Position numbers and translations under genes: made by a program. Of a stretch of 41,343 nucleotides of DNA, positions 1 through 41,343 are shown one piece after another. Source of the stretch: Anaerolineae bacterium (GTDB lineage Bacteria; Chloroflexota; Anaerolineae; UBA4142; SHND01); the NCBI GenBank assembly GCA_021463195.1, contig JAJTXZ010000043.1:1-41343 (forward strand), in the 5' to 3' direction. Numbering within the stretch: the first letter of the stretch is position 1; each line of letters opens with the position of its first letter. The notes beneath the pieces were generated by a model. The model was not told the DNA's origin. It worked only from the letters and a program-made list of their open reading frames with translations, and did no database searches.

Positions 1-10
1 CGAGCGGAGG

Positions 11-48
11 CGAGAAATCTCGACCTTGCGCGTCAAACGAGATTTCTC
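11..48. repeat. Short inverted repeat (REP-like)
   Basis: GAGAAATCTCG (12-22) and CGAGATTTCTC (38-48) are perfect 11-bp inverted arms around a 15-nt spacer. The following text (tgcattcgaaatgaca) resembles the tail of dispersed intergenic palindromes common in environmental bacterial genomes. Apart from this and the promoter at 115-142, nothing else was seen in positions 1-303. Confidence 0.5.
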
Positions 49-114
49 ATTGCATTCGAAATGACAATGGCTGCTCCCTGACTTTGTGCCAGCCCTAGAA
101 ATCGCCAGGCATGA

Positions 115-142
115 TTGCATTTTCGCGCCGCGCGCTTATAAT
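115..142 (+). promoter_or_regulatory. Probable sigma-A promoter of polX
   Basis: TTGCAT (115-120), a 16-nt spacer and a perfect TATAAT (137-142). It lies about 160 nt before the chosen polX start, so the transcript would carry an untranslated leader. A purine-rich Shine-Dalgarno (gaaaagagg) sits just before the start. Confidence 0.6.
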
Positions 143-303
143 AGATTCGCATCGCTTGCGAATTTCAAAAACATTTGCGCGCCGAATTTTCGGCTCACGC
201 ATGGTTGCGGTCAAGAGAGACAAAATGTTTCTTTTGTCATGTGATATTGCGACGAGTTAAATTCTCGGTAGGCAAATGTTTTTTATTTGGGAAAAGAGGT
301 TCT

Positions 304-2142
304 ATGCCGCGCAAAAGCGCAGACGCCAAGCCGACCAAACGGGATGCGCCCCAAAAGCGAAAATCGAAAACCGAATCAGTCGAATCCGTCGCGGCTGCGC
401 GTCTTTGGTCGAATCAGGAAATCGCCGCGCTGCTGAAACGCATCGGCGATATTCTCGCCATTCAGGGCGAAAACCGTTTCAAAATTATCGCGTATCAACG
501 CGCGGCGGACGTGATTGAACATTCGTCGCGCGGGGTGCAAGAACTTTGGGCGGGCGACGCGGCAAACTTGCGCGCGATTGACGGCGTGGGCGCAGCGATT
601 GCGGACAAGTTGGACGAATTGTTTCGCGTGGGGCAGATGAGTTATTACGAAAAAATTCGCGCGCAGCTGCCCGAAGGATTGGTGGACTTGCTTGCCATTC
701 CCGGCGTTGGACCCAAAACGGCGGCGAAATTTTGGAAAGAATTTCACATCACCACGCTCGACGGTTTGAAACAGGCGCTCGAAAATCCAGATAAAAATTT
801 GCCGGGCTTGGGCGCTAAAACGATTGACAATTTGAAACAGGGCTTTAATACGCTTGGCGCGCATACGACGCGGGTGCGGCTCGCCGTCGCGTTTTATTTC
901 GCTCAAGAATTGATGGATGGGTTAGAACGCGCGTGCGGCAAAGCGATTGAAAAAATTTCGCCCGCGGGCAGTTTGCGGCGGCTCCGCCCGACGATTGGCG
1001 ATATTGATTTACTCGTCGCGTCGCGGTCGCCGGAAAAAATTTTGGACGCGTTTGTGAAATTGTCGCAGGCGCGCGAGGTCTTGGCGCGCGGCGACACGAA
1101 AGCGTCCATCGTCGCGCACAATGGGATGCAAGCCGATTTGCGCGTGTTGGAGCCGCAACGCTGGGGCACCGCGCTGCAATATTTTACGGGCAGTCGCGAA
1201 CACAATATCCGTATCCGCGATCTAGCGTTAAAAAAGGGCTTGTCTTTGTCCGAGTGGAGTTACACGCGCGTAAAAAGCGGCAAAGAAATATTGTGCGCGG
1301 ACGAAGCGCAAGTATATGCCGCAATCGGCATGCCGTGGATACCGCCCGAACTGCGCGAGGCGTCCGGCGAAATCGAAGCCGCGCTGCAAAATAAATTGCC
1401 CAACCTGATTCAACTGAGCGATTTAAAGGGCGATTTGCAATGTCATTCGAAATGGAGCGACGGCAGCGCGACGATTCGAGAAATGGCGGAGGGGGCGCGC
1501 GCGCGCGGTTTGAAATATATCGCCATCACCGATCATTCGCAAGGGCTTGGCGTCGCGCGCGGCCTCGACCCAAAGCGCACGCGCGCGCAGTGGAAAGAGA
1601 TTGACGCGTTGAATGCCGAATACGGCGGCGCGTTTCGCGTGCTCAAAAGCGTCGAGGTCGAAATTCGCGCGGACGGCGCGCTCGATTTGCCCGACGATTT
1701 GCTCGCGGGTTACGATATTGTGTTGGCGACCACGCACAGCGCGTTGAATCAGCCGCGCGAAAAAATCACCGCGCGCGTTACGCGCGCGCTGCGCCATCCT
1801 TACGTAGATATTTTTGGACATCCCACGGGCCAACTCATCGGCGCGCGCGAACCGAGCGCGTTGGATTTGGAAGAGGTGTATCGCGTCGCGTTGGAAACCG
1901 GCACGCTGTTGGAAATTGACGGTTCGAGCGAACGTATGGATTTGAACGATGTAAACGCGCGACGCGCGATGGAGCGCGGCGTCAAATTAACGATTGACAG
2001 CGACGCGCACAATCCCGCTGGCTTTGACGATTTGTATTGGGGCATCGCGATGGCGCGGCGCGCGTGGCTGACCAAAAACGACGTATTGAATACGTTGGAA
2101 TGGGACGATTTGCGGAAACATTTGAAACGAAACAAAAAATAA
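304..2142 (+). CDS. polX: DNA polymerase X family protein with PHP domain
   Basis: Bacterial PolX, a gap-filling repair polymerase of 612 residues (family usually about 570-580). In order: a helix-hairpin-helix N-terminal region (GVGAAIADKL, then IPGVGPKTAAKFWKEF), the nucleotidyltransferase core with the GSLRR signature and the metal-binding DID of GDIDLL, and a C-terminal PHP domain (DLQCHSKWSDG, AITDHS, FGHPTG, IDSDAHN) that in characterised relatives carries 3'-5' exonuclease and AP-endonuclease activity. The first PHP histidine position is Gln, as I recall from some other bacterial PolX. The frame is open upstream to 175, but ATG 304 has a Shine-Dalgarno and the upstream residues look noncoding. 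The first about 55 residues are lysine-rich and probably disordered. Confidence 0.93.
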   Translation: MPRKSADAKPTKRDAPQKRKSKTESVESVAAARLWSNQEIAALLKRIGDILAIQGENRFKIIAYQRAADVIEHSSRGVQELWAGDAANLRAIDGVGAAIADKLDELFRVGQMSYYEKIRAQLPEGLVDLLAIPGVGPKTAAKFWKEFHITTLDGLKQALENPDKNLPGLGAKTIDNLKQGFNTLGAHTTRVRLAVAFYFAQELMDGLERACGKAIEKISPAGSLRRLRPTIGDIDLLVASRSPEKILDAFVKLSQAREVLARGDTKASIVAHNGMQADLRVLEPQRWGTALQYFTGSREHNIRIRDLALKKGLSLSEWSYTRVKSGKEILCADEAQVYAAIGMPWIPPELREASGEIEAALQNKLPNLIQLSDLKGDLQCHSKWSDGSATIREMAEGARARGLKYIAITDHSQGLGVARGLDPKRTRAQWKEIDALNAEYGGAFRVLKSVEVEIRADGALDLPDDLLAGYDIVLATTHSALNQPREKITARVTRALRHPYVDIFGHPTGQLIGAREPSALDLEEVYRVALETGTLLEIDGSSERMDLNDVNARRAMERGVKLTIDSDAHNPAGFDDLYWGIAMARRAWLTKNDVLNTLEWDDLRKHLKRNKK

Positions 2143-2215
2143 TTTCAGATTGCGGGTTTCAAATCTTGGGTTAAAGGATGGTCGCTTTTACCGCGAATTT
2201 GAAATCTGAAATCAT
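2141..2215. repeat. Interrupted inverted repeat between polX and bpsA-speD
   Basis: ATTTCAGATT, a short gcggg insertion and TTCAAAT on the left pair with ATTTGAAATCTGAAAT on the right. It is an intergenic hairpin directly after the polX stop and may terminate transcription, although no U-tract follows. Confidence 0.4.
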
Positions 2216-2224
2216 AAAGCGTAA

Positions 2225-3724
2225 ATGGAAACGACGGTTCTCTCGCGCGCCATCCGCGCGGGCAGCGACGATATTGCGCGCGTTATGCGCGCGTTACTCG
2301 AATATTCAGACGCATGGCAAGTGGCGGGCCACGCCAACGTGCCATTTGCCGATCTAGTCAATCTCTTGCAGCAACTGCGCGACCATGGAATGTTGGAATT
2401 TCACGGCTCGCAGTTGCTGCTTACGCGTCAGGGCGCGGAATGGGCGCGCGACATTCACGCGGCGCGGCGCGAATCGGCGACGTGTTCGGTGTGCGCGGGC
2501 AGCGGTTTTGAATTTGAACTGTTTCACGACGCGTATCATCAATTTATGCCGCTCGTGGCGCGGCGTCCGCCCGCCGAAGCGACCTATGACCAGGGCGCGT
2601 TGACGGCGGAATCGGTTTTTCGCCGACTCGCGTTCATGTACGCGCAAGGCGATGTCGCGGGCAAACGCATCTTGCTTTTGGGCGACGATGATTTGTTGAG
2701 CGTCGCGCTCGCGTTGACCGGACTGCCGCGCGAAATCGTCGTCGTCGAAATTGATCCGCGTTTGTGCGCGTTCATTCAACATCTCGCCGAAACGCGCCAG
2801 TTGAATGTGCGCGTGATTCAACACGACGCGCGCGAAAAATTGCCGGGCGATTTGCGCGCGCATTTTGATACGTTCGTCACCGACCCGTCGGAAACGATTC
2901 AAGGTCTTTTGTTGTTTGTCGAAAAAGGGTTGGCGATGCTCCAGCCCGGCGGCGCGCACGCGGGTTATTTTGGCGTCACTTTGATTGAAGCGTCGCTGCA
3001 CAAATGGAATTTGTGGGAACGTCATTTGCTCCAGAATCACGCGTTGGTTTTTACGCATATTAGCGAACCGTTCAGCGTGTACGCCAAAGGAAATGAAGCG
3101 GGCGGCGCGGTCAATCTCAATTTCGAGCCGATGCGCGAACCGCCGCGCGCGCCGTGGTATCGCGCTTCGTTTTTCCGCGTTGAAACGTTGAGCGAATTCG
3201 TGCCGCCGGTGGATTACGATTCGAATCCGCGCGATGAATTGTATCAGGATGCCGAGTCGTTGGAGGAAGCGTGGCTTGTGCTGGCGAACGGTCAGACGCA
3301 ATCGCCGATTCCGATTCCCAAAGATTTTTTGGACGCGTCCGCGCAGCGCGCCGCGCAGGCGCAGTACGGGTTGGGGCGGCACGTGATTGCGGAATTTTGG
3401 AATTGCGAAAACGCGCAATCGGAACAAGGGCTTGCGGAAGCGATTCAAGTCGCGGTGCGCGACGCGCGCGCGACGCTGCTTGATTTGAATGTGCGCCGTT
3501 TTTATCCGCAAGGATATTCCGCCATCGCGCTGCTCGCGGAATCGCATTTGAGTTTGCACGCGTGGCCCGAGCTCGGTTATGTCGCGCTCGACGTTTTCAC
3601 CTGCGGCGAAGCGGACCCGCAAAAGATTGTCCAAGCGCTTGAAGCGCATTTTAAACCGCGCGACACCGAATATATCAAAATTCCGCGCGGCAGAATGAGA
3701 ACGCACGTCGTGCCGGAAATGTAA
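2225..3724 (+). CDS. Fused branched-polyamine synthase (BpsA) and S-adenosylmethionine decarboxylase (SpeD)
   Basis: Two-domain protein of 499 residues. Residues 1-350 form a BpsA/DUF43 aminopropyltransferase: winged-helix-like N-terminus, CSVCAGSG (87-94), GDDD (153-156) and DPSET (220-224). BpsA adds aminopropyl groups from decarboxylated AdoMet to spermidine to make branched polyamines in thermophiles. Residues about 382-490 form a bacterial/archaeal class 1B SpeD: the self-cleavage site is Glu439-Ser440 (the serine becomes the pyruvoyl group), with His445 and Cys460 at exactly the spacing of Ser63/His68/Cys83 in the Thermotoga enzyme. One polypeptide would therefore make and use decarboxylated AdoMet. 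Self-cleavage would split the chain, leaving the BpsA domain on the beta chain. DPSET replaces the DPPET of the neighbouring paralogue, so the substrate may differ. No Shine-Dalgarno is evident. Confidence 0.88.
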   Translation: METTVLSRAIRAGSDDIARVMRALLEYSDAWQVAGHANVPFADLVNLLQQLRDHGMLEFHGSQLLLTRQGAEWARDIHAARRESATCSVCAGSGFEFELFHDAYHQFMPLVARRPPAEATYDQGALTAESVFRRLAFMYAQGDVAGKRILLLGDDDLLSVALALTGLPREIVVVEIDPRLCAFIQHLAETRQLNVRVIQHDAREKLPGDLRAHFDTFVTDPSETIQGLLLFVEKGLAMLQPGGAHAGYFGVTLIEASLHKWNLWERHLLQNHALVFTHISEPFSVYAKGNEAGGAVNLNFEPMREPPRAPWYRASFFRVETLSEFVPPVDYDSNPRDELYQDAESLEEAWLVLANGQTQSPIPIPKDFLDASAQRAAQAQYGLGRHVIAEFWNCENAQSEQGLAEAIQVAVRDARATLLDLNVRRFYPQGYSAIALLAESHLSLHAWPELGYVALDVFTCGEADPQKIVQALEAHFKPRDTEYIKIPRGRMRTHVVPEM

Positions 3725-3733
3725 TGCGCGTAT

Positions 3734-3862
3734 CGCAAATCGCAAATCGCAAATCGTCACTATTACATTATCGTACGATTGCGCGATCGCGCTGTACCGC
3801 CAATCTCTAATCTCTAATCTCTAATCTCTAATCTCCAATCTCCAATTCTCAATTTCTCATTC
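3734..3862. repeat. Tandem heptamer arrays upstream of bpsA
   Basis: Three CGCAAAT units (3734-3754), then nine 7-mers from 3800: CCAATCT, four CTAATCT, CCAATCT, CCAATTC, TCAATTT, CTCATTC (3800-3862). The array ends exactly where the ribosome-binding site of the next gene (acgagg) begins. The same heptamer family recurs at 14951, 16213, 16763, 17408 and 20758. Confidence 0.85.
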
Positions 3863-3872
3863 ACGAGGTTTT

Positions 3873-4937
3873 ATGTCTGAATATCAATCCTTCCAAACCA
3901 AATTGCCCGACCATATTACGCCAGGCGATGTGAAAAAAGTATTGAGCGCGATTCTTTCTGAAAACGCGCCGTGGGATTGGTTCACGCGCGCGCGCATTCC
4001 GTTCCCCTTTGCGGTCAATATCTTGCGCGAATTGCAAGCGCAGAAATATATCGAATTCGCGGGCGCCAAGACCGCGTTGACCGCGCGCGGCAAAACGTTG
4101 GCGCATGAATTGCGCGCGCGCGCCGAGCCGAACATGACTTGTCCGCGCTGCGCGGGCAGCGGAACCGATTGGGGCGCGCTGCAAAATATTTTTGACCGCT
4201 ATGCGGAAATTTACGCGGCGCGCCCGCGCGATGAAAATCCCGAATTTGACCAAGGCGCGATGACGCCCGAATCGTTGTTCCGCCGCCTCGCGTTGATGAT
4301 TCACTTGGGCGACTTGCAAGGCGCGCGCATCGTAGCTTTGGGCGATGATGATTTGGCGAGCGTAGCGATTGCGTTGACGGGCTTGGCGGAGAGCGTGACC
4401 GTGTTGGAAATTGACGCGCGCATCGGCGCGTATATTCGCGAAGTCGCGCAAAAAAATAATTTGCCCATCACGGCGCGACAGCAAGACTTGACCAAGCCGC
4501 TACCGCGCGAATTGTTGGGCGCGTTCGATACCTTTGTCTGCGATCCGCCCGAAACGGAACAAGGTTTATTGTTATTTGTCGAAAAGGGTTTGGCGTTATT
4601 GAAAAAGGGCGACGCGCGCGCGGGTTATTTTGGCGCGACGGTGATGGAGGCGTCATTGGCGAAATGGGCGCGCTGGCAAAAGCGTTTGTTGAATCATCAT
4701 GAAATCGCGTTCACGCACATTTTGCCGCCGTTCACCGAATACGCGCCGTGGCCCGATGAAAAACCGCTTGACGATATTCCGCCGCTGGCAACGCTCGCGG
4801 GCAGACCATGGTACCGCTTTGCGTTTTATCGTCTCGAAACGCTGCCCGCCTTTCAGCCCGGCGCGGATTTTCAAGCCGAACTTTCGCAAGTGTTTTATTT
4901 TGACGCCGAAGGATATTACGAGGCATGGAAGGCGTGA
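3873..4937 (+). CDS. bpsA: N4-bis(aminopropyl)spermidine synthase-like branched-polyamine synthase
   Basis: Stand-alone BpsA/DUF43 aminopropyltransferase of 354 residues, the usual family length. It has an N-terminal winged-helix-like region, CPRCAGSG (90-97), the GDDD motif (157-160) that in Thermococcus BpsA includes a catalytic aspartate, and DPPET (224-228). It is expected to transfer aminopropyl groups from decarboxylated AdoMet to the secondary amine of spermidine. It is clearly paralogous to the N-terminal part of the preceding fusion, with the same motif order and nearly identical core segments such as GLLLFVEKGLA. Start ATG 3873 follows GAGG at 4-nt spacing. Its donor could come from the SpeD domain encoded 150 bp upstream. 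Confidence 0.9.
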   Translation: MSEYQSFQTKLPDHITPGDVKKVLSAILSENAPWDWFTRARIPFPFAVNILRELQAQKYIEFAGAKTALTARGKTLAHELRARAEPNMTCPRCAGSGTDWGALQNIFDRYAEIYAARPRDENPEFDQGAMTPESLFRRLALMIHLGDLQGARIVALGDDDLASVAIALTGLAESVTVLEIDARIGAYIREVAQKNNLPITARQQDLTKPLPRELLGAFDTFVCDPPETEQGLLLFVEKGLALLKKGDARAGYFGATVMEASLAKWARWQKRLLNHHEIAFTHILPPFTEYAPWPDEKPLDDIPPLATLAGRPWYRFAFYRLETLPAFQPGADFQAELSQVFYFDAEGYYEAWKA

Positions 4938-4952
4938 TTTGCCATTTTCTCG

Positions 4953-4961
4953 TGATATAAT
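4953..4961 (+). promoter_or_regulatory. Extended -10 promoter giving a leaderless transcript
   Basis: TGaTATAAT is a perfect extended -10 (TGnTATAAT) ending 7 nt before ATG 4969. Transcription would begin at or next to the start codon. No Shine-Dalgarno is present, and no good -35 is seen, as is usual for extended -10 promoters. Confidence 0.65.
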
Positions 4962-4968
4962 TTTTTCC

Positions 4969-6228
4969 ATGAAACTGTACAACACTCTTTCGCGACAGTT
5001 GGAGGAATTCGACCCGCGCGCGCAGACGACGCGTCTGTATGTGTGCGGCATCACGCCGTACGATACGACGCATCTCGGTCACGCGGCGACTTATTGCGCG
5101 TTCGACATTTTGATTCGCTATCTCGAATATCAAGGCGGCAAGGTCATTTTCACCGAGAACGTGACCGATATTGACGACGACACGATTCGCGAGGCGCCGA
5201 AACGCGGCACGACGTGGCGCGATTTGGGCAATTATTGGACCGCGCATTTTATCCGCGATATGATTGCGTTAAATACGCGCCCGCCCGATTTTTATCCGCG
5301 CGCGACAGACGTGATGTCCGAAATTATCGAGTTCGCTCAAACATTGATCGCCAAAGGTTTTGCGTACGCATCCGGCGGCAGCGTCTATTTTCATGTGAAC
5401 GCGTACGAAAAGTTTGGGCAGCTCTCGCGGATTCCGCGCGAGCAAATGCTCGCGGTCGCCAATGAACGCGGCAATTTCCCGGACGACCCGAAAAAACGCG
5501 ATCCGCTCGATTTTGTGTTGTGGCAAGCGCAGGCGCCGGGCGAACCCGCGTGGGCTTCGCCGTGGGGCCCCGGACGACCCGGTTGGCATATCGAATGTTC
5601 GGCGATGAATTACAAAACGTTCGGACCGATTATCGAAATTCACGGCGGCGGCGCGGATTTGGTCTTTCCGCATCACGAATGCGAAATCGCGCAAATGGTG
5701 AATTTTACGGGCGAGGATTATTTCGCGCGGATTTGGATGCACACCGCGATGGTGGGCTATCAGGGCGAAAAAATGTCAAAGTCGTTGGGCAATCTCGTGA
5801 TGGTTTCCGATTTGTTGAAAACCTACACGCCCGACGCCATTCGGCTCTATCTAGCCAAGCATCATTATCGCGCGGCGTGGGAATTTACGTATGCGGATTT
5901 GGAAGCGAGTATCGTGCAATGCGCGCATTTGATTCAAGCCGCGCAAGCGACGGGCGGCGAAGGAGGCGCGATGGATTTCGCCGCCGCGCGCGCGGCATTT
6001 GAACACGCGCTCGACAATGATTTGGACGCGCCGACGGCGACAAAAGTTTTGTGCCAATACGGCGACGCCATTATTGAACATGCCGACGCGCGGCGCGATG
6101 TGCGCGCCGCGCAAGCATGGCTGCGCCGCGCGGCGACGCTTTTGGGTCTGCGGCTCGACGCGTTTGGACCCGAAGCGTACGTGCGCTTTGGATGGGAACA
6201 ACACAGCAATCGTTTTCCGACGGCGTAG
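4969..6228 (+). CDS. MshC-like cysteine-adenylating ligase (class I CysRS family)
   Basis: 419 residues, shorter than typical CysRS (about 460-480) and near the length of MshC, which joins cysteine to glucosaminyl-inositol in mycothiol synthesis. The N-terminus YVCGITPYDTTHLGHAATY matches MshC rather than the CysRS form YVCGPTVYDxxHxGNAR. LDFVLWQAQAPGEPAW, GRPGWHIECSA, HTAMVGYQGEKMSKS and HHYRAAWEF also follow MshC. Catalytic HLGH is at 35-38, KMSKS at 268-272, and probable zinc ligands are Cys26, Cys210 and His235/236. Glu239 of HHECE keeps a CysRS-like residue, so it is intermediate. The C-terminal tRNA-anticodon region looks minimal. It follows two branched-polyamine synthases; an amine acceptor is possible but unproven. 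It could also be this organism's CysRS. Start ATG 4969 is set by the extended -10 seven nt upstream. Confidence 0.82.
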   Translation: MKLYNTLSRQLEEFDPRAQTTRLYVCGITPYDTTHLGHAATYCAFDILIRYLEYQGGKVIFTENVTDIDDDTIREAPKRGTTWRDLGNYWTAHFIRDMIALNTRPPDFYPRATDVMSEIIEFAQTLIAKGFAYASGGSVYFHVNAYEKFGQLSRIPREQMLAVANERGNFPDDPKKRDPLDFVLWQAQAPGEPAWASPWGPGRPGWHIECSAMNYKTFGPIIEIHGGGADLVFPHHECEIAQMVNFTGEDYFARIWMHTAMVGYQGEKMSKSLGNLVMVSDLLKTYTPDAIRLYLAKHHYRAAWEFTYADLEASIVQCAHLIQAAQATGGEGGAMDFAAARAAFEHALDNDLDAPTATKVLCQYGDAIIEHADARRDVRAAQAWLRRAATLLGLRLDAFGPEAYVRFGWEQHSNRFPTA

Positions 6229-6250
6229 CGCGCGGCGCAGCGCGCAGAAT

Positions 6251-6289
6251 AAAAAAACGACGCCTCGAAGCGAGCGCGTCGTTTTTTTT
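6251..6289. terminator. Bidirectional intrinsic terminator
   Basis: CGACGC (6258-6263) pairs with GCGTCG (6276-6281), inner CTCG/CGAG extends the stem, and it is flanked by A7 (6251-6257) and T8 (6282-6289). It therefore works for the MshC-like gene (+) and the convergent manC (-). Confidence 0.9.
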
Positions 6290-6315
6290 CGCGTGAAAAT
6301 TAAAAATCGGAAACC

Positions 6316-7383
6316 CTACAAATATTCGTGCGCTTGGCGGCGCTTTAATTCATCCACGATTTTTTTCACTTCTTGCGCGCGGTCTTGCGGACAAATCAAG
6401 AGCGCGTCGTCCGTGTCCACTACAATCATGTTTTCCAAACCGATGGTGGCAATCAAACGGCGTTCGCCGTAAATAAACGAGGCGCGCGTGTGGACGCCGA
6501 TGTGATTGCCCTGCACGACATTCTCGCGCGCGTCGTGCGGCATCAAGGCGTACAACGCGCTCCAACTGCCGACATCGTTCCAGCCCGCGTCGAGCGGCGT
6601 CATTGCCACGCGCGCCGCGCGCTCCATAATGCCGAAATCCAACGTTTCACTTTCCAGCGCGCGCCAAGCCGCGTCAAACGTCGGCGCGTCGAGACCGGCG
6701 GCGACGATTTTTTGCAGCTGCGCGAGGGTTTGCGGCATGTGCTGCGCGAACGCGTTCAAAATCGCGTCGCCGCGCCAAATGAAAATGCCGCTGTTCCAAT
6801 AAAAATTGCCGCGTTCGAGAAATTCTTGCGCCGTTTCGAGATTCGGTTTCTCGCGGAAACGATGCGCGTGGAAGGCGGCGTGACCGTCGAGCGCGATGGC
6901 GTCGCCCGCTTCGATGTAACCGTAACCGGTCTCGGGATAGGTAGGCGTGACGCCGAGCGTGACCAGATATTTTTGATTGGCTAATGCGGCGGCGGCGCGC
7001 AAGGTATCCACAAACGATTGCGTTTTTTGGATAACATGATCGGCGGGCAAAATAATGGTGATAGCGTCCGGGTCGCGTTCGCGCAGCAGCAACGCCACGA
7101 GCGCGGCGGGCGGCGCGGTGCCGCGCCCCTCCGGTTCGCCGATGATTTGCGCGGGCGGCGCGTCCGGCAGTTGCGCGCGCACCTGTTCCACATATTCGCG
7201 ATTGGTGACGACGAAAACATTTTCGGGCGGCGTTAGCGCCGCGATGCGATCGTAGGTCTCTTGCAGCATGGTGCGCGTCGAAACCAAATCGAGTAATTGT
7301 TTGGGCTGTAATTTACGGCTGCGGGGCCAAAGGCGCGAGCCGACGCCGCCGGCGAGAATGATAGCGTAAAGATGGCTTGACAT
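6316..7383 (-). CDS. manC: Mannose-1-phosphate guanylyltransferase
   Basis: GDP-mannose pyrophosphorylase: GTP + mannose-1-phosphate gives GDP-mannose for glycan synthesis. The 355-residue protein matches the single-domain form without the C-terminal isomerase of bifunctional ManC. Visible motifs: the nucleotide loop AGGVGSRLWPRSR followed by QPKQ, EPEGRGTAPP, ILPADH, the sugar-phosphate motif FREKP, WNSGIF and WNDVGSW. It is monocistronic, ending at the shared terminator. It begins at ATG 7383, 14 nt after an extended -10. Confidence 0.93.
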   Translation of the reverse strand: MSSHLYAIILAGGVGSRLWPRSRKLQPKQLLDLVSTRTMLQETYDRIAALTPPENVFVVTNREYVEQVRAQLPDAPPAQIIGEPEGRGTAPPAALVALLLRERDPDAITIILPADHVIQKTQSFVDTLRAAAALANQKYLVTLGVTPTYPETGYGYIEAGDAIALDGHAAFHAHRFREKPNLETAQEFLERGNFYWNSGIFIWRGDAILNAFAQHMPQTLAQLQKIVAAGLDAPTFDAAWRALESETLDFGIMERAARVAMTPLDAGWNDVGSWSALYALMPHDARENVVQGNHIGVHTRASFIYGERRLIATIGLENMIVVDTDDALLICPQDRAQEVKKIVDELKRRQAHEYL

Positions 7384-7397
7384 TTTGAATCGCTTGC

Positions 7398-7406
7398 ATT
7401 ATAGCA
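7398..7406 (-). promoter_or_regulatory. Extended -10 promoter of manC
   Basis: Read on the minus strand this is TGcTATAAT, a perfect extended -10. The start site is expected about 7 nt before ATG 7383, so the leader is very short and lacks a Shine-Dalgarno. Confidence 0.6.
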
Positions 7407-7435
7407 GAAATGCGGTGATTGCATTTCGCCGACGG

Positions 7436-9079
7436 CTATAGCGCGTTCGATTCGCTTGACGGCGATATTTCCGACAGCGGCTGGTCAATCAGCGATGCTT
7501 TTAAACCCTTGTTCATTCCAACCAAGACCGCAATGGCGGCGGCTAAAAGAACGATGGCGAGTAGTATAAAGGTCACGACCATGCCTGCCGCGAACGCATC
7601 GCTAAAACCGATGACGATTTGTTTGGCGATTTCGTCGGGTAAGGTGGTCAAATTGCCCGAGATAGCGCTCGCAAAGGTTTTCTGAAAAATGGCAGCGACG
7701 GATTGGATGACCGCAGCCGGGGCGCCATTTTGTTCGAGTTGTCGCAAAAACGCCATATCCGCAAAATAGGTCACCATATAACTGGAAATGAGGATGCCGA
7801 GCGTAAAGCCCGATTGTCCAGCCGCGGTGTTGACGCCTGCCGCCATGCCTGTCATGCCCGGCGTCGCGTTGGTCAAGACGACTGTGGTGCGGGCGGGCGC
7901 GGCGAGACCGAGACCAAAACCGATAATGCTAAAGGGGATGATGAGCTGCCAATAGGGCGTTGATACTTGGACGAAAAACATGCTTGCCAAACCGAGCCCC
8001 ATTAACGCCAGCCCGGCGGTGATGATACGGCGCGCGTCAAAAATGAGCGCCAAGCGCGCGATAAAAACGGTCGCAAGCATCATGGCGAGAATGTACGGCA
8101 AAAGTTGCAGCCCCGCGCGCACAGGACCAATATTTTGGATTTGTTGAAAGAACGCGCCGATTTGAAAAAACAGCGCGCCTTGTCCTACCGAAAGCATGAT
8201 ACCCGCGAAAATGGCAAATGACATGTCGCGAATATTGTACAGTTTCGTCTGTTTTTCCAACCGTTGCGCGACCCAGCGATAGCCGATGATGAAACCGATA
8301 GCGCAAATCGCGATAATCAAGAACATATTGCGCCCGGTGATGCCGCCGCCGTACGCCAACAAGCCATAAACTAAACCAAAGATTGCCGCCGCCCACGCTA
8401 AATTTAAAAATAAATCGTGTCGCGAGGTGGTTTTGGGGGCGCGGCTCTCTGTCGCATCACGAAACACCAGGCGGATAGCGATTATGCCAAAGGCGATTGC
8501 GGGAATGAACGCGACCCAGATGAAATTGGTCTGCGCGAAAATTCCATTGAGCGAAGCGGCTAATACCATGCCGATACCTTGACACGCAAAGAGCGCGCCA
8601 TACGCAAAGGGGCGGCCTTGGGCGGAAAAAGCCACTGTCACCAGCGCGACGGTCATTGGCATAATCAAAACGCTCGAAATCAGATTGAGCGCATGGATGG
8701 CGCGATAGAGCCATGTTTCGTACAGAAACATGCCCCCTAGATTGGTTATCAGAATGCCCGCCAAACCCAAGAGCAAAAAACGTTTGCGCCCGAATAGGTC
8801 GCCGCTCACGCCGCCGGCGAGAGTGAGGACCGCCAACAGCAAATACGCCGCCGCGATTTGAATGGGGACGCCGCTGTTGGGATCGCGCAAACCTTGCTGC
8901 AATTCAGGCACCGATAACGAGAGAATCGGCGGTTGTAGCGTCGCCGCCAAAAGGGACGCCATACACGCAACCAAAACGCGCAACGCTTGACGATCGCTGA
9001 TGAGCGCGCTCAAGATTAACTTGCCGGGGCCCGGCAAGCGATTGGAGCTATTTTCTAAAAAGACGACGAATCGTTCCAT
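7436..9079 (-). CDS. MFS transporter, probable 14-TM DHA2 drug-exporter type
   Basis: Integral membrane protein of 547 residues with about 14 hydrophobic helices. Features: the MFS loop motif GDLFGRKRFLLLG after TM2, the LYRAIHALN region, and a C-terminal GMAAGVNTAAGQSGFTLGI segment resembling the motif-C region of EmrB/QacA-like exporters. Between TM12 and TM14 there is a large soluble loop (ADMAFLRQLEQNG to KQIVIGF), typical of DHA2 proteins. Substrate unknown. ATG 9079 is chosen because GAGG lies 11 nt upstream and it falls 22 bp after the dprA stop. An in-frame GTG at 9127 would overlap dprA. It is the last gene of the ffh-to-dprA run. Confidence 0.85.
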   Translation of the reverse strand: MERFVVFLENSSNRLPGPGKLILSALISDRQALRVLVACMASLLAATLQPPILSLSVPELQQGLRDPNSGVPIQIAAAYLLLAVLTLAGGVSGDLFGRKRFLLLGLAGILITNLGGMFLYETWLYRAIHALNLISSVLIMPMTVALVTVAFSAQGRPFAYGALFACQGIGMVLAASLNGIFAQTNFIWVAFIPAIAFGIIAIRLVFRDATESRAPKTTSRHDLFLNLAWAAAIFGLVYGLLAYGGGITGRNMFLIIAICAIGFIIGYRWVAQRLEKQTKLYNIRDMSFAIFAGIMLSVGQGALFFQIGAFFQQIQNIGPVRAGLQLLPYILAMMLATVFIARLALIFDARRIITAGLALMGLGLASMFFVQVSTPYWQLIIPFSIIGFGLGLAAPARTTVVLTNATPGMTGMAAGVNTAAGQSGFTLGILISSYMVTYFADMAFLRQLEQNGAPAAVIQSVAAIFQKTFASAISGNLTTLPDEIAKQIVIGFSDAFAAGMVVTFILLAIVLLAAAIAVLVGMNKGLKASLIDQPLSEISPSSESNAL

Positions 9080-9101
9080 GAACGTAAAAACCTCGCGGCA
9101 A

Positions 9102-10208
9102 TCAAGAATAATTTTCTGTGGCTTCACGCGCCAGCGTGTAATTCATGCCGCTCGTTTGCGTGACCATGCCTTTCAACTCCATCAACGCGAGCGTCGCGGT
9201 CACTTGGGCGATCGGCAATCCGCTTTGTTGATGGATTTCATCCACATGCGCGGGGTCGGCGGAAATATATTTCAATAACGTCGCTTCCGTCTCGTTCGAC
9301 GGTATAATCGCGCGCGCCTGTCGCTTTTCCGCAATCATTGTCAGATTCAGCTCTTCCAAGATATCCTCGACGCGCGTGATGAGTTTGGCGCGGCTTTCGC
9401 GTATCAATTTATTGGGCCCGCGCGATTCTTTGCGAAAAATATTTCCCGGCACCGCAAATACTTCGCGGTCTTGTTCGAGCGCGAACTCGCACGTAATCAT
9501 CGCGCCGCTCTGTTCGTCCCCTTCGACCAACAGCGTGCCGAGCGCCAATCCGCTGATGATACGGTTGCGCGGCGGAAAATTCGCCGCGTCCGGTTTCATG
9601 CCGATCGGATAATCACTGACGAGCGCGCCGCGTTCCGCAATCATGCGCGCGAGTTTCGCATGTTCAGGCGGATAGATTTGGTCAATGCCGTTGCCCAGCG
9701 CCGCAATCGTTCGTCCGCCGGCATCGAGCGCGGCAATGTGCGCGGCGGCGTCAATGCCGCGCGCCAAGCCGCTTACAATCGTCAATTTATTGCGCGCCAA
9801 TTCCATGCTAAAGGCGCGCGCGATTTCTTTGCCGTACGCGCTGGCGTGACGCGTGCCGACGATGGCGAGCGCCCATTCATCTTGAGTTTCAAAAGCGCCT
9901 TTGAGATATAAAATCGGCGGGGGCTGCGGAATCTCTTGGAGCAGACGCGGATATTGCGGATCATCCCACGTTAAAATGACATCGCAGGCGCGCCGCGCTT
10001 TTTCCACTTCGGCGTCGAGATTCAACTCTTGGCGCGCGCGCAACAAATTTTCCAGCGCGCGTTTATCGAGACCCGCCCGCGCGAGCTCAAACGCGTCGGC
10101 GCGCCACGCCGTTTCCAAAGCGCCAAAAAAATCGCGCAGCCGTTGCAGCTTGGCGGGACCAATGCCGCTGACGCGATTAAAACCGATGAAATAACGAATG
10201 TCTGTCAC
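9102..10208 (-). CDS. dprA: DNA-processing protein DprA
   Basis: 368 residues. DprA (Smf) binds incoming single-stranded DNA during transformation and loads RecA. Order: N-terminal helix-hairpin-helix (GFNRVSGIGPAKLQRLRDFF), a Rossmann-like domain with AIVGTRHASAYG, VSGLARGIDAAAH, ALGNGIDQIYPPEH, SDYPIG and NFPPRNRIISGL, then a C-terminal winged helix (about residues 300-365). Start is GTG 10208. TATTCT lies 6 nt upstream (10220-10215 on the minus strand) and no Shine-Dalgarno is seen, so it may also be transcribed leaderless from its own promoter besides read-through from rimM. Confidence 0.95.
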   Translation of the reverse strand: MTDIRYFIGFNRVSGIGPAKLQRLRDFFGALETAWRADAFELARAGLDKRALENLLRARQELNLDAEVEKARRACDVILTWDDPQYPRLLQEIPQPPPILYLKGAFETQDEWALAIVGTRHASAYGKEIARAFSMELARNKLTIVSGLARGIDAAAHIAALDAGGRTIAALGNGIDQIYPPEHAKLARMIAERGALVSDYPIGMKPDAANFPPRNRIISGLALGTLLVEGDEQSGAMITCEFALEQDREVFAVPGNIFRKESRGPNKLIRESRAKLITRVEDILEELNLTMIAEKRQARAIIPSNETEATLLKYISADPAHVDEIHQQSGLPIAQVTATLALMELKGMVTQTSGMNYTLAREATENYS

Positions 10209-10263
10209 AGCGCGAGAATACCACGTGGGTAAAGGGGTGTCAAACGTGTTTTGGCGGCGCGCC

Positions 10264-10782
10264 TCAAAGGTCGGTCAGCCCAGGCAGCAGTTCGACCGTC
10301 ATGGTCTGCGCGGCGAGGTCAATTTTTTTGATGACGCTTTTGAGCGCGGGGAGGAGAATTTCTTTGCCGTTGGGCGTGTGGACGATATACACATCGTTGG
10401 CGCCGGTTTCCAGAATTTGCGAAATCGCGCCGAGTGGTTCGCCGCTTAGCGTGACAACATTTAGTCCGATGATTTGATAATGATAATATTGCCCTTTTTT
10501 TAATTTCGCCGCCGCTTCACGCGGAATCTGAACCAGCGCGCCACGCAGTTTGGCGACAGAGGCGTCGGTTTCGCAACCCGCAAATTTAAAGAGCGCGTAA
10601 CCGGAATGCAGACGCGCGTGTTCGACTTGGAACGCGCGCGCCGGGGTTCCCACATATAAAGTTTTATGTTTGAGCAAGCGTTCGGGGTAATCCGAAAGAA
10701 TCTTGATTTTAATTTCGCCGCGAAAACCCCACGGTTTCAAGACTTGGCCTACAATGAGATAAGGTTGAATGTCGTCGGACAT
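10264..10782 (-). CDS. rimM: Ribosome maturation factor RimM
   Basis: 172 residues. RimM binds ribosomal protein S19 and helps 30S head maturation. The N-terminal beta-barrel begins LIVGQVLKPWGFRGEIKI and the C-terminal PRC-barrel includes GQYYHYQIIGLNV and GEPLGAISQILETGANDVYIV, followed by KEILLPALKSVI. ATG 10782 is chosen at the usual start of the family. The frame stays open upstream, but those codons are made of the palindromic repeat at 10795-10853. It sits in the common ffh-rpsP-khpA-rimM order; trmD, which usually follows, is replaced by dprA. Confidence 0.93.
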   Translation of the reverse strand: MSDDIQPYLIVGQVLKPWGFRGEIKIKILSDYPERLLKHKTLYVGTPARAFQVEHARLHSGYALFKFAGCETDASVAKLRGALVQIPREAAAKLKKGQYYHYQIIGLNVVTLSGEPLGAISQILETGANDVYIVHTPNGKEILLPALKSVIKKIDLAAQTMTVELLPGLTDL

Positions 10783-10794
10783 GAGGCGAGAGGG

Positions 10795-10853
10795 GAGGCG
10801 AAGCGATTCACGGCGGGCGCGTTTCATCGCCGCGTCCGAAATCGCTTCGCCTC
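10795..10853. repeat. Palindromic repeat (GGCGAAGC family) between khpA and rimM
   Basis: GAGGCGAAGCGATT (10795-10808) and AATCGCTTCGCCTC (10840-10853) are perfect 14-bp inverted arms. The element shares its gaGGCGAAGC core and tctaca edge with the elements at 17771-17844 and 20524-20596. It lies inside a cotranscribed region, so its hairpin would be in the mRNA just before rimM. Confidence 0.8.
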
Positions 10854-10862
10854 TACAGCGTA

Positions 10863-11147
10863 TCAAGCGTGATGCAATGAAGCCGCGTTCGGATGACTAA
10901 CGTTGCCGTTGCTGTCCAAAATTTCGAGCGTGGCGCGTTTGCCCTGCCGCACCGCGGCGATACGCACCAGCGTGCGCAGCGAATTGACAACGCGCCCGCC
11001 TTTGCCGATGATGCGCCCCATATCGCTTGGCGCGACCTGCAGCTCCACGTTCACGGTATGCGCATTTTCCATTACCCTGACGTGGATTTGTTCCGGATCG
11101 TCCACCAATGATTTGGTGATGTATTCGACGAGTTCTTGAATATTCAC
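10863..11147 (-). CDS. khpA: KH-domain RNA-binding protein KhpA
   Basis: Small KH-domain protein of 94 residues. The KH GxxG loop is in MGRIIGKGGRVVNSLRTLVR, preceded by VNVELQVAPSD. KhpA usually works with KhpB/Jag in RNA-linked control of cell growth. Its position between rpsP and rimM is the conserved one. The last about 16 residues (SNGNVSHPNAASLHHA) exceed the usual family length, and the stop lies against the adjacent palindromic repeat, suggesting repeat insertion may have altered the C-terminus. Confidence 0.92.
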   Translation of the reverse strand: MNIQELVEYITKSLVDDPEQIHVRVMENAHTVNVELQVAPSDMGRIIGKGGRVVNSLRTLVRIAAVRQGKRATLEILDSNGNVSHPNAASLHHA

Positions 11148-11271
11148 AGTGCTTTTTCTCTCTTACTTTGTGCTTGACGGATGAGGTCGGGCAAGCGCTT
11201 GCAAAACTAGTCACGCGCGTCAAACACAAGATTGGGGTGCGCGCTGGATTGACCGCCAAATCGGCGCGGTC

Positions 11272-11583
11272 TCAACCGGCGGCGCTTGTTTTCGCGTCGG
11301 CGGGCGCGCTATTGGTCTTTTTGCGTTGTTGATAATATTTGTCTGTGATGCCCGCGATTTTGAGCAAGCGCCCGACGGAATCGGTTGGTGTAGCGCCGGC
11401 TTTGAGCCAATAGTTGACGCGGTCCGCTTTGAGTTGCACCAGCGGCGGATTTTGGCGCGGGTCATATACGCCCAGATTCTCGATAAACTTGCCGTCGCGT
11501 TTACTGCGTTCTTCCTGAATGACCACGCGGTAGGTGGGTTGTTTTTTCATGCCTTTGCGGGTCAATTTGATTTTCGTAGCCAT
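11272..11583 (-). CDS. rpsP: 30S ribosomal protein S16
   Basis: 103 residues. The S16 signature is clear: KIKLTRKGMKKQPTYRVV, then ENLGVYDPRQNPP, DRVNYWLKAGATPTDSVGRLLK. ATG 11583 gives the canonical N-terminus MATKIKL; AAGGAG lies 12 nt upstream. The C-terminal tail is Ala/Lys-rich. It follows ffh by 83 bp; 124 bp separate it from khpA, with a weak GACCGC/GCGGTC hairpin (about 11245-11280) and no clear terminator. Confidence 0.95.
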   Translation of the reverse strand: MATKIKLTRKGMKKQPTYRVVIQEERSKRDGKFIENLGVYDPRQNPPLVQLKADRVNYWLKAGATPTDSVGRLLKIAGITDKYYQQRKKTNSAPADAKTSAAG

Positions 11584-11666
11584 GGCTTGCGGTTTCTCCT
11601 TTTGCTGCGCGCTGGGCATATCGCGAATAGTCCGGCGCGGCTGATTGACAATGGTTGGTGTATTTT

Positions 11667-13004
11667 TTATCCGAATCCCGGAAAGCCGGGAAAGCGCGGC
11701 AGTCCACGTCCTTTGCCGCTCTTGAGTTGCTGCATCATTTTTTGCATCTGCTTGAACTCGCGCATCAGCTCGTTCACATCTTGCACGGTCGTGCCGCTGC
11801 CGGCGGCGATGCGTTGCCGGCGACGCGCATTCAAAACGTCAGGTTGGCGGCGTTCCTGCGGCGTCATGGAATGAATGATCGCTTCGATGCGCTTGAATTG
11901 TTGTTCCGTCGCTTCTTCCGGAATTTCTTTGGCGACTTGGGCAAAGCCCGGAATCATGCTCATGATTTGCGTCAGCGGCCCCAACTTTTTAATTTGCTGC
12001 ATCTGCTGCAAAAAATCTTCGAGCGTGAATTGCGCCTTGAGCATTTTTTCGGCGGCTTGGCGCGCCTGCTCTTGGTCGAGATTTTGCTGCGCGCGCTCGA
12101 TGAGCGTGAGGACATCGCCCATGCCGAGAATGCGCGACGCGAGTCGGTCCGGATAAAAGGGTTCCAACGCGTCCGGCTTTTCGCCGACGCCGAGGAATTT
12201 GATTGGAACGCCTGTCACGGAACGCACTGAAAGCGCCGCGCCGCCGCGCGCGTCGCCATCCACTTTGGTCAAAATCAAACCGGTCAGCCCGACGCGTTTA
12301 TTGAATTCATCCGCGACGCGAACCGCTTCTTGCCCGGTCATTGAATCCACAATCAAAATCGTTTCTTGCGGATTCGTGCGACTCTTGACCTGTTCAAGCT
12401 CCTTCATCAAATCGTCGTCAATATGCAGCCGTCCGGCGGTGTCTAGAATGACGACGCTGTAAGCGGACGCAGTGGCATGCTTTACCGCGTCAGCGCAAAT
12501 CTGCGGCGGCGGAGTTTTCGGGTCCACCGCGTAAACGTTAATATCAAGTTGTTTTCCGAGTGTTTGTAACTGCTGAATCGCGGCAGGGCGGCGCGTATCC
12601 GCCGCGACCATGAGCGAACGCTGTCCCTGTTTACGCAAGTGCAGCGCGAGTTTCGCGGCGGTGGTCGTTTTGCCGGACCCTTGCAGCCCGATGAGCATAA
12701 TCGTGTGCGGCGCCGCGCCCGCTAAATCGAGTTTTGCCGGTTCGCCCAGCGTCGCAATCAATTCTTCGTTGACGATTTTGACGACGGCTTGCGCGGGCGT
12801 GAGCGATTGCATCACTTCGGCGCCAATCGCGCGCGCGCGGACGCGCTCGAGAAATTGGCGCACGACTTTCAAGTTGACGTCCGCTTCGAGCAACGCCATT
12901 CGCACTTCGCGCAACGCCACATCCACGTCGGCTTCGGTCAATTTGCCTTTGCCGGAAAGGCGTTTGAAAACGCCTTCGAGTTTATCAGAGAGACTTTCAA
13001 ACAT
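11667..13004 (-). CDS. ffh: Signal recognition particle protein Ffh
   Basis: 445-residue SRP GTPase that targets nascent membrane proteins to FtsY/SecYEG. N domain (1-85), then the G domain with GLQGSGKTTTAAKLA, DTRRPAA, DTAGRLHID, TKVDGDARGGAAL and the GVGEKPDALEPF closing motif. The M domain starts at GMGDVLTLIERAQ, carries the RNA-binding RRQRIAAGSGTTVQDVNEL and ends in a methionine-rich tail (MQKMMQQL) and a Gly/Pro-rich end. Complete. It heads the operon from the promoter at 13014-13041, whose -10 is only 9 nt from ATG 13004. Confidence 0.97.
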   Translation of the reverse strand: MFESLSDKLEGVFKRLSGKGKLTEADVDVALREVRMALLEADVNLKVVRQFLERVRARAIGAEVMQSLTPAQAVVKIVNEELIATLGEPAKLDLAGAAPHTIMLIGLQGSGKTTTAAKLALHLRKQGQRSLMVAADTRRPAAIQQLQTLGKQLDINVYAVDPKTPPPQICADAVKHATASAYSVVILDTAGRLHIDDDLMKELEQVKSRTNPQETILIVDSMTGQEAVRVADEFNKRVGLTGLILTKVDGDARGGAALSVRSVTGVPIKFLGVGEKPDALEPFYPDRLASRILGMGDVLTLIERAQQNLDQEQARQAAEKMLKAQFTLEDFLQQMQQIKKLGPLTQIMSMIPGFAQVAKEIPEEATEQQFKRIEAIIHSMTPQERRQPDVLNARRRQRIAAGSGTTVQDVNELMREFKQMQKMMQQLKSGKGRGLPRFPGFPGFG

Positions 13005-13013
13005 AGGCGATAT

Positions 13014-13041
13014 ATTATATGCACAAAAGGGCTAGCCGCAA
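13014..13041 (-). promoter_or_regulatory. Promoter of the ffh operon
   Basis: Minus strand: TTGCGG (13041-13036), a 16-nt spacer and TATAAT (13019-13014), then 9 nt to ATG 13004. No Shine-Dalgarno. A leaderless or nearly leaderless transcript is expected. Confidence 0.65.
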
Positions 13042-13182
13042 ACATCTTTTTGCTGTTAGAATGATTACAATTAAAACGCGGAGAGATTGGCAAGCGCGCC
13101 AACCCGCGCGCGCAAGCCGCCGTCGCAGGTTGACGGCTATAAAAGAGGGTAAAAATGCGCTGGCAGAGCGAATGGCGCGGCG

Positions 13183-14022
13183 TCAGTCTTTTAAACAGAG
13201 GGCAATGTCCGCGCGCGCTTGCGCCAGCGTAGGATGGGGTTGAATTTGCTTGAGCGCGTTTTCCCACGCGCGCTCCAGCATCGGCGCGTACGTTCCATCC
13301 AAATCGGAATAGAGCGCAACGTGTTTTGCGTCGGCAAAACGCTGCGCCAACGCGCGCGTTGCGCGCAGGTCCAAAGCGTCCGCGCCGCGCGTCAGGATGA
13401 ACCATAAATCGTAAACATCGCGCGCGCGGGGCTTTTGGGAATATAAAACGATGCGCTCCGCCGCCAATTCTTCCAACGCGATCGCGCGCACGGTCGCCTG
13501 ACATTCATCGCCAAAAGGGTGCCGCAGCGGGCGTAAAGTCGGTTCAACGCGCGGCGGTGCGGCTACAAAACGCGCGACAATGAGCGGTTGCGCGGCAGAG
13601 CGCCGTCCGAGCGGGCCCGCGAATTCGATGCGCGCTTCAGTCGAGTGAAAACTACGCTGCTTGAATCGCAAGCCCGACGCGCGCGCCGCGTCCGCCGCCG
13701 CCGCGTCGAGCTCGCGTTCCAATACTGTATCGTCCAAATGCGCCGCGCGCGCGAAATCCGCATCCGCGACGCGCGGGTAATTTTCAAAATACGCGTGCGC
13801 CAGCGCCGCCGCGCCGCGCAGCGTCAACGCATCGCGCAGCGCCGCGCGGTCAAAGATGCCCTTGAGCAACCAGTCGAGCGCGTAGATTTTTTCCACCGCG
13901 CTGATTTCCAACTGCCACGCGAGCGATTTTTTTCGCAGTTCGCCAAAAGAAAGCATAAAGGAATGAATAGAGCGCAATGCGCCAACGCCGTTTTGTCTTG
14001 AACCGCGTCGCGCATTAGGCAT
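13183..14022 (-). CDS. Divergent AbiEii-like nucleotidyltransferase family protein
   Basis: 279 residues. It resembles the nucleotidyltransferase AbiEii/AbiGii (DUF1814) family: ALDWLLKGIF near the start, LTLRGAAALAHAYF where family members have LKGGTAL, and RARDVYDLWFIL matching the conserved RDxYDLxxLL helix. The catalytic RFSxDxD segment appears only as RVADADF, so activity is doubtful. No AbiEi-type antitoxin gene is adjacent, which argues against an intact toxin-antitoxin pair. The start is uncertain: ATG 14022 is 11 nt from the predicted transcription start, while ATG 13956 (MLSFGELRKK) is a more typical family N-terminus. The 178 bp between its stop and ffh hold only the ffh promoter. 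Confidence 0.6.
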   Translation of the reverse strand: MPNARRGSRQNGVGALRSIHSFMLSFGELRKKSLAWQLEISAVEKIYALDWLLKGIFDRAALRDALTLRGAAALAHAYFENYPRVADADFARAAHLDDTVLERELDAAAADAARASGLRFKQRSFHSTEARIEFAGPLGRRSAAQPLIVARFVAAPPRVEPTLRPLRHPFGDECQATVRAIALEELAAERIVLYSQKPRARDVYDLWFILTRGADALDLRATRALAQRFADAKHVALYSDLDGTYAPMLERAWENALKQIQPHPTLAQARADIALCLKD

Positions 14023-14038
14023 TCGGCGCTCATTCTTG

Positions 14039-14045
14039 TATTATA
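14039..14045. promoter_or_regulatory. Overlapping back-to-back -10 elements
   Basis: Plus strand TATTAT (14039-14044) ends 7 nt before ATG 14052. Minus strand TATAAT (14045-14040) lies 17 nt before ATG 14022. The two -10 boxes share the same base pairs, suggesting a symmetrical bidirectional promoter. Confidence 0.5.
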
Positions 14046-14051
14046 TTCGAT

Positions 14052-14213
14052 ATGAATCTCGCAACGCTTTCGTTTCCTCTGCTCGCCATCGGCTTGCTAT
14101 GTCTCGCGCTGCTGATTACGGCTGCCGTCGGCGCAGGCGTTGGCGCGGTGGCGCTCGCGTTTGCTCCGATATTGGTGTGGGCAATCGTTTTGGCGCTCAA
14201 AGGACGGCGTTGA
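14052..14213 (+). CDS. Small hydrophobic membrane protein, 53 residues
   Basis: The frame translates to a peptide starting MNLATLSFPLLAIGLLCLAL and continuing with Ala/Gly/Val-rich hydrophobic sequence, ending LALKGRR. Two membrane helices are likely. ATG 14052 is 7 nt after a -10 and there is no Shine-Dalgarno. The stop is 2 bp before the next gene, so the two are probably translationally coupled. Family not recognised. Confidence 0.6.
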   Translation: MNLATLSFPLLAIGLLCLALLITAAVGAGVGAVALAFAPILVWAIVLALKGRR

Positions 14214-14215
14214 GC

Positions 14216-14920
14216 ATGTCGGATACAACGCTCGTCGCGCAGTTCTTGGCGGTGGCGCTGTTTGCCGCCTGTTTTTATCATTCGTGGAACGTGGAAGGAC
14301 GCCGCCTCGCGCAGCAGTGGTTTTTTATCGGCTATATCTTTTTTTTGCTGCTGCAGAGTCTATTGGTGGTCACGGGCCAAATAGCGTTCGATGCCGCGTT
14401 TTTGACTATCGGCGCCGCGCCGTCGGTATGGGTGATGGTGTATCCCGCGCTCTTTTATCTTGCCTATACCATCGCCAAATTCTTGGCGGACGAGCAAAAT
14501 TTGCGCGCGATGTGTTATTTAATGTTTTTGCTCACGCCCGCGCTGCTGTTGCCGGTGGACGCGACGGGTTTGCGAATGGGCTGGTGGACCTATCCGTCGG
14601 AATCCATCGCGTTCCTCAATGGCGTGCCATTTTATCTGCCGTTTGCGTGGGGCGTTATCGGCGCGGCGTTCATGTACATGTTTGGACGCATTCGCAAGAT
14701 TCATTTTCGCGGCAGCGGCCAACTTTTTGCGTTGATGTTGGCGGCGCCGCTGCTCGCCGGTTTTTCAATTTTCCTGATTGCGCTTGTACAAGTAATTGTG
14801 GATACGATTGCGGCGTTTGCAGGCGAGACGTGGTTGTACGGCTTGCTGTTGGTGTTGTTCGGCGCCTTGCCGCTTGGCGTCTTGCGACCGCCGCGCGCGT
14901 CAAACGTCAAACGCAAATAA
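14216..14920 (+). CDS. Multipass membrane protein, possibly distantly CruF/DUF422-like
   Basis: 234 residues with about seven hydrophobic helices. The central segment (DATGLRMGWWTYPSE, then GVPFYLPFAWGVIG) resembles the layout of carotenoid-hydratase-like DUF422 proteins, which have D-x-x-A followed by a Trp/aromatic pair and a VPxxNF-W motif. The match is partial, so function is not assigned. It follows the 53-residue membrane gene by 2 bp and ends 64 bp before the TIGR00300 gene. The C-terminus is basic (RPPRASNVKRK). Confidence 0.7.
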   Translation: MSDTTLVAQFLAVALFAACFYHSWNVEGRRLAQQWFFIGYIFFLLLQSLLVVTGQIAFDAAFLTIGAAPSVWVMVYPALFYLAYTIAKFLADEQNLRAMCYLMFLLTPALLLPVDATGLRMGWWTYPSESIAFLNGVPFYLPFAWGVIGAAFMYMFGRIRKIHFRGSGQLFALMLAAPLLAGFSIFLIALVQVIVDTIAAFAGETWLYGLLLVLFGALPLGVLRPPRASNVKRK

Positions 14921-14950
14921 CGCAGCGCCGTCATCGTCAAACGTTAGTTT

Positions 14951-14978
14951 TCAATTCCCGATTTCCGATTCTCAATTT
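14951..14978. repeat. Four heptamer units before the TIGR00300 gene
   Basis: TCAATTC, CCGATTT, CCGATTC, TCAATTT (14951-14978), ending 6 nt before ATG 14985. Same heptamer family as elsewhere in the window; it fills the place of a ribosome-binding site. Confidence 0.65.
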
Positions 14979-14984
14979 TTAACC

Positions 14985-16211
14985 ATGAAACCAATATCCG
15001 AAGAAATCACCCTTGAAGGGCATATCATTGACTCGTGGAACTTGCCGCGCGCGTGGGATCGCATCATGGACAGCGGCGGCGAATTCGAGCTCATCGAGAT
15101 TCGCGTGGGCAAGCAAAAAGAGGAAACCAGTTTCGCGCACATGAAAGTGTTTACCGATACGGTCGCGGCGATGGCTTTGCTGTTAGAGGCGTTGACCGAA
15201 CTGGGCGCGGTGGTCGTTTCGCCCGACGATGTGAAAACCGAAGCCGCGCCGCGCGATGGCGCGCTGCCCGACGATTTTTATTCTTCCACGAATATGCCGA
15301 CCCAGGTGCGCCTCGACGGCCGCTGGGTCCAAGTCGCCAACACGGAAATGGATTTAGCCATCGTGATTGACCGCGCCGCCGGCGCCGCCGCGATGATTCC
15401 AATGACAGAGGTGAAACAGGGCGCTGCGGTGGTCGTCGGTCACAGCGGTATTCGCGTGCAGCCGCTGGCGCGTTCGCGCGACAAGGAAATTTTTTCTTTT
15501 ATGAACGCGGATGTTTCGAGCGAGCGTCCGAAACGTTTGGCGATTTCGCAAATCGCGCGCGAGATGCAGGAAACCAAAGCGCGCGGCGGCAAAATTTTAT
15601 TTGTCGCGGGACCCGCGATTGTTCACAGCGGCGCGGCGCCAGCATTGGCAAAGTTGATTCGCAACGGCTATGTAAATGTTTTGTTTGGCGGCAACGCGAT
15701 CGCGGTTCACGATTGCGAAGCGGCGATTTTTGGCACCTCGCTCGGCGTCGCGCTCACCACCGGACAGCCGGTCGAGGGCGGGCATCGCCATCACATGCGC
15801 GCCATCAATCGCATTCGCCGCGCGGGTAGTTTGCGCGAGGCGGTGGCGCAGGGGATTTTGACCAGCGGCATCATGTACGAAGCGGTGCGCGCGAATATCG
15901 AAATGGTTCTCGCGGGTTCGGTGCGCGATGATGGTCCTTTGCCCGATGTTGTTACGGACATGATGGAGGTCCAGAAAAAAATGCGCGCGGCAGTGCAAGG
16001 CGTCGAACTCGCGCTGATGGTTTCGACGATGCTGCATTCGATCGCCACCGGCAACATGCTGCCCGCGTGGGTGAAAACGGTCGCCGTTGATATCAATCCC
16101 GCTGTCGTCACAAAACTCGCGGACAGAGGAACGTTTCAAGCGGTGGGCTTGGTGACGGATGCGGAGTTGTTTTTGAGGGAATTGGCGGAAGAATTAGAGA
16201 TTAAGGAGTAG
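14985..16211 (+). CDS. TIGR00300/LOR-SDH family protein, probable archaeal-type ornithine cyclodeaminase
   Basis: 408 residues. The N-terminal domain (EEITLEGHIIDSWNLPRAWDRIMDSGG...) is the LOR/SDH conserved domain, and the C-terminal Rossmann domain carries GGKILFVAGPAIVHSGAAPALAKLI and FGGNAIAVHDCEAAIFGTSLG. From memory, the methanogen homologue and the C-terminal part of cyanobacterial AgrE/ArgZ convert ornithine to proline and ammonia using bound NAD. If that holds here, the enzyme competes for ornithine with polyamine synthesis. The older 'lysine-ketoglutarate reductase/saccharopine dehydrogenase' label describes domain origin, not activity. ATG 14985 gives the usual N-terminus. No Shine-Dalgarno, since the upstream sequence is a heptamer array. 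Confidence 0.85.
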   Translation: MKPISEEITLEGHIIDSWNLPRAWDRIMDSGGEFELIEIRVGKQKEETSFAHMKVFTDTVAAMALLLEALTELGAVVVSPDDVKTEAAPRDGALPDDFYSSTNMPTQVRLDGRWVQVANTEMDLAIVIDRAAGAAAMIPMTEVKQGAAVVVGHSGIRVQPLARSRDKEIFSFMNADVSSERPKRLAISQIAREMQETKARGGKILFVAGPAIVHSGAAPALAKLIRNGYVNVLFGGNAIAVHDCEAAIFGTSLGVALTTGQPVEGGHRHHMRAINRIRRAGSLREAVAQGILTSGIMYEAVRANIEMVLAGSVRDDGPLPDVVTDMMEVQKKMRAAVQGVELALMVSTMLHSIATGNMLPAWVKTVAVDINPAVVTKLADRGTFQAVGLVTDAELFLRELAEELEIKE

Positions 16212-16212
16212 G

Positions 16213-16275
16213 GAATAGAGATTGGAGATTGGAGATTGGGGATTGGAGCAGTCTCCAGTCTCTAGTCTATAGTCT
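16213..16275. repeat. Inverted heptamer arrays upstream of tilS
   Basis: GAATAGA, GATTGGA, GATTGGA, GATTGGG, GATTGGA (16213-16247), then GCAGTCT, CCAGTCT, CTAGTCT, ATAGTCT (16248-16275). The right half is the approximate reverse complement of the left, so the RNA can fold into a long imperfect hairpin immediately after one stop and 13 nt before the next start. Confidence 0.85.
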
Positions 16276-16288
16276 CTCAAATACATTG

Positions 16289-17767
16289 ATGCTTGCAAAA
16301 TTCCGCGCTACCCTTCGCGAACACAAACTCATCGCGCGCGGCGACACGCTCGTCGTCGGCGTTTCGGGCGGACCCGATTCGTTGGCGCTTTTGCACGCGC
16401 TCAAAATGCTCGCGCCCGAACTCGAATTGAAACTCTACGTCGCGCACTTGAATCATCAACTGCGCGGCAAAGCTTCGGACGCGGACGAACAATTTGTGGT
16501 ATGGCTCGCGCGCGAATGGCAGCTGTCGCTGGCGAACGCGCGCTGGGATGTGGGCGCGTATGCAACTGAAAATGGTTTGTCTATCGAACAAGCCGCGCGC
16601 GAGTTGCGCTATCAATTTCTCATGGGCGTTGCGAATCAAGCGCAGGCAAACGCGATTGCCGTCGCGCACAATGCCGATGACCAAGTGGAAACGATTCTCT
16701 TGCATCTCTTGCGCGGCGCGGGCTTGAGCGGGATGCGGGGGATGGCGTACAAATCCGAAATTCGGAATGTGGAATTTGGAATGCGGAATACGGAATGCGG
16801 AATACGGAATGCGGAAGTTGGAATTGATTTGATTCGCCCCTTGCTCGATGTGACGCGCGCGGAGATTGAAGCGTATTGCGTCGAAAATAATTTACAGCCG
16901 CGCACCGACAATACAAATTTCGATACAACGATTTTGCGGAATCGTTTGCGGCACGAAATTATTCCGCAGTTGGAGACCATCAATCCGAATTTGCGCGCGG
17001 TGCTGCGCGATAGCGCGCGTTCGATGGCGGACGACTATGCGTACATTCAACAAAATGTGTTGGGCATTTTTGACCGTATGTCGCGGGCGAGTGACGGCGC
17101 GCTCGTTTTTGATAAGAAATGGTTTCGCGCGCTGCCCGCGAATCTCCAGCGCGGCGTGTTGCTCGAAGCGGTGGCGCGATTGCGGCGTCTGAAAAATATC
17201 GGCTTTCAACATATCGAACACGCGCGTCGGATCGCGGCGGAAAAGGACGCGGGCGCGGAAGCGACGCTGCCGCAAGGATTGCTCCTCGTCGTCGGCTATG
17301 ACGATTTTACGATTGGCGAACATTTGGAAATGCCGGACGCGCCGTTGTTGTTGCATGACCAAGAAATTGTTTTGAACGTGGGAGATGAAATATTGTTGCA
17401 AGAGAGTGATTGGGGAGTGAGGAGATTGGAAACTGGAGACCGGGGGGTGGAGATTGGAGATTGGAGACTGGAGACTGGCAAGTGGGTTGGTTGGTTCGAT
17501 GCGGAAAAAATTTCAGGAAACCTTGTTTTGCGGACGCGGCGCGCGGGGGAACGTTTTGCGCCGCGCGGGATGAAGGGCAAACACAAATCGCTGCATGAAT
17601 TTATGATTGATGAAAAAATTCCGCGTCATTTGCGCGAGTTTATTCCGATTCTCGCGGACGAGGAAAAAATTTTGTGGGTGGTCGGTTATCGCGCGGACGA
17701 ACGCGCGCGCGTGACGGCGGAAACGCAAAATATTTTGCGCGTAGAATTTTTCAAGAATTTGGAATAA
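16289..17767 (+). CDS. tilS: tRNA(Ile)-lysidine synthase with two heptamer-repeat insertions
   Basis: TilS makes lysidine at C34 of tRNA-Ile(CAU). 492 residues; the PP-loop ATP motif SGGPDS is in VVGVSGGPDSLALLHAL, followed by HLNHQLRGKASDADEQFV, AHNADDQVETILLHLLRG, LIRPLLDVTRAEIEAYC and NLRAVLRDSA. The C-terminal domain has LRTRRAGERFAPRGMKGKHKSLHEF and IPRHLREFIPIL. Two tracts are encoded by tandem heptamers: codons within 16763-16825 (Arg/Asn/Glu/Gly-rich) between the PP-loop helix and LIRPLL, and 17408-17479 (Gly/Asp/Trp/Glu-rich) before FDAEKI. Both sit where the family has loops and are multiples of three (63 and 72 bp). ATG 16289 is chosen over an in-frame TTG inside the upstream repeat. 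Confidence 0.93.
   Translation: MLAKFRATLREHKLIARGDTLVVGVSGGPDSLALLHALKMLAPELELKLYVAHLNHQLRGKASDADEQFVVWLAREWQLSLANARWDVGAYATENGLSIEQAARELRYQFLMGVANQAQANAIAVAHNADDQVETILLHLLRGAGLSGMRGMAYKSEIRNVEFGMRNTECGIRNAEVGIDLIRPLLDVTRAEIEAYCVENNLQPRTDNTNFDTTILRNRLRHEIIPQLETINPNLRAVLRDSARSMADDYAYIQQNVLGIFDRMSRASDGALVFDKKWFRALPANLQRGVLLEAVARLRRLKNIGFQHIEHARRIAAEKDAGAEATLPQGLLLVVGYDDFTIGEHLEMPDAPLLLHDQEIVLNVGDEILLQESDWGVRRLETGDRGVEIGDWRLETGKWVGWFDAEKISGNLVLRTRRAGERFAPRGMKGKHKSLHEFMIDEKIPRHLREFIPILADEEKILWVVGYRADERARVTAETQNILRVEFFKNLE
16763..16825 (+). repeat. Nine heptamer units inside tilS
   Basis: CGGAATG, TGGAATT, TGGAATG, CGGAATA, CGGAATG, CGGAATA, CGGAATG, CGGAAGT, TGGAATT: nine 7-bp units, 63 bp, 21 codons in frame. 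Confidence 0.92.
17408..17479 (+). repeat. Second heptamer array inside tilS
   Basis: GATTGGG, GAGTGAG, GA, then GATTGGA, AACTGGA, GACCGGG, GGGTGGA, GATTGGA, GATTGGA, GACTGGA, GACTGGC. Total 72 bp (24 codons), in frame. Confidence 0.9.
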
Positions 17768-17770
17768 AAT

Positions 17771-17844
17771 TGTAGGGGCAAAGCATTGACATTCGCGACA
17801 GTGGCTCGATACGCGAACGCGCCTGTCAATGCTTCGCCCCTACA
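17771..17844. repeat. Palindromic repeat (TAGGGGCGAAGC family) between tilS and the CHAT gene
   Basis: TGTAGGGGCAAAGCATTGACA (left arm, first base 17771) and its complement at 17824-17844 match at 20 of 21 positions around a 32-nt loop. It is closely related to the element embedded in the RlmI-like gene at 20524-20596. Confidence 0.88.
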
Positions 17845-17856
17845 GACCATCCGTCA

Positions 17857-19767
17857 ATGGACTATTTTGATTTTGATTTACACCTTTCCACTGCCGCGAA
17901 CGGCTATCGCGCGCGCGCGACCAACGCGCAAGGCGCGAATGTGAGCGCGGATTTTGCTCTGCCGTTCAGCGATCAGGATATTGAGATTCTGATGCTGCGA
18001 GTCGGACGCGCGCGCAAAAACCGCGCGCTGGGACGCGGTTCGGCGGACATGCAAGCCGCGTTGAATTTTGGCGCGAAATTATTCGATACTGTTTTCGCGG
18101 GCGAAGTTTTGGCGTTGTGGCGTAGCAGTTTGCACAGCATTCCATTCGGGCAGGGTTTGCGCGTGCGCGTTTTTTTGACGGATACGCCCGACTTGCTTGA
18201 TCTGCCGTGGGAGTTTTTGTACGACAAGCAGCTCAATCGTTTTGTCGCTATGTCCAACAAAACGCCGCTCGTGCGCTATCCCGCGCTGCCCACGCCCGTG
18301 CGTCCGTTCGCGCTTCAACTGCCGCTGCGAATTTTGGCAATGATTTCCGATCCCATTGACGCGGTGACATTGGACGCGGAACTCGAATGGCGCAATTTGC
18401 AAACGGCATTGAGCGCTTTGCAGGCGCGCGGCTTGGTGATTTTGGAACGGCTTGACACGCCCACGTATTCGGCATTACAGCGCAAACTACGAAACGAATA
18501 TCATGTATTTCATTTCGTCGGTCACGGCGGTTTGTCCGAACGCACGAACGAAGGCGTTTTGGTTTTTACGGATGAGCAGGGCAGGGCGCAAGATGTGGGC
18601 GCATTAAAACTCGCGCATCTGTTTGGCGATTGTGATTCGCTGCGGCTTGTGTTGCTCAATGCGTGTGAAGGCGCGCGCAGCACACGTCAAGACCCATTCG
18701 CGAGCGTCGCCGCGAGTTTGGTGCAGCGCGAAATTCCTGCCGTCGTCGCCATGCAATTTGAAATCAGCGATCAAGCCGCGCTCCAATTTTCGAACGAGTT
18801 TTATACCACCCTCGCCGAAGGGAATGCTGTAGATACCGCCATGTCCGAAGCGCGCAAAGCGATTTGGGGTGTGAACGATTTGGAATGGGGTACGCCCGTC
18901 CTTTACATGCGCGCGCCCGACGGCGTGATTTTTGATTTGACACCACAGACAGACCTTTCGGGTTTTCGGAAACCCGAAAGGTCTCACGCACCCGAACCAA
19001 AAATCGTCGCGCCTCCGCCGCCCAAAATCAAAATCCCATCACGCCTCACCAACAAAGCGGGACAAGAAATGATTCTCATTCCGGCGGGTGAGTTTTTGAT
19101 GGGGACGACAGATGCCGAAGCGAAGCGAATCATTCAACAATATGGCAAAGACTGGGAAGCATACGTCCGATGGGAACAACCACAGCACACGGTGTATCTC
19201 GACACGTTTTACATTTCGCGTTATCCGGTGACCAACGCGGAATATAAAAAATTCAAAGCGGATTGGGAAATTCCGAACGGCAAAGAAAAGCATCCTGTTG
19301 TGAACGTGAGTTGGAATGACGCGGCGGCGTATTGTGAATGGGCAGGTGGACGTTTGCCGACGGAAGCGGAGTGGGAAAAAGCGGCGAGTTGGGATGACGC
19401 GAAAAAAATTAAACGCATTTATCCTTGGGAAGGCGCGTTTGATAAAAATAAATGCAATACGAGTGAATCGGGCATCCGCGACACAACGCCCGTTGGAAAA
19501 TATTCACCAATGGGCGATAGTTTTTACGGCGTTGGCGACATGGCGGGAAATGTATGGGAATGGTGCGCGGATTGGTACGATGAAAATTATTATCAAAATT
19601 CTCCGCGCGAAAATCCGCGCAATGACACTCCGGGACAATACCGCGTGCTGCGCGGCGCCGCGTTCTTTGATGCTGCGGTCAATGCCCGCTGTGCGTTTCG
19701 CGTCGGGTTCTTTCCCGGCGATCGCTTCGTCCTTATCGGTTTTCGTGTGGCTGTGCCTCCCGCTTGA
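17857..19767 (+). CDS. CHAT-domain protease fused to SUMF1/FGE-like domain
   Basis: 636 residues. Residues 1-355 hold an N-terminal beta-rich region and a CHAT caspase-like peptidase with the catalytic dyad His223 (FHFVGHGG) and Cys270 (LVLLNACEGA). Residues about 398-636 form a formylglycine-generating-enzyme/SUMF1-like C-type-lectin fold: MILIPAGEFLMG, YPVTNAEY, NVSWNDAAAYCEWAGGRLPTEAEWEKAA, AGNVWEWCADWY, VLRGAA and a terminal GFRV. Only one cysteine (Cys612) is present near the catalytic-Cys region, so oxidase activity is doubtful and a binding or recognition role is likelier. Both domains recur in bacterial conflict and signalling proteins. The linker at residues 365-376 is encoded by a perfect 34-bp REP hairpin (18951-18984), followed by a Pro/Lys-rich stretch. 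No substrate or partner gene is adjacent. Confidence 0.9.
   Translation: MDYFDFDLHLSTAANGYRARATNAQGANVSADFALPFSDQDIEILMLRVGRARKNRALGRGSADMQAALNFGAKLFDTVFAGEVLALWRSSLHSIPFGQGLRVRVFLTDTPDLLDLPWEFLYDKQLNRFVAMSNKTPLVRYPALPTPVRPFALQLPLRILAMISDPIDAVTLDAELEWRNLQTALSALQARGLVILERLDTPTYSALQRKLRNEYHVFHFVGHGGLSERTNEGVLVFTDEQGRAQDVGALKLAHLFGDCDSLRLVLLNACEGARSTRQDPFASVAASLVQREIPAVVAMQFEISDQAALQFSNEFYTTLAEGNAVDTAMSEARKAIWGVNDLEWGTPVLYMRAPDGVIFDLTPQTDLSGFRKPERSHAPEPKIVAPPPPKIKIPSRLTNKAGQEMILIPAGEFLMGTTDAEAKRIIQQYGKDWEAYVRWEQPQHTVYLDTFYISRYPVTNAEYKKFKADWEIPNGKEKHPVVNVSWNDAAAYCEWAGGRLPTEAEWEKAASWDDAKKIKRIYPWEGAFDKNKCNTSESGIRDTTPVGKYSPMGDSFYGVGDMAGNVWEWCADWYDENYYQNSPRENPRNDTPGQYRVLRGAAFFDAAVNARCAFRVGFFPGDRFVLIGFRVAVPPA
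18951..18984. repeat. REP palindrome inside the CHAT-SUMF1 gene
   Basis: AGACCTTTCGGGTTT, loop tcgg, AAACCCGAAAGGTCT: perfect 15-bp arms. It is read in frame and encodes residues 365-376 (TDLSGFRKPERS) between the two domains. Related palindromes occur at 20046, 34709 and 38282. Confidence 0.92.
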
Positions 19768-19809
19768 CTCTGGACTCTGAACCCTCTGGACTCTGACCTC
19801 TGAAATCTG
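19766..19809. repeat. Heptamer array after the CHAT-SUMF1 gene
   Basis: Three GACTCTG units (19766, 19773, 19789) with the variants ACCTCTG and AAATCTG and one 9-nt spacer. It overlaps the stop codon of the CHAT-SUMF1 gene. Confidence 0.75.
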
Positions 19810-20271
19810 GCGAATTCGATTGGTCTGACATAATCAGATTCGCGAAAATTTTTTGGGATTCAAGTGTGGCGCATGAATCATCCTGCATAGTTGCGAGACG
19901 CGAGCGGAGAAATTAGTTTGTCCGCTCGCGCCTCGCCGGTATGGGCGGAGGGGCAGAGCGATAGCATCCCCGCGTGCTGCGCGGTGACACGCCGTCACGC
20001 ACAATGCTTCCCGCTGAGCCGGCGGTTCCTGTCCGCGCGAACTCAAGACCCAAAGGGTTTTTCAAACGTACGCATAAATTGTCACGTGCGCGTTGAAAAC
20101 CCTTTGGGTCTGGGACGCCGGGCAAATATAAAATCGCCCCGCCGCCAAGGTTCGTCCTCGCGGCGGGGCAACCCCGCCAACGGATGGGAAAGCGGATGAG
20201 CGGATGAACGGATAGGATGCGCGCATCCGTTCATCCGTTTTGTTATCCGTTGACCGCGATATATCAGTGAG
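19810..20271. repeat. Noncoding repeat mosaic between the CHAT-SUMF1 and RlmI-like genes
   Basis: No gene is seen in about 460 bp. It holds a row of hairpins: CGCGAGCGGA/TCCGCTCGCG (19899-19908/19921-19930); AGACCCAAAGGGTTTTTCAA/TTGAAAACCCTTTGGGTCT (20046-20065/20093-20111); GGCGGGG-caa-CCCCGCC (20162-20178); and inverted arrays of CGGATGA/TCATCCG units centred on GGATGCGCGCATCC (20179-20252). It looks like a landing zone for small repeat elements, not a decayed gene. Confidence 0.7.
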
Positions 20272-21561
20272 ATGTCAGTGACTGCCAAACTTTTTCTCAA
20301 ACGCGGCAAAGAAAAACCGCTGCGCCAGCATCATCCCTGGATTTTTTCGGGCGCGATTCAGCGCGTGGAAAACGCGAACGATGGCGATACCGTTGAGGTG
20401 TGCGACGCGGCGGGGGAATGGCTCGCGCGCGCGGCGTACAATGCGCGTTCGCAAATCGCCGCGCGCGTGTGGACGTTTGAGCGCGCGGCGCAGATTGACC
20501 GCGCGTTTTTTAGACGACGGATGGTAGGGGCGAAGCATTTGCGGGCGCGTTTCGCGGATACGATTGACGACGATGATGCAAATGCTTCGCCCCTACGCGC
20601 ATACCGCGTCGTCAACGCCGAATCCGATTTTTTGCCGGGCGTCATCGTTGACCGCTACGCCGATTTCCTCGTCGTTCAATTTCTCACGCTCGGCGCCGAG
20701 TTACACAAGCAAGAAATTATCGAGGCGTTGAAAAAACTGTTTGTCGAAAATCAGCCGCCAGTCTCCAATCTCCAATCTCCAATTTTCAATCTCCAATTTC
20801 CAGTCTCCAATCTCCAGTCTCCAATCTCTTGCATTTACGAACGCAGCGACGTGGATGTGCGAAAAAAAGAGGGGTTGAAGGAAACGACGGGCGTTTTATT
20901 TGGAGAGGAACCGCTCGACAAAATCGAAATCGAGGAAAATGGTTTGCGCTTTTTGGTGGATGTGAAACGCGGACACAAGACGGGCTTTTATCTCGACCAA
21001 CGCGTGAATCGGGAACGCGCGGCGCCGTATCTGCGCGGCGAGGTTCTCAACGCGTTTGCGTATACCGGCGCGTTCGGCGTCTATGCGGCGAAACGAAATG
21101 ACGCGCATGCGGTAAATCTCGACGCGTCCGCGTCATCGCTCGAACTCGCGCGCGAAAATTTTGCGTTGAACGGCGCTGCGGCGAACGCGGAATTTGTTGT
21201 CGCCGACGCGTTTGAAAAATTGCGCGAGTATCGCGCGCAAGGCGGAAAATTTGACGCGATTGTTTTGGACCCGCCGAAATTTGTCACGTCTGCATCAAAT
21301 CTCGAACGCGCGACGCGCGGTTACAAAGATTTGAATATGCTCGCGTTTCAGTTGTTGAATCCGAACGGTTTTTTGGTGACGTTCTCGTGTTCGGGGCTCG
21401 TGGACGCCAAATTATTTCAGCAGATTGTTTTTAGCGCGGCGGTGGATGCCAAGCGCGACGCGCAAATTGTGGAAAAACTCGGACAGTCGCCCGACCATCC
21501 GATCGGCTTGCATTTTCCGGAAGGGGAATATCTAAAGGGATTGATTGTGAGAGCGCTGTAG
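20272..21561 (+). CDS. RlmI-like class I rRNA methyltransferase with two repeat-derived insertions
   Basis: 429 residues against about 396 for E. coli RlmI (23S rRNA m5C1962 methyltransferase). N-terminal PUA domain (HHPWIFSGAIQRV), an EEhEE-like linker with RVVNAESDFLPGVIVDRYADFLVVQ, then the Rossmann domain with IYERSDV, KTGFYLDQR, VLNAFAYTGAFGVYA, DAIVLDPPKF and the cysteine motif TFSCSG. Residues about 85-109 come from a perfect 19-bp-arm palindrome (20524-20596) and residues 163-186 from ten heptamers (20758-20827). Both occupy loops, between FFRRR and YRVVN and between the ALKKLF helix and IYERSD, which explains the extra length. Start ATG 20272; TATATC lies 6 nt upstream and there is no Shine-Dalgarno. 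The m5C position is inferred from the family. Confidence 0.9.
   Translation: MSVTAKLFLKRGKEKPLRQHHPWIFSGAIQRVENANDGDTVEVCDAAGEWLARAAYNARSQIAARVWTFERAAQIDRAFFRRRMVGAKHLRARFADTIDDDDANASPLRAYRVVNAESDFLPGVIVDRYADFLVVQFLTLGAELHKQEIIEALKKLFVENQPPVSNLQSPIFNLQFPVSNLQSPISCIYERSDVDVRKKEGLKETTGVLFGEEPLDKIEIEENGLRFLVDVKRGHKTGFYLDQRVNRERAAPYLRGEVLNAFAYTGAFGVYAAKRNDAHAVNLDASASSLELARENFALNGAAANAEFVVADAFEKLREYRAQGGKFDAIVLDPPKFVTSASNLERATRGYKDLNMLAFQLLNPNGFLVTFSCSGLVDAKLFQQIVFSAAVDAKRDAQIVEKLGQSPDHPIGLHFPEGEYLKGLIVRAL
20524..20596. repeat. Palindromic repeat inside the RlmI-like gene
   Basis: GTAGGGGCGAAGCATTTGC (20524-20542) and GCAAATGCTTCGCCCCTAC (20578-20596) are perfect 19-bp arms with a 35-nt loop. It is open in frame throughout and matches the intergenic copy at 17771-17844. 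Confidence 0.93.
20758..20827. repeat. Ten heptamer units inside the RlmI-like gene
   Basis: CCAGTCT, CCAATCT, CCAATCT, CCAATTT, TCAATCT, CCAATTT, CCAGTCT, CCAATCT, CCAGTCT, CCAATCT (70 bp). It encodes a repeating Ser-Asn-Leu-Gln-Ser-Pro-Ile peptide: because 7 and 3 are coprime, the protein repeat is seven residues per three DNA units. Confidence 0.93.
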
Positions 21562-21562
21562 C

Positions 21563-21662
21563 GGTCATTGCGAATATTGCGCTTTTTGCAATACAAAGCA
21601 ATCTCTTTGCCCGGCGCGTAGAGCTTGCCACATGCGCCAAGTGCGTCGCACTCGCAATGACC
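21563..21662. repeat. About 100-bp element with 11-bp terminal inverted repeats
   Basis: GGTCATTGCGA (21563-21573) and TCGCAATGACC (21652-21662) flank an inner hairpin ATTGC-gcttttt-GCAAT (21575-21591) and the sequence aagcaatctc. This resembles a widespread intergenic repeat type in environmental bacteria. It exactly fills the gap between two convergent genes and may serve as terminator. Confidence 0.8.
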
Positions 21663-21670
21663 AAGCGCGT

Positions 21671-23701
21671 TCATTTCCTGCGTCGCGTCAACAGCGCCAG
21701 CCCAAACACGACGAGCAATAAAATCCCCACGCCGACCGCCGCGCCGATGAAATACCATTCGCCGCGAATGATTTCGGCGTCGTATTGCAGCGTGCGCGGC
21801 GCGCCGATGGAAATCGTCCATGCGCGCGTGGCGCCGCTGCCCGCGTCCAATTCATACGTGAGCGTGAGCGCGCCCAACGCGTTATACCACCACTGCTGCG
21901 CGTGACTCGTGAGCGCGAGTTTCAACTGCGCGGCTTGATCGTCGGATGGCGCGCCGCTCAATTCGCCAATTTGCGCGCTCATGGCGTTGAGCATGGTTTG
22001 AAGCTCGCGCTGTCCGCTTCCCAAATCCACCTGTTCTAAATAATGCACGCGCTGCGCGAATATATCCGCGTCGGTCGAAAACTCTAACGCGGCGGGGACG
22101 AGGACGGCGCGCGCGAGCGCCCAATCGCCGCGCGCGGGCAGCGCGGCGGCGAGGCGCGCGAGCCGATTGCGTAAATCATTTTCGTTTTCAAATGGCACGC
22201 TGAGCGTGAGCGTATAACTGTTCGCGTCCGCGTCGAGACGCGCTTGGCCCGCGTGGGTCTGATTCAACGCGGCGACGACAGCGTCGAGCGCGTTCATTGC
22301 GGCGTCCGAAGGCGCGGGATAAGGATTGAGTTTGAAAATAATTTCGCGCTGTCGCAAAGCGGTCTTGACGCGCGCGTGATTCAAAGCAAACGCGTCGGCG
22401 GGCAGCTGCGCCGCGATTTGAAAATTATCGCCGAACACGGCGCGCGCGTGCGCCAGCGCGCGGCTCAAATCGCCCGCGTTAATATCGGCGCGCGCGGCGG
22501 CGAGGCGCGCGAGAGTGATCTGATTTTCCAGCCGTTCGCGCGTGTACAGCGGCCCCGCGCCATCAGGAGCGAAATTGCGCGCGTCGGCGAGTAGTTTTAA
22601 TTCGCGCGCGTATTCGCCGCGCGTGTGCGCGTCGAGGGCAAGATAAAAGCTGTCTTCCGCCAGCTGCGCGCGCGCGGCGGCATCGGCGCGCGTGCCAATC
22701 AATTTTTGCCACTGCGTCATCGCAAGCGTGATGTAATTGGAATCGCGCGGGCCCGTCGCCGCGCCGGCGCGTTGTTCGTACAATCGCGCGAGCGTTTCCA
22801 CCGCGTCGGCGTTATCGGGCGCGAGACGCGCGGCGGTTTCCAATGCCGCGACGGCTTGGGCGAGAAAATTATCGCGTCGCGGCGAGGGCTGTGACGCGAG
22901 CGTTTGATACACGCGTCCGAGCGCGAGCTGCGCGTTCGCGTCATCGGGATTTTGCGCGACGGCGGCGCGCGCGGCATTGAGCGTTTGCCAGAGCGAGGGG
23001 CGAATAAAGGTGACGCCGGGGTCGGCTTCGGGCTTGAATGTTTGCCAGAGCCAAGTGATTTTTTTGCCGTCGAATTCCGGCACATCCGGGTCCAGCGCGA
23101 TGAATTGTTCGCCGGTCGTTTCAGTCGGAAAATTCACTGTAAGGCGCGCCGAACCGACCGCGTTTTTCCAGCGATTGCCGACCAACATGCCATAAGTGAA
23201 ACGCGGAAATAACGCGTCGCCGAGGTCTTGGGTAAATTCCACGACGATTTCTTTTTTCTCGTCGGGTTTGAGCGTCAACTCGAAAGTGTACCAAGTCACA
23301 TTGCGCGCCGCGCCGCCATATACAATGTCGGCGGTGGCGGGCGCCAGTGTAATGGGTTTGCCGGCGAGCAGCACGCGGAACGCGGAAAATTGTGTCGGGT
23401 CAAAGATTGCGTCCGCGCTCGCTTGCGCGGGAAAACCGACGATGATCGAGACATCGTTGGCGCCATCGGTATTGTGCGCTTTCCATGTCATTGCGCCGCT
23501 GGCAAAGGTGTGGCCGTCGTTTTCGGTCAGATTGACATCCACCGTTAACGCCGATAATTCTACAGCGCTCTTGCGATCGAGCGGCGCCAACATGACAGGA
23601 ATGTTGGGCGCGGGCATTTGCGCGGCGAGGGGAGGGGGAGACGCAAAGGCGAAAAGGAGCAAAACAAAAAACATCAAACCGAAAACGCGTTTGTAAAACA
23701 T
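21671..23701 (-). CDS. Exported, membrane-anchored TPR-repeat protein
   Basis: 676 residues. Signal peptide: MFYKRVFGLMFFVLLLFAFA then SPPPLAAQ. The N-terminal half (to about residue 230) is beta-rich (LTVDVNLTENDGHTFASGAMTWKAHN...), resembling an interfacial or visceral domain of surface proteins. Residues about 240-400 contain TPR-like units (NPDDANAQLALGRVYQTLA, APDNADAVETLARLYEQRA). A C-terminal transmembrane helix (WYFIGAAVGVGILLLVVFGLALL) ends in TRRRK, giving a protein held outside the membrane by its tail. Function unknown. ATG 23701 is preferred over an upstream in-frame start because it begins the signal peptide and lies 7 nt from a strong -10. Antisense frames here are GC-rich shadows. 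Confidence 0.85.
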   Translation of the reverse strand: MFYKRVFGLMFFVLLLFAFASPPPLAAQMPAPNIPVMLAPLDRKSAVELSALTVDVNLTENDGHTFASGAMTWKAHNTDGANDVSIIVGFPAQASADAIFDPTQFSAFRVLLAGKPITLAPATADIVYGGAARNVTWYTFELTLKPDEKKEIVVEFTQDLGDALFPRFTYGMLVGNRWKNAVGSARLTVNFPTETTGEQFIALDPDVPEFDGKKITWLWQTFKPEADPGVTFIRPSLWQTLNAARAAVAQNPDDANAQLALGRVYQTLASQPSPRRDNFLAQAVAALETAARLAPDNADAVETLARLYEQRAGAATGPRDSNYITLAMTQWQKLIGTRADAAARAQLAEDSFYLALDAHTRGEYARELKLLADARNFAPDGAGPLYTRERLENQITLARLAAARADINAGDLSRALAHARAVFGDNFQIAAQLPADAFALNHARVKTALRQREIIFKLNPYPAPSDAAMNALDAVVAALNQTHAGQARLDADANSYTLTLSVPFENENDLRNRLARLAAALPARGDWALARAVLVPAALEFSTDADIFAQRVHYLEQVDLGSGQRELQTMLNAMSAQIGELSGAPSDDQAAQLKLALTSHAQQWWYNALGALTLTYELDAGSGATRAWTISIGAPRTLQYDAEIIRGEWYFIGAAVGVGILLLVVFGLALLTRRRK

Positions 23702-23708
23702 TGGCGGT

Positions 23709-23737
23709 ATCTTAGTTGGGATGAGAACATGGGTCAA
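23709..23737 (-). promoter_or_regulatory. Promoter of the TPR-protein gene, leaderless geometry
   Basis: Minus strand: TTGACC (23737-23732), a 17-nt spacer, TAAGAT (23714-23709), then 7 nt to ATG 23701. Both boxes and the spacing are near consensus and no Shine-Dalgarno is possible. Confidence 0.7.
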
Positions 23738-23796
23738 ATTGGCGCGCATGGATCGCTAAAGAGACGCCGCGCGGCGGAAATTGGTTCGATGCAGCT

Positions 23797-23824
23797 TTGA
23801 CATTGTTTATCAATCAAGTATAGT
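23797..23824 (+). promoter_or_regulatory. Promoter of the methyltransferase gene
   Basis: TTGACA (23797-23802), a 16-nt spacer, TATAGT (23819-23824), then 10 nt to ATG 23835. Near-consensus; the expected leader is only a few nucleotides. Confidence 0.7.
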
Positions 23825-23834
23825 CATAAACCAA

Positions 23835-24830
23835 ATGTCCAAAATCAAGATGCTGACTCCAAAGGCAAAAGCGCCTGCGCGCGCTGGGCAAAAAACGCGG
23901 CGGGCGCGCGAGAACGTCGCGGCGTACGCCGCGTCTGCCGCGACCGCGAATTTTGTGGAATATCCAAGCGGTCGTGGACGAATTATTCACGGCGATTGTT
24001 TAGATGTGCTGTGCGCGCTGCCAAGCGATGAATTTGTTTTGGCGTTCACTTCACCGCCTTATCTCAATGCGATCAATTACGCGCAGCATGTAGATAAAAT
24101 CAAGGGACACGTCGAGCGTTGGGAACGAGAAAAAGTTTCCTACGCGGAATATCGCGAGTTTTTGACGACGCGTTTTGGGGAGTTGCTGCGCGTGGTGAAA
24201 CCGGGCGGCTACAATATTGTGAACATTGCGCCCGTAGGTTGGAATGGCGAACGCATTGCGCTGCCGTTTCATTTTGTCGCGTGGATGGAAGAACTCGGTT
24301 GGAAATTCCGCGAGGATATTATCTGGGAAAAATCTATCGCGCGCGACCGTCGGTCAGGAGTTTTATTGCAGCATCCATTTCCGGGTTATTACTATCCAAG
24401 TTTGGTTTCCGAATACGTTCTCATTTTTCAAAAACCAGCGACGAAAAAGGATCGCGAAAATATCTATTGGAATCGCAGCGCAGAAGAAAAGAAACGGAAT
24501 CAGATTGATTTGAGCGATTATCAGGGGGAGATGAGTAAGAACGTTTGGAAAATTCGCCCGCTGTCGCCGCAAGAGAATACGCATCCCGCGCCGTTCCCGT
24601 TAGAATTGGCGGAGCGCATTATCAAATTATATTCTTACGAGGGCGATGCGGTGATAGATATTTTTGCAGGCAGCGGACAAACGAATCTCGCGTGTGAAAA
24701 GCTAAAGCGCAAGCATTTAGGAATCGAAATTCTCAAAGAGTACGTGGCTTACGGCTTGAAGCGCTTAGGCAGAAGTTGCGCAAAAACGACTCGTCTAAAA
24801 TTTCTATTGAAGCCGAGATCGAAAAAATAG
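23835..24830 (+). CDS. DNA methyltransferase, beta-class (N4-cytosine or N6-adenine)
   Basis: 331 residues. Catalytic motif IV TSPPY (72-76) precedes the AdoMet-binding motif I (DIFAGSGQTNLACEKL, about residue 280), the beta-class permuted order. TSPPY is typical of N4-cytosine enzymes, though some N6-adenine enzymes also have SPPY. GYNIVNIAPVGWNG and WEKSIARDRRSGVLLQHPFPGYYYPSLVSEYVLIFQK follow. The N-terminal 40 residues are basic and Ala-rich. It overlaps the next gene by 55 bp, the usual close coupling of a restriction-modification pair. Base composition drifts toward AT across this gene and the next, unlike the flanks, consistent with horizontal acquisition. Confidence 0.9.
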   Translation: MSKIKMLTPKAKAPARAGQKTRRARENVAAYAASAATANFVEYPSGRGRIIHGDCLDVLCALPSDEFVLAFTSPPYLNAINYAQHVDKIKGHVERWEREKVSYAEYREFLTTRFGELLRVVKPGGYNIVNIAPVGWNGERIALPFHFVAWMEELGWKFREDIIWEKSIARDRRSGVLLQHPFPGYYYPSLVSEYVLIFQKPATKKDRENIYWNRSAEEKKRNQIDLSDYQGEMSKNVWKIRPLSPQENTHPAPFPLELAERIIKLYSYEGDAVIDIFAGSGQTNLACEKLKRKHLGIEILKEYVAYGLKRLGRSCAKTTRLKFLLKPRSKK

Positions 24831-25936
24831 AGTATCAACCGACGCTTGTCGAAAAATTGAAACAGGTGTCATTGGACGATTTCAAAAGTGGGCGCGCGTT
24901 CAGCAACGCGCGTTTTGTTGTCGAGTATGAACCGCTCAAAACAATCGCAATAAGCCAATGGAAAAGTCCAAAGCGAACGCGGACGTATCCATACGCGCGC
25001 GTGTATGATACTCTCTCCTATCCTGTCCGTTTGACGATCATTCCGTTTGTCAAAGACGAGGGTTGGGCGGGGGATTTGGATTTTTTGCAATGGGACACAG
25101 TGTCGTTGATGAGTTTGTTGGGCGTGTACGTGATTCCGGCGTACTATGGTCAAGCCAAGCCAAGCAAAAAATACAAAGAAAAAATCACGGCACAGCATTT
25201 TGATTACGCGTACCTGGCGGAACGCCTACACGCCTTTTTGTCATTCAACCAATCGGACGCGGGACATTGGAATATGAATGAGTTGCAAGAAAAGGGCGTA
25301 CACGTTGCGCGTTCAGCAAAAAGCGCGTACGCGGCTATCGCTGCCGACACAGGCGTGCCATTGCACAAACTACAAGGAATTGACCTGCGGATTAAAGAAA
25401 TGCTAGATGACGTACAAAATTTCAAAACTCGTTCACGAAAAGGCGCGCAATCCGCGCAAGCGCGGGAGAGTAGGACAACACACGCAAAGGAAGTAACGCA
25501 CGAATCGAAAGCATCGCTAACTATCAAGAATTTTATTGGCGGTTACTATTATTGGACGGCAGATGAAGCAGTTGTCATCAATGACAATCTTGTGCTTGTA
25601 GAAAAGAAGAATTCAAACAAAAGTAAATTACCTAATCGCGGAGATGTTAAAGATGCTTTGGTGAAAATGATTTTGTTTTCAAATCTCACTCGGACGCGAA
25701 TTGGAGAGAAAGAATACAAGCCACTCGCTGCTGTCGGTTTGACTTCACCGCTTTTACGCGGCGGAATTCACAACAAGATGAATGGCGCTGAAATCGCAAA
25801 TTTCTTTGCGGAGAATTCGTTGAACGCAAAGCAGCGGTTGTGGATTCAGAAACTCTTTAACGAAGCGAATACGAACCGTTTTGTTCTCGCGGTAGGTTCT
25901 ACAGAAATGCGCGTTAGTGAGCTACTTGCCCTCTGA
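24776..25936 (+). CDS. Putative restriction endonuclease partner of the adjacent methyltransferase
   Basis: 386 residues, starting at TTG 24776, which overlaps the methyltransferase end in another frame. No ATG is available in the first 110 codons, so an alternative start is needed. I do not recognise a named restriction family. Residues 262-278 (ADEAVVINDNLVLVEKK) fit a PD-(D/E)xK-like D...ExK arrangement, with E276 and K278 on a predicted strand, followed by a helix VKDALVKMILF. An N-terminal conserved-looking block is IIPFVKDEGWAGDLDF and SLMSLLGVYVIPAYY. A charged Ser/Lys/Gln linker (about 216-246) separates the halves. Function is inferred mainly from pairing with the methyltransferase. 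Codon use is the most AT-rich of the window. Confidence 0.6.
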   Translation: MRKNDSSKISIEAEIEKIEYQPTLVEKLKQVSLDDFKSGRAFSNARFVVEYEPLKTIAISQWKSPKRTRTYPYARVYDTLSYPVRLTIIPFVKDEGWAGDLDFLQWDTVSLMSLLGVYVIPAYYGQAKPSKKYKEKITAQHFDYAYLAERLHAFLSFNQSDAGHWNMNELQEKGVHVARSAKSAYAAIAADTGVPLHKLQGIDLRIKEMLDDVQNFKTRSRKGAQSAQARESRTTHAKEVTHESKASLTIKNFIGGYYYWTADEAVVINDNLVLVEKKNSNKSKLPNRGDVKDALVKMILFSNLTRTRIGEKEYKPLAAVGLTSPLLRGGIHNKMNGAEIANFFAENSLNAKQRLWIQKLFNEANTNRFVLAVGSTEMRVSELLAL

Positions 25937-26186
25937 CGACTCTTATTCTTTCTCCGGTGTGCCCTCATGTTTGTTGGCGGAGAGAGATTCAATCAAGGTA
26001 ACTTCTTCCATTCGATTCGATTAAACGACTGTTCTGCCCAACCCAATTCGCGTTCAATATACAAGGCGAGATAGTCTTTGTTTATTAAATCTGCCTTGAT
26101 TTGTCAAGATATCCTTTCCCCATTTGACGCAACACAACCGCATCATCACATTCGATTTGCAGGATTACACGATAGCGATTTGTCAT
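25937..26186 (-). pseudogene. Decayed small gene downstream of the restriction-modification pair
   Basis: On the minus strand ATG 26186 has a good Shine-Dalgarno (AAGGAG) and encodes 33 residues (MTNRYRVILQIE to LDKSRQI) before TAA at 26087-26085. Immediately downstream another frame, with no start codon, reads KADLINKDYLALYIEREL then GWAEQSFNRIEWKKLP before TGA, and a third begins MEEVTLIESLSANKHEGTPE. Such protein-like text spread over successive frames suggests a small gene broken by indels. It is AT-rich like the neighbouring pair, so it may be the remnant of the same acquired island. Family not recognised. Confidence 0.4.
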
Positions 26187-26251
26187 GCTGCTCCTTTCAT
26201 TCGAGTCATTTACGCGCGGCATTTTTTTAGGAAACGCGCCATCATCAAATA

Positions 26252-26380
26252 TTACGCGGCGGCGCTCTGCGCGGGCGCGCCAAGTTGGAGCAGCGCGACA
26301 AACAATACGAATGCCAAACCGCGCGCGCCGCGGCGCGGTGCCGTCGAGTCAAATTTATTTTTCAGGTTCATGAATTCCAT
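26252..26380 (-). CDS. Possible small exported peptide downstream of coaX
   Basis: A 42-residue frame (start MEFMNLKNKF, end AQSAAA) with a basic region and one hydrophobic segment (GLAFVLFVALLQLGAPAQSA) resembling a signal peptide cleaved near its end. It begins 9 nt after the coaX stop. No Shine-Dalgarno. It may be a truncated remnant or spurious. Confidence 0.25.
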   Translation of the reverse strand: MEFMNLKNKFDSTAPRRGARGLAFVLFVALLQLGAPAQSAAA

Positions 26381-26389
26381 CTGTAGAAT

Positions 26390-27184
26390 TTAATTGCCGT
26401 GGCGGCGACTGGGCTGATTCAAGTCATAAATCAGCTGCAGCCCGCGCAGCGTGAGTTCTTGGTCCATCACATCCACCACGCGCGTTTCCGACATGACGAG
26501 CGAAATTTGTTCGCCCGTCGCAATCACTTGCGCGTCGTTGCCGAGTTCGCGTTTCAAGCGCGCGACCATGCCTTCAATCATGCTCACATAGCCGTATACC
26601 AAACCGGCGCGCACCGCGTTAATCGTATTCTTGCCAATCGGCGATTTCGGTTCCGGCGGCGCGAGTTCCACGCGCAACAGTTGCGCGGCGGAGCGAAACA
26701 GCGCGTCCGCGCTAATGTTCAAACCCGGCGCAATCGCGGAACCAACATATTCGCCTTGCGCGTTCACCGCGTCAAAAATCGTAATCGGCGAAAAATCAAT
26801 CACGATGGCGGGCGCGCCGTGCAATGTTTTCGCGGCGAGCGCGTTCGCCACGCGGTCCGCGCCCACTTCGCGCGGATTGTCTGTGCGAAGCTTGATGCCC
26901 GTTTTCACGCCCGCGCCGACCACTAACGGCGTCCAGCCAAATTGCGCGCGGCACAATTCCACAAAAGTCGGTAGAATCGGCGGCACGGATGAGGCGATGA
27001 TGCCGCCTTGAAAATTATACGCGCCATTGGATTGGCGCAGCAGCGTATTCAACAACACCGCGTATTCGTCAGGCGTGCCGTCCACGCGCGTCGAGATACG
27101 CCACGAGACGCGCAGCGCGGCGCGTTCAAAGACGCCGATATTGATGTGCTGGTTGCCAATATCGAAAACAAGAATCGCGTTCAT
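26390..27184 (-). CDS. coaX: Type III pantothenate kinase
   Basis: 264 residues; phosphorylates pantothenate in the first step of CoA synthesis. ASKHA-fold motifs: VFDIGNQHINIGVF (usually DIGNTNI), the GADRVAN motif in VGADRVANALA, and GSAIAPGLNISADALF. The usual phosphate-loop D-x-GTATT-x-D is here IDFSPITIFDAV, so the Gly-Thr-Ala is replaced by Ser-Pro-Ile. It either retains an altered nucleotide pocket or has lost activity. The start ATG overlaps the stop of the P1 peptidase gene (ATGA), so the two are translationally coupled. Confidence 0.88.
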   Translation of the reverse strand: MNAILVFDIGNQHINIGVFERAALRVSWRISTRVDGTPDEYAVLLNTLLRQSNGAYNFQGGIIASSVPPILPTFVELCRAQFGWTPLVVGAGVKTGIKLRTDNPREVGADRVANALAAKTLHGAPAIVIDFSPITIFDAVNAQGEYVGSAIAPGLNISADALFRSAAQLLRVELAPPEPKSPIGKNTINAVRAGLVYGYVSMIEGMVARLKRELGNDAQVIATGEQISLVMSETRVVDVMDQELTLRGLQLIYDLNQPSRRHGN

Positions 27185-28122
27185 CGTTCATCAAAACGTT
27201 TTACGCCGCCCAAGCTCGCCGCCATTTGCACGCCGCGCACAATCGCGTTGGCGACACATTCCGCCGCCGCGTGTCCCAATATAGTCATGTCGCCCTGACC
27301 GCGCGTGCCGGACGCCATCACAAATAACGCGTCGCCGTCAAACAAAGTGTGCGATGGGCGCGTGGCGCGCGCAATCCCGTCATGCGCCATGCTCGCGAGA
27401 TGGTTGGCTTGTTCCACCGACAATGCCGCGTCCGTCAAGACCACTCCGATGGTGGTATTTTGCATCAAAAAATCGCGCGCGCGGTTATCCGAAAAAAGCA
27501 GCGCGCCGCTGTCCGCCCAACTGCCATCCGCGTGCCGCGTGCCGCCGATGATTTCGCCCGTTGACGGCTGAATCACATCGCCTAACGCGTTTACCGCCAT
27601 CAATGCCGCGACAGTGATCCCATTCTGTAACACGCGCGCGCTATAACCGATGCCGCCTTTGGTCGCGCGTTCCATATCCCACAATTTACCGACGGATGCG
27701 CCCGTGCCGGCTCCGACGCTGCCCTCCGCGACGAAATCATTGCGCGCTGCCGCGCACGCCGCATAACCATTCGCCGCGTTCGGGCGCACCTGTGGACTGC
27801 CGATTGCTAAATCAAATAAAACCGCCGCCGACACAATCGGAATGCGCGCGATGCCCACATCATAGCCGATAGCGTGTTCTTCTAAAAATTGCGCCACGCC
27901 CGTCGCGGTATCCAAACCGAACGCGCTGCCGCCGGAGAGGACGACCGCGTGCACGCGTTCAATCAAACGCCCGGTGCCGAGCAATTCCGTCTCGCGCGTG
28001 CCCGGCGCCGAGCCGCGCACATCCACGCCGCCGACCGCGCCTTGCGGCGGCGCCAGCGCGACGGTGCAGCCGGTGATATTTTCCAAGTCCGTGTAATGGC
28101 CGACGCGAAAATCCGACAACAA
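27181..28122 (-). CDS. P1/DmpA-family (S58) peptidase
   Basis: 313 residues from TTG 28122. N-terminal-nucleophile hydrolase related to DmpA aminopeptidase and NylC. Typical start FRVGHYTD and TGCTVAL, then VHAVVLSGGSAFGLD, AVRPNAANGYAA-like text, VGAGTGASVGK, and the autocleavage site Asn222-Thr223 (MQNTTIGVVLTDA), where Thr becomes the nucleophile. It ends RGVQMAASLGGVKRF. TTG 28122 is chosen because AAAGGG lies at good spacing and the family normally starts a few residues before RVGHYTD. The open frame continues upstream through the divergent promoter, which cannot be coding. Coupled to coaX. Confidence 0.88.
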   Translation of the reverse strand: MLSDFRVGHYTDLENITGCTVALAPPQGAVGGVDVRGSAPGTRETELLGTGRLIERVHAVVLSGGSAFGLDTATGVAQFLEEHAIGYDVGIARIPIVSAAVLFDLAIGSPQVRPNAANGYAACAAARNDFVAEGSVGAGTGASVGKLWDMERATKGGIGYSARVLQNGITVAALMAVNALGDVIQPSTGEIIGGTRHADGSWADSGALLFSDNRARDFLMQNTTIGVVLTDAALSVEQANHLASMAHDGIARATRPSHTLFDGDALFVMASGTRGQGDMTILGHAAAECVANAIVRGVQMAASLGGVKRFDER

Positions 28123-28145
28123 TTTTTTGATTTCCCTTTTTGTCT

Positions 28146-28152
28146 TATAATA
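28146..28152. promoter_or_regulatory. Overlapping divergent -10 elements
   Basis: Plus strand TATAAT (28146-28151) is exactly 7 nt before GTG 28159. Minus strand TATTAT (28152-28147) would serve the P1 peptidase operon, whose start is about 25 nt away with its own Shine-Dalgarno. The same 7 bp serve both directions. Confidence 0.55.
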
Positions 28153-28158
28153 GCGCGC

Positions 28159-29013
28159 GTGAATCTGGCTTTTCTTATCCTCATCGCCGCGCCGTTGAGT
28201 ATTTATTTGATTATTGTCTTGTTCACTATGCAAGACAGCGAGCCGACCGACGCGCCGGCGGATGCGCCCGCGCTTGAAATTATTCCGCCAACGGACGCGC
28301 TCGTCGCGCCGTCGTCTGAATCAATGGCATCCGCAAGCGTCCGCGCGGAAACTAGCGAACCAAGCGCAAACGTGGCAGAGCTCTTGGAGCGAGACGCGGC
28401 GGACACGCTCACAGCTCCAACGCTCGAAAACGCGTCTGCGCCCAATGCGGAAAATTTTGGCGCGCCGCTTGCGTCCGTCGAAGACGCGTCACCGGATCAA
28501 GCCGCGCGCGCGGATGCGCCCAAAGGCATTGCTGCGACAGAAACTATTGCTGCGACAGAAAACGTTGTCGCGACAGAAACTATTGCTGCGACAGAAAACA
28601 TTGTCGCGACAGAAAACATTGCTGCGACAGAAAACATTGTCGCGACAGAAACTATTGCTGCGACAGAAAGCGTTGGCGCCGTCGAATCCGCGCATATTCC
28701 TTTGACCGAAAACGTTTTGGCGGACGCGGACGAAACCATTATAACCGAACTTGAACGTCACGCGACGGTAGAAAATATCAGCGCCGTTGACGCAAATCAA
28801 GATGCTGTCGCAGACCGAGAGGTTGACGCAGACCGAGAGGTTGACGTAGACCAAGACAATCTGTCGGACAGTCCGCTGCGCTTTCCCGAAAAAGATTCGC
28901 CCAAATTCGTTTTCGATTATCGCGGACGCTTGTGGGTCGAAAAAAAGAACAAGGGTTTTTTCAGACGGCTGCGTCGTCCGCAGCTGCCGCCCGACGAACC
29001 GGACGCGCGTTGA
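28159..29013 (+). CDS. Membrane-anchored acidic protein with hexapeptide repeats
   Basis: 284 residues from GTG 28159. A single N-terminal membrane helix (MNLAFLILIAAPLSIYLIIV) is followed by a long acidic, Ala/Thr/Glu-rich region. Eight perfect-length 18-bp units (28528-28671) encode IAATET/VVATEN-like hexapeptides, and a second short repeat (DREVDA, 18 bp) follows at about 28809-28844. The C-terminal 45 residues switch to a basic, structured-looking tail (KFVFDYRGRLWVEKKNKGFF). No homology recognised. The repeat number is likely variable between strains. It converges on the Nramp-like gene with an 18-bp gap. Confidence 0.75.
   Translation: MNLAFLILIAAPLSIYLIIVLFTMQDSEPTDAPADAPALEIIPPTDALVAPSSESMASASVRAETSEPSANVAELLERDAADTLTAPTLENASAPNAENFGAPLASVEDASPDQAARADAPKGIAATETIAATENVVATETIAATENIVATENIAATENIVATETIAATESVGAVESAHIPLTENVLADADETIITELERHATVENISAVDANQDAVADREVDADREVDVDQDNLSDSPLRFPEKDSPKFVFDYRGRLWVEKKNKGFFRRLRRPQLPPDEPDAR
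28528..28671 (+). repeat. Eight 18-bp tandem repeats in coding sequence
   Basis: Units of the form (A/G)TTG(CT/TC)GCGACAGAAA(AC/CT/GC), eight in perfect register, 144 bp, encoding hexapeptides I/V-A/V-A-T-E-T/N/S. Confidence 0.95.
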
Positions 29014-29031
29014 GCGCGGCGGCGGCGCGCG

Positions 29032-30339
29032 TCAAATTGGAAGCAGCGTTGTTACGACCAAGATTGCGGTCAAGACAACCAATACAATCGTCAAGCCCCA
29101 GCCCATCAGATTGACAAACCACGAATTGACGTGCGGCCCCATCAGTCGTTTGTTGTTGGTGAGTTTGAGCATCAACGCCAAAAGCACGGGCAGCAAAATT
29201 CCATTCAGCAAATAGACGTACACAAAAATTTCAAATAGCGGCAGGCCCGGAATCAACGCCACGATTGCGCCCAAAACAATCAGCGCGGTATAGATGCCAT
29301 AGAAAACGCGCGCGTCCTGCCATTCTTGATTCACGCCGCGCTCCCAACCGAACGCTTCGCAAATCGCGTACGTGGTCGAAAGCGGCAAAATCGAAGCGGC
29401 GAGCAGCGAGGCGCCCAACAAGCCAATCGCGAACAGCGTTTCGGCGAGCGGGCCCGCGATTGGCGCCAACGCTTGCGCGGCTTGTTCCGCCGATTCGATT
29501 TGCGTAATGCCATTGACGTGCAGCGTCGCGCCCGTCGCCACGACCATAAAGTACGCAAAGATGCCGCTGAGCAGCACGCCCAAAACGGTTTCCCAAACCA
29601 CATAACTATACTCGGTCGGTTTTGTGCCTTTATCCAATGTCGTCGCCGATAACGTAAATTGCATGTACGGGCTGATGGTGGTGCCGATGACGGCAATGAC
29701 CAAAAGGATCGCTTCGCGCTCTAGCGGCATAGAGGGAATCACGGTGCCGCGTATCACCTCGCCCCAATCGGGTTTGACCACAAAGACCGAAATCACGTAC
29801 ACGCCAAACACGGCTGAAAGCGCCAGAAAAACTTTTTCGGCGATACGATAATTGCCGCGCGCGACGAGATACCATACCCCAACCGCCGCCAACGGCACGG
29901 TGAGATAACGCGAGACGCCAAATATTTCGCTCGCCGCCGCGATGCCGACAAATTCGCTAATCGTAACCGCGCCATTGGCGATAAATAAAGTCAGCATGGC
30001 GAACGCGGTGATACGCACGCCAAAGACTTCACGAATCAGGTCCGCCAAACCTTTGCCGGTCATGACGGTCAAGCGCGCCGCCATCTCTTGCGTAATGATG
30101 AGGCCAATAATGATCAGGACGAGCGTCCAAAGGAGTTGATAACCGTATTTGGCGCCGACGACTGAATAGGTGCCGATGCCGCCCGCGTCATCGCCCGCAA
30201 TCGCGGAAACGAAACCGGGGCCGAGGATGGCGAGAAATGCCAAGAGCGAGACGCGCGAAAATAGGCGACGCTTGCCATAGCTCGAACGGGCGGCGGCGCG
30301 GCGCGCGGCAAATTGTTTAAAGGGGTTCCGCAGCGGCAT
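29032..30339 (-). CDS. Nramp-related divalent-metal (possibly Mg2+) transporter
   Basis: 435 residues, about 11 membrane helices. TM1 reads LGPGFVSAIAGDDAGGIGTYS, where classical Nramp/MntH has the metal-binding DPGN; the TM6 region is GTTISPYMQFTLSATT instead of the MPHN-type motif with its methionine. Loss of the Asn/Met ligands matches what is known for Nramp-related Mg transporters, which bind a hydrated ion. Substrate is therefore open: Mg2+ is plausible given the neighbouring MgtE-like regulatory protein. It is transcribed after that gene with a 52-bp gap. The N-terminus is basic and cytoplasmic. Confidence 0.85.
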   Translation of the reverse strand: MPLRNPFKQFAARRAAARSSYGKRRLFSRVSLLAFLAILGPGFVSAIAGDDAGGIGTYSVVGAKYGYQLLWTLVLIIIGLIITQEMAARLTVMTGKGLADLIREVFGVRITAFAMLTLFIANGAVTISEFVGIAAASEIFGVSRYLTVPLAAVGVWYLVARGNYRIAEKVFLALSAVFGVYVISVFVVKPDWGEVIRGTVIPSMPLEREAILLVIAVIGTTISPYMQFTLSATTLDKGTKPTEYSYVVWETVLGVLLSGIFAYFMVVATGATLHVNGITQIESAEQAAQALAPIAGPLAETLFAIGLLGASLLAASILPLSTTYAICEAFGWERGVNQEWQDARVFYGIYTALIVLGAIVALIPGLPLFEIFVYVYLLNGILLPVLLALMLKLTNNKRLMGPHVNSWFVNLMGWGLTIVLVVLTAILVVTTLLPI

Positions 30340-30391
30340 ACAGGGGCGCGTGCCAAACCAAAATATTTTTTCGCGTTGCGCGCGCGCAACG

Positions 30392-31642
30392 CTATCGGAA
30401 TAGACGCGGGAGTCTCACTTTCCATTCTTGCGGTAAAATCATTTCCAAAGCATCGTCCGCCGTGACAATGCCTTGCAGTTGGTTGTCAGGATTGACGACC
30501 GGCACAGCTAGCAAATTGTATTTTGAAATTTCCGCCAAGACCTCATCGCGCGGCGTATTCAATTCCACATACACCGGCGCCTTGTGCATGATTTGTTCAA
30601 TCGGCGTCGCTGGTTGGGTCAGCACCATATCGCTCAACGAGCAAACGCCGAGCAATTTTTCATCGGTATCCAAGACATACACGTAATAGATGGTCTCGGC
30701 TTTGCGCGAATCGGGGTCGCGGCGCAGACGCTCCAGCGCGTCGCCGACGGTAATGCCCGGCGGCACGTACACGTAATTATTCGTCATCAAACCGCCCGCC
30801 GTATCCTCTTGATGCCCTAACAACTCTTGCACATCTTCGCGTTCTTCCTGTTCCATCAAATTCAAAACGGCTTGGCGTTTTTCCGGCGCCAACTCGTTCA
30901 ACAAATCGGCGGCTTCGTCCGGCTCCATTTCTTGGACAATGTCCGCCGCGCGTTCTTCGGGAAACGATTCCAACACTTCGGCTTGAAAATCGGTTTCCAA
31001 TTCCATTAACGTATCCGCGATTTTTTCATCGCCCAAATCGCGAATCAATTCGCCCGCCAAGCGCGGCCCCACATCTTCAAGAATTTCGGCAATGTCCGCC
31101 GGATGCAGCGCTTTGAAACTTTGACGCGGCGCATTCACGCGCACGCCCTTGTCGGGCAAAAACGAAAGGTCGGACCATGAAACCGCATTGTGGGGCAGCT
31201 GGCGGTGAAAGCGTTCCACCACGTATTCGATCCAATCTTCTATGCCGAGTCGCCGCAGCAAACCGCGCCCGCCAATGTCCACATTAATCAAACGATAATC
31301 GCTGCCGATGCGCCCGAGTTCCAAATCATTCACGCGCACCATGCGATGGTCTTCAATATCAATCACTTGACGGTCCAGCACATCGCGCGACAAGAAAATT
31401 TCGCCGCCCGCCGCGAGATACAGCTGCGGCTGCGTTTGCATTACAATCGTGCTGCCCGCCAAATCTTCAGTGCCGAGCCACGAAAGCAGTTTGGGCTGCT
31501 CCGCATTGCCGAGCGCGAGCGCGACGACGCGCGGATATTCCGATTTTTCATCGGACAAGATAAGCAAATCGGTCAAGCGTCCCAAGGTATTGCCGCGATG
31601 GTCGCGCACCGCGCGTCCAATCAGCTCTGAAATGTACGCCAT
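30392..31642 (-). CDS. PRC-barrel / MgtE N-domain / CBS-pair protein without a channel domain
   Basis: 416 residues. PRC-barrel-like segments at about 5-60 (ELIGRAVRDHRGNTLGRLTDLL) and 95-135 (MVRVNDLELGRIGSDYRLI), then an MgtE N-terminal superhelical domain (LHPADIAEILEDVGPRLAGELIRDL to DVQELLGHQEDTAGGLMT), then two CBS motifs (NYVYVPPGITVGDALERL; MHKAPVYVELNTPRDEVLAEI). The MgtE transmembrane part is absent. In MgtE this cytosolic module senses Mg2+ and gates the channel. Here it immediately precedes an Nramp-like permease, so it probably acts as a separate sensor subunit. ATG 31642 gives the natural PRC start; upstream codons to 31834 run into the osmC promoter. Confidence 0.87.
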   Translation of the reverse strand: MAYISELIGRAVRDHRGNTLGRLTDLLILSDEKSEYPRVVALALGNAEQPKLLSWLGTEDLAGSTIVMQTQPQLYLAAGGEIFLSRDVLDRQVIDIEDHRMVRVNDLELGRIGSDYRLINVDIGGRGLLRRLGIEDWIEYVVERFHRQLPHNAVSWSDLSFLPDKGVRVNAPRQSFKALHPADIAEILEDVGPRLAGELIRDLGDEKIADTLMELETDFQAEVLESFPEERAADIVQEMEPDEAADLLNELAPEKRQAVLNLMEQEEREDVQELLGHQEDTAGGLMTNNYVYVPPGITVGDALERLRRDPDSRKAETIYYVYVLDTDEKLLGVCSLSDMVLTQPATPIEQIMHKAPVYVELNTPRDEVLAEISKYNLLAVPVVNPDNQLQGIVTADDALEMILPQEWKVRLPRLFR

Positions 31643-31711
31643 AGATCGTCCCGACAACTGCCGTGCCATTTTACTCGGGCGCAAAGAAAAAGCAAGAGGC
31701 GCGCGTTCGCG

Positions 31712-31720
31712 TGATACAAT
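31712..31720 (+). promoter_or_regulatory. Extended -10 promoter of osmC
   Basis: TGaTACAAT, an extended -10. The leader is about 45 nt and carries AAGGAG before ATG 31774, so this gene uses a conventional ribosome-binding site. Confidence 0.5.
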
Positions 31721-31773
31721 AGATAGCGTTGTGAGGCGTCCTGACGCAAAAATTTCAAGGAGAGATAAAACGT

Positions 31774-32193
31774 ATGCCGATTCGTAATTCAACCGCCGTT
31801 TGGAACGGCAATCTCGTTCAAGGTCAAGGCACAATGACCGTCGGACAAAATTGGTTTACCGGACCGTTCACGCGCGCGTCGCGTTTTGAAAATGGTCCAG
31901 GCACAAATCCCGAAGAATTGTTGGGCGCGGCGCACGCGGGTTGTTATGCGATGTTTCTCGCCGCGATTCTGAGCAAGAGCGGTTTTACGCCGGATGAAAT
32001 TCGCGCGCGCGCCGAAGTGAGCATCGCCGATGGTCCGACGATTGATCGCATCACGCTGCATGTCGAAGCAAGCGTGCCAAATGTGGATGAGGCGACTTTT
32101 CAAGAACACGCGCAGCGCGCAAAGGCGGGCTGTCCTGTTTCCAAAGCGCTGGCGGCAGTGCCAGAAATCAATGTAATCGCAAAGTTGGCGTGA
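31774..32193 (+). CDS. osmC: OsmC/Ohr-family peroxidase
   Basis: 139 residues. Thiol peroxidase of organic hydroperoxides. Catalytic Cys57 is in AAHAGCYAMFLA and resolving Cys120 in RAKAGCPVSKAL; NPEELLGAAHA is the family signature. ATG 31774 follows AAGGAG. It diverges from the PRC/CBS gene and is followed at once by a terminator, so it is monocistronic. Confidence 0.93.
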   Translation: MPIRNSTAVWNGNLVQGQGTMTVGQNWFTGPFTRASRFENGPGTNPEELLGAAHAGCYAMFLAAILSKSGFTPDEIRARAEVSIADGPTIDRITLHVEASVPNVDEATFQEHAQRAKAGCPVSKALAAVPEINVIAKLA

Positions 32194-32200
32194 AAAAGAG

Positions 32201-32222
32201 AGGGCGGTTCATCAACCGCCCT
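32201..32222. terminator. Bidirectional terminator between osmC and the MEMO gene
   Basis: AGGGCGGTT (32201-32209), loop catc, AACCGCCCT (32214-32222): a perfect 9-bp stem. It is followed by tatatttta on the plus strand and ctctttttc on the minus strand. Confidence 0.85.
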
Positions 32223-33076
32223 TATATTTTATAAATGCCCGCCGCCATATAACCGACCGTGTATTGGCCCGGCGCGGGATTGCCCGTCACATCGCCGGAA
32301 TTGGTGCGATAAAAAACGCGCAGCGTGTTCGCGCCGCGCAGCTGCGCGGTCAACATGGTTGTCACAATCGCCATGTCGCCGCACGCGCGCGGTTCGCCTT
32401 CATTCACCAAATAATCCATCAGCGCGCCGATATCGTATTCGACCAAAATATTTTCCAGTCCCTGGTCAAAATACGTCACCGCGTCGTAACTATGCAGATG
32501 CGATAAATCGGAACTTGCCACCAGCAGCGTATCGCGCTGCGTCAACGGCGCGAGCGCGTGCGCCAGCGTCGCGCATTCATTTTGCGCGCGCAACCCGTAC
32601 AGGTAAAACGGGTGCGACATCATCACGGGCAGGATGGAAAAATTTTTCAGCTGTCGTTGGAGAAACGGCAGCTGCATTTCGAGGGAATGTTCGCGGTCTT
32701 GGTCAAGGCGCTGGATTGACGTTTGCGCGTCGAGCTCGCGCAATAATTTTGTGTCCACCGTCACCGCGCCCAGCGGCGTTTCAAAAGCGTCCACGCGATT
32801 CACCGCCGGCGCGCCAAAATTTTGAAAATGACTTGGGCCCAAAATAACGACGCGTTCGTATGTCGCGCTCGCGAGATGCTGATACGCGTACGCGGCGGTT
32901 TGGCCCGAAAATTGAAGCCCGGCGTGCGGCGCGATGAGCGCGACGAGCTCGCCTTGCGCGGCTAGAGTTGGAACGTTCTCGAAAAACGAATCCAGCAAAA
33001 AACGCAACTGCGCCGCGTCGCGGGGATACCAGCGATCATCAGCGCAGATGGGAGCGCGAATTGTACGCGCGAGCAT
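32222..33076 (-). CDS. MEMO1 / AmmeMemoRadiSam protein B family
   Basis: 284 residues. Family signatures: IAPHAGLQFSGQTAA, VILGPSHFQNFGA, REHSLEMQLPFLQ, LLVASSDLSHLHSY, with conserved His/Asp/Cys-position residues of the metal-binding dioxygenase-like fold and EPRACGDMAI. Bacterial members often cluster with AMMECR1 and a radical SAM protein; neither is adjacent here. Molecular function is unsettled. It probably follows infA in the same transcript, 74 bp downstream, with a repeat hairpin in between. Confidence 0.9.
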   Translation of the reverse strand: MLARTIRAPICADDRWYPRDAAQLRFLLDSFFENVPTLAAQGELVALIAPHAGLQFSGQTAAYAYQHLASATYERVVILGPSHFQNFGAPAVNRVDAFETPLGAVTVDTKLLRELDAQTSIQRLDQDREHSLEMQLPFLQRQLKNFSILPVMMSHPFYLYGLRAQNECATLAHALAPLTQRDTLLVASSDLSHLHSYDAVTYFDQGLENILVEYDIGALMDYLVNEGEPRACGDMAIVTTMLTAQLRGANTLRVFYRTNSGDVTGNPAPGQYTVGYMAAGIYKI

Positions 33077-33084
33077 AAAAGAAA

Positions 33085-33150
33085 AGAGACCAGAGCTTGG
33101 AGTCTAGCGACGCGCCATCCGTTGAGTCGCCAGACTCTAAACTCCAATCC
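33085..33150. repeat. Heptamer-type inverted repeat after infA
   Basis: Left AGAGCTT, GGAGTCT, AGCGAC is mirrored by right GTCGCC, AGACTCT, AAACTCC, AATCC. The right edge abuts the infA stop (33151-33153). It could fold as an imperfect attenuator between infA and the MEMO gene. Confidence 0.65.
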
Positions 33151-33408
33151 CTATGTGCGAAAGCGATACGTAATTCTGCCGCGCGTTAAATCGTAGGGTG
33201 AGAGTTCGACGCGCACGCGGTCGCCGAGCAGAATCCGAATGTAATACATGCGCATCTTGCCGGAAATATGCGCGAGGACTTCGTGTCCTGTATCGAGTTT
33301 TACGCGGAACATCGCGTTGGGCAGCGCTTCGGTAATGGTGCCTTCGACTTCGATGGTATCTTTTTGTTTCGCTTCTTTGGTCTTGACGGGTCTACGAGAT
33401 TTCGCCAT
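33151..33408 (-). CDS. infA: Translation initiation factor IF-1
   Basis: 85 residues, an OB-fold protein of the 30S initiation complex: [59 protein letters not shown], nearly a textbook IF-1. The N-terminal 12-residue basic extension ([13 protein letters not shown]) is somewhat longer than in E. coli. ATG 33408 has AAGGAA upstream. It stands alone instead of beside rpmJ and rpsM. Confidence 0.97.
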
Positions 33409-33778
33409 AAAAATTCCTTGCTATCGGCAATATCTTGAAAAAAATCGGCGTGTTGCGCGCGTCAAGATATTGGACAAATGATTGAGACGGCAATAAAGGG
33501 CGTGACAGATAAAATTTTATCGCCCCATTATATCCAAGATCGAACGAGATGCCTAACGACTCGAGGCAAAAACAAGCGAGCGTACCGCTCTAACATTATG
33601 AAATCGCGGGGTTGCTGCGTAAAAAGACATTCTCTAACGCAGTCGTCCTAACGCTTAACTCGAACAAGTCGAAACCAAGAACCATTATCGGACGCGGATT
33701 CACGCAGATAAAAAATCCCATGTTCAAAATTCCTTGCTTTTTGCGCAGGGATTTCATTGCCAGGACACTAAAAGATGA
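33409..33778. other. Noncoding stretch upstream of infA
   Basis: 370 bp with no credible gene. It contains an inverted repeat CAATATCTTGA/TCAAGATATTG (about 33429-33473) directly upstream of infA and a short GACGCGGATTCACGCAGAT segment (about 33693-33711) similar to dispersed repeats. Nothing else is identified, although infA must be transcribed from somewhere in the right part. Confidence 0.5.
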
Positions 33779-34606
33779 TTACGATTTTTTGGCGGCGATG
33801 GCGTGAATCAAGTCGCCATAATTTTCCGTTTCGTTTGTAAACGCAAACGTGCCTTGCGCTTGCATTTCGCGTCCGGCGCGATACACCGCGCTTAACGCCG
33901 CCATGAACAGCGCGGGCCCCACGCTCACGCGCTTGACGCCGAGCTGCGCGTACTCTGCCAAACTGAACGGCATGCCTTTGCCCGCCAAAATATTCACGGG
34001 GCAATCCACCGCTCGCGTTACGGCGGCAATATCATCGCGATTTTTCATGCCGTGCGGGAAAACCACATCCGCCCCGACCTGACGAAACGCTTGGAGCCGG
34101 CGAATCGTATCGTCAAGCTCGGCGCGTCCGACAAAATAGTTTTCGGCGCGCGCGGTCAACGTAAAAGGAAAGGGCAAGGCGCGCGCGGCGGCGACGGCGG
34201 CGCGCACGCGTTCGACCGCCAAGTCGAAATCGTAAATCGGTTTGGTCGGCTGATTGGTCGCGTCTTCGACGGAACAGCCGACGATGCCTGTCTCTGCCGC
34301 AAGCCGAATGGTCTCGGCGACCAGTTCCGGTTCATCGCCAAAACAATTTCCAAGATCGGCGCTGATGGGGAGGCGCGTCGCTTCCGCCAGCGTTTTATGA
34401 TAGAGCATCGTCTCGGCGCGACTGATCGCATTATCGCGTTGTCCGAGCGAAAACGCGTATCCCGCGCTCGTCGTCGCCAACGCCTGAAATTCAAAATGTT
34501 CGAGCAAACGCGCGCTGGCAATATCCCACGGGTTGGGAATGATAAATGCGCCCGCTTGCGCGTGGAGGGCTTGGAATGTTTTCGCTTTTTCTAATTGAGT
34601 AGGCAT
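33779..34606 (-). CDS. Isocitrate lyase / PEP-mutase superfamily enzyme
   Basis: 275 residues. TIM-barrel of the PEP phosphonomutase/ICL group: PNPWDIASARLLE, ALATTSAGYAFSLGQRD, the metal-binding ISADLGNCFGD, GCSVEDATN and TARAENYFVGR. The KKCGH loop of true isocitrate and methylisocitrate lyases is absent, so it belongs to the broad 'phosphonomutase-like' group, whose members cleave C-C or P-C bonds of various oxaloacetate-like substrates. The substrate cannot be told from context: it lies alone between infA and ftsK. Confidence 0.85.
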   Translation of the reverse strand: MPTQLEKAKTFQALHAQAGAFIIPNPWDIASARLLEHFEFQALATTSAGYAFSLGQRDNAISRAETMLYHKTLAEATRLPISADLGNCFGDEPELVAETIRLAAETGIVGCSVEDATNQPTKPIYDFDLAVERVRAAVAAARALPFPFTLTARAENYFVGRAELDDTIRRLQAFRQVGADVVFPHGMKNRDDIAAVTRAVDCPVNILAGKGMPFSLAEYAQLGVKRVSVGPALFMAALSAVYRAGREMQAQGTFAFTNETENYGDLIHAIAAKKS

Positions 34607-34708
34607 TTGAAATTTTGGCGGTGGCGCCGCGAGGCGCGCCGCCTAAAAAAAACGCGTATCGCAATTCGTCATAGAGCGAATTCCTGATTCGTATGTGGAT
34701 ACGCGACC

Positions 34709-34756
34709 TTTCGGGATTTTGAAAATCCGAAAGATACCGTCAATCAAAGTGGAATC
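34709..34756. repeat. Imperfect REP palindrome and shared 15-mer
   Basis: CTTTCGGGATTTT/AAAATCCGAAAG (34709-34732) is an imperfect member of the AGACC-type palindromes. Next to it AATCAAAGTGGAATC (34742-34756) recurs as reverse complement at 41229-41243. Confidence 0.65.
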
Positions 34757-34793
34757 CGCGCTAGACGCTGTGCGATACGCGTTTCACGAAACA

Positions 34794-37190
34794 TTATTTT
34801 TTCTTTTTCGGTTTTTCTTCCAAATAAATCGCGCGCGGTTTGCCGTTGCCTTCATCGGGACCGACGATGCCCGCCTCTTCCAGTTGGTCCATCAAACGCG
34901 CGGCGCGCGGATAGCCGATGCCGAGCTTGCGCTGCAAGAGCGAAATAGACGCGGTATTGGTCGCGCGAATCACCTCGATGGCGTCTTCCGTCAACGCGTC
35001 GCCATGTTTTTCTGCCGTGTCAATTCCTTTATGCTTTGGATTGTCCCATGGCGCTTTGGGCGTGTATTCGAAATCCGCCTGCAAATTGCGCCAATAATTC
35101 ACCAAGCGCGCGAGCTCTTCGTCCGAAACAAAACAACCCTGCATCCGCTGCAATTTCGCGGAATCGGGCGCCATGTACAACATATCGCCGCGTCCCAACA
35201 ATTTTTCCGCGCCCGGCGAATCCAACACTACGCGCGAATCCACCGAGCTTGTCACCGCGAACGAAATGCGCGCGGGGAAATTCGCTTTGATAAGACCCGT
35301 TACCACATCCACCGATGGGCGCTGCGTGGCGAGAATAAGATGGATGCCCGTCGCGCGCGCGAGCTGCGCCAACCGCGTAATCAATTTTTCCGTCTCGTCC
35401 GGCGCGGCGAGCATCAGGTCCGCCAATTCGTCAATGATGATAATGACGTACGGCAGTTTCGCGCCGCCCTCTTTATCCATCTTGCTGTTGTACGCTTCGA
35501 GATTGCGCGTTTTAGCTTTGGAAAACGCTTCGAGCCGCAAATCCATCAGCTGTGTCGCCCAACGCAGCGCGGGCACCACTTGATTCACGTCCGTAATCAC
35601 TTCGCCGAGCAGATGCGGAATGCCATTATAGTTCACCAACTCGACGCGTTTTGGATCCACCATCACAAGTCGCAGCGAATCGGGCGAATGCGCGAACAAT
35701 AAACACGCGATGATGGCATTGATCGCGACCGATTTGCCGGAACCGGTCGCGCCCGCGATAAGCAGATGCGGCATCTTGCCCAAATCATCCGCTTTCGCGA
35801 CGCCCGACACATCGCGCCCCAACGCGAACGGCAGAACCGCCTTTTGCGTCACCTTTTTATATTCCGCCGATTCCAACACGCCGCGCAGACTCACCATCGC
35901 GATAGATTCATTCGGCACTTCGATGCCCACATAGCTGCGTCCCGGCACCGGCGCTTCAATTCGAATCGGCGACGCGGCGAGCGCGAGCGCCAAATCATTC
36001 GACAGCGCGAGTATGCGATTCACCGGCACCTTGCGGCGCTGCATTGAACCATCCAAACCCTTGCGCTCGATAAAACCCGGTTCGACCGCGAATTGCGTAA
36101 TCGTGGGCCCCGCGTTGGTTTCCACCACTTTGGCGGGGATGCCGAAATGCGAAAGCGTTTCTTCAATCGTGCGCGCTTTTTGTTCGGCGGTCGCTTGGGC
36201 GTACGCCGCTTCCGAAGAAATTTCCAAAAGTTCAAATGACGGATTATGTCCCAACCGTTCGACCGCTTTGACGTGCGGCACGGCGAGCAGCGGGTCCAAG
36301 GTCGGCGGCGACGACGACGCGGTTTTGGCTTGATTTGATTTGCGTCCCAATTTCAAAAACGACAAGCGCGATGCTTCGGGTTTCTTGTCAACGGGCGCGG
36401 CGCTTTCGTCCGCTTGGTCCGTCTCTGGTTCAATGATGGGATGACGCGGCAGCGGTAACTGCACGAGCGGCTGACCGGACGGAGGGGCTTGCGTGGGTAA
36501 AACTGACGTGGGCGCAAAGCGCGCCGATGTGGATGCTGCTGGCGCGGCGGCGGGCGTGGGGCGTAAATTTTCAAGCGCGCGCGTGACGAATGCGCCGAGC
36601 GCGTTCAAGTCGAACGCGAAACGCAGCATCGCCAGAATCGTCACGACCAAAAGCAGCGCCGCCAGCATCGCGGCGAGATTCGGACCCAAGACCATGCTGA
36701 ATGCGCGCGTCAAGAGCAGCGCCACCGCCAGCCCGAGATAACCGCCCGCTTGGCCGTTTTCGGCGAGGCGCACCGCTTCGCGGTCATCTGTCGCCAGCGC
36801 GAGCGAAAGCAAGCCGCAGCCCGCGAGAAAAATAATTTCAAAGGCGACGATGCGCCCCCAGGGCCAATCGAATTCGCCAAAAACATTTTCCTGCTGGCGC
36901 AGCAAACCGATGCCGGCGTAAATTACGAGCAGCGCCAGCGCGTACGCGCCATAACCGGCAAAGCGTGTCAACAGCGTTGCCCACGGCGTCGAAACGGAAC
37001 CGGCGACACCGAACAAACTTAGCAGCGTCAACGCGCCAACCGTAACGAGTAACAGCCCGCCGATTTCGCGTTTGCGATGCGCGCTCAGATTAAGGCGCAA
37101 GCGCGAGCCAGCGTCTTGAGGCGGTTCGGGCGAATTGCGGCGAGAATTGCGCGGTGATTCAGCAGGGGGGGGGGAGGAGCGGCGCGGCAT
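34794..37190 (-). CDS. ftsK: DNA translocase FtsK/SpoIIIE
   Basis: 798 residues, complete. Four to five N-terminal membrane helices (about 43-195) anchor it at the division site; a proline/Ala/Ser-rich linker (205-300) follows. The motor has Walker A GATGSGKS (about 479-486), Walker B IIIIDELADLM and RPSVDVVTGLIKANFPARISF. The C-terminal gamma winged helix (about 735-790; SISLLQRKLGIGYPRAARLMDQLE) reads polarity sequences on the chromosome. The N-terminal tail contains a run of ten C on the sense strand (37165-37174 on plus: ten G) at codons 6-9. The start overlaps the stop of the upstream S1 gene by 1 nt (TAATG). Confidence 0.95.
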   Translation of the reverse strand: MPRRSSPPPAESPRNSRRNSPEPPQDAGSRLRLNLSAHRKREIGGLLLVTVGALTLLSLFGVAGSVSTPWATLLTRFAGYGAYALALLVIYAGIGLLRQQENVFGEFDWPWGRIVAFEIIFLAGCGLLSLALATDDREAVRLAENGQAGGYLGLAVALLLTRAFSMVLGPNLAAMLAALLLVVTILAMLRFAFDLNALGAFVTRALENLRPTPAAAPAASTSARFAPTSVLPTQAPPSGQPLVQLPLPRHPIIEPETDQADESAAPVDKKPEASRLSFLKLGRKSNQAKTASSSPPTLDPLLAVPHVKAVERLGHNPSFELLEISSEAAYAQATAEQKARTIEETLSHFGIPAKVVETNAGPTITQFAVEPGFIERKGLDGSMQRRKVPVNRILALSNDLALALAASPIRIEAPVPGRSYVGIEVPNESIAMVSLRGVLESAEYKKVTQKAVLPFALGRDVSGVAKADDLGKMPHLLIAGATGSGKSVAINAIIACLLFAHSPDSLRLVMVDPKRVELVNYNGIPHLLGEVITDVNQVVPALRWATQLMDLRLEAFSKAKTRNLEAYNSKMDKEGGAKLPYVIIIIDELADLMLAAPDETEKLITRLAQLARATGIHLILATQRPSVDVVTGLIKANFPARISFAVTSSVDSRVVLDSPGAEKLLGRGDMLYMAPDSAKLQRMQGCFVSDEELARLVNYWRNLQADFEYTPKAPWDNPKHKGIDTAEKHGDALTEDAIEVIRATNTASISLLQRKLGIGYPRAARLMDQLEEAGIVGPDEGNGKPRAIYLEEKPKKKK

Positions 37191-38155
37191 TATTCGCGTA
37201 TGAGACTATTCCAATAACTATCATCCAATTCAATCGGGCCCGCCAAGGGCGTGGGTACGGCGTGGTTCAGCGGATTTTGGCGCAGCGTCAAGCCGATGCG
37301 CTGGCGCGTCGGGTCAATATTCATCACGCGCACGCACACCGTATCGCCTTCGCGCACCACATTATTGGGATGCAAAAAACTTCCTTCCGCCAGTTCGGAA
37401 GTATGAATCAAACCTTCGATGCCTTCGGGCAATCGCGCGAACGCGCCAAAGGAAACAATATTCGTAATCACCACATTCACCATATCGCCCGGCTTGTAAT
37501 GTTCGCCTGCCAGCGCCCATGGGTCGGGCATTAAACGTTTGAGCGACAGACCGACGCGGCGTTGTTCACGCCGCACGTCAATCACATACACGCGCACTTG
37601 CGCGCCCGCCGCGCACACATCGCGCGGATGTCCCACGCGCTGCCACGACATTTCCGAAACATGGATCAAACCTTCGACGCCGCCCAAATCCACAAACGCG
37701 CCAAAGTCGGTCACGTTCCGAATCGTGCCGCTTAATTCTTGGCCCGGCTGAATCGAATTGAGCAGCTGCTCGCTGCGCGAGACGACGGGTTTGGCGATGC
37801 GTTCGGAAAGAATCAAACGGTTTTGCGCGCGGTCCAATTCAATGACCTGCAGGCGCAATATTTTGCCCACATACTGCGCCATTTCTTGCAGGCGCTCTGG
37901 TTCGGTAGCGCGGCGCGCTAGATTGCTCAACTGCGACGATGGCACAAAGCCGCGCGCGTCGCCCAAATCAATCAACAATCCGCCGCGATTATAACCGACG
38001 ACGGGCAATTCCAAAATACAACCTTGCGCATAACTTGTGAGCGCCAAATCCCAACCCGACGCGGCGGGCGCGGCGGCGGCGGACAACAAAGCTTGCGCCA
38101 TCAAGGGTTGCCGCGCAGCGGATGGCGGCGTGGTCTGCAATGGTTCTTGATTCAT
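37190..38155 (-). CDS. S1-domain RNA-binding protein (ribosomal S1-like)
   Basis: 321 residues with three S1 OB-folds: about 48-118 (GGLLIDLGDARGFVPSSQL), 135-205 (TDFGAFVDLGGVEGLIHVSEMSW) and 220-290 (VSFGAFARLPEGIEGLIHTSEL). This resembles the short rpsA homologues of Gram-positives and Chloroflexota, which help mRNA docking. Many transcripts here seem leaderless, so its role could be broader. ATG 38155 has GAGG at 6-nt spacing; an in-frame TTG at 38173 is less likely. The -35/-10 promoter at 38220-38249 gives a leader of about 57 nt. Confidence 0.92.
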   Translation of the reverse strand: MNQEPLQTTPPSAARQPLMAQALLSAAAAPAASGWDLALTSYAQGCILELPVVGYNRGGLLIDLGDARGFVPSSQLSNLARRATEPERLQEMAQYVGKILRLQVIELDRAQNRLILSERIAKPVVSRSEQLLNSIQPGQELSGTIRNVTDFGAFVDLGGVEGLIHVSEMSWQRVGHPRDVCAAGAQVRVYVIDVRREQRRVGLSLKRLMPDPWALAGEHYKPGDMVNVVITNIVSFGAFARLPEGIEGLIHTSELAEGSFLHPNNVVREGDTVCVRVMNIDPTRQRIGLTLRQNPLNHAVPTPLAGPIELDDSYWNSLIRE

Positions 38156-38219
38156 AGCGTACCTCAAATCCAATCAAACGGAGACTTGACGACCGACACA
38201 TTTATAAAAATTTTACAAG

Positions 38220-38249
38220 ATTATAACCACACCCTTTTTTGTTTGTCAA
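38220..38249 (-). promoter_or_regulatory. Near-perfect sigma-A promoter of the S1-ftsK operon
   Basis: Minus strand: TTGACA (38249-38244), an 18-nt spacer, TATAAT (38225-38220). Both hexamers are fully consensus, the strongest promoter seen in the window. Confidence 0.85.
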
Positions 38250-38281
38250 GCGAAATTTTTTTGGCGATTACCCTGGTTTGC

Positions 38282-38315
38282 AGACCCCAAGGGTTTTCGA
38301 AAACCCTTGGGGTCT
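38282..38315. repeat. Perfect 34-bp palindrome
   Basis: AGACCCCAAGGGTTTTC followed directly by its reverse complement, no loop. It is intergenic between divergent genes. Same family as the in-gene copy at 18951-18984 and the loose copies at 20046 and 34709. Confidence 0.92.
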
Positions 38316-38411
38316 AGAAATCCGAGTAATCATCAGAAATTTTCTTTGTTATTTTCCCGCTATCGGTTAAAATGAATCGGACACGTGCCCTCCGCGCCTT
38401 GTCGAAATGGT

Positions 38412-39320
38412 ATGACAGTTTTGTTACGCTCTTTTATTCTCTGCGGTTGGATTGTATGCGGCATGGCAGCTGTGGCATGTAGCGTCACGCCAACTTTACA
38501 AACTACAAGTTCGCCCGTGCCAGTCACGCCGTCTCCCGGCGCGCGCGTCACCGTCACCGCCACCGCGATAACGCCTTTGTCGGCGCAGCGTTCTTTGAAA
38601 GTCGCCCAAGCGTTTGCCAAAACGCGCGCGGTGCGCCAGGTGCGTTATGAAATCGCTTCGCAAGTCGCTTTGACCCAGCAAGACAAAATCGTTCAACAAC
38701 CCGGTTTGAATGCGCGCGGCGCGGAAAGCGGCGAAAATCGCCAACTTGCGCTTTCGGGCATCATGAACGCGACGGGGCAACCCACGACCTTTGAATTTAT
38801 TACGTTGAATGGCGTCACCTATATCAAGGGTTTGAACGGCATCCCCGGTGTCAATCCCGCGCAATGGTATCGTTTTCCCCAAGAATTGGGCAATGTCACG
38901 CACGACGCGCCGGGCGTTAAATCTTTGCTCGCGCAGTTGGAAACGCACGCGATCGAGCAAGCGAATTTTCAAAGCGTAGGTCAAGAAACACTGGACGGTC
39001 AAACGTGCGTGATTTGGCTCGCGCGCGATCCCAATTTGGCGCAAGGTTTGCTGGGCATTGCGGGCGGCGCGCAAGCTGGCTCTCAAATGCAGGCGCTCGA
39101 CGATTCGGAATTTCGCGTGTGGACGTGCGCCGACGGTTACATTCATCGGTTTGCCGGCGTGGTGCGAGGCCATGACCCCGCCAATCCCGCGCATCAATCT
39201 ACGGCGCAGCTAGCAATCCATTTGTACGATCACGACGCCGAGATTGTCATTACCGCGCCGTCGGACGCGCAAGATTTCCAAGCGCCCGCGGCGGATCCGG
39301 GCGCGCCTGCGGCGCCATAA
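38412..39320 (+). CDS. Lipoprotein, LppX/LprG-like family, paralogue 1
   Basis: 302 residues. A lipoprotein signal peptide with lipobox AVAC (Cys about 23 from ATG 38412) is followed by a Thr/Pro/Val linker and a single globular domain. FEFITLNGVTYIKG, PAQWYRFP, ETLDGQTCVIWLA and EFRVWTCADGYIHRFAGVV resemble LolA/LppX-type proteins that carry lipids between membranes. A conserved Cys pair (TCVIW, WTCADG) may form a disulfide. ATG 38412 is chosen because it starts the signal sequence; GTG 38385 would add nine residues before it. TAAAAT (38368-38373) may be its -10. Paired with a paralogue 15 bp downstream. Confidence 0.8.
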   Translation: MTVLLRSFILCGWIVCGMAAVACSVTPTLQTTSSPVPVTPSPGARVTVTATAITPLSAQRSLKVAQAFAKTRAVRQVRYEIASQVALTQQDKIVQQPGLNARGAESGENRQLALSGIMNATGQPTTFEFITLNGVTYIKGLNGIPGVNPAQWYRFPQELGNVTHDAPGVKSLLAQLETHAIEQANFQSVGQETLDGQTCVIWLARDPNLAQGLLGIAGGAQAGSQMQALDDSEFRVWTCADGYIHRFAGVVRGHDPANPAHQSTAQLAIHLYDHDAEIVITAPSDAQDFQAPAADPGAPAAP

Positions 39321-39335
39321 AATTAAGGAGTTTGA

Positions 39336-40283
39336 ATGAAACGTTTTTTTCTTTCTAGCGCGCTGCTCGTTTTAACGCTGCTTGGTTTGAGCGCCGCATG
39401 CGCGGCGCCCGCGCCAACGGCCGCGCTGCCGACAGCGACGCAGATGCCGCCAACGGCAACTGCCGCGCCAACTACCGCCGTCGCGTCGGATAAAGCGACG
39501 CCGCAGGGCGCGCTCGCGCAAGGGATCGTCAACGCGCGCGACGCCACAACGTATCGCGTCAATCTCACCATTTCGGGCAAAGGCACTTTTATGGCCGCCG
39601 GCGGCGCGACGCCCGACGACGCTGCGGGGGACGAACCGGTGACGCTCATGACGATGCAGGGCGAGGTGAACCAACAAAATGCGCATTTTGTGATTCAAGG
39701 GTTGTTAACTTCATTGCTCGGCATTGACCCGACGAAACCGTTTGAGGTCATTCGCGTTGACGACGTAACCTATGTCAAGGGCCCAGCGCCGCTCATTGGC
39801 GCGACGGAAGAGCGATGGTACCAAGCGCCGCCGGAAGCGGCGGGCCTCGCGCAGCCGCCCATGTCACCCGCGTCGTTTCTCAATTCGTTTGGCGACACGG
39901 GGCTCGATCCCGCCGATTTTAAATTGACTGGCTCTGAAGCGCTGGATGGCAAAGTCTGCCAAGTGTATGCGGGCGATAAAGCGGCGGTGGCGAACGCGTT
40001 CAATCGTTTCGGCGGCGCGGCGGGCGCGACCCAAGAAGATTTGGATTCGATTGAAAACGCGGAATTCAAATTTTGGGTGTGCGAGGACGGCTATGTCCAT
40101 CGCGTAAAAATGTTAATCGAGGGCCACGATCAAGCCAATCCGACGCAAAAGGGCGCGTTCGATCTCTTGTTGCAGCTGGCGGATTTTGACAGCAACCTGA
40201 CGATTACGCCGCCTGCCGACGCGATTCCATTGCGCTTGCCCTCGTCGGAAACGCCGGAACCGGATGCGACGCCGACGCCGTAA
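39336..40283 (+). CDS. Lipoprotein, LppX/LprG-like family, paralogue 2
   Basis: 315 residues. Signal peptide MKRFFLSSALLVLTLLGLSA with lipobox SAAC, then a Pro/Thr-rich tether (about 25-50). The domain has the same landmarks as its neighbour: VIRVDDVTYVKG, ERWYQAPPEA, ALDGKVCQVYAG, EFKFWVCEDGYVHRVKM. It ends in an acidic Pro/Thr tail (ETPEPDATPTP). AAGGAG precedes ATG 39336. The two lipoproteins are a tandem duplication and probably cotranscribed. Confidence 0.85.
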   Translation: MKRFFLSSALLVLTLLGLSAACAAPAPTAALPTATQMPPTATAAPTTAVASDKATPQGALAQGIVNARDATTYRVNLTISGKGTFMAAGGATPDDAAGDEPVTLMTMQGEVNQQNAHFVIQGLLTSLLGIDPTKPFEVIRVDDVTYVKGPAPLIGATEERWYQAPPEAAGLAQPPMSPASFLNSFGDTGLDPADFKLTGSEALDGKVCQVYAGDKAAVANAFNRFGGAAGATQEDLDSIENAEFKFWVCEDGYVHRVKMLIEGHDQANPTQKGAFDLLLQLADFDSNLTITPPADAIPLRLPSSETPEPDATPTP

Positions 40284-40338
40284 AAAAAATAGGGCGGACA
40301 ATGAAGCATTTTATATTTTTATTTGACGGAGGGAACTG

Positions 40339-41193
40339 ATGCAAATCAAAACGGTCGGCGTAGTCGGCTGCGGCTTGATGGGCAGCGGCATCGTCGAAAC
40401 GCTCGCCAAAAATAATTTCCAAGTCGTGGTGCGCGAGCTCAATGACGATTTTTTGCGCAAGGGGCTGGCGCGTCTCGATAGCTCATTGCAGCGCGCGGTG
40501 GACCGGCAAAAATTGAGTCCGCAAGCGCAAGTGGATACGCGGGCGCGCGTGCGCGGCACGACGGCGCTGGAAGATTTGGCGGAATGCGATTACGTCATCG
40601 AAGCGGCGATTGAAAATCTGGAATTGAAAAAAGATATTTTCGCGCGGCTCGACGCGCTGACGCGTCCCGACGTGATTCTCGCGTCCAACAGCTCGTCGCT
40701 TTCGATTGCGGCGCTGGCGGCGAAAACGCGCAAACCGGATAAAGTGTTGGGCATGCACTTTTTTAATCCAGTGCCGGTGATGGCGCTGCTCGAAATTGTG
40801 CGTTCGTTTTTGACGAGCGACGAAACGTTGGCGACCTCGCGCGCGTTGGGCGAAGCGCTCGGCAAAAAAATTATCGTCGCGCAAGATTATCCGGGATTCA
40901 TTGTCAACGCGCTGTATATTCCGTATCAACTGGACGCGATTCGTTTTTTTCAAAACGGCATGGCATCGCGCGAGGACATTGATACGGGAATGCAGTTGGG
41001 GATGAATCACCCGATGGGGCCGCTGACGCTCGCGGATTTTGTGGGCTTGGATACGATTTTGTTTGTGGCGGATGAAATGTACGCCGAGACCAAAGACCCG
41101 CGTTATGCCGCGCCGCCGCTCTTGCGCCGCATGGTCGTCGCCGGTCATCTCGGTCGCAAAAGCGGCAAGGGTTTTTACGATTACGCGAAATAA
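40339..41193 (+). CDS. hbd: 3-hydroxybutyryl-CoA dehydrogenase family protein
   Basis: 284 residues. NAD-binding motif GVVGCGLMGSGIVE at the N-terminus, the VIEAAIENLELKKDIF segment, SNSSSLSI with the catalytic-region serine, HFFNPVPVM with the catalytic His, PGFIVNAL, and a C-terminal helical domain with GMNHPMGPLTLADFVGLDT, ending GKGFYDY. It oxidises (S)-3-hydroxyacyl-CoA in fatty-acid degradation or butyrate-type pathways. GGAGG is well placed before ATG 40339. No other beta-oxidation genes are nearby. Confidence 0.95.
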   Translation: MQIKTVGVVGCGLMGSGIVETLAKNNFQVVVRELNDDFLRKGLARLDSSLQRAVDRQKLSPQAQVDTRARVRGTTALEDLAECDYVIEAAIENLELKKDIFARLDALTRPDVILASNSSSLSIAALAAKTRKPDKVLGMHFFNPVPVMALLEIVRSFLTSDETLATSRALGEALGKKIIVAQDYPGFIVNALYIPYQLDAIRFFQNGMASREDIDTGMQLGMNHPMGPLTLADFVGLDTILFVADEMYAETKDPRYAAPPLLRRMVVAGHLGRKSGKGFYDYAK

Positions 41194-41228
41194 ATGATTC
41201 GCGCTCCGCGCGCGGGCAGTTTAGAGCC

Positions 41229-41243
41229 GATTCCACTTTGATT
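41229..41243. repeat. Second copy of a shared 15-mer
   Basis: GATTCCACTTTGATT is the exact reverse complement of 34742-34756. In both copies the match fades into GCG-rich flanks. Confidence 0.6.
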
Positions 41244-41255
41244 CGCGGGTAGACC

Positions 41256-41264
41256 TGATATATT
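41256..41264 (+). promoter_or_regulatory. Extended -10 upstream of a candidate RNA
   Basis: TGaTATATT, an extended -10. A start site near 41271 would begin the structured segment that runs off the window. Confidence 0.45.
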
Positions 41265-41270
41265 ACAGAT

Positions 41271-41343
41271 AAGCAGTTCAACTGTGGGTATGGTGACTCC
41301 GGTCAGACCCCGAGTGCAAAACTCGTCCGAAAGATGGTGAGCC
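41271..41343 (+). ncRNA. Start of an unidentified structured RNA, cut by the window end
   Basis: The segment has several short self-complementary parts: CAGT-tca-ACTG (41274-41284), GAC-tccg-GTC (about 41295-41304) and CGAGT-gcaaa-ACTCG (about 41311-41325), and no reading frame. It follows an extended -10 by about 7 nt. The CGAAAGATGGTGA segment resembles a short conserved word in 23S rRNA and also sequences within group II introns, but the rest does not fit 23S rRNA, tmRNA, RNase P, SRP RNA or a riboswitch that I recognise. Only about 73 nt are visible. Confidence 0.3.

Follow-up and report, generated by a model that had tools for sequence, protein, structure and literature searches.

A gene fusion of the branched-polyamine synthase BpsA with a class 1b SpeD in Anaerolineae: a probable bifunctional enzyme of polyamine synthesis

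Introduction

What is the role of a single protein that carries both N4-bis(aminopropyl)spermidine synthase (BpsA, EC 2.5.1.128) and a class 1b S-adenosylmethionine (AdoMet) decarboxylase (SpeD)? The question is raised by a gene located on a 41,343-nucleotide stretch of DNA from an Anaerolineae bacterium (contig JAJTXZ010000043.1), the whole of which is referred to here as the window. SpeD makes decarboxylated AdoMet (dcAdoMet), and BpsA consumes it. In the enzyme of T. kodakarensis (Tk-BpsA), acidic residues of a flexible C-terminal tail carry the aminopropyl group in a two-step relay, and the acidic tail sets substrate choice in characterised BpsA (PMC12979288). In the fusion described here, this tail leads straight into a linker to SpeD.

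One open frame encodes both enzymes

The fusion gene (2225-3724, + strand) is a single open frame of 499 amino acids with an ATG start and zero internal stops, and it is kept in 16 aligned genomes. Pfam BpsA_C (PF01861) matches residues 102-345 (E 2e-65; 220.8 bits against a curated cut-off of 27), and AdoMet_dc (PF02675) matches residues 386-489, where the whole 107-position profile is covered (E 3e-30). The TIGR03330 equivalog for class 1b SpeD scores 107.4 bits against a cut-off of 75.65. The nearest solved structures by sequence are T. kodakarensis BpsA for the first half (5xnc, E 7e-58) and T. maritima SpeD for the second (1tlu and 1vr7, E 7e-22). Together these matches confirm the initial annotation, which had read BpsA and a complete SpeD in one chain at this position. 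The Pfam search found no PF01564 (Spermine_synth) match in the protein and one AdoMet_dc match only, without any second SpeD-type domain.

The BpsA N-terminal part (residues 1-101; 2225-2527, +) includes a C87-x2-C90 pair, both cysteines of which are invariant in the 16 aligned fusions; the alignment to 5xnc starts at query residue 17. The catalytic domain (residues 102-345; 2528-3259, +) runs into the acidic C-terminal tail of BpsA (residues 337-351, DELYQDAESLEEAWL; 3233-3277, +), which alignment to Tk-BpsA identifies as the equivalent of the aminopropyl-carrier cluster. A Pro/Ala/Gln/Ser-rich interdomain linker (residues 346-381; 3260-3367, +) then leads to the class 1b SpeD domain (residues 382-499; 3368-3721, +). 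The predicted structure has two confident domains, with residues 340-381 disordered between them (pLDDT below 50). Its SpeD domain superposes on 1tlu with an rmsd of 1.4 Å over 112 columns and a TM score of 0.87 (Foldseek). The BpsA sub-domains, as placed in the model, agree poorly with 5xnc as a whole (TM 0.63 by target, rmsd about 18 Å), so the model is unsuitable for domain placement.

A second, unfused bpsA gene of 354 amino acids (3873-4937, +; PF01861 E 3e-57) lies directly downstream of the fusion. The tandem repeats between the two genes (3732-3756 and 3802-3846, the latter made of six copies of the 7-base repeat AATCTCT) yielded no lead. Elsewhere in the window, another arginine/ornithine-linked gene combines a LOR/SDH domain with an ArgZ-like C-terminal region (14796-16211; Saccharop_dh_N and ArgZ-like_C), and a 636-aa protein combines a CHAT protease with an FGE-sulfatase domain in one fused chain (17857-19767).

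Both active sites are complete, and the carrier tail is reduced in the window genus

A 2026 review names GDDD 157-160, Asp225, Glu259, Tyr290 and Tyr316 as key residues of BpsA (PMC12979288). In the 5xnc alignment, G157-D160, D225, E259, Y290 and Y316 of Tk-BpsA correspond to G153-D156 (GDDD), D220, E255, Y286 and Y312 of the fusion; all eight residues checked are identical to those of Tk-BpsA and invariant across the 16 fusion proteins. Ser222 of the fusion sits where Tk-BpsA has Pro227. The carrier cluster is more variable. The Tk-BpsA tail pattern E-x-x-D-D-E-E, whose residue numbers in the review differ by two from those of the 5xnc chain while the spacing is unambiguous, aligns with E338-Q341-D342-A343-E344, of which E338 and D342 are invariant in the aligned fusions. 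The cluster reads E-Q-D-A-E in the window genome and E-E-D-E-D in Thermoflexus; three of the five carrier positions are acidic in the genus of the window, four in one other fusion-bearing genome (G042), and all five in Thermoflexus and Tk-BpsA.

In the SpeD half, Ser63, His68 and Cys83 of T. maritima align with Ser440, His445 and Cys460, so that the match of spacing to the Thermotoga enzyme asserted in the initial annotation is exact. The equivalents of T. maritima Phe49, Ser55, Glu62, Trp70, Pro71 and Glu72 are also all kept, and this complete residue set supports the further claim that the domain is catalytically intact and predicted to self-process. The conserved set makes the fused SpeD look like an AdoMet decarboxylase (AdoMetDC) rather than an ornithine decarboxylase (ODC).

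The chain is expected to be cut between Glu439 and Ser440 (codons gaa tcg; 3539-3544, +), a site that maps to T. maritima Glu62|Ser63. The cut would give a beta chain of residues 1-439 and an alpha chain of residues 440-499, with computed masses of 49.0 and 6.9 kDa, and BpsA would stay on the beta chain, as had been proposed. The accompanying claim that self-processing physically splits the fusion was overstated, since the alpha and beta chains of class 1b SpeD are parts of one fold. Even after a nick before Ser440, BpsA should stay with the decarboxylase, since it is bonded covalently to the beta chain and that chain in turn holds the alpha chain.

Distribution and origin of the fusion

The fusion is present in all six genomes of the window genus, which is the whole family among the genomes examined. 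The proteins of the five relatives are 78-85% identical to that of the window, and an unfused bpsA adjoins the fusion in each of the six genomes, with two such copies in one of them (G005), which suggests a division of labour among BpsA paralogues. In the other 14 genomes of the order, no BpsA match was found, and weak SpeD-like matches occurred in three only. Separately, the sister family f2 encodes orphan SpeD-like proteins of about 135-145 aa (L022, L023 and L024, in G013, G018 and G017), in which the cleavage serine and/or the catalytic cysteine are missing (KQAHATVHTW, REGHAALHTQ) and which may represent a degraded SpeD fold retained for another role.

Among 396 genomes drawn from the class, the fusion was also found in nine genomes of a second family (f12) and in one of a third (f25), at 45-47% identity to the window fusion. 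The f12 carriers include the hot-spring bacterium Thermoflexus (Ca. T. japonica, tengchongensis and sinensis). An assembly error or frameshift that joined two genes is ruled out, because the fusion recurs in genomes of all three families: six of the window genus, each assembled separately, nine of f12, including one in which the gene lies on a single contig of 3.3 Mb, and one of f25; the chance that the fusion is such an artefact is negligible. Pairwise comparisons gave dN/dS values of about 0.04-0.18 in the catalytic part of BpsA and 0.04-0.14 in SpeD, and these low values in both halves place both domains under purifying selection.

In the BpsA tree, the Anaerolineae fusions and the second bpsA of the window genus form one group of 23 sequences (support 95/92), which stands apart from the unfused BpsA of the class and of Bipolaricaulota. 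In the SpeD tree, all 14 distinct fused domains cluster, together with one unstable long-branch intruder, at a support of 38/0. A single fusion event in Anaerolineae is the simplest reading, and one origin appears likely. Its ancestral state is probably visible in another genome of the class (G105), where a 4.1-kb contig carries bpsA-pdaD-speD-speE-speB as one unfused gene run (L131, 247-3921); here pdaD encodes a pyruvoyl arginine decarboxylase (PF01862), and speB is an agmatinase-family gene. Bipolaricaulota have unfused bpsA and speD in tandem with bpsA first, and in one archaeon speD lies upstream of bpsA and overlaps it.

A fusion of the same two domains was also found elsewhere. MT839461.1 (L109), an UNVERIFIED 'Bacteriophage sp.' contig of 4.3 kb from human faeces that carries no annotation, encodes a 555-aa protein (1606-3273) in which BpsA_C (E 2e-33) and AdoMet_dc (E 7e-42) flank a zinc-ribbon-like CxxC...CxxC insert. 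In the BpsA tree it groups with unfused genes of the Chloroflexota family f112 (G535, G660); in G535, bpsA ends in a weak zinc-ribbon match and speD begins a few bases downstream. The MT839461.1 fusion arose independently of that of Anaerolineae, with the same domain order. Because no phage genes were seen on the contig, it is probably (gut) bacterial DNA. A phage origin of the fusion was rejected, the sole phage-record match with both domains being MT839461.1. One scan of viral contigs for the fusion returned lone SpeD only, and the plasmid records among the matches listed contained single-domain matches only, none with BpsA and SpeD together. Other fusion types were also seen: SpeD-SpeE in Ca. 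Magasanikbacteria (L089, 6001-7077, 359-aa frame) and in a Cytophagales bacterium (L101, 5977-7224, 416-aa frame), and SpeD matches within frames of about 530-620 aa in genomes of the Chloroflexota family f94, possibly a further type.

Genome context and habitat

Of the 12 fusion-bearing genomes checked, 11 have no AdoMet_dc match besides the fused SpeD; the exception is G005, with a second match on a 3.2-kb contig. Free SpeE was found in G000 (above the PRK00811 cut-off), G002, G004, G005 and five Thermoflexus genomes; the same search of the fusion genomes gave no comparable match in G001, G003 and G042. Agmatinase-family genes occur in all fusion genomes searched except G042, and no arginine decarboxylase of the PdaD type was found in the fusion genomes. 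As sole AdoMetDC, the fused SpeD must also supply dcAdoMet to other enzymes: to the adjoining second BpsA in the window genus, and to SpeE in most genomes. The proposal that the fusion couples production of dcAdoMet to its use thus holds in so far as both domains are joined in one chain, but the coupling is not exclusive. Exclusive substrate channelling as the sole use is ruled out, and partial local supply of dcAdoMet is possible.

According to the review of 2026, bpsA is restricted to thermophiles (PMC12979288), and a cultured member of Thermoflexus grows at 67.5-75 °C (PMC8129789). The G+C content of 16S rRNA is 58.0% in one member of the window genus against 64.8% in Thermoflexus, and one record of the genus (L049) is a groundwater genome. 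The 16S composition and the groundwater source suggest that the window genus may not be thermophilic. An estimate of growth temperature from amino-acid composition (IVYWREL) was discarded, as it put the control, Thermoflexus, at 36 °C.

Proposed function and alternative explanations

We consider it probable (about 0.8) that the protein is a bifunctional polyamine enzyme, in which SpeD makes dcAdoMet, BpsA uses it for branched polyamines, and the halves stay joined. The C-terminal half would cut its own chain between Glu439 and Ser440, Ser440 would become the pyruvoyl group, and SpeD would then decarboxylate AdoMet as the AdoMet decarboxylase of the cell. The N-terminal half would load the aminopropyl group from dcAdoMet onto its acidic C-terminal tail and pass it to spermidine, giving branched polyamines. 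After processing, BpsA would remain covalently bound to the SpeD beta chain, in one fold with the alpha chain. Part of the dcAdoMet would have to leave the fusion, for the second BpsA and for the separate SpeE, which makes the acceptor spermidine. The benefit probably lies in joint expression, a fixed stoichiometry and a local supply of dcAdoMet, and not in sealed channelling. What the sequences show directly is domain architecture, residue identity, conservation, selection and genome context, whereas self-processing, the two activities, branching of the product and the advantage of fusion are inferred. The domain matches above curated cut-offs, the invariant catalytic residues, the low dN/dS, the spread over three family-level groups with one likely origin, the place of the fused SpeD as sole AdoMetDC in most of the genomes checked, the predicted two-domain structure and the unfused gene run of G105 count for a bifunctional enzyme, as do, by analogy, the SpeD-aminopropyltransferase fusions in which both halves are active in E. 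coli (PMC11107197; PMC12803844). Three points count against it: BpsA needs a free tail, but in the fusion the tail is attached to another domain; the acidic carrier cluster is reduced in the window genus; and there are hints that this genus is not thermophilic, whereas the literature associates branched polyamines with thermophiles, so that the product may differ.

How much the physical joining contributes is the point on which the closest alternative turns. The fusion may serve supply and co-regulation alone, with both halves active but independent, and be a by-product of joined operon neighbours without kinetic gain; we rate this somewhat below an even chance. The two genes are neighbours in many unfused genomes (Bipolaricaulota, G105, one archaeon), and the fused SpeD must in any case feed free SpeE and the second BpsA. 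However, the pair has been fused twice independently, each time with BpsA first, and the fusion has been retained down to about 47% identity, both of which hint at a benefit of joining. At the opposite extreme, the acidic tail built into the tether between SpeD and BpsA might act as a swinging arm that captures the dcAdoMet made by SpeD and hands it on to spermidine with little exchange with the cellular pool, an idea that we regard as improbable.

A different acceptor or product of the BpsA half, such as a linear long-chain amine or aminopropylated agmatine in place of branched polyamines, is unlikely. The window genus is apparently not from a hot environment, the tail on which substrate choice depends in characterised BpsA (PMC12979288) is reduced, Ser222 replaces the Pro227 of Tk-BpsA, and SpeE was not found in G001, G003 and G042. 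Yet the residues to which spermidine activation is ascribed (Asp225, Glu259, Tyr290 and Tyr316 of Tk-BpsA) are all present, and in the thermophile Thermoflexus the fusion carries a tail with all five positions acidic. It is very improbable that the SpeD domain is a neofunctionalised pyruvoyl-dependent ornithine or arginine decarboxylase (ADC). Such homologues of SpeD are widespread (PMC10407285), and the lack of a PdaD-type match in the fusion genomes would fit this reading. The fused SpeD nevertheless exceeds the TIGR03330 cut-off for AdoMetDC, keeps the equivalents of Trp70, Pro71 and Glu72 together with the Glu before the cleavage serine, and is the only SpeD homologue of a genome whose SpeE and BpsA need dcAdoMet. 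AdoMetDC sequences share a conserved Pro that the ADC group does not conserve (PMC10407285); both prolines that are candidates for this position are kept in the fusion, as are the Trp70 and Glu72 equivalents.

A bifunctional polyamine enzyme is thus the reading that we prefer, and it has several consequences. The only step found in these bacteria that makes dcAdoMet is linked by fusion to branched-polyamine synthesis, and the independent fusion of the same pair on two occasions suggests a recurrent advantage. The gene occurs in a genus with a groundwater record, which casts doubt on a restriction of bpsA to thermophiles, and its presence in Thermoflexus, with a cultured member, makes its function directly testable. 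Branched polyamines are used for the capture of nucleic acids, and if the fusion has the predicted activities, a single gene would suffice to make them from AdoMet and spermidine.

Comparison with known systems

The literature searched, from which subscription journals were mostly absent, contains no mention of a BpsA-SpeD fusion. The remark in the initial annotation that this pairing had not been met before therefore stands for the papers searched, but the fusion is not confined to the window genome, as it occurs in three family-level groups and, independently, once more. Its BpsA half matches free BpsA over the whole length and shares the catalytic residues of that enzyme (Tk-BpsA, 5xnc; Tt-BpsA, 6j27). 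It differs in that the acidic carrier tail leads into SpeD instead of ending the protein, that the tail is less acidic in the window genus, and that a second bpsA adjoins the gene. The SpeD half has the processing and catalytic residues, spacing and fold of class 1b SpeD (T. maritima TM0655, 1tlu), which is a free protein of 110-130 aa, whereas here SpeD is a C-terminal domain behind about 381 residues.

In SpeD-SpeE fusions, known from Ca. Pelagibacter and others, a class 1b SpeD is likewise joined to an enzyme that uses dcAdoMet, and a SpeD-aminopropyltransferase fusion is the proposed ancestor of the spermine synthase of animals (PMC12803844). In those proteins, however, SpeD is N-terminal and its partner has the SpeE fold, whereas the present fusion has SpeD at the C-terminus and BpsA (PF01861) as partner. 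The SpeD-SpeDC fusions of Desulfotignum, Omnitrophica and Lentisphaerota resemble the present one in that SpeD self-processes within a longer chain (PMC10407285), but their partner is an ornithine decarboxylase and not an aminopropyltransferase. SpeD-SpeE and SpeD-SpeDC fusions are thus the nearest precedents, and what is new here is the partner family and the domain order.
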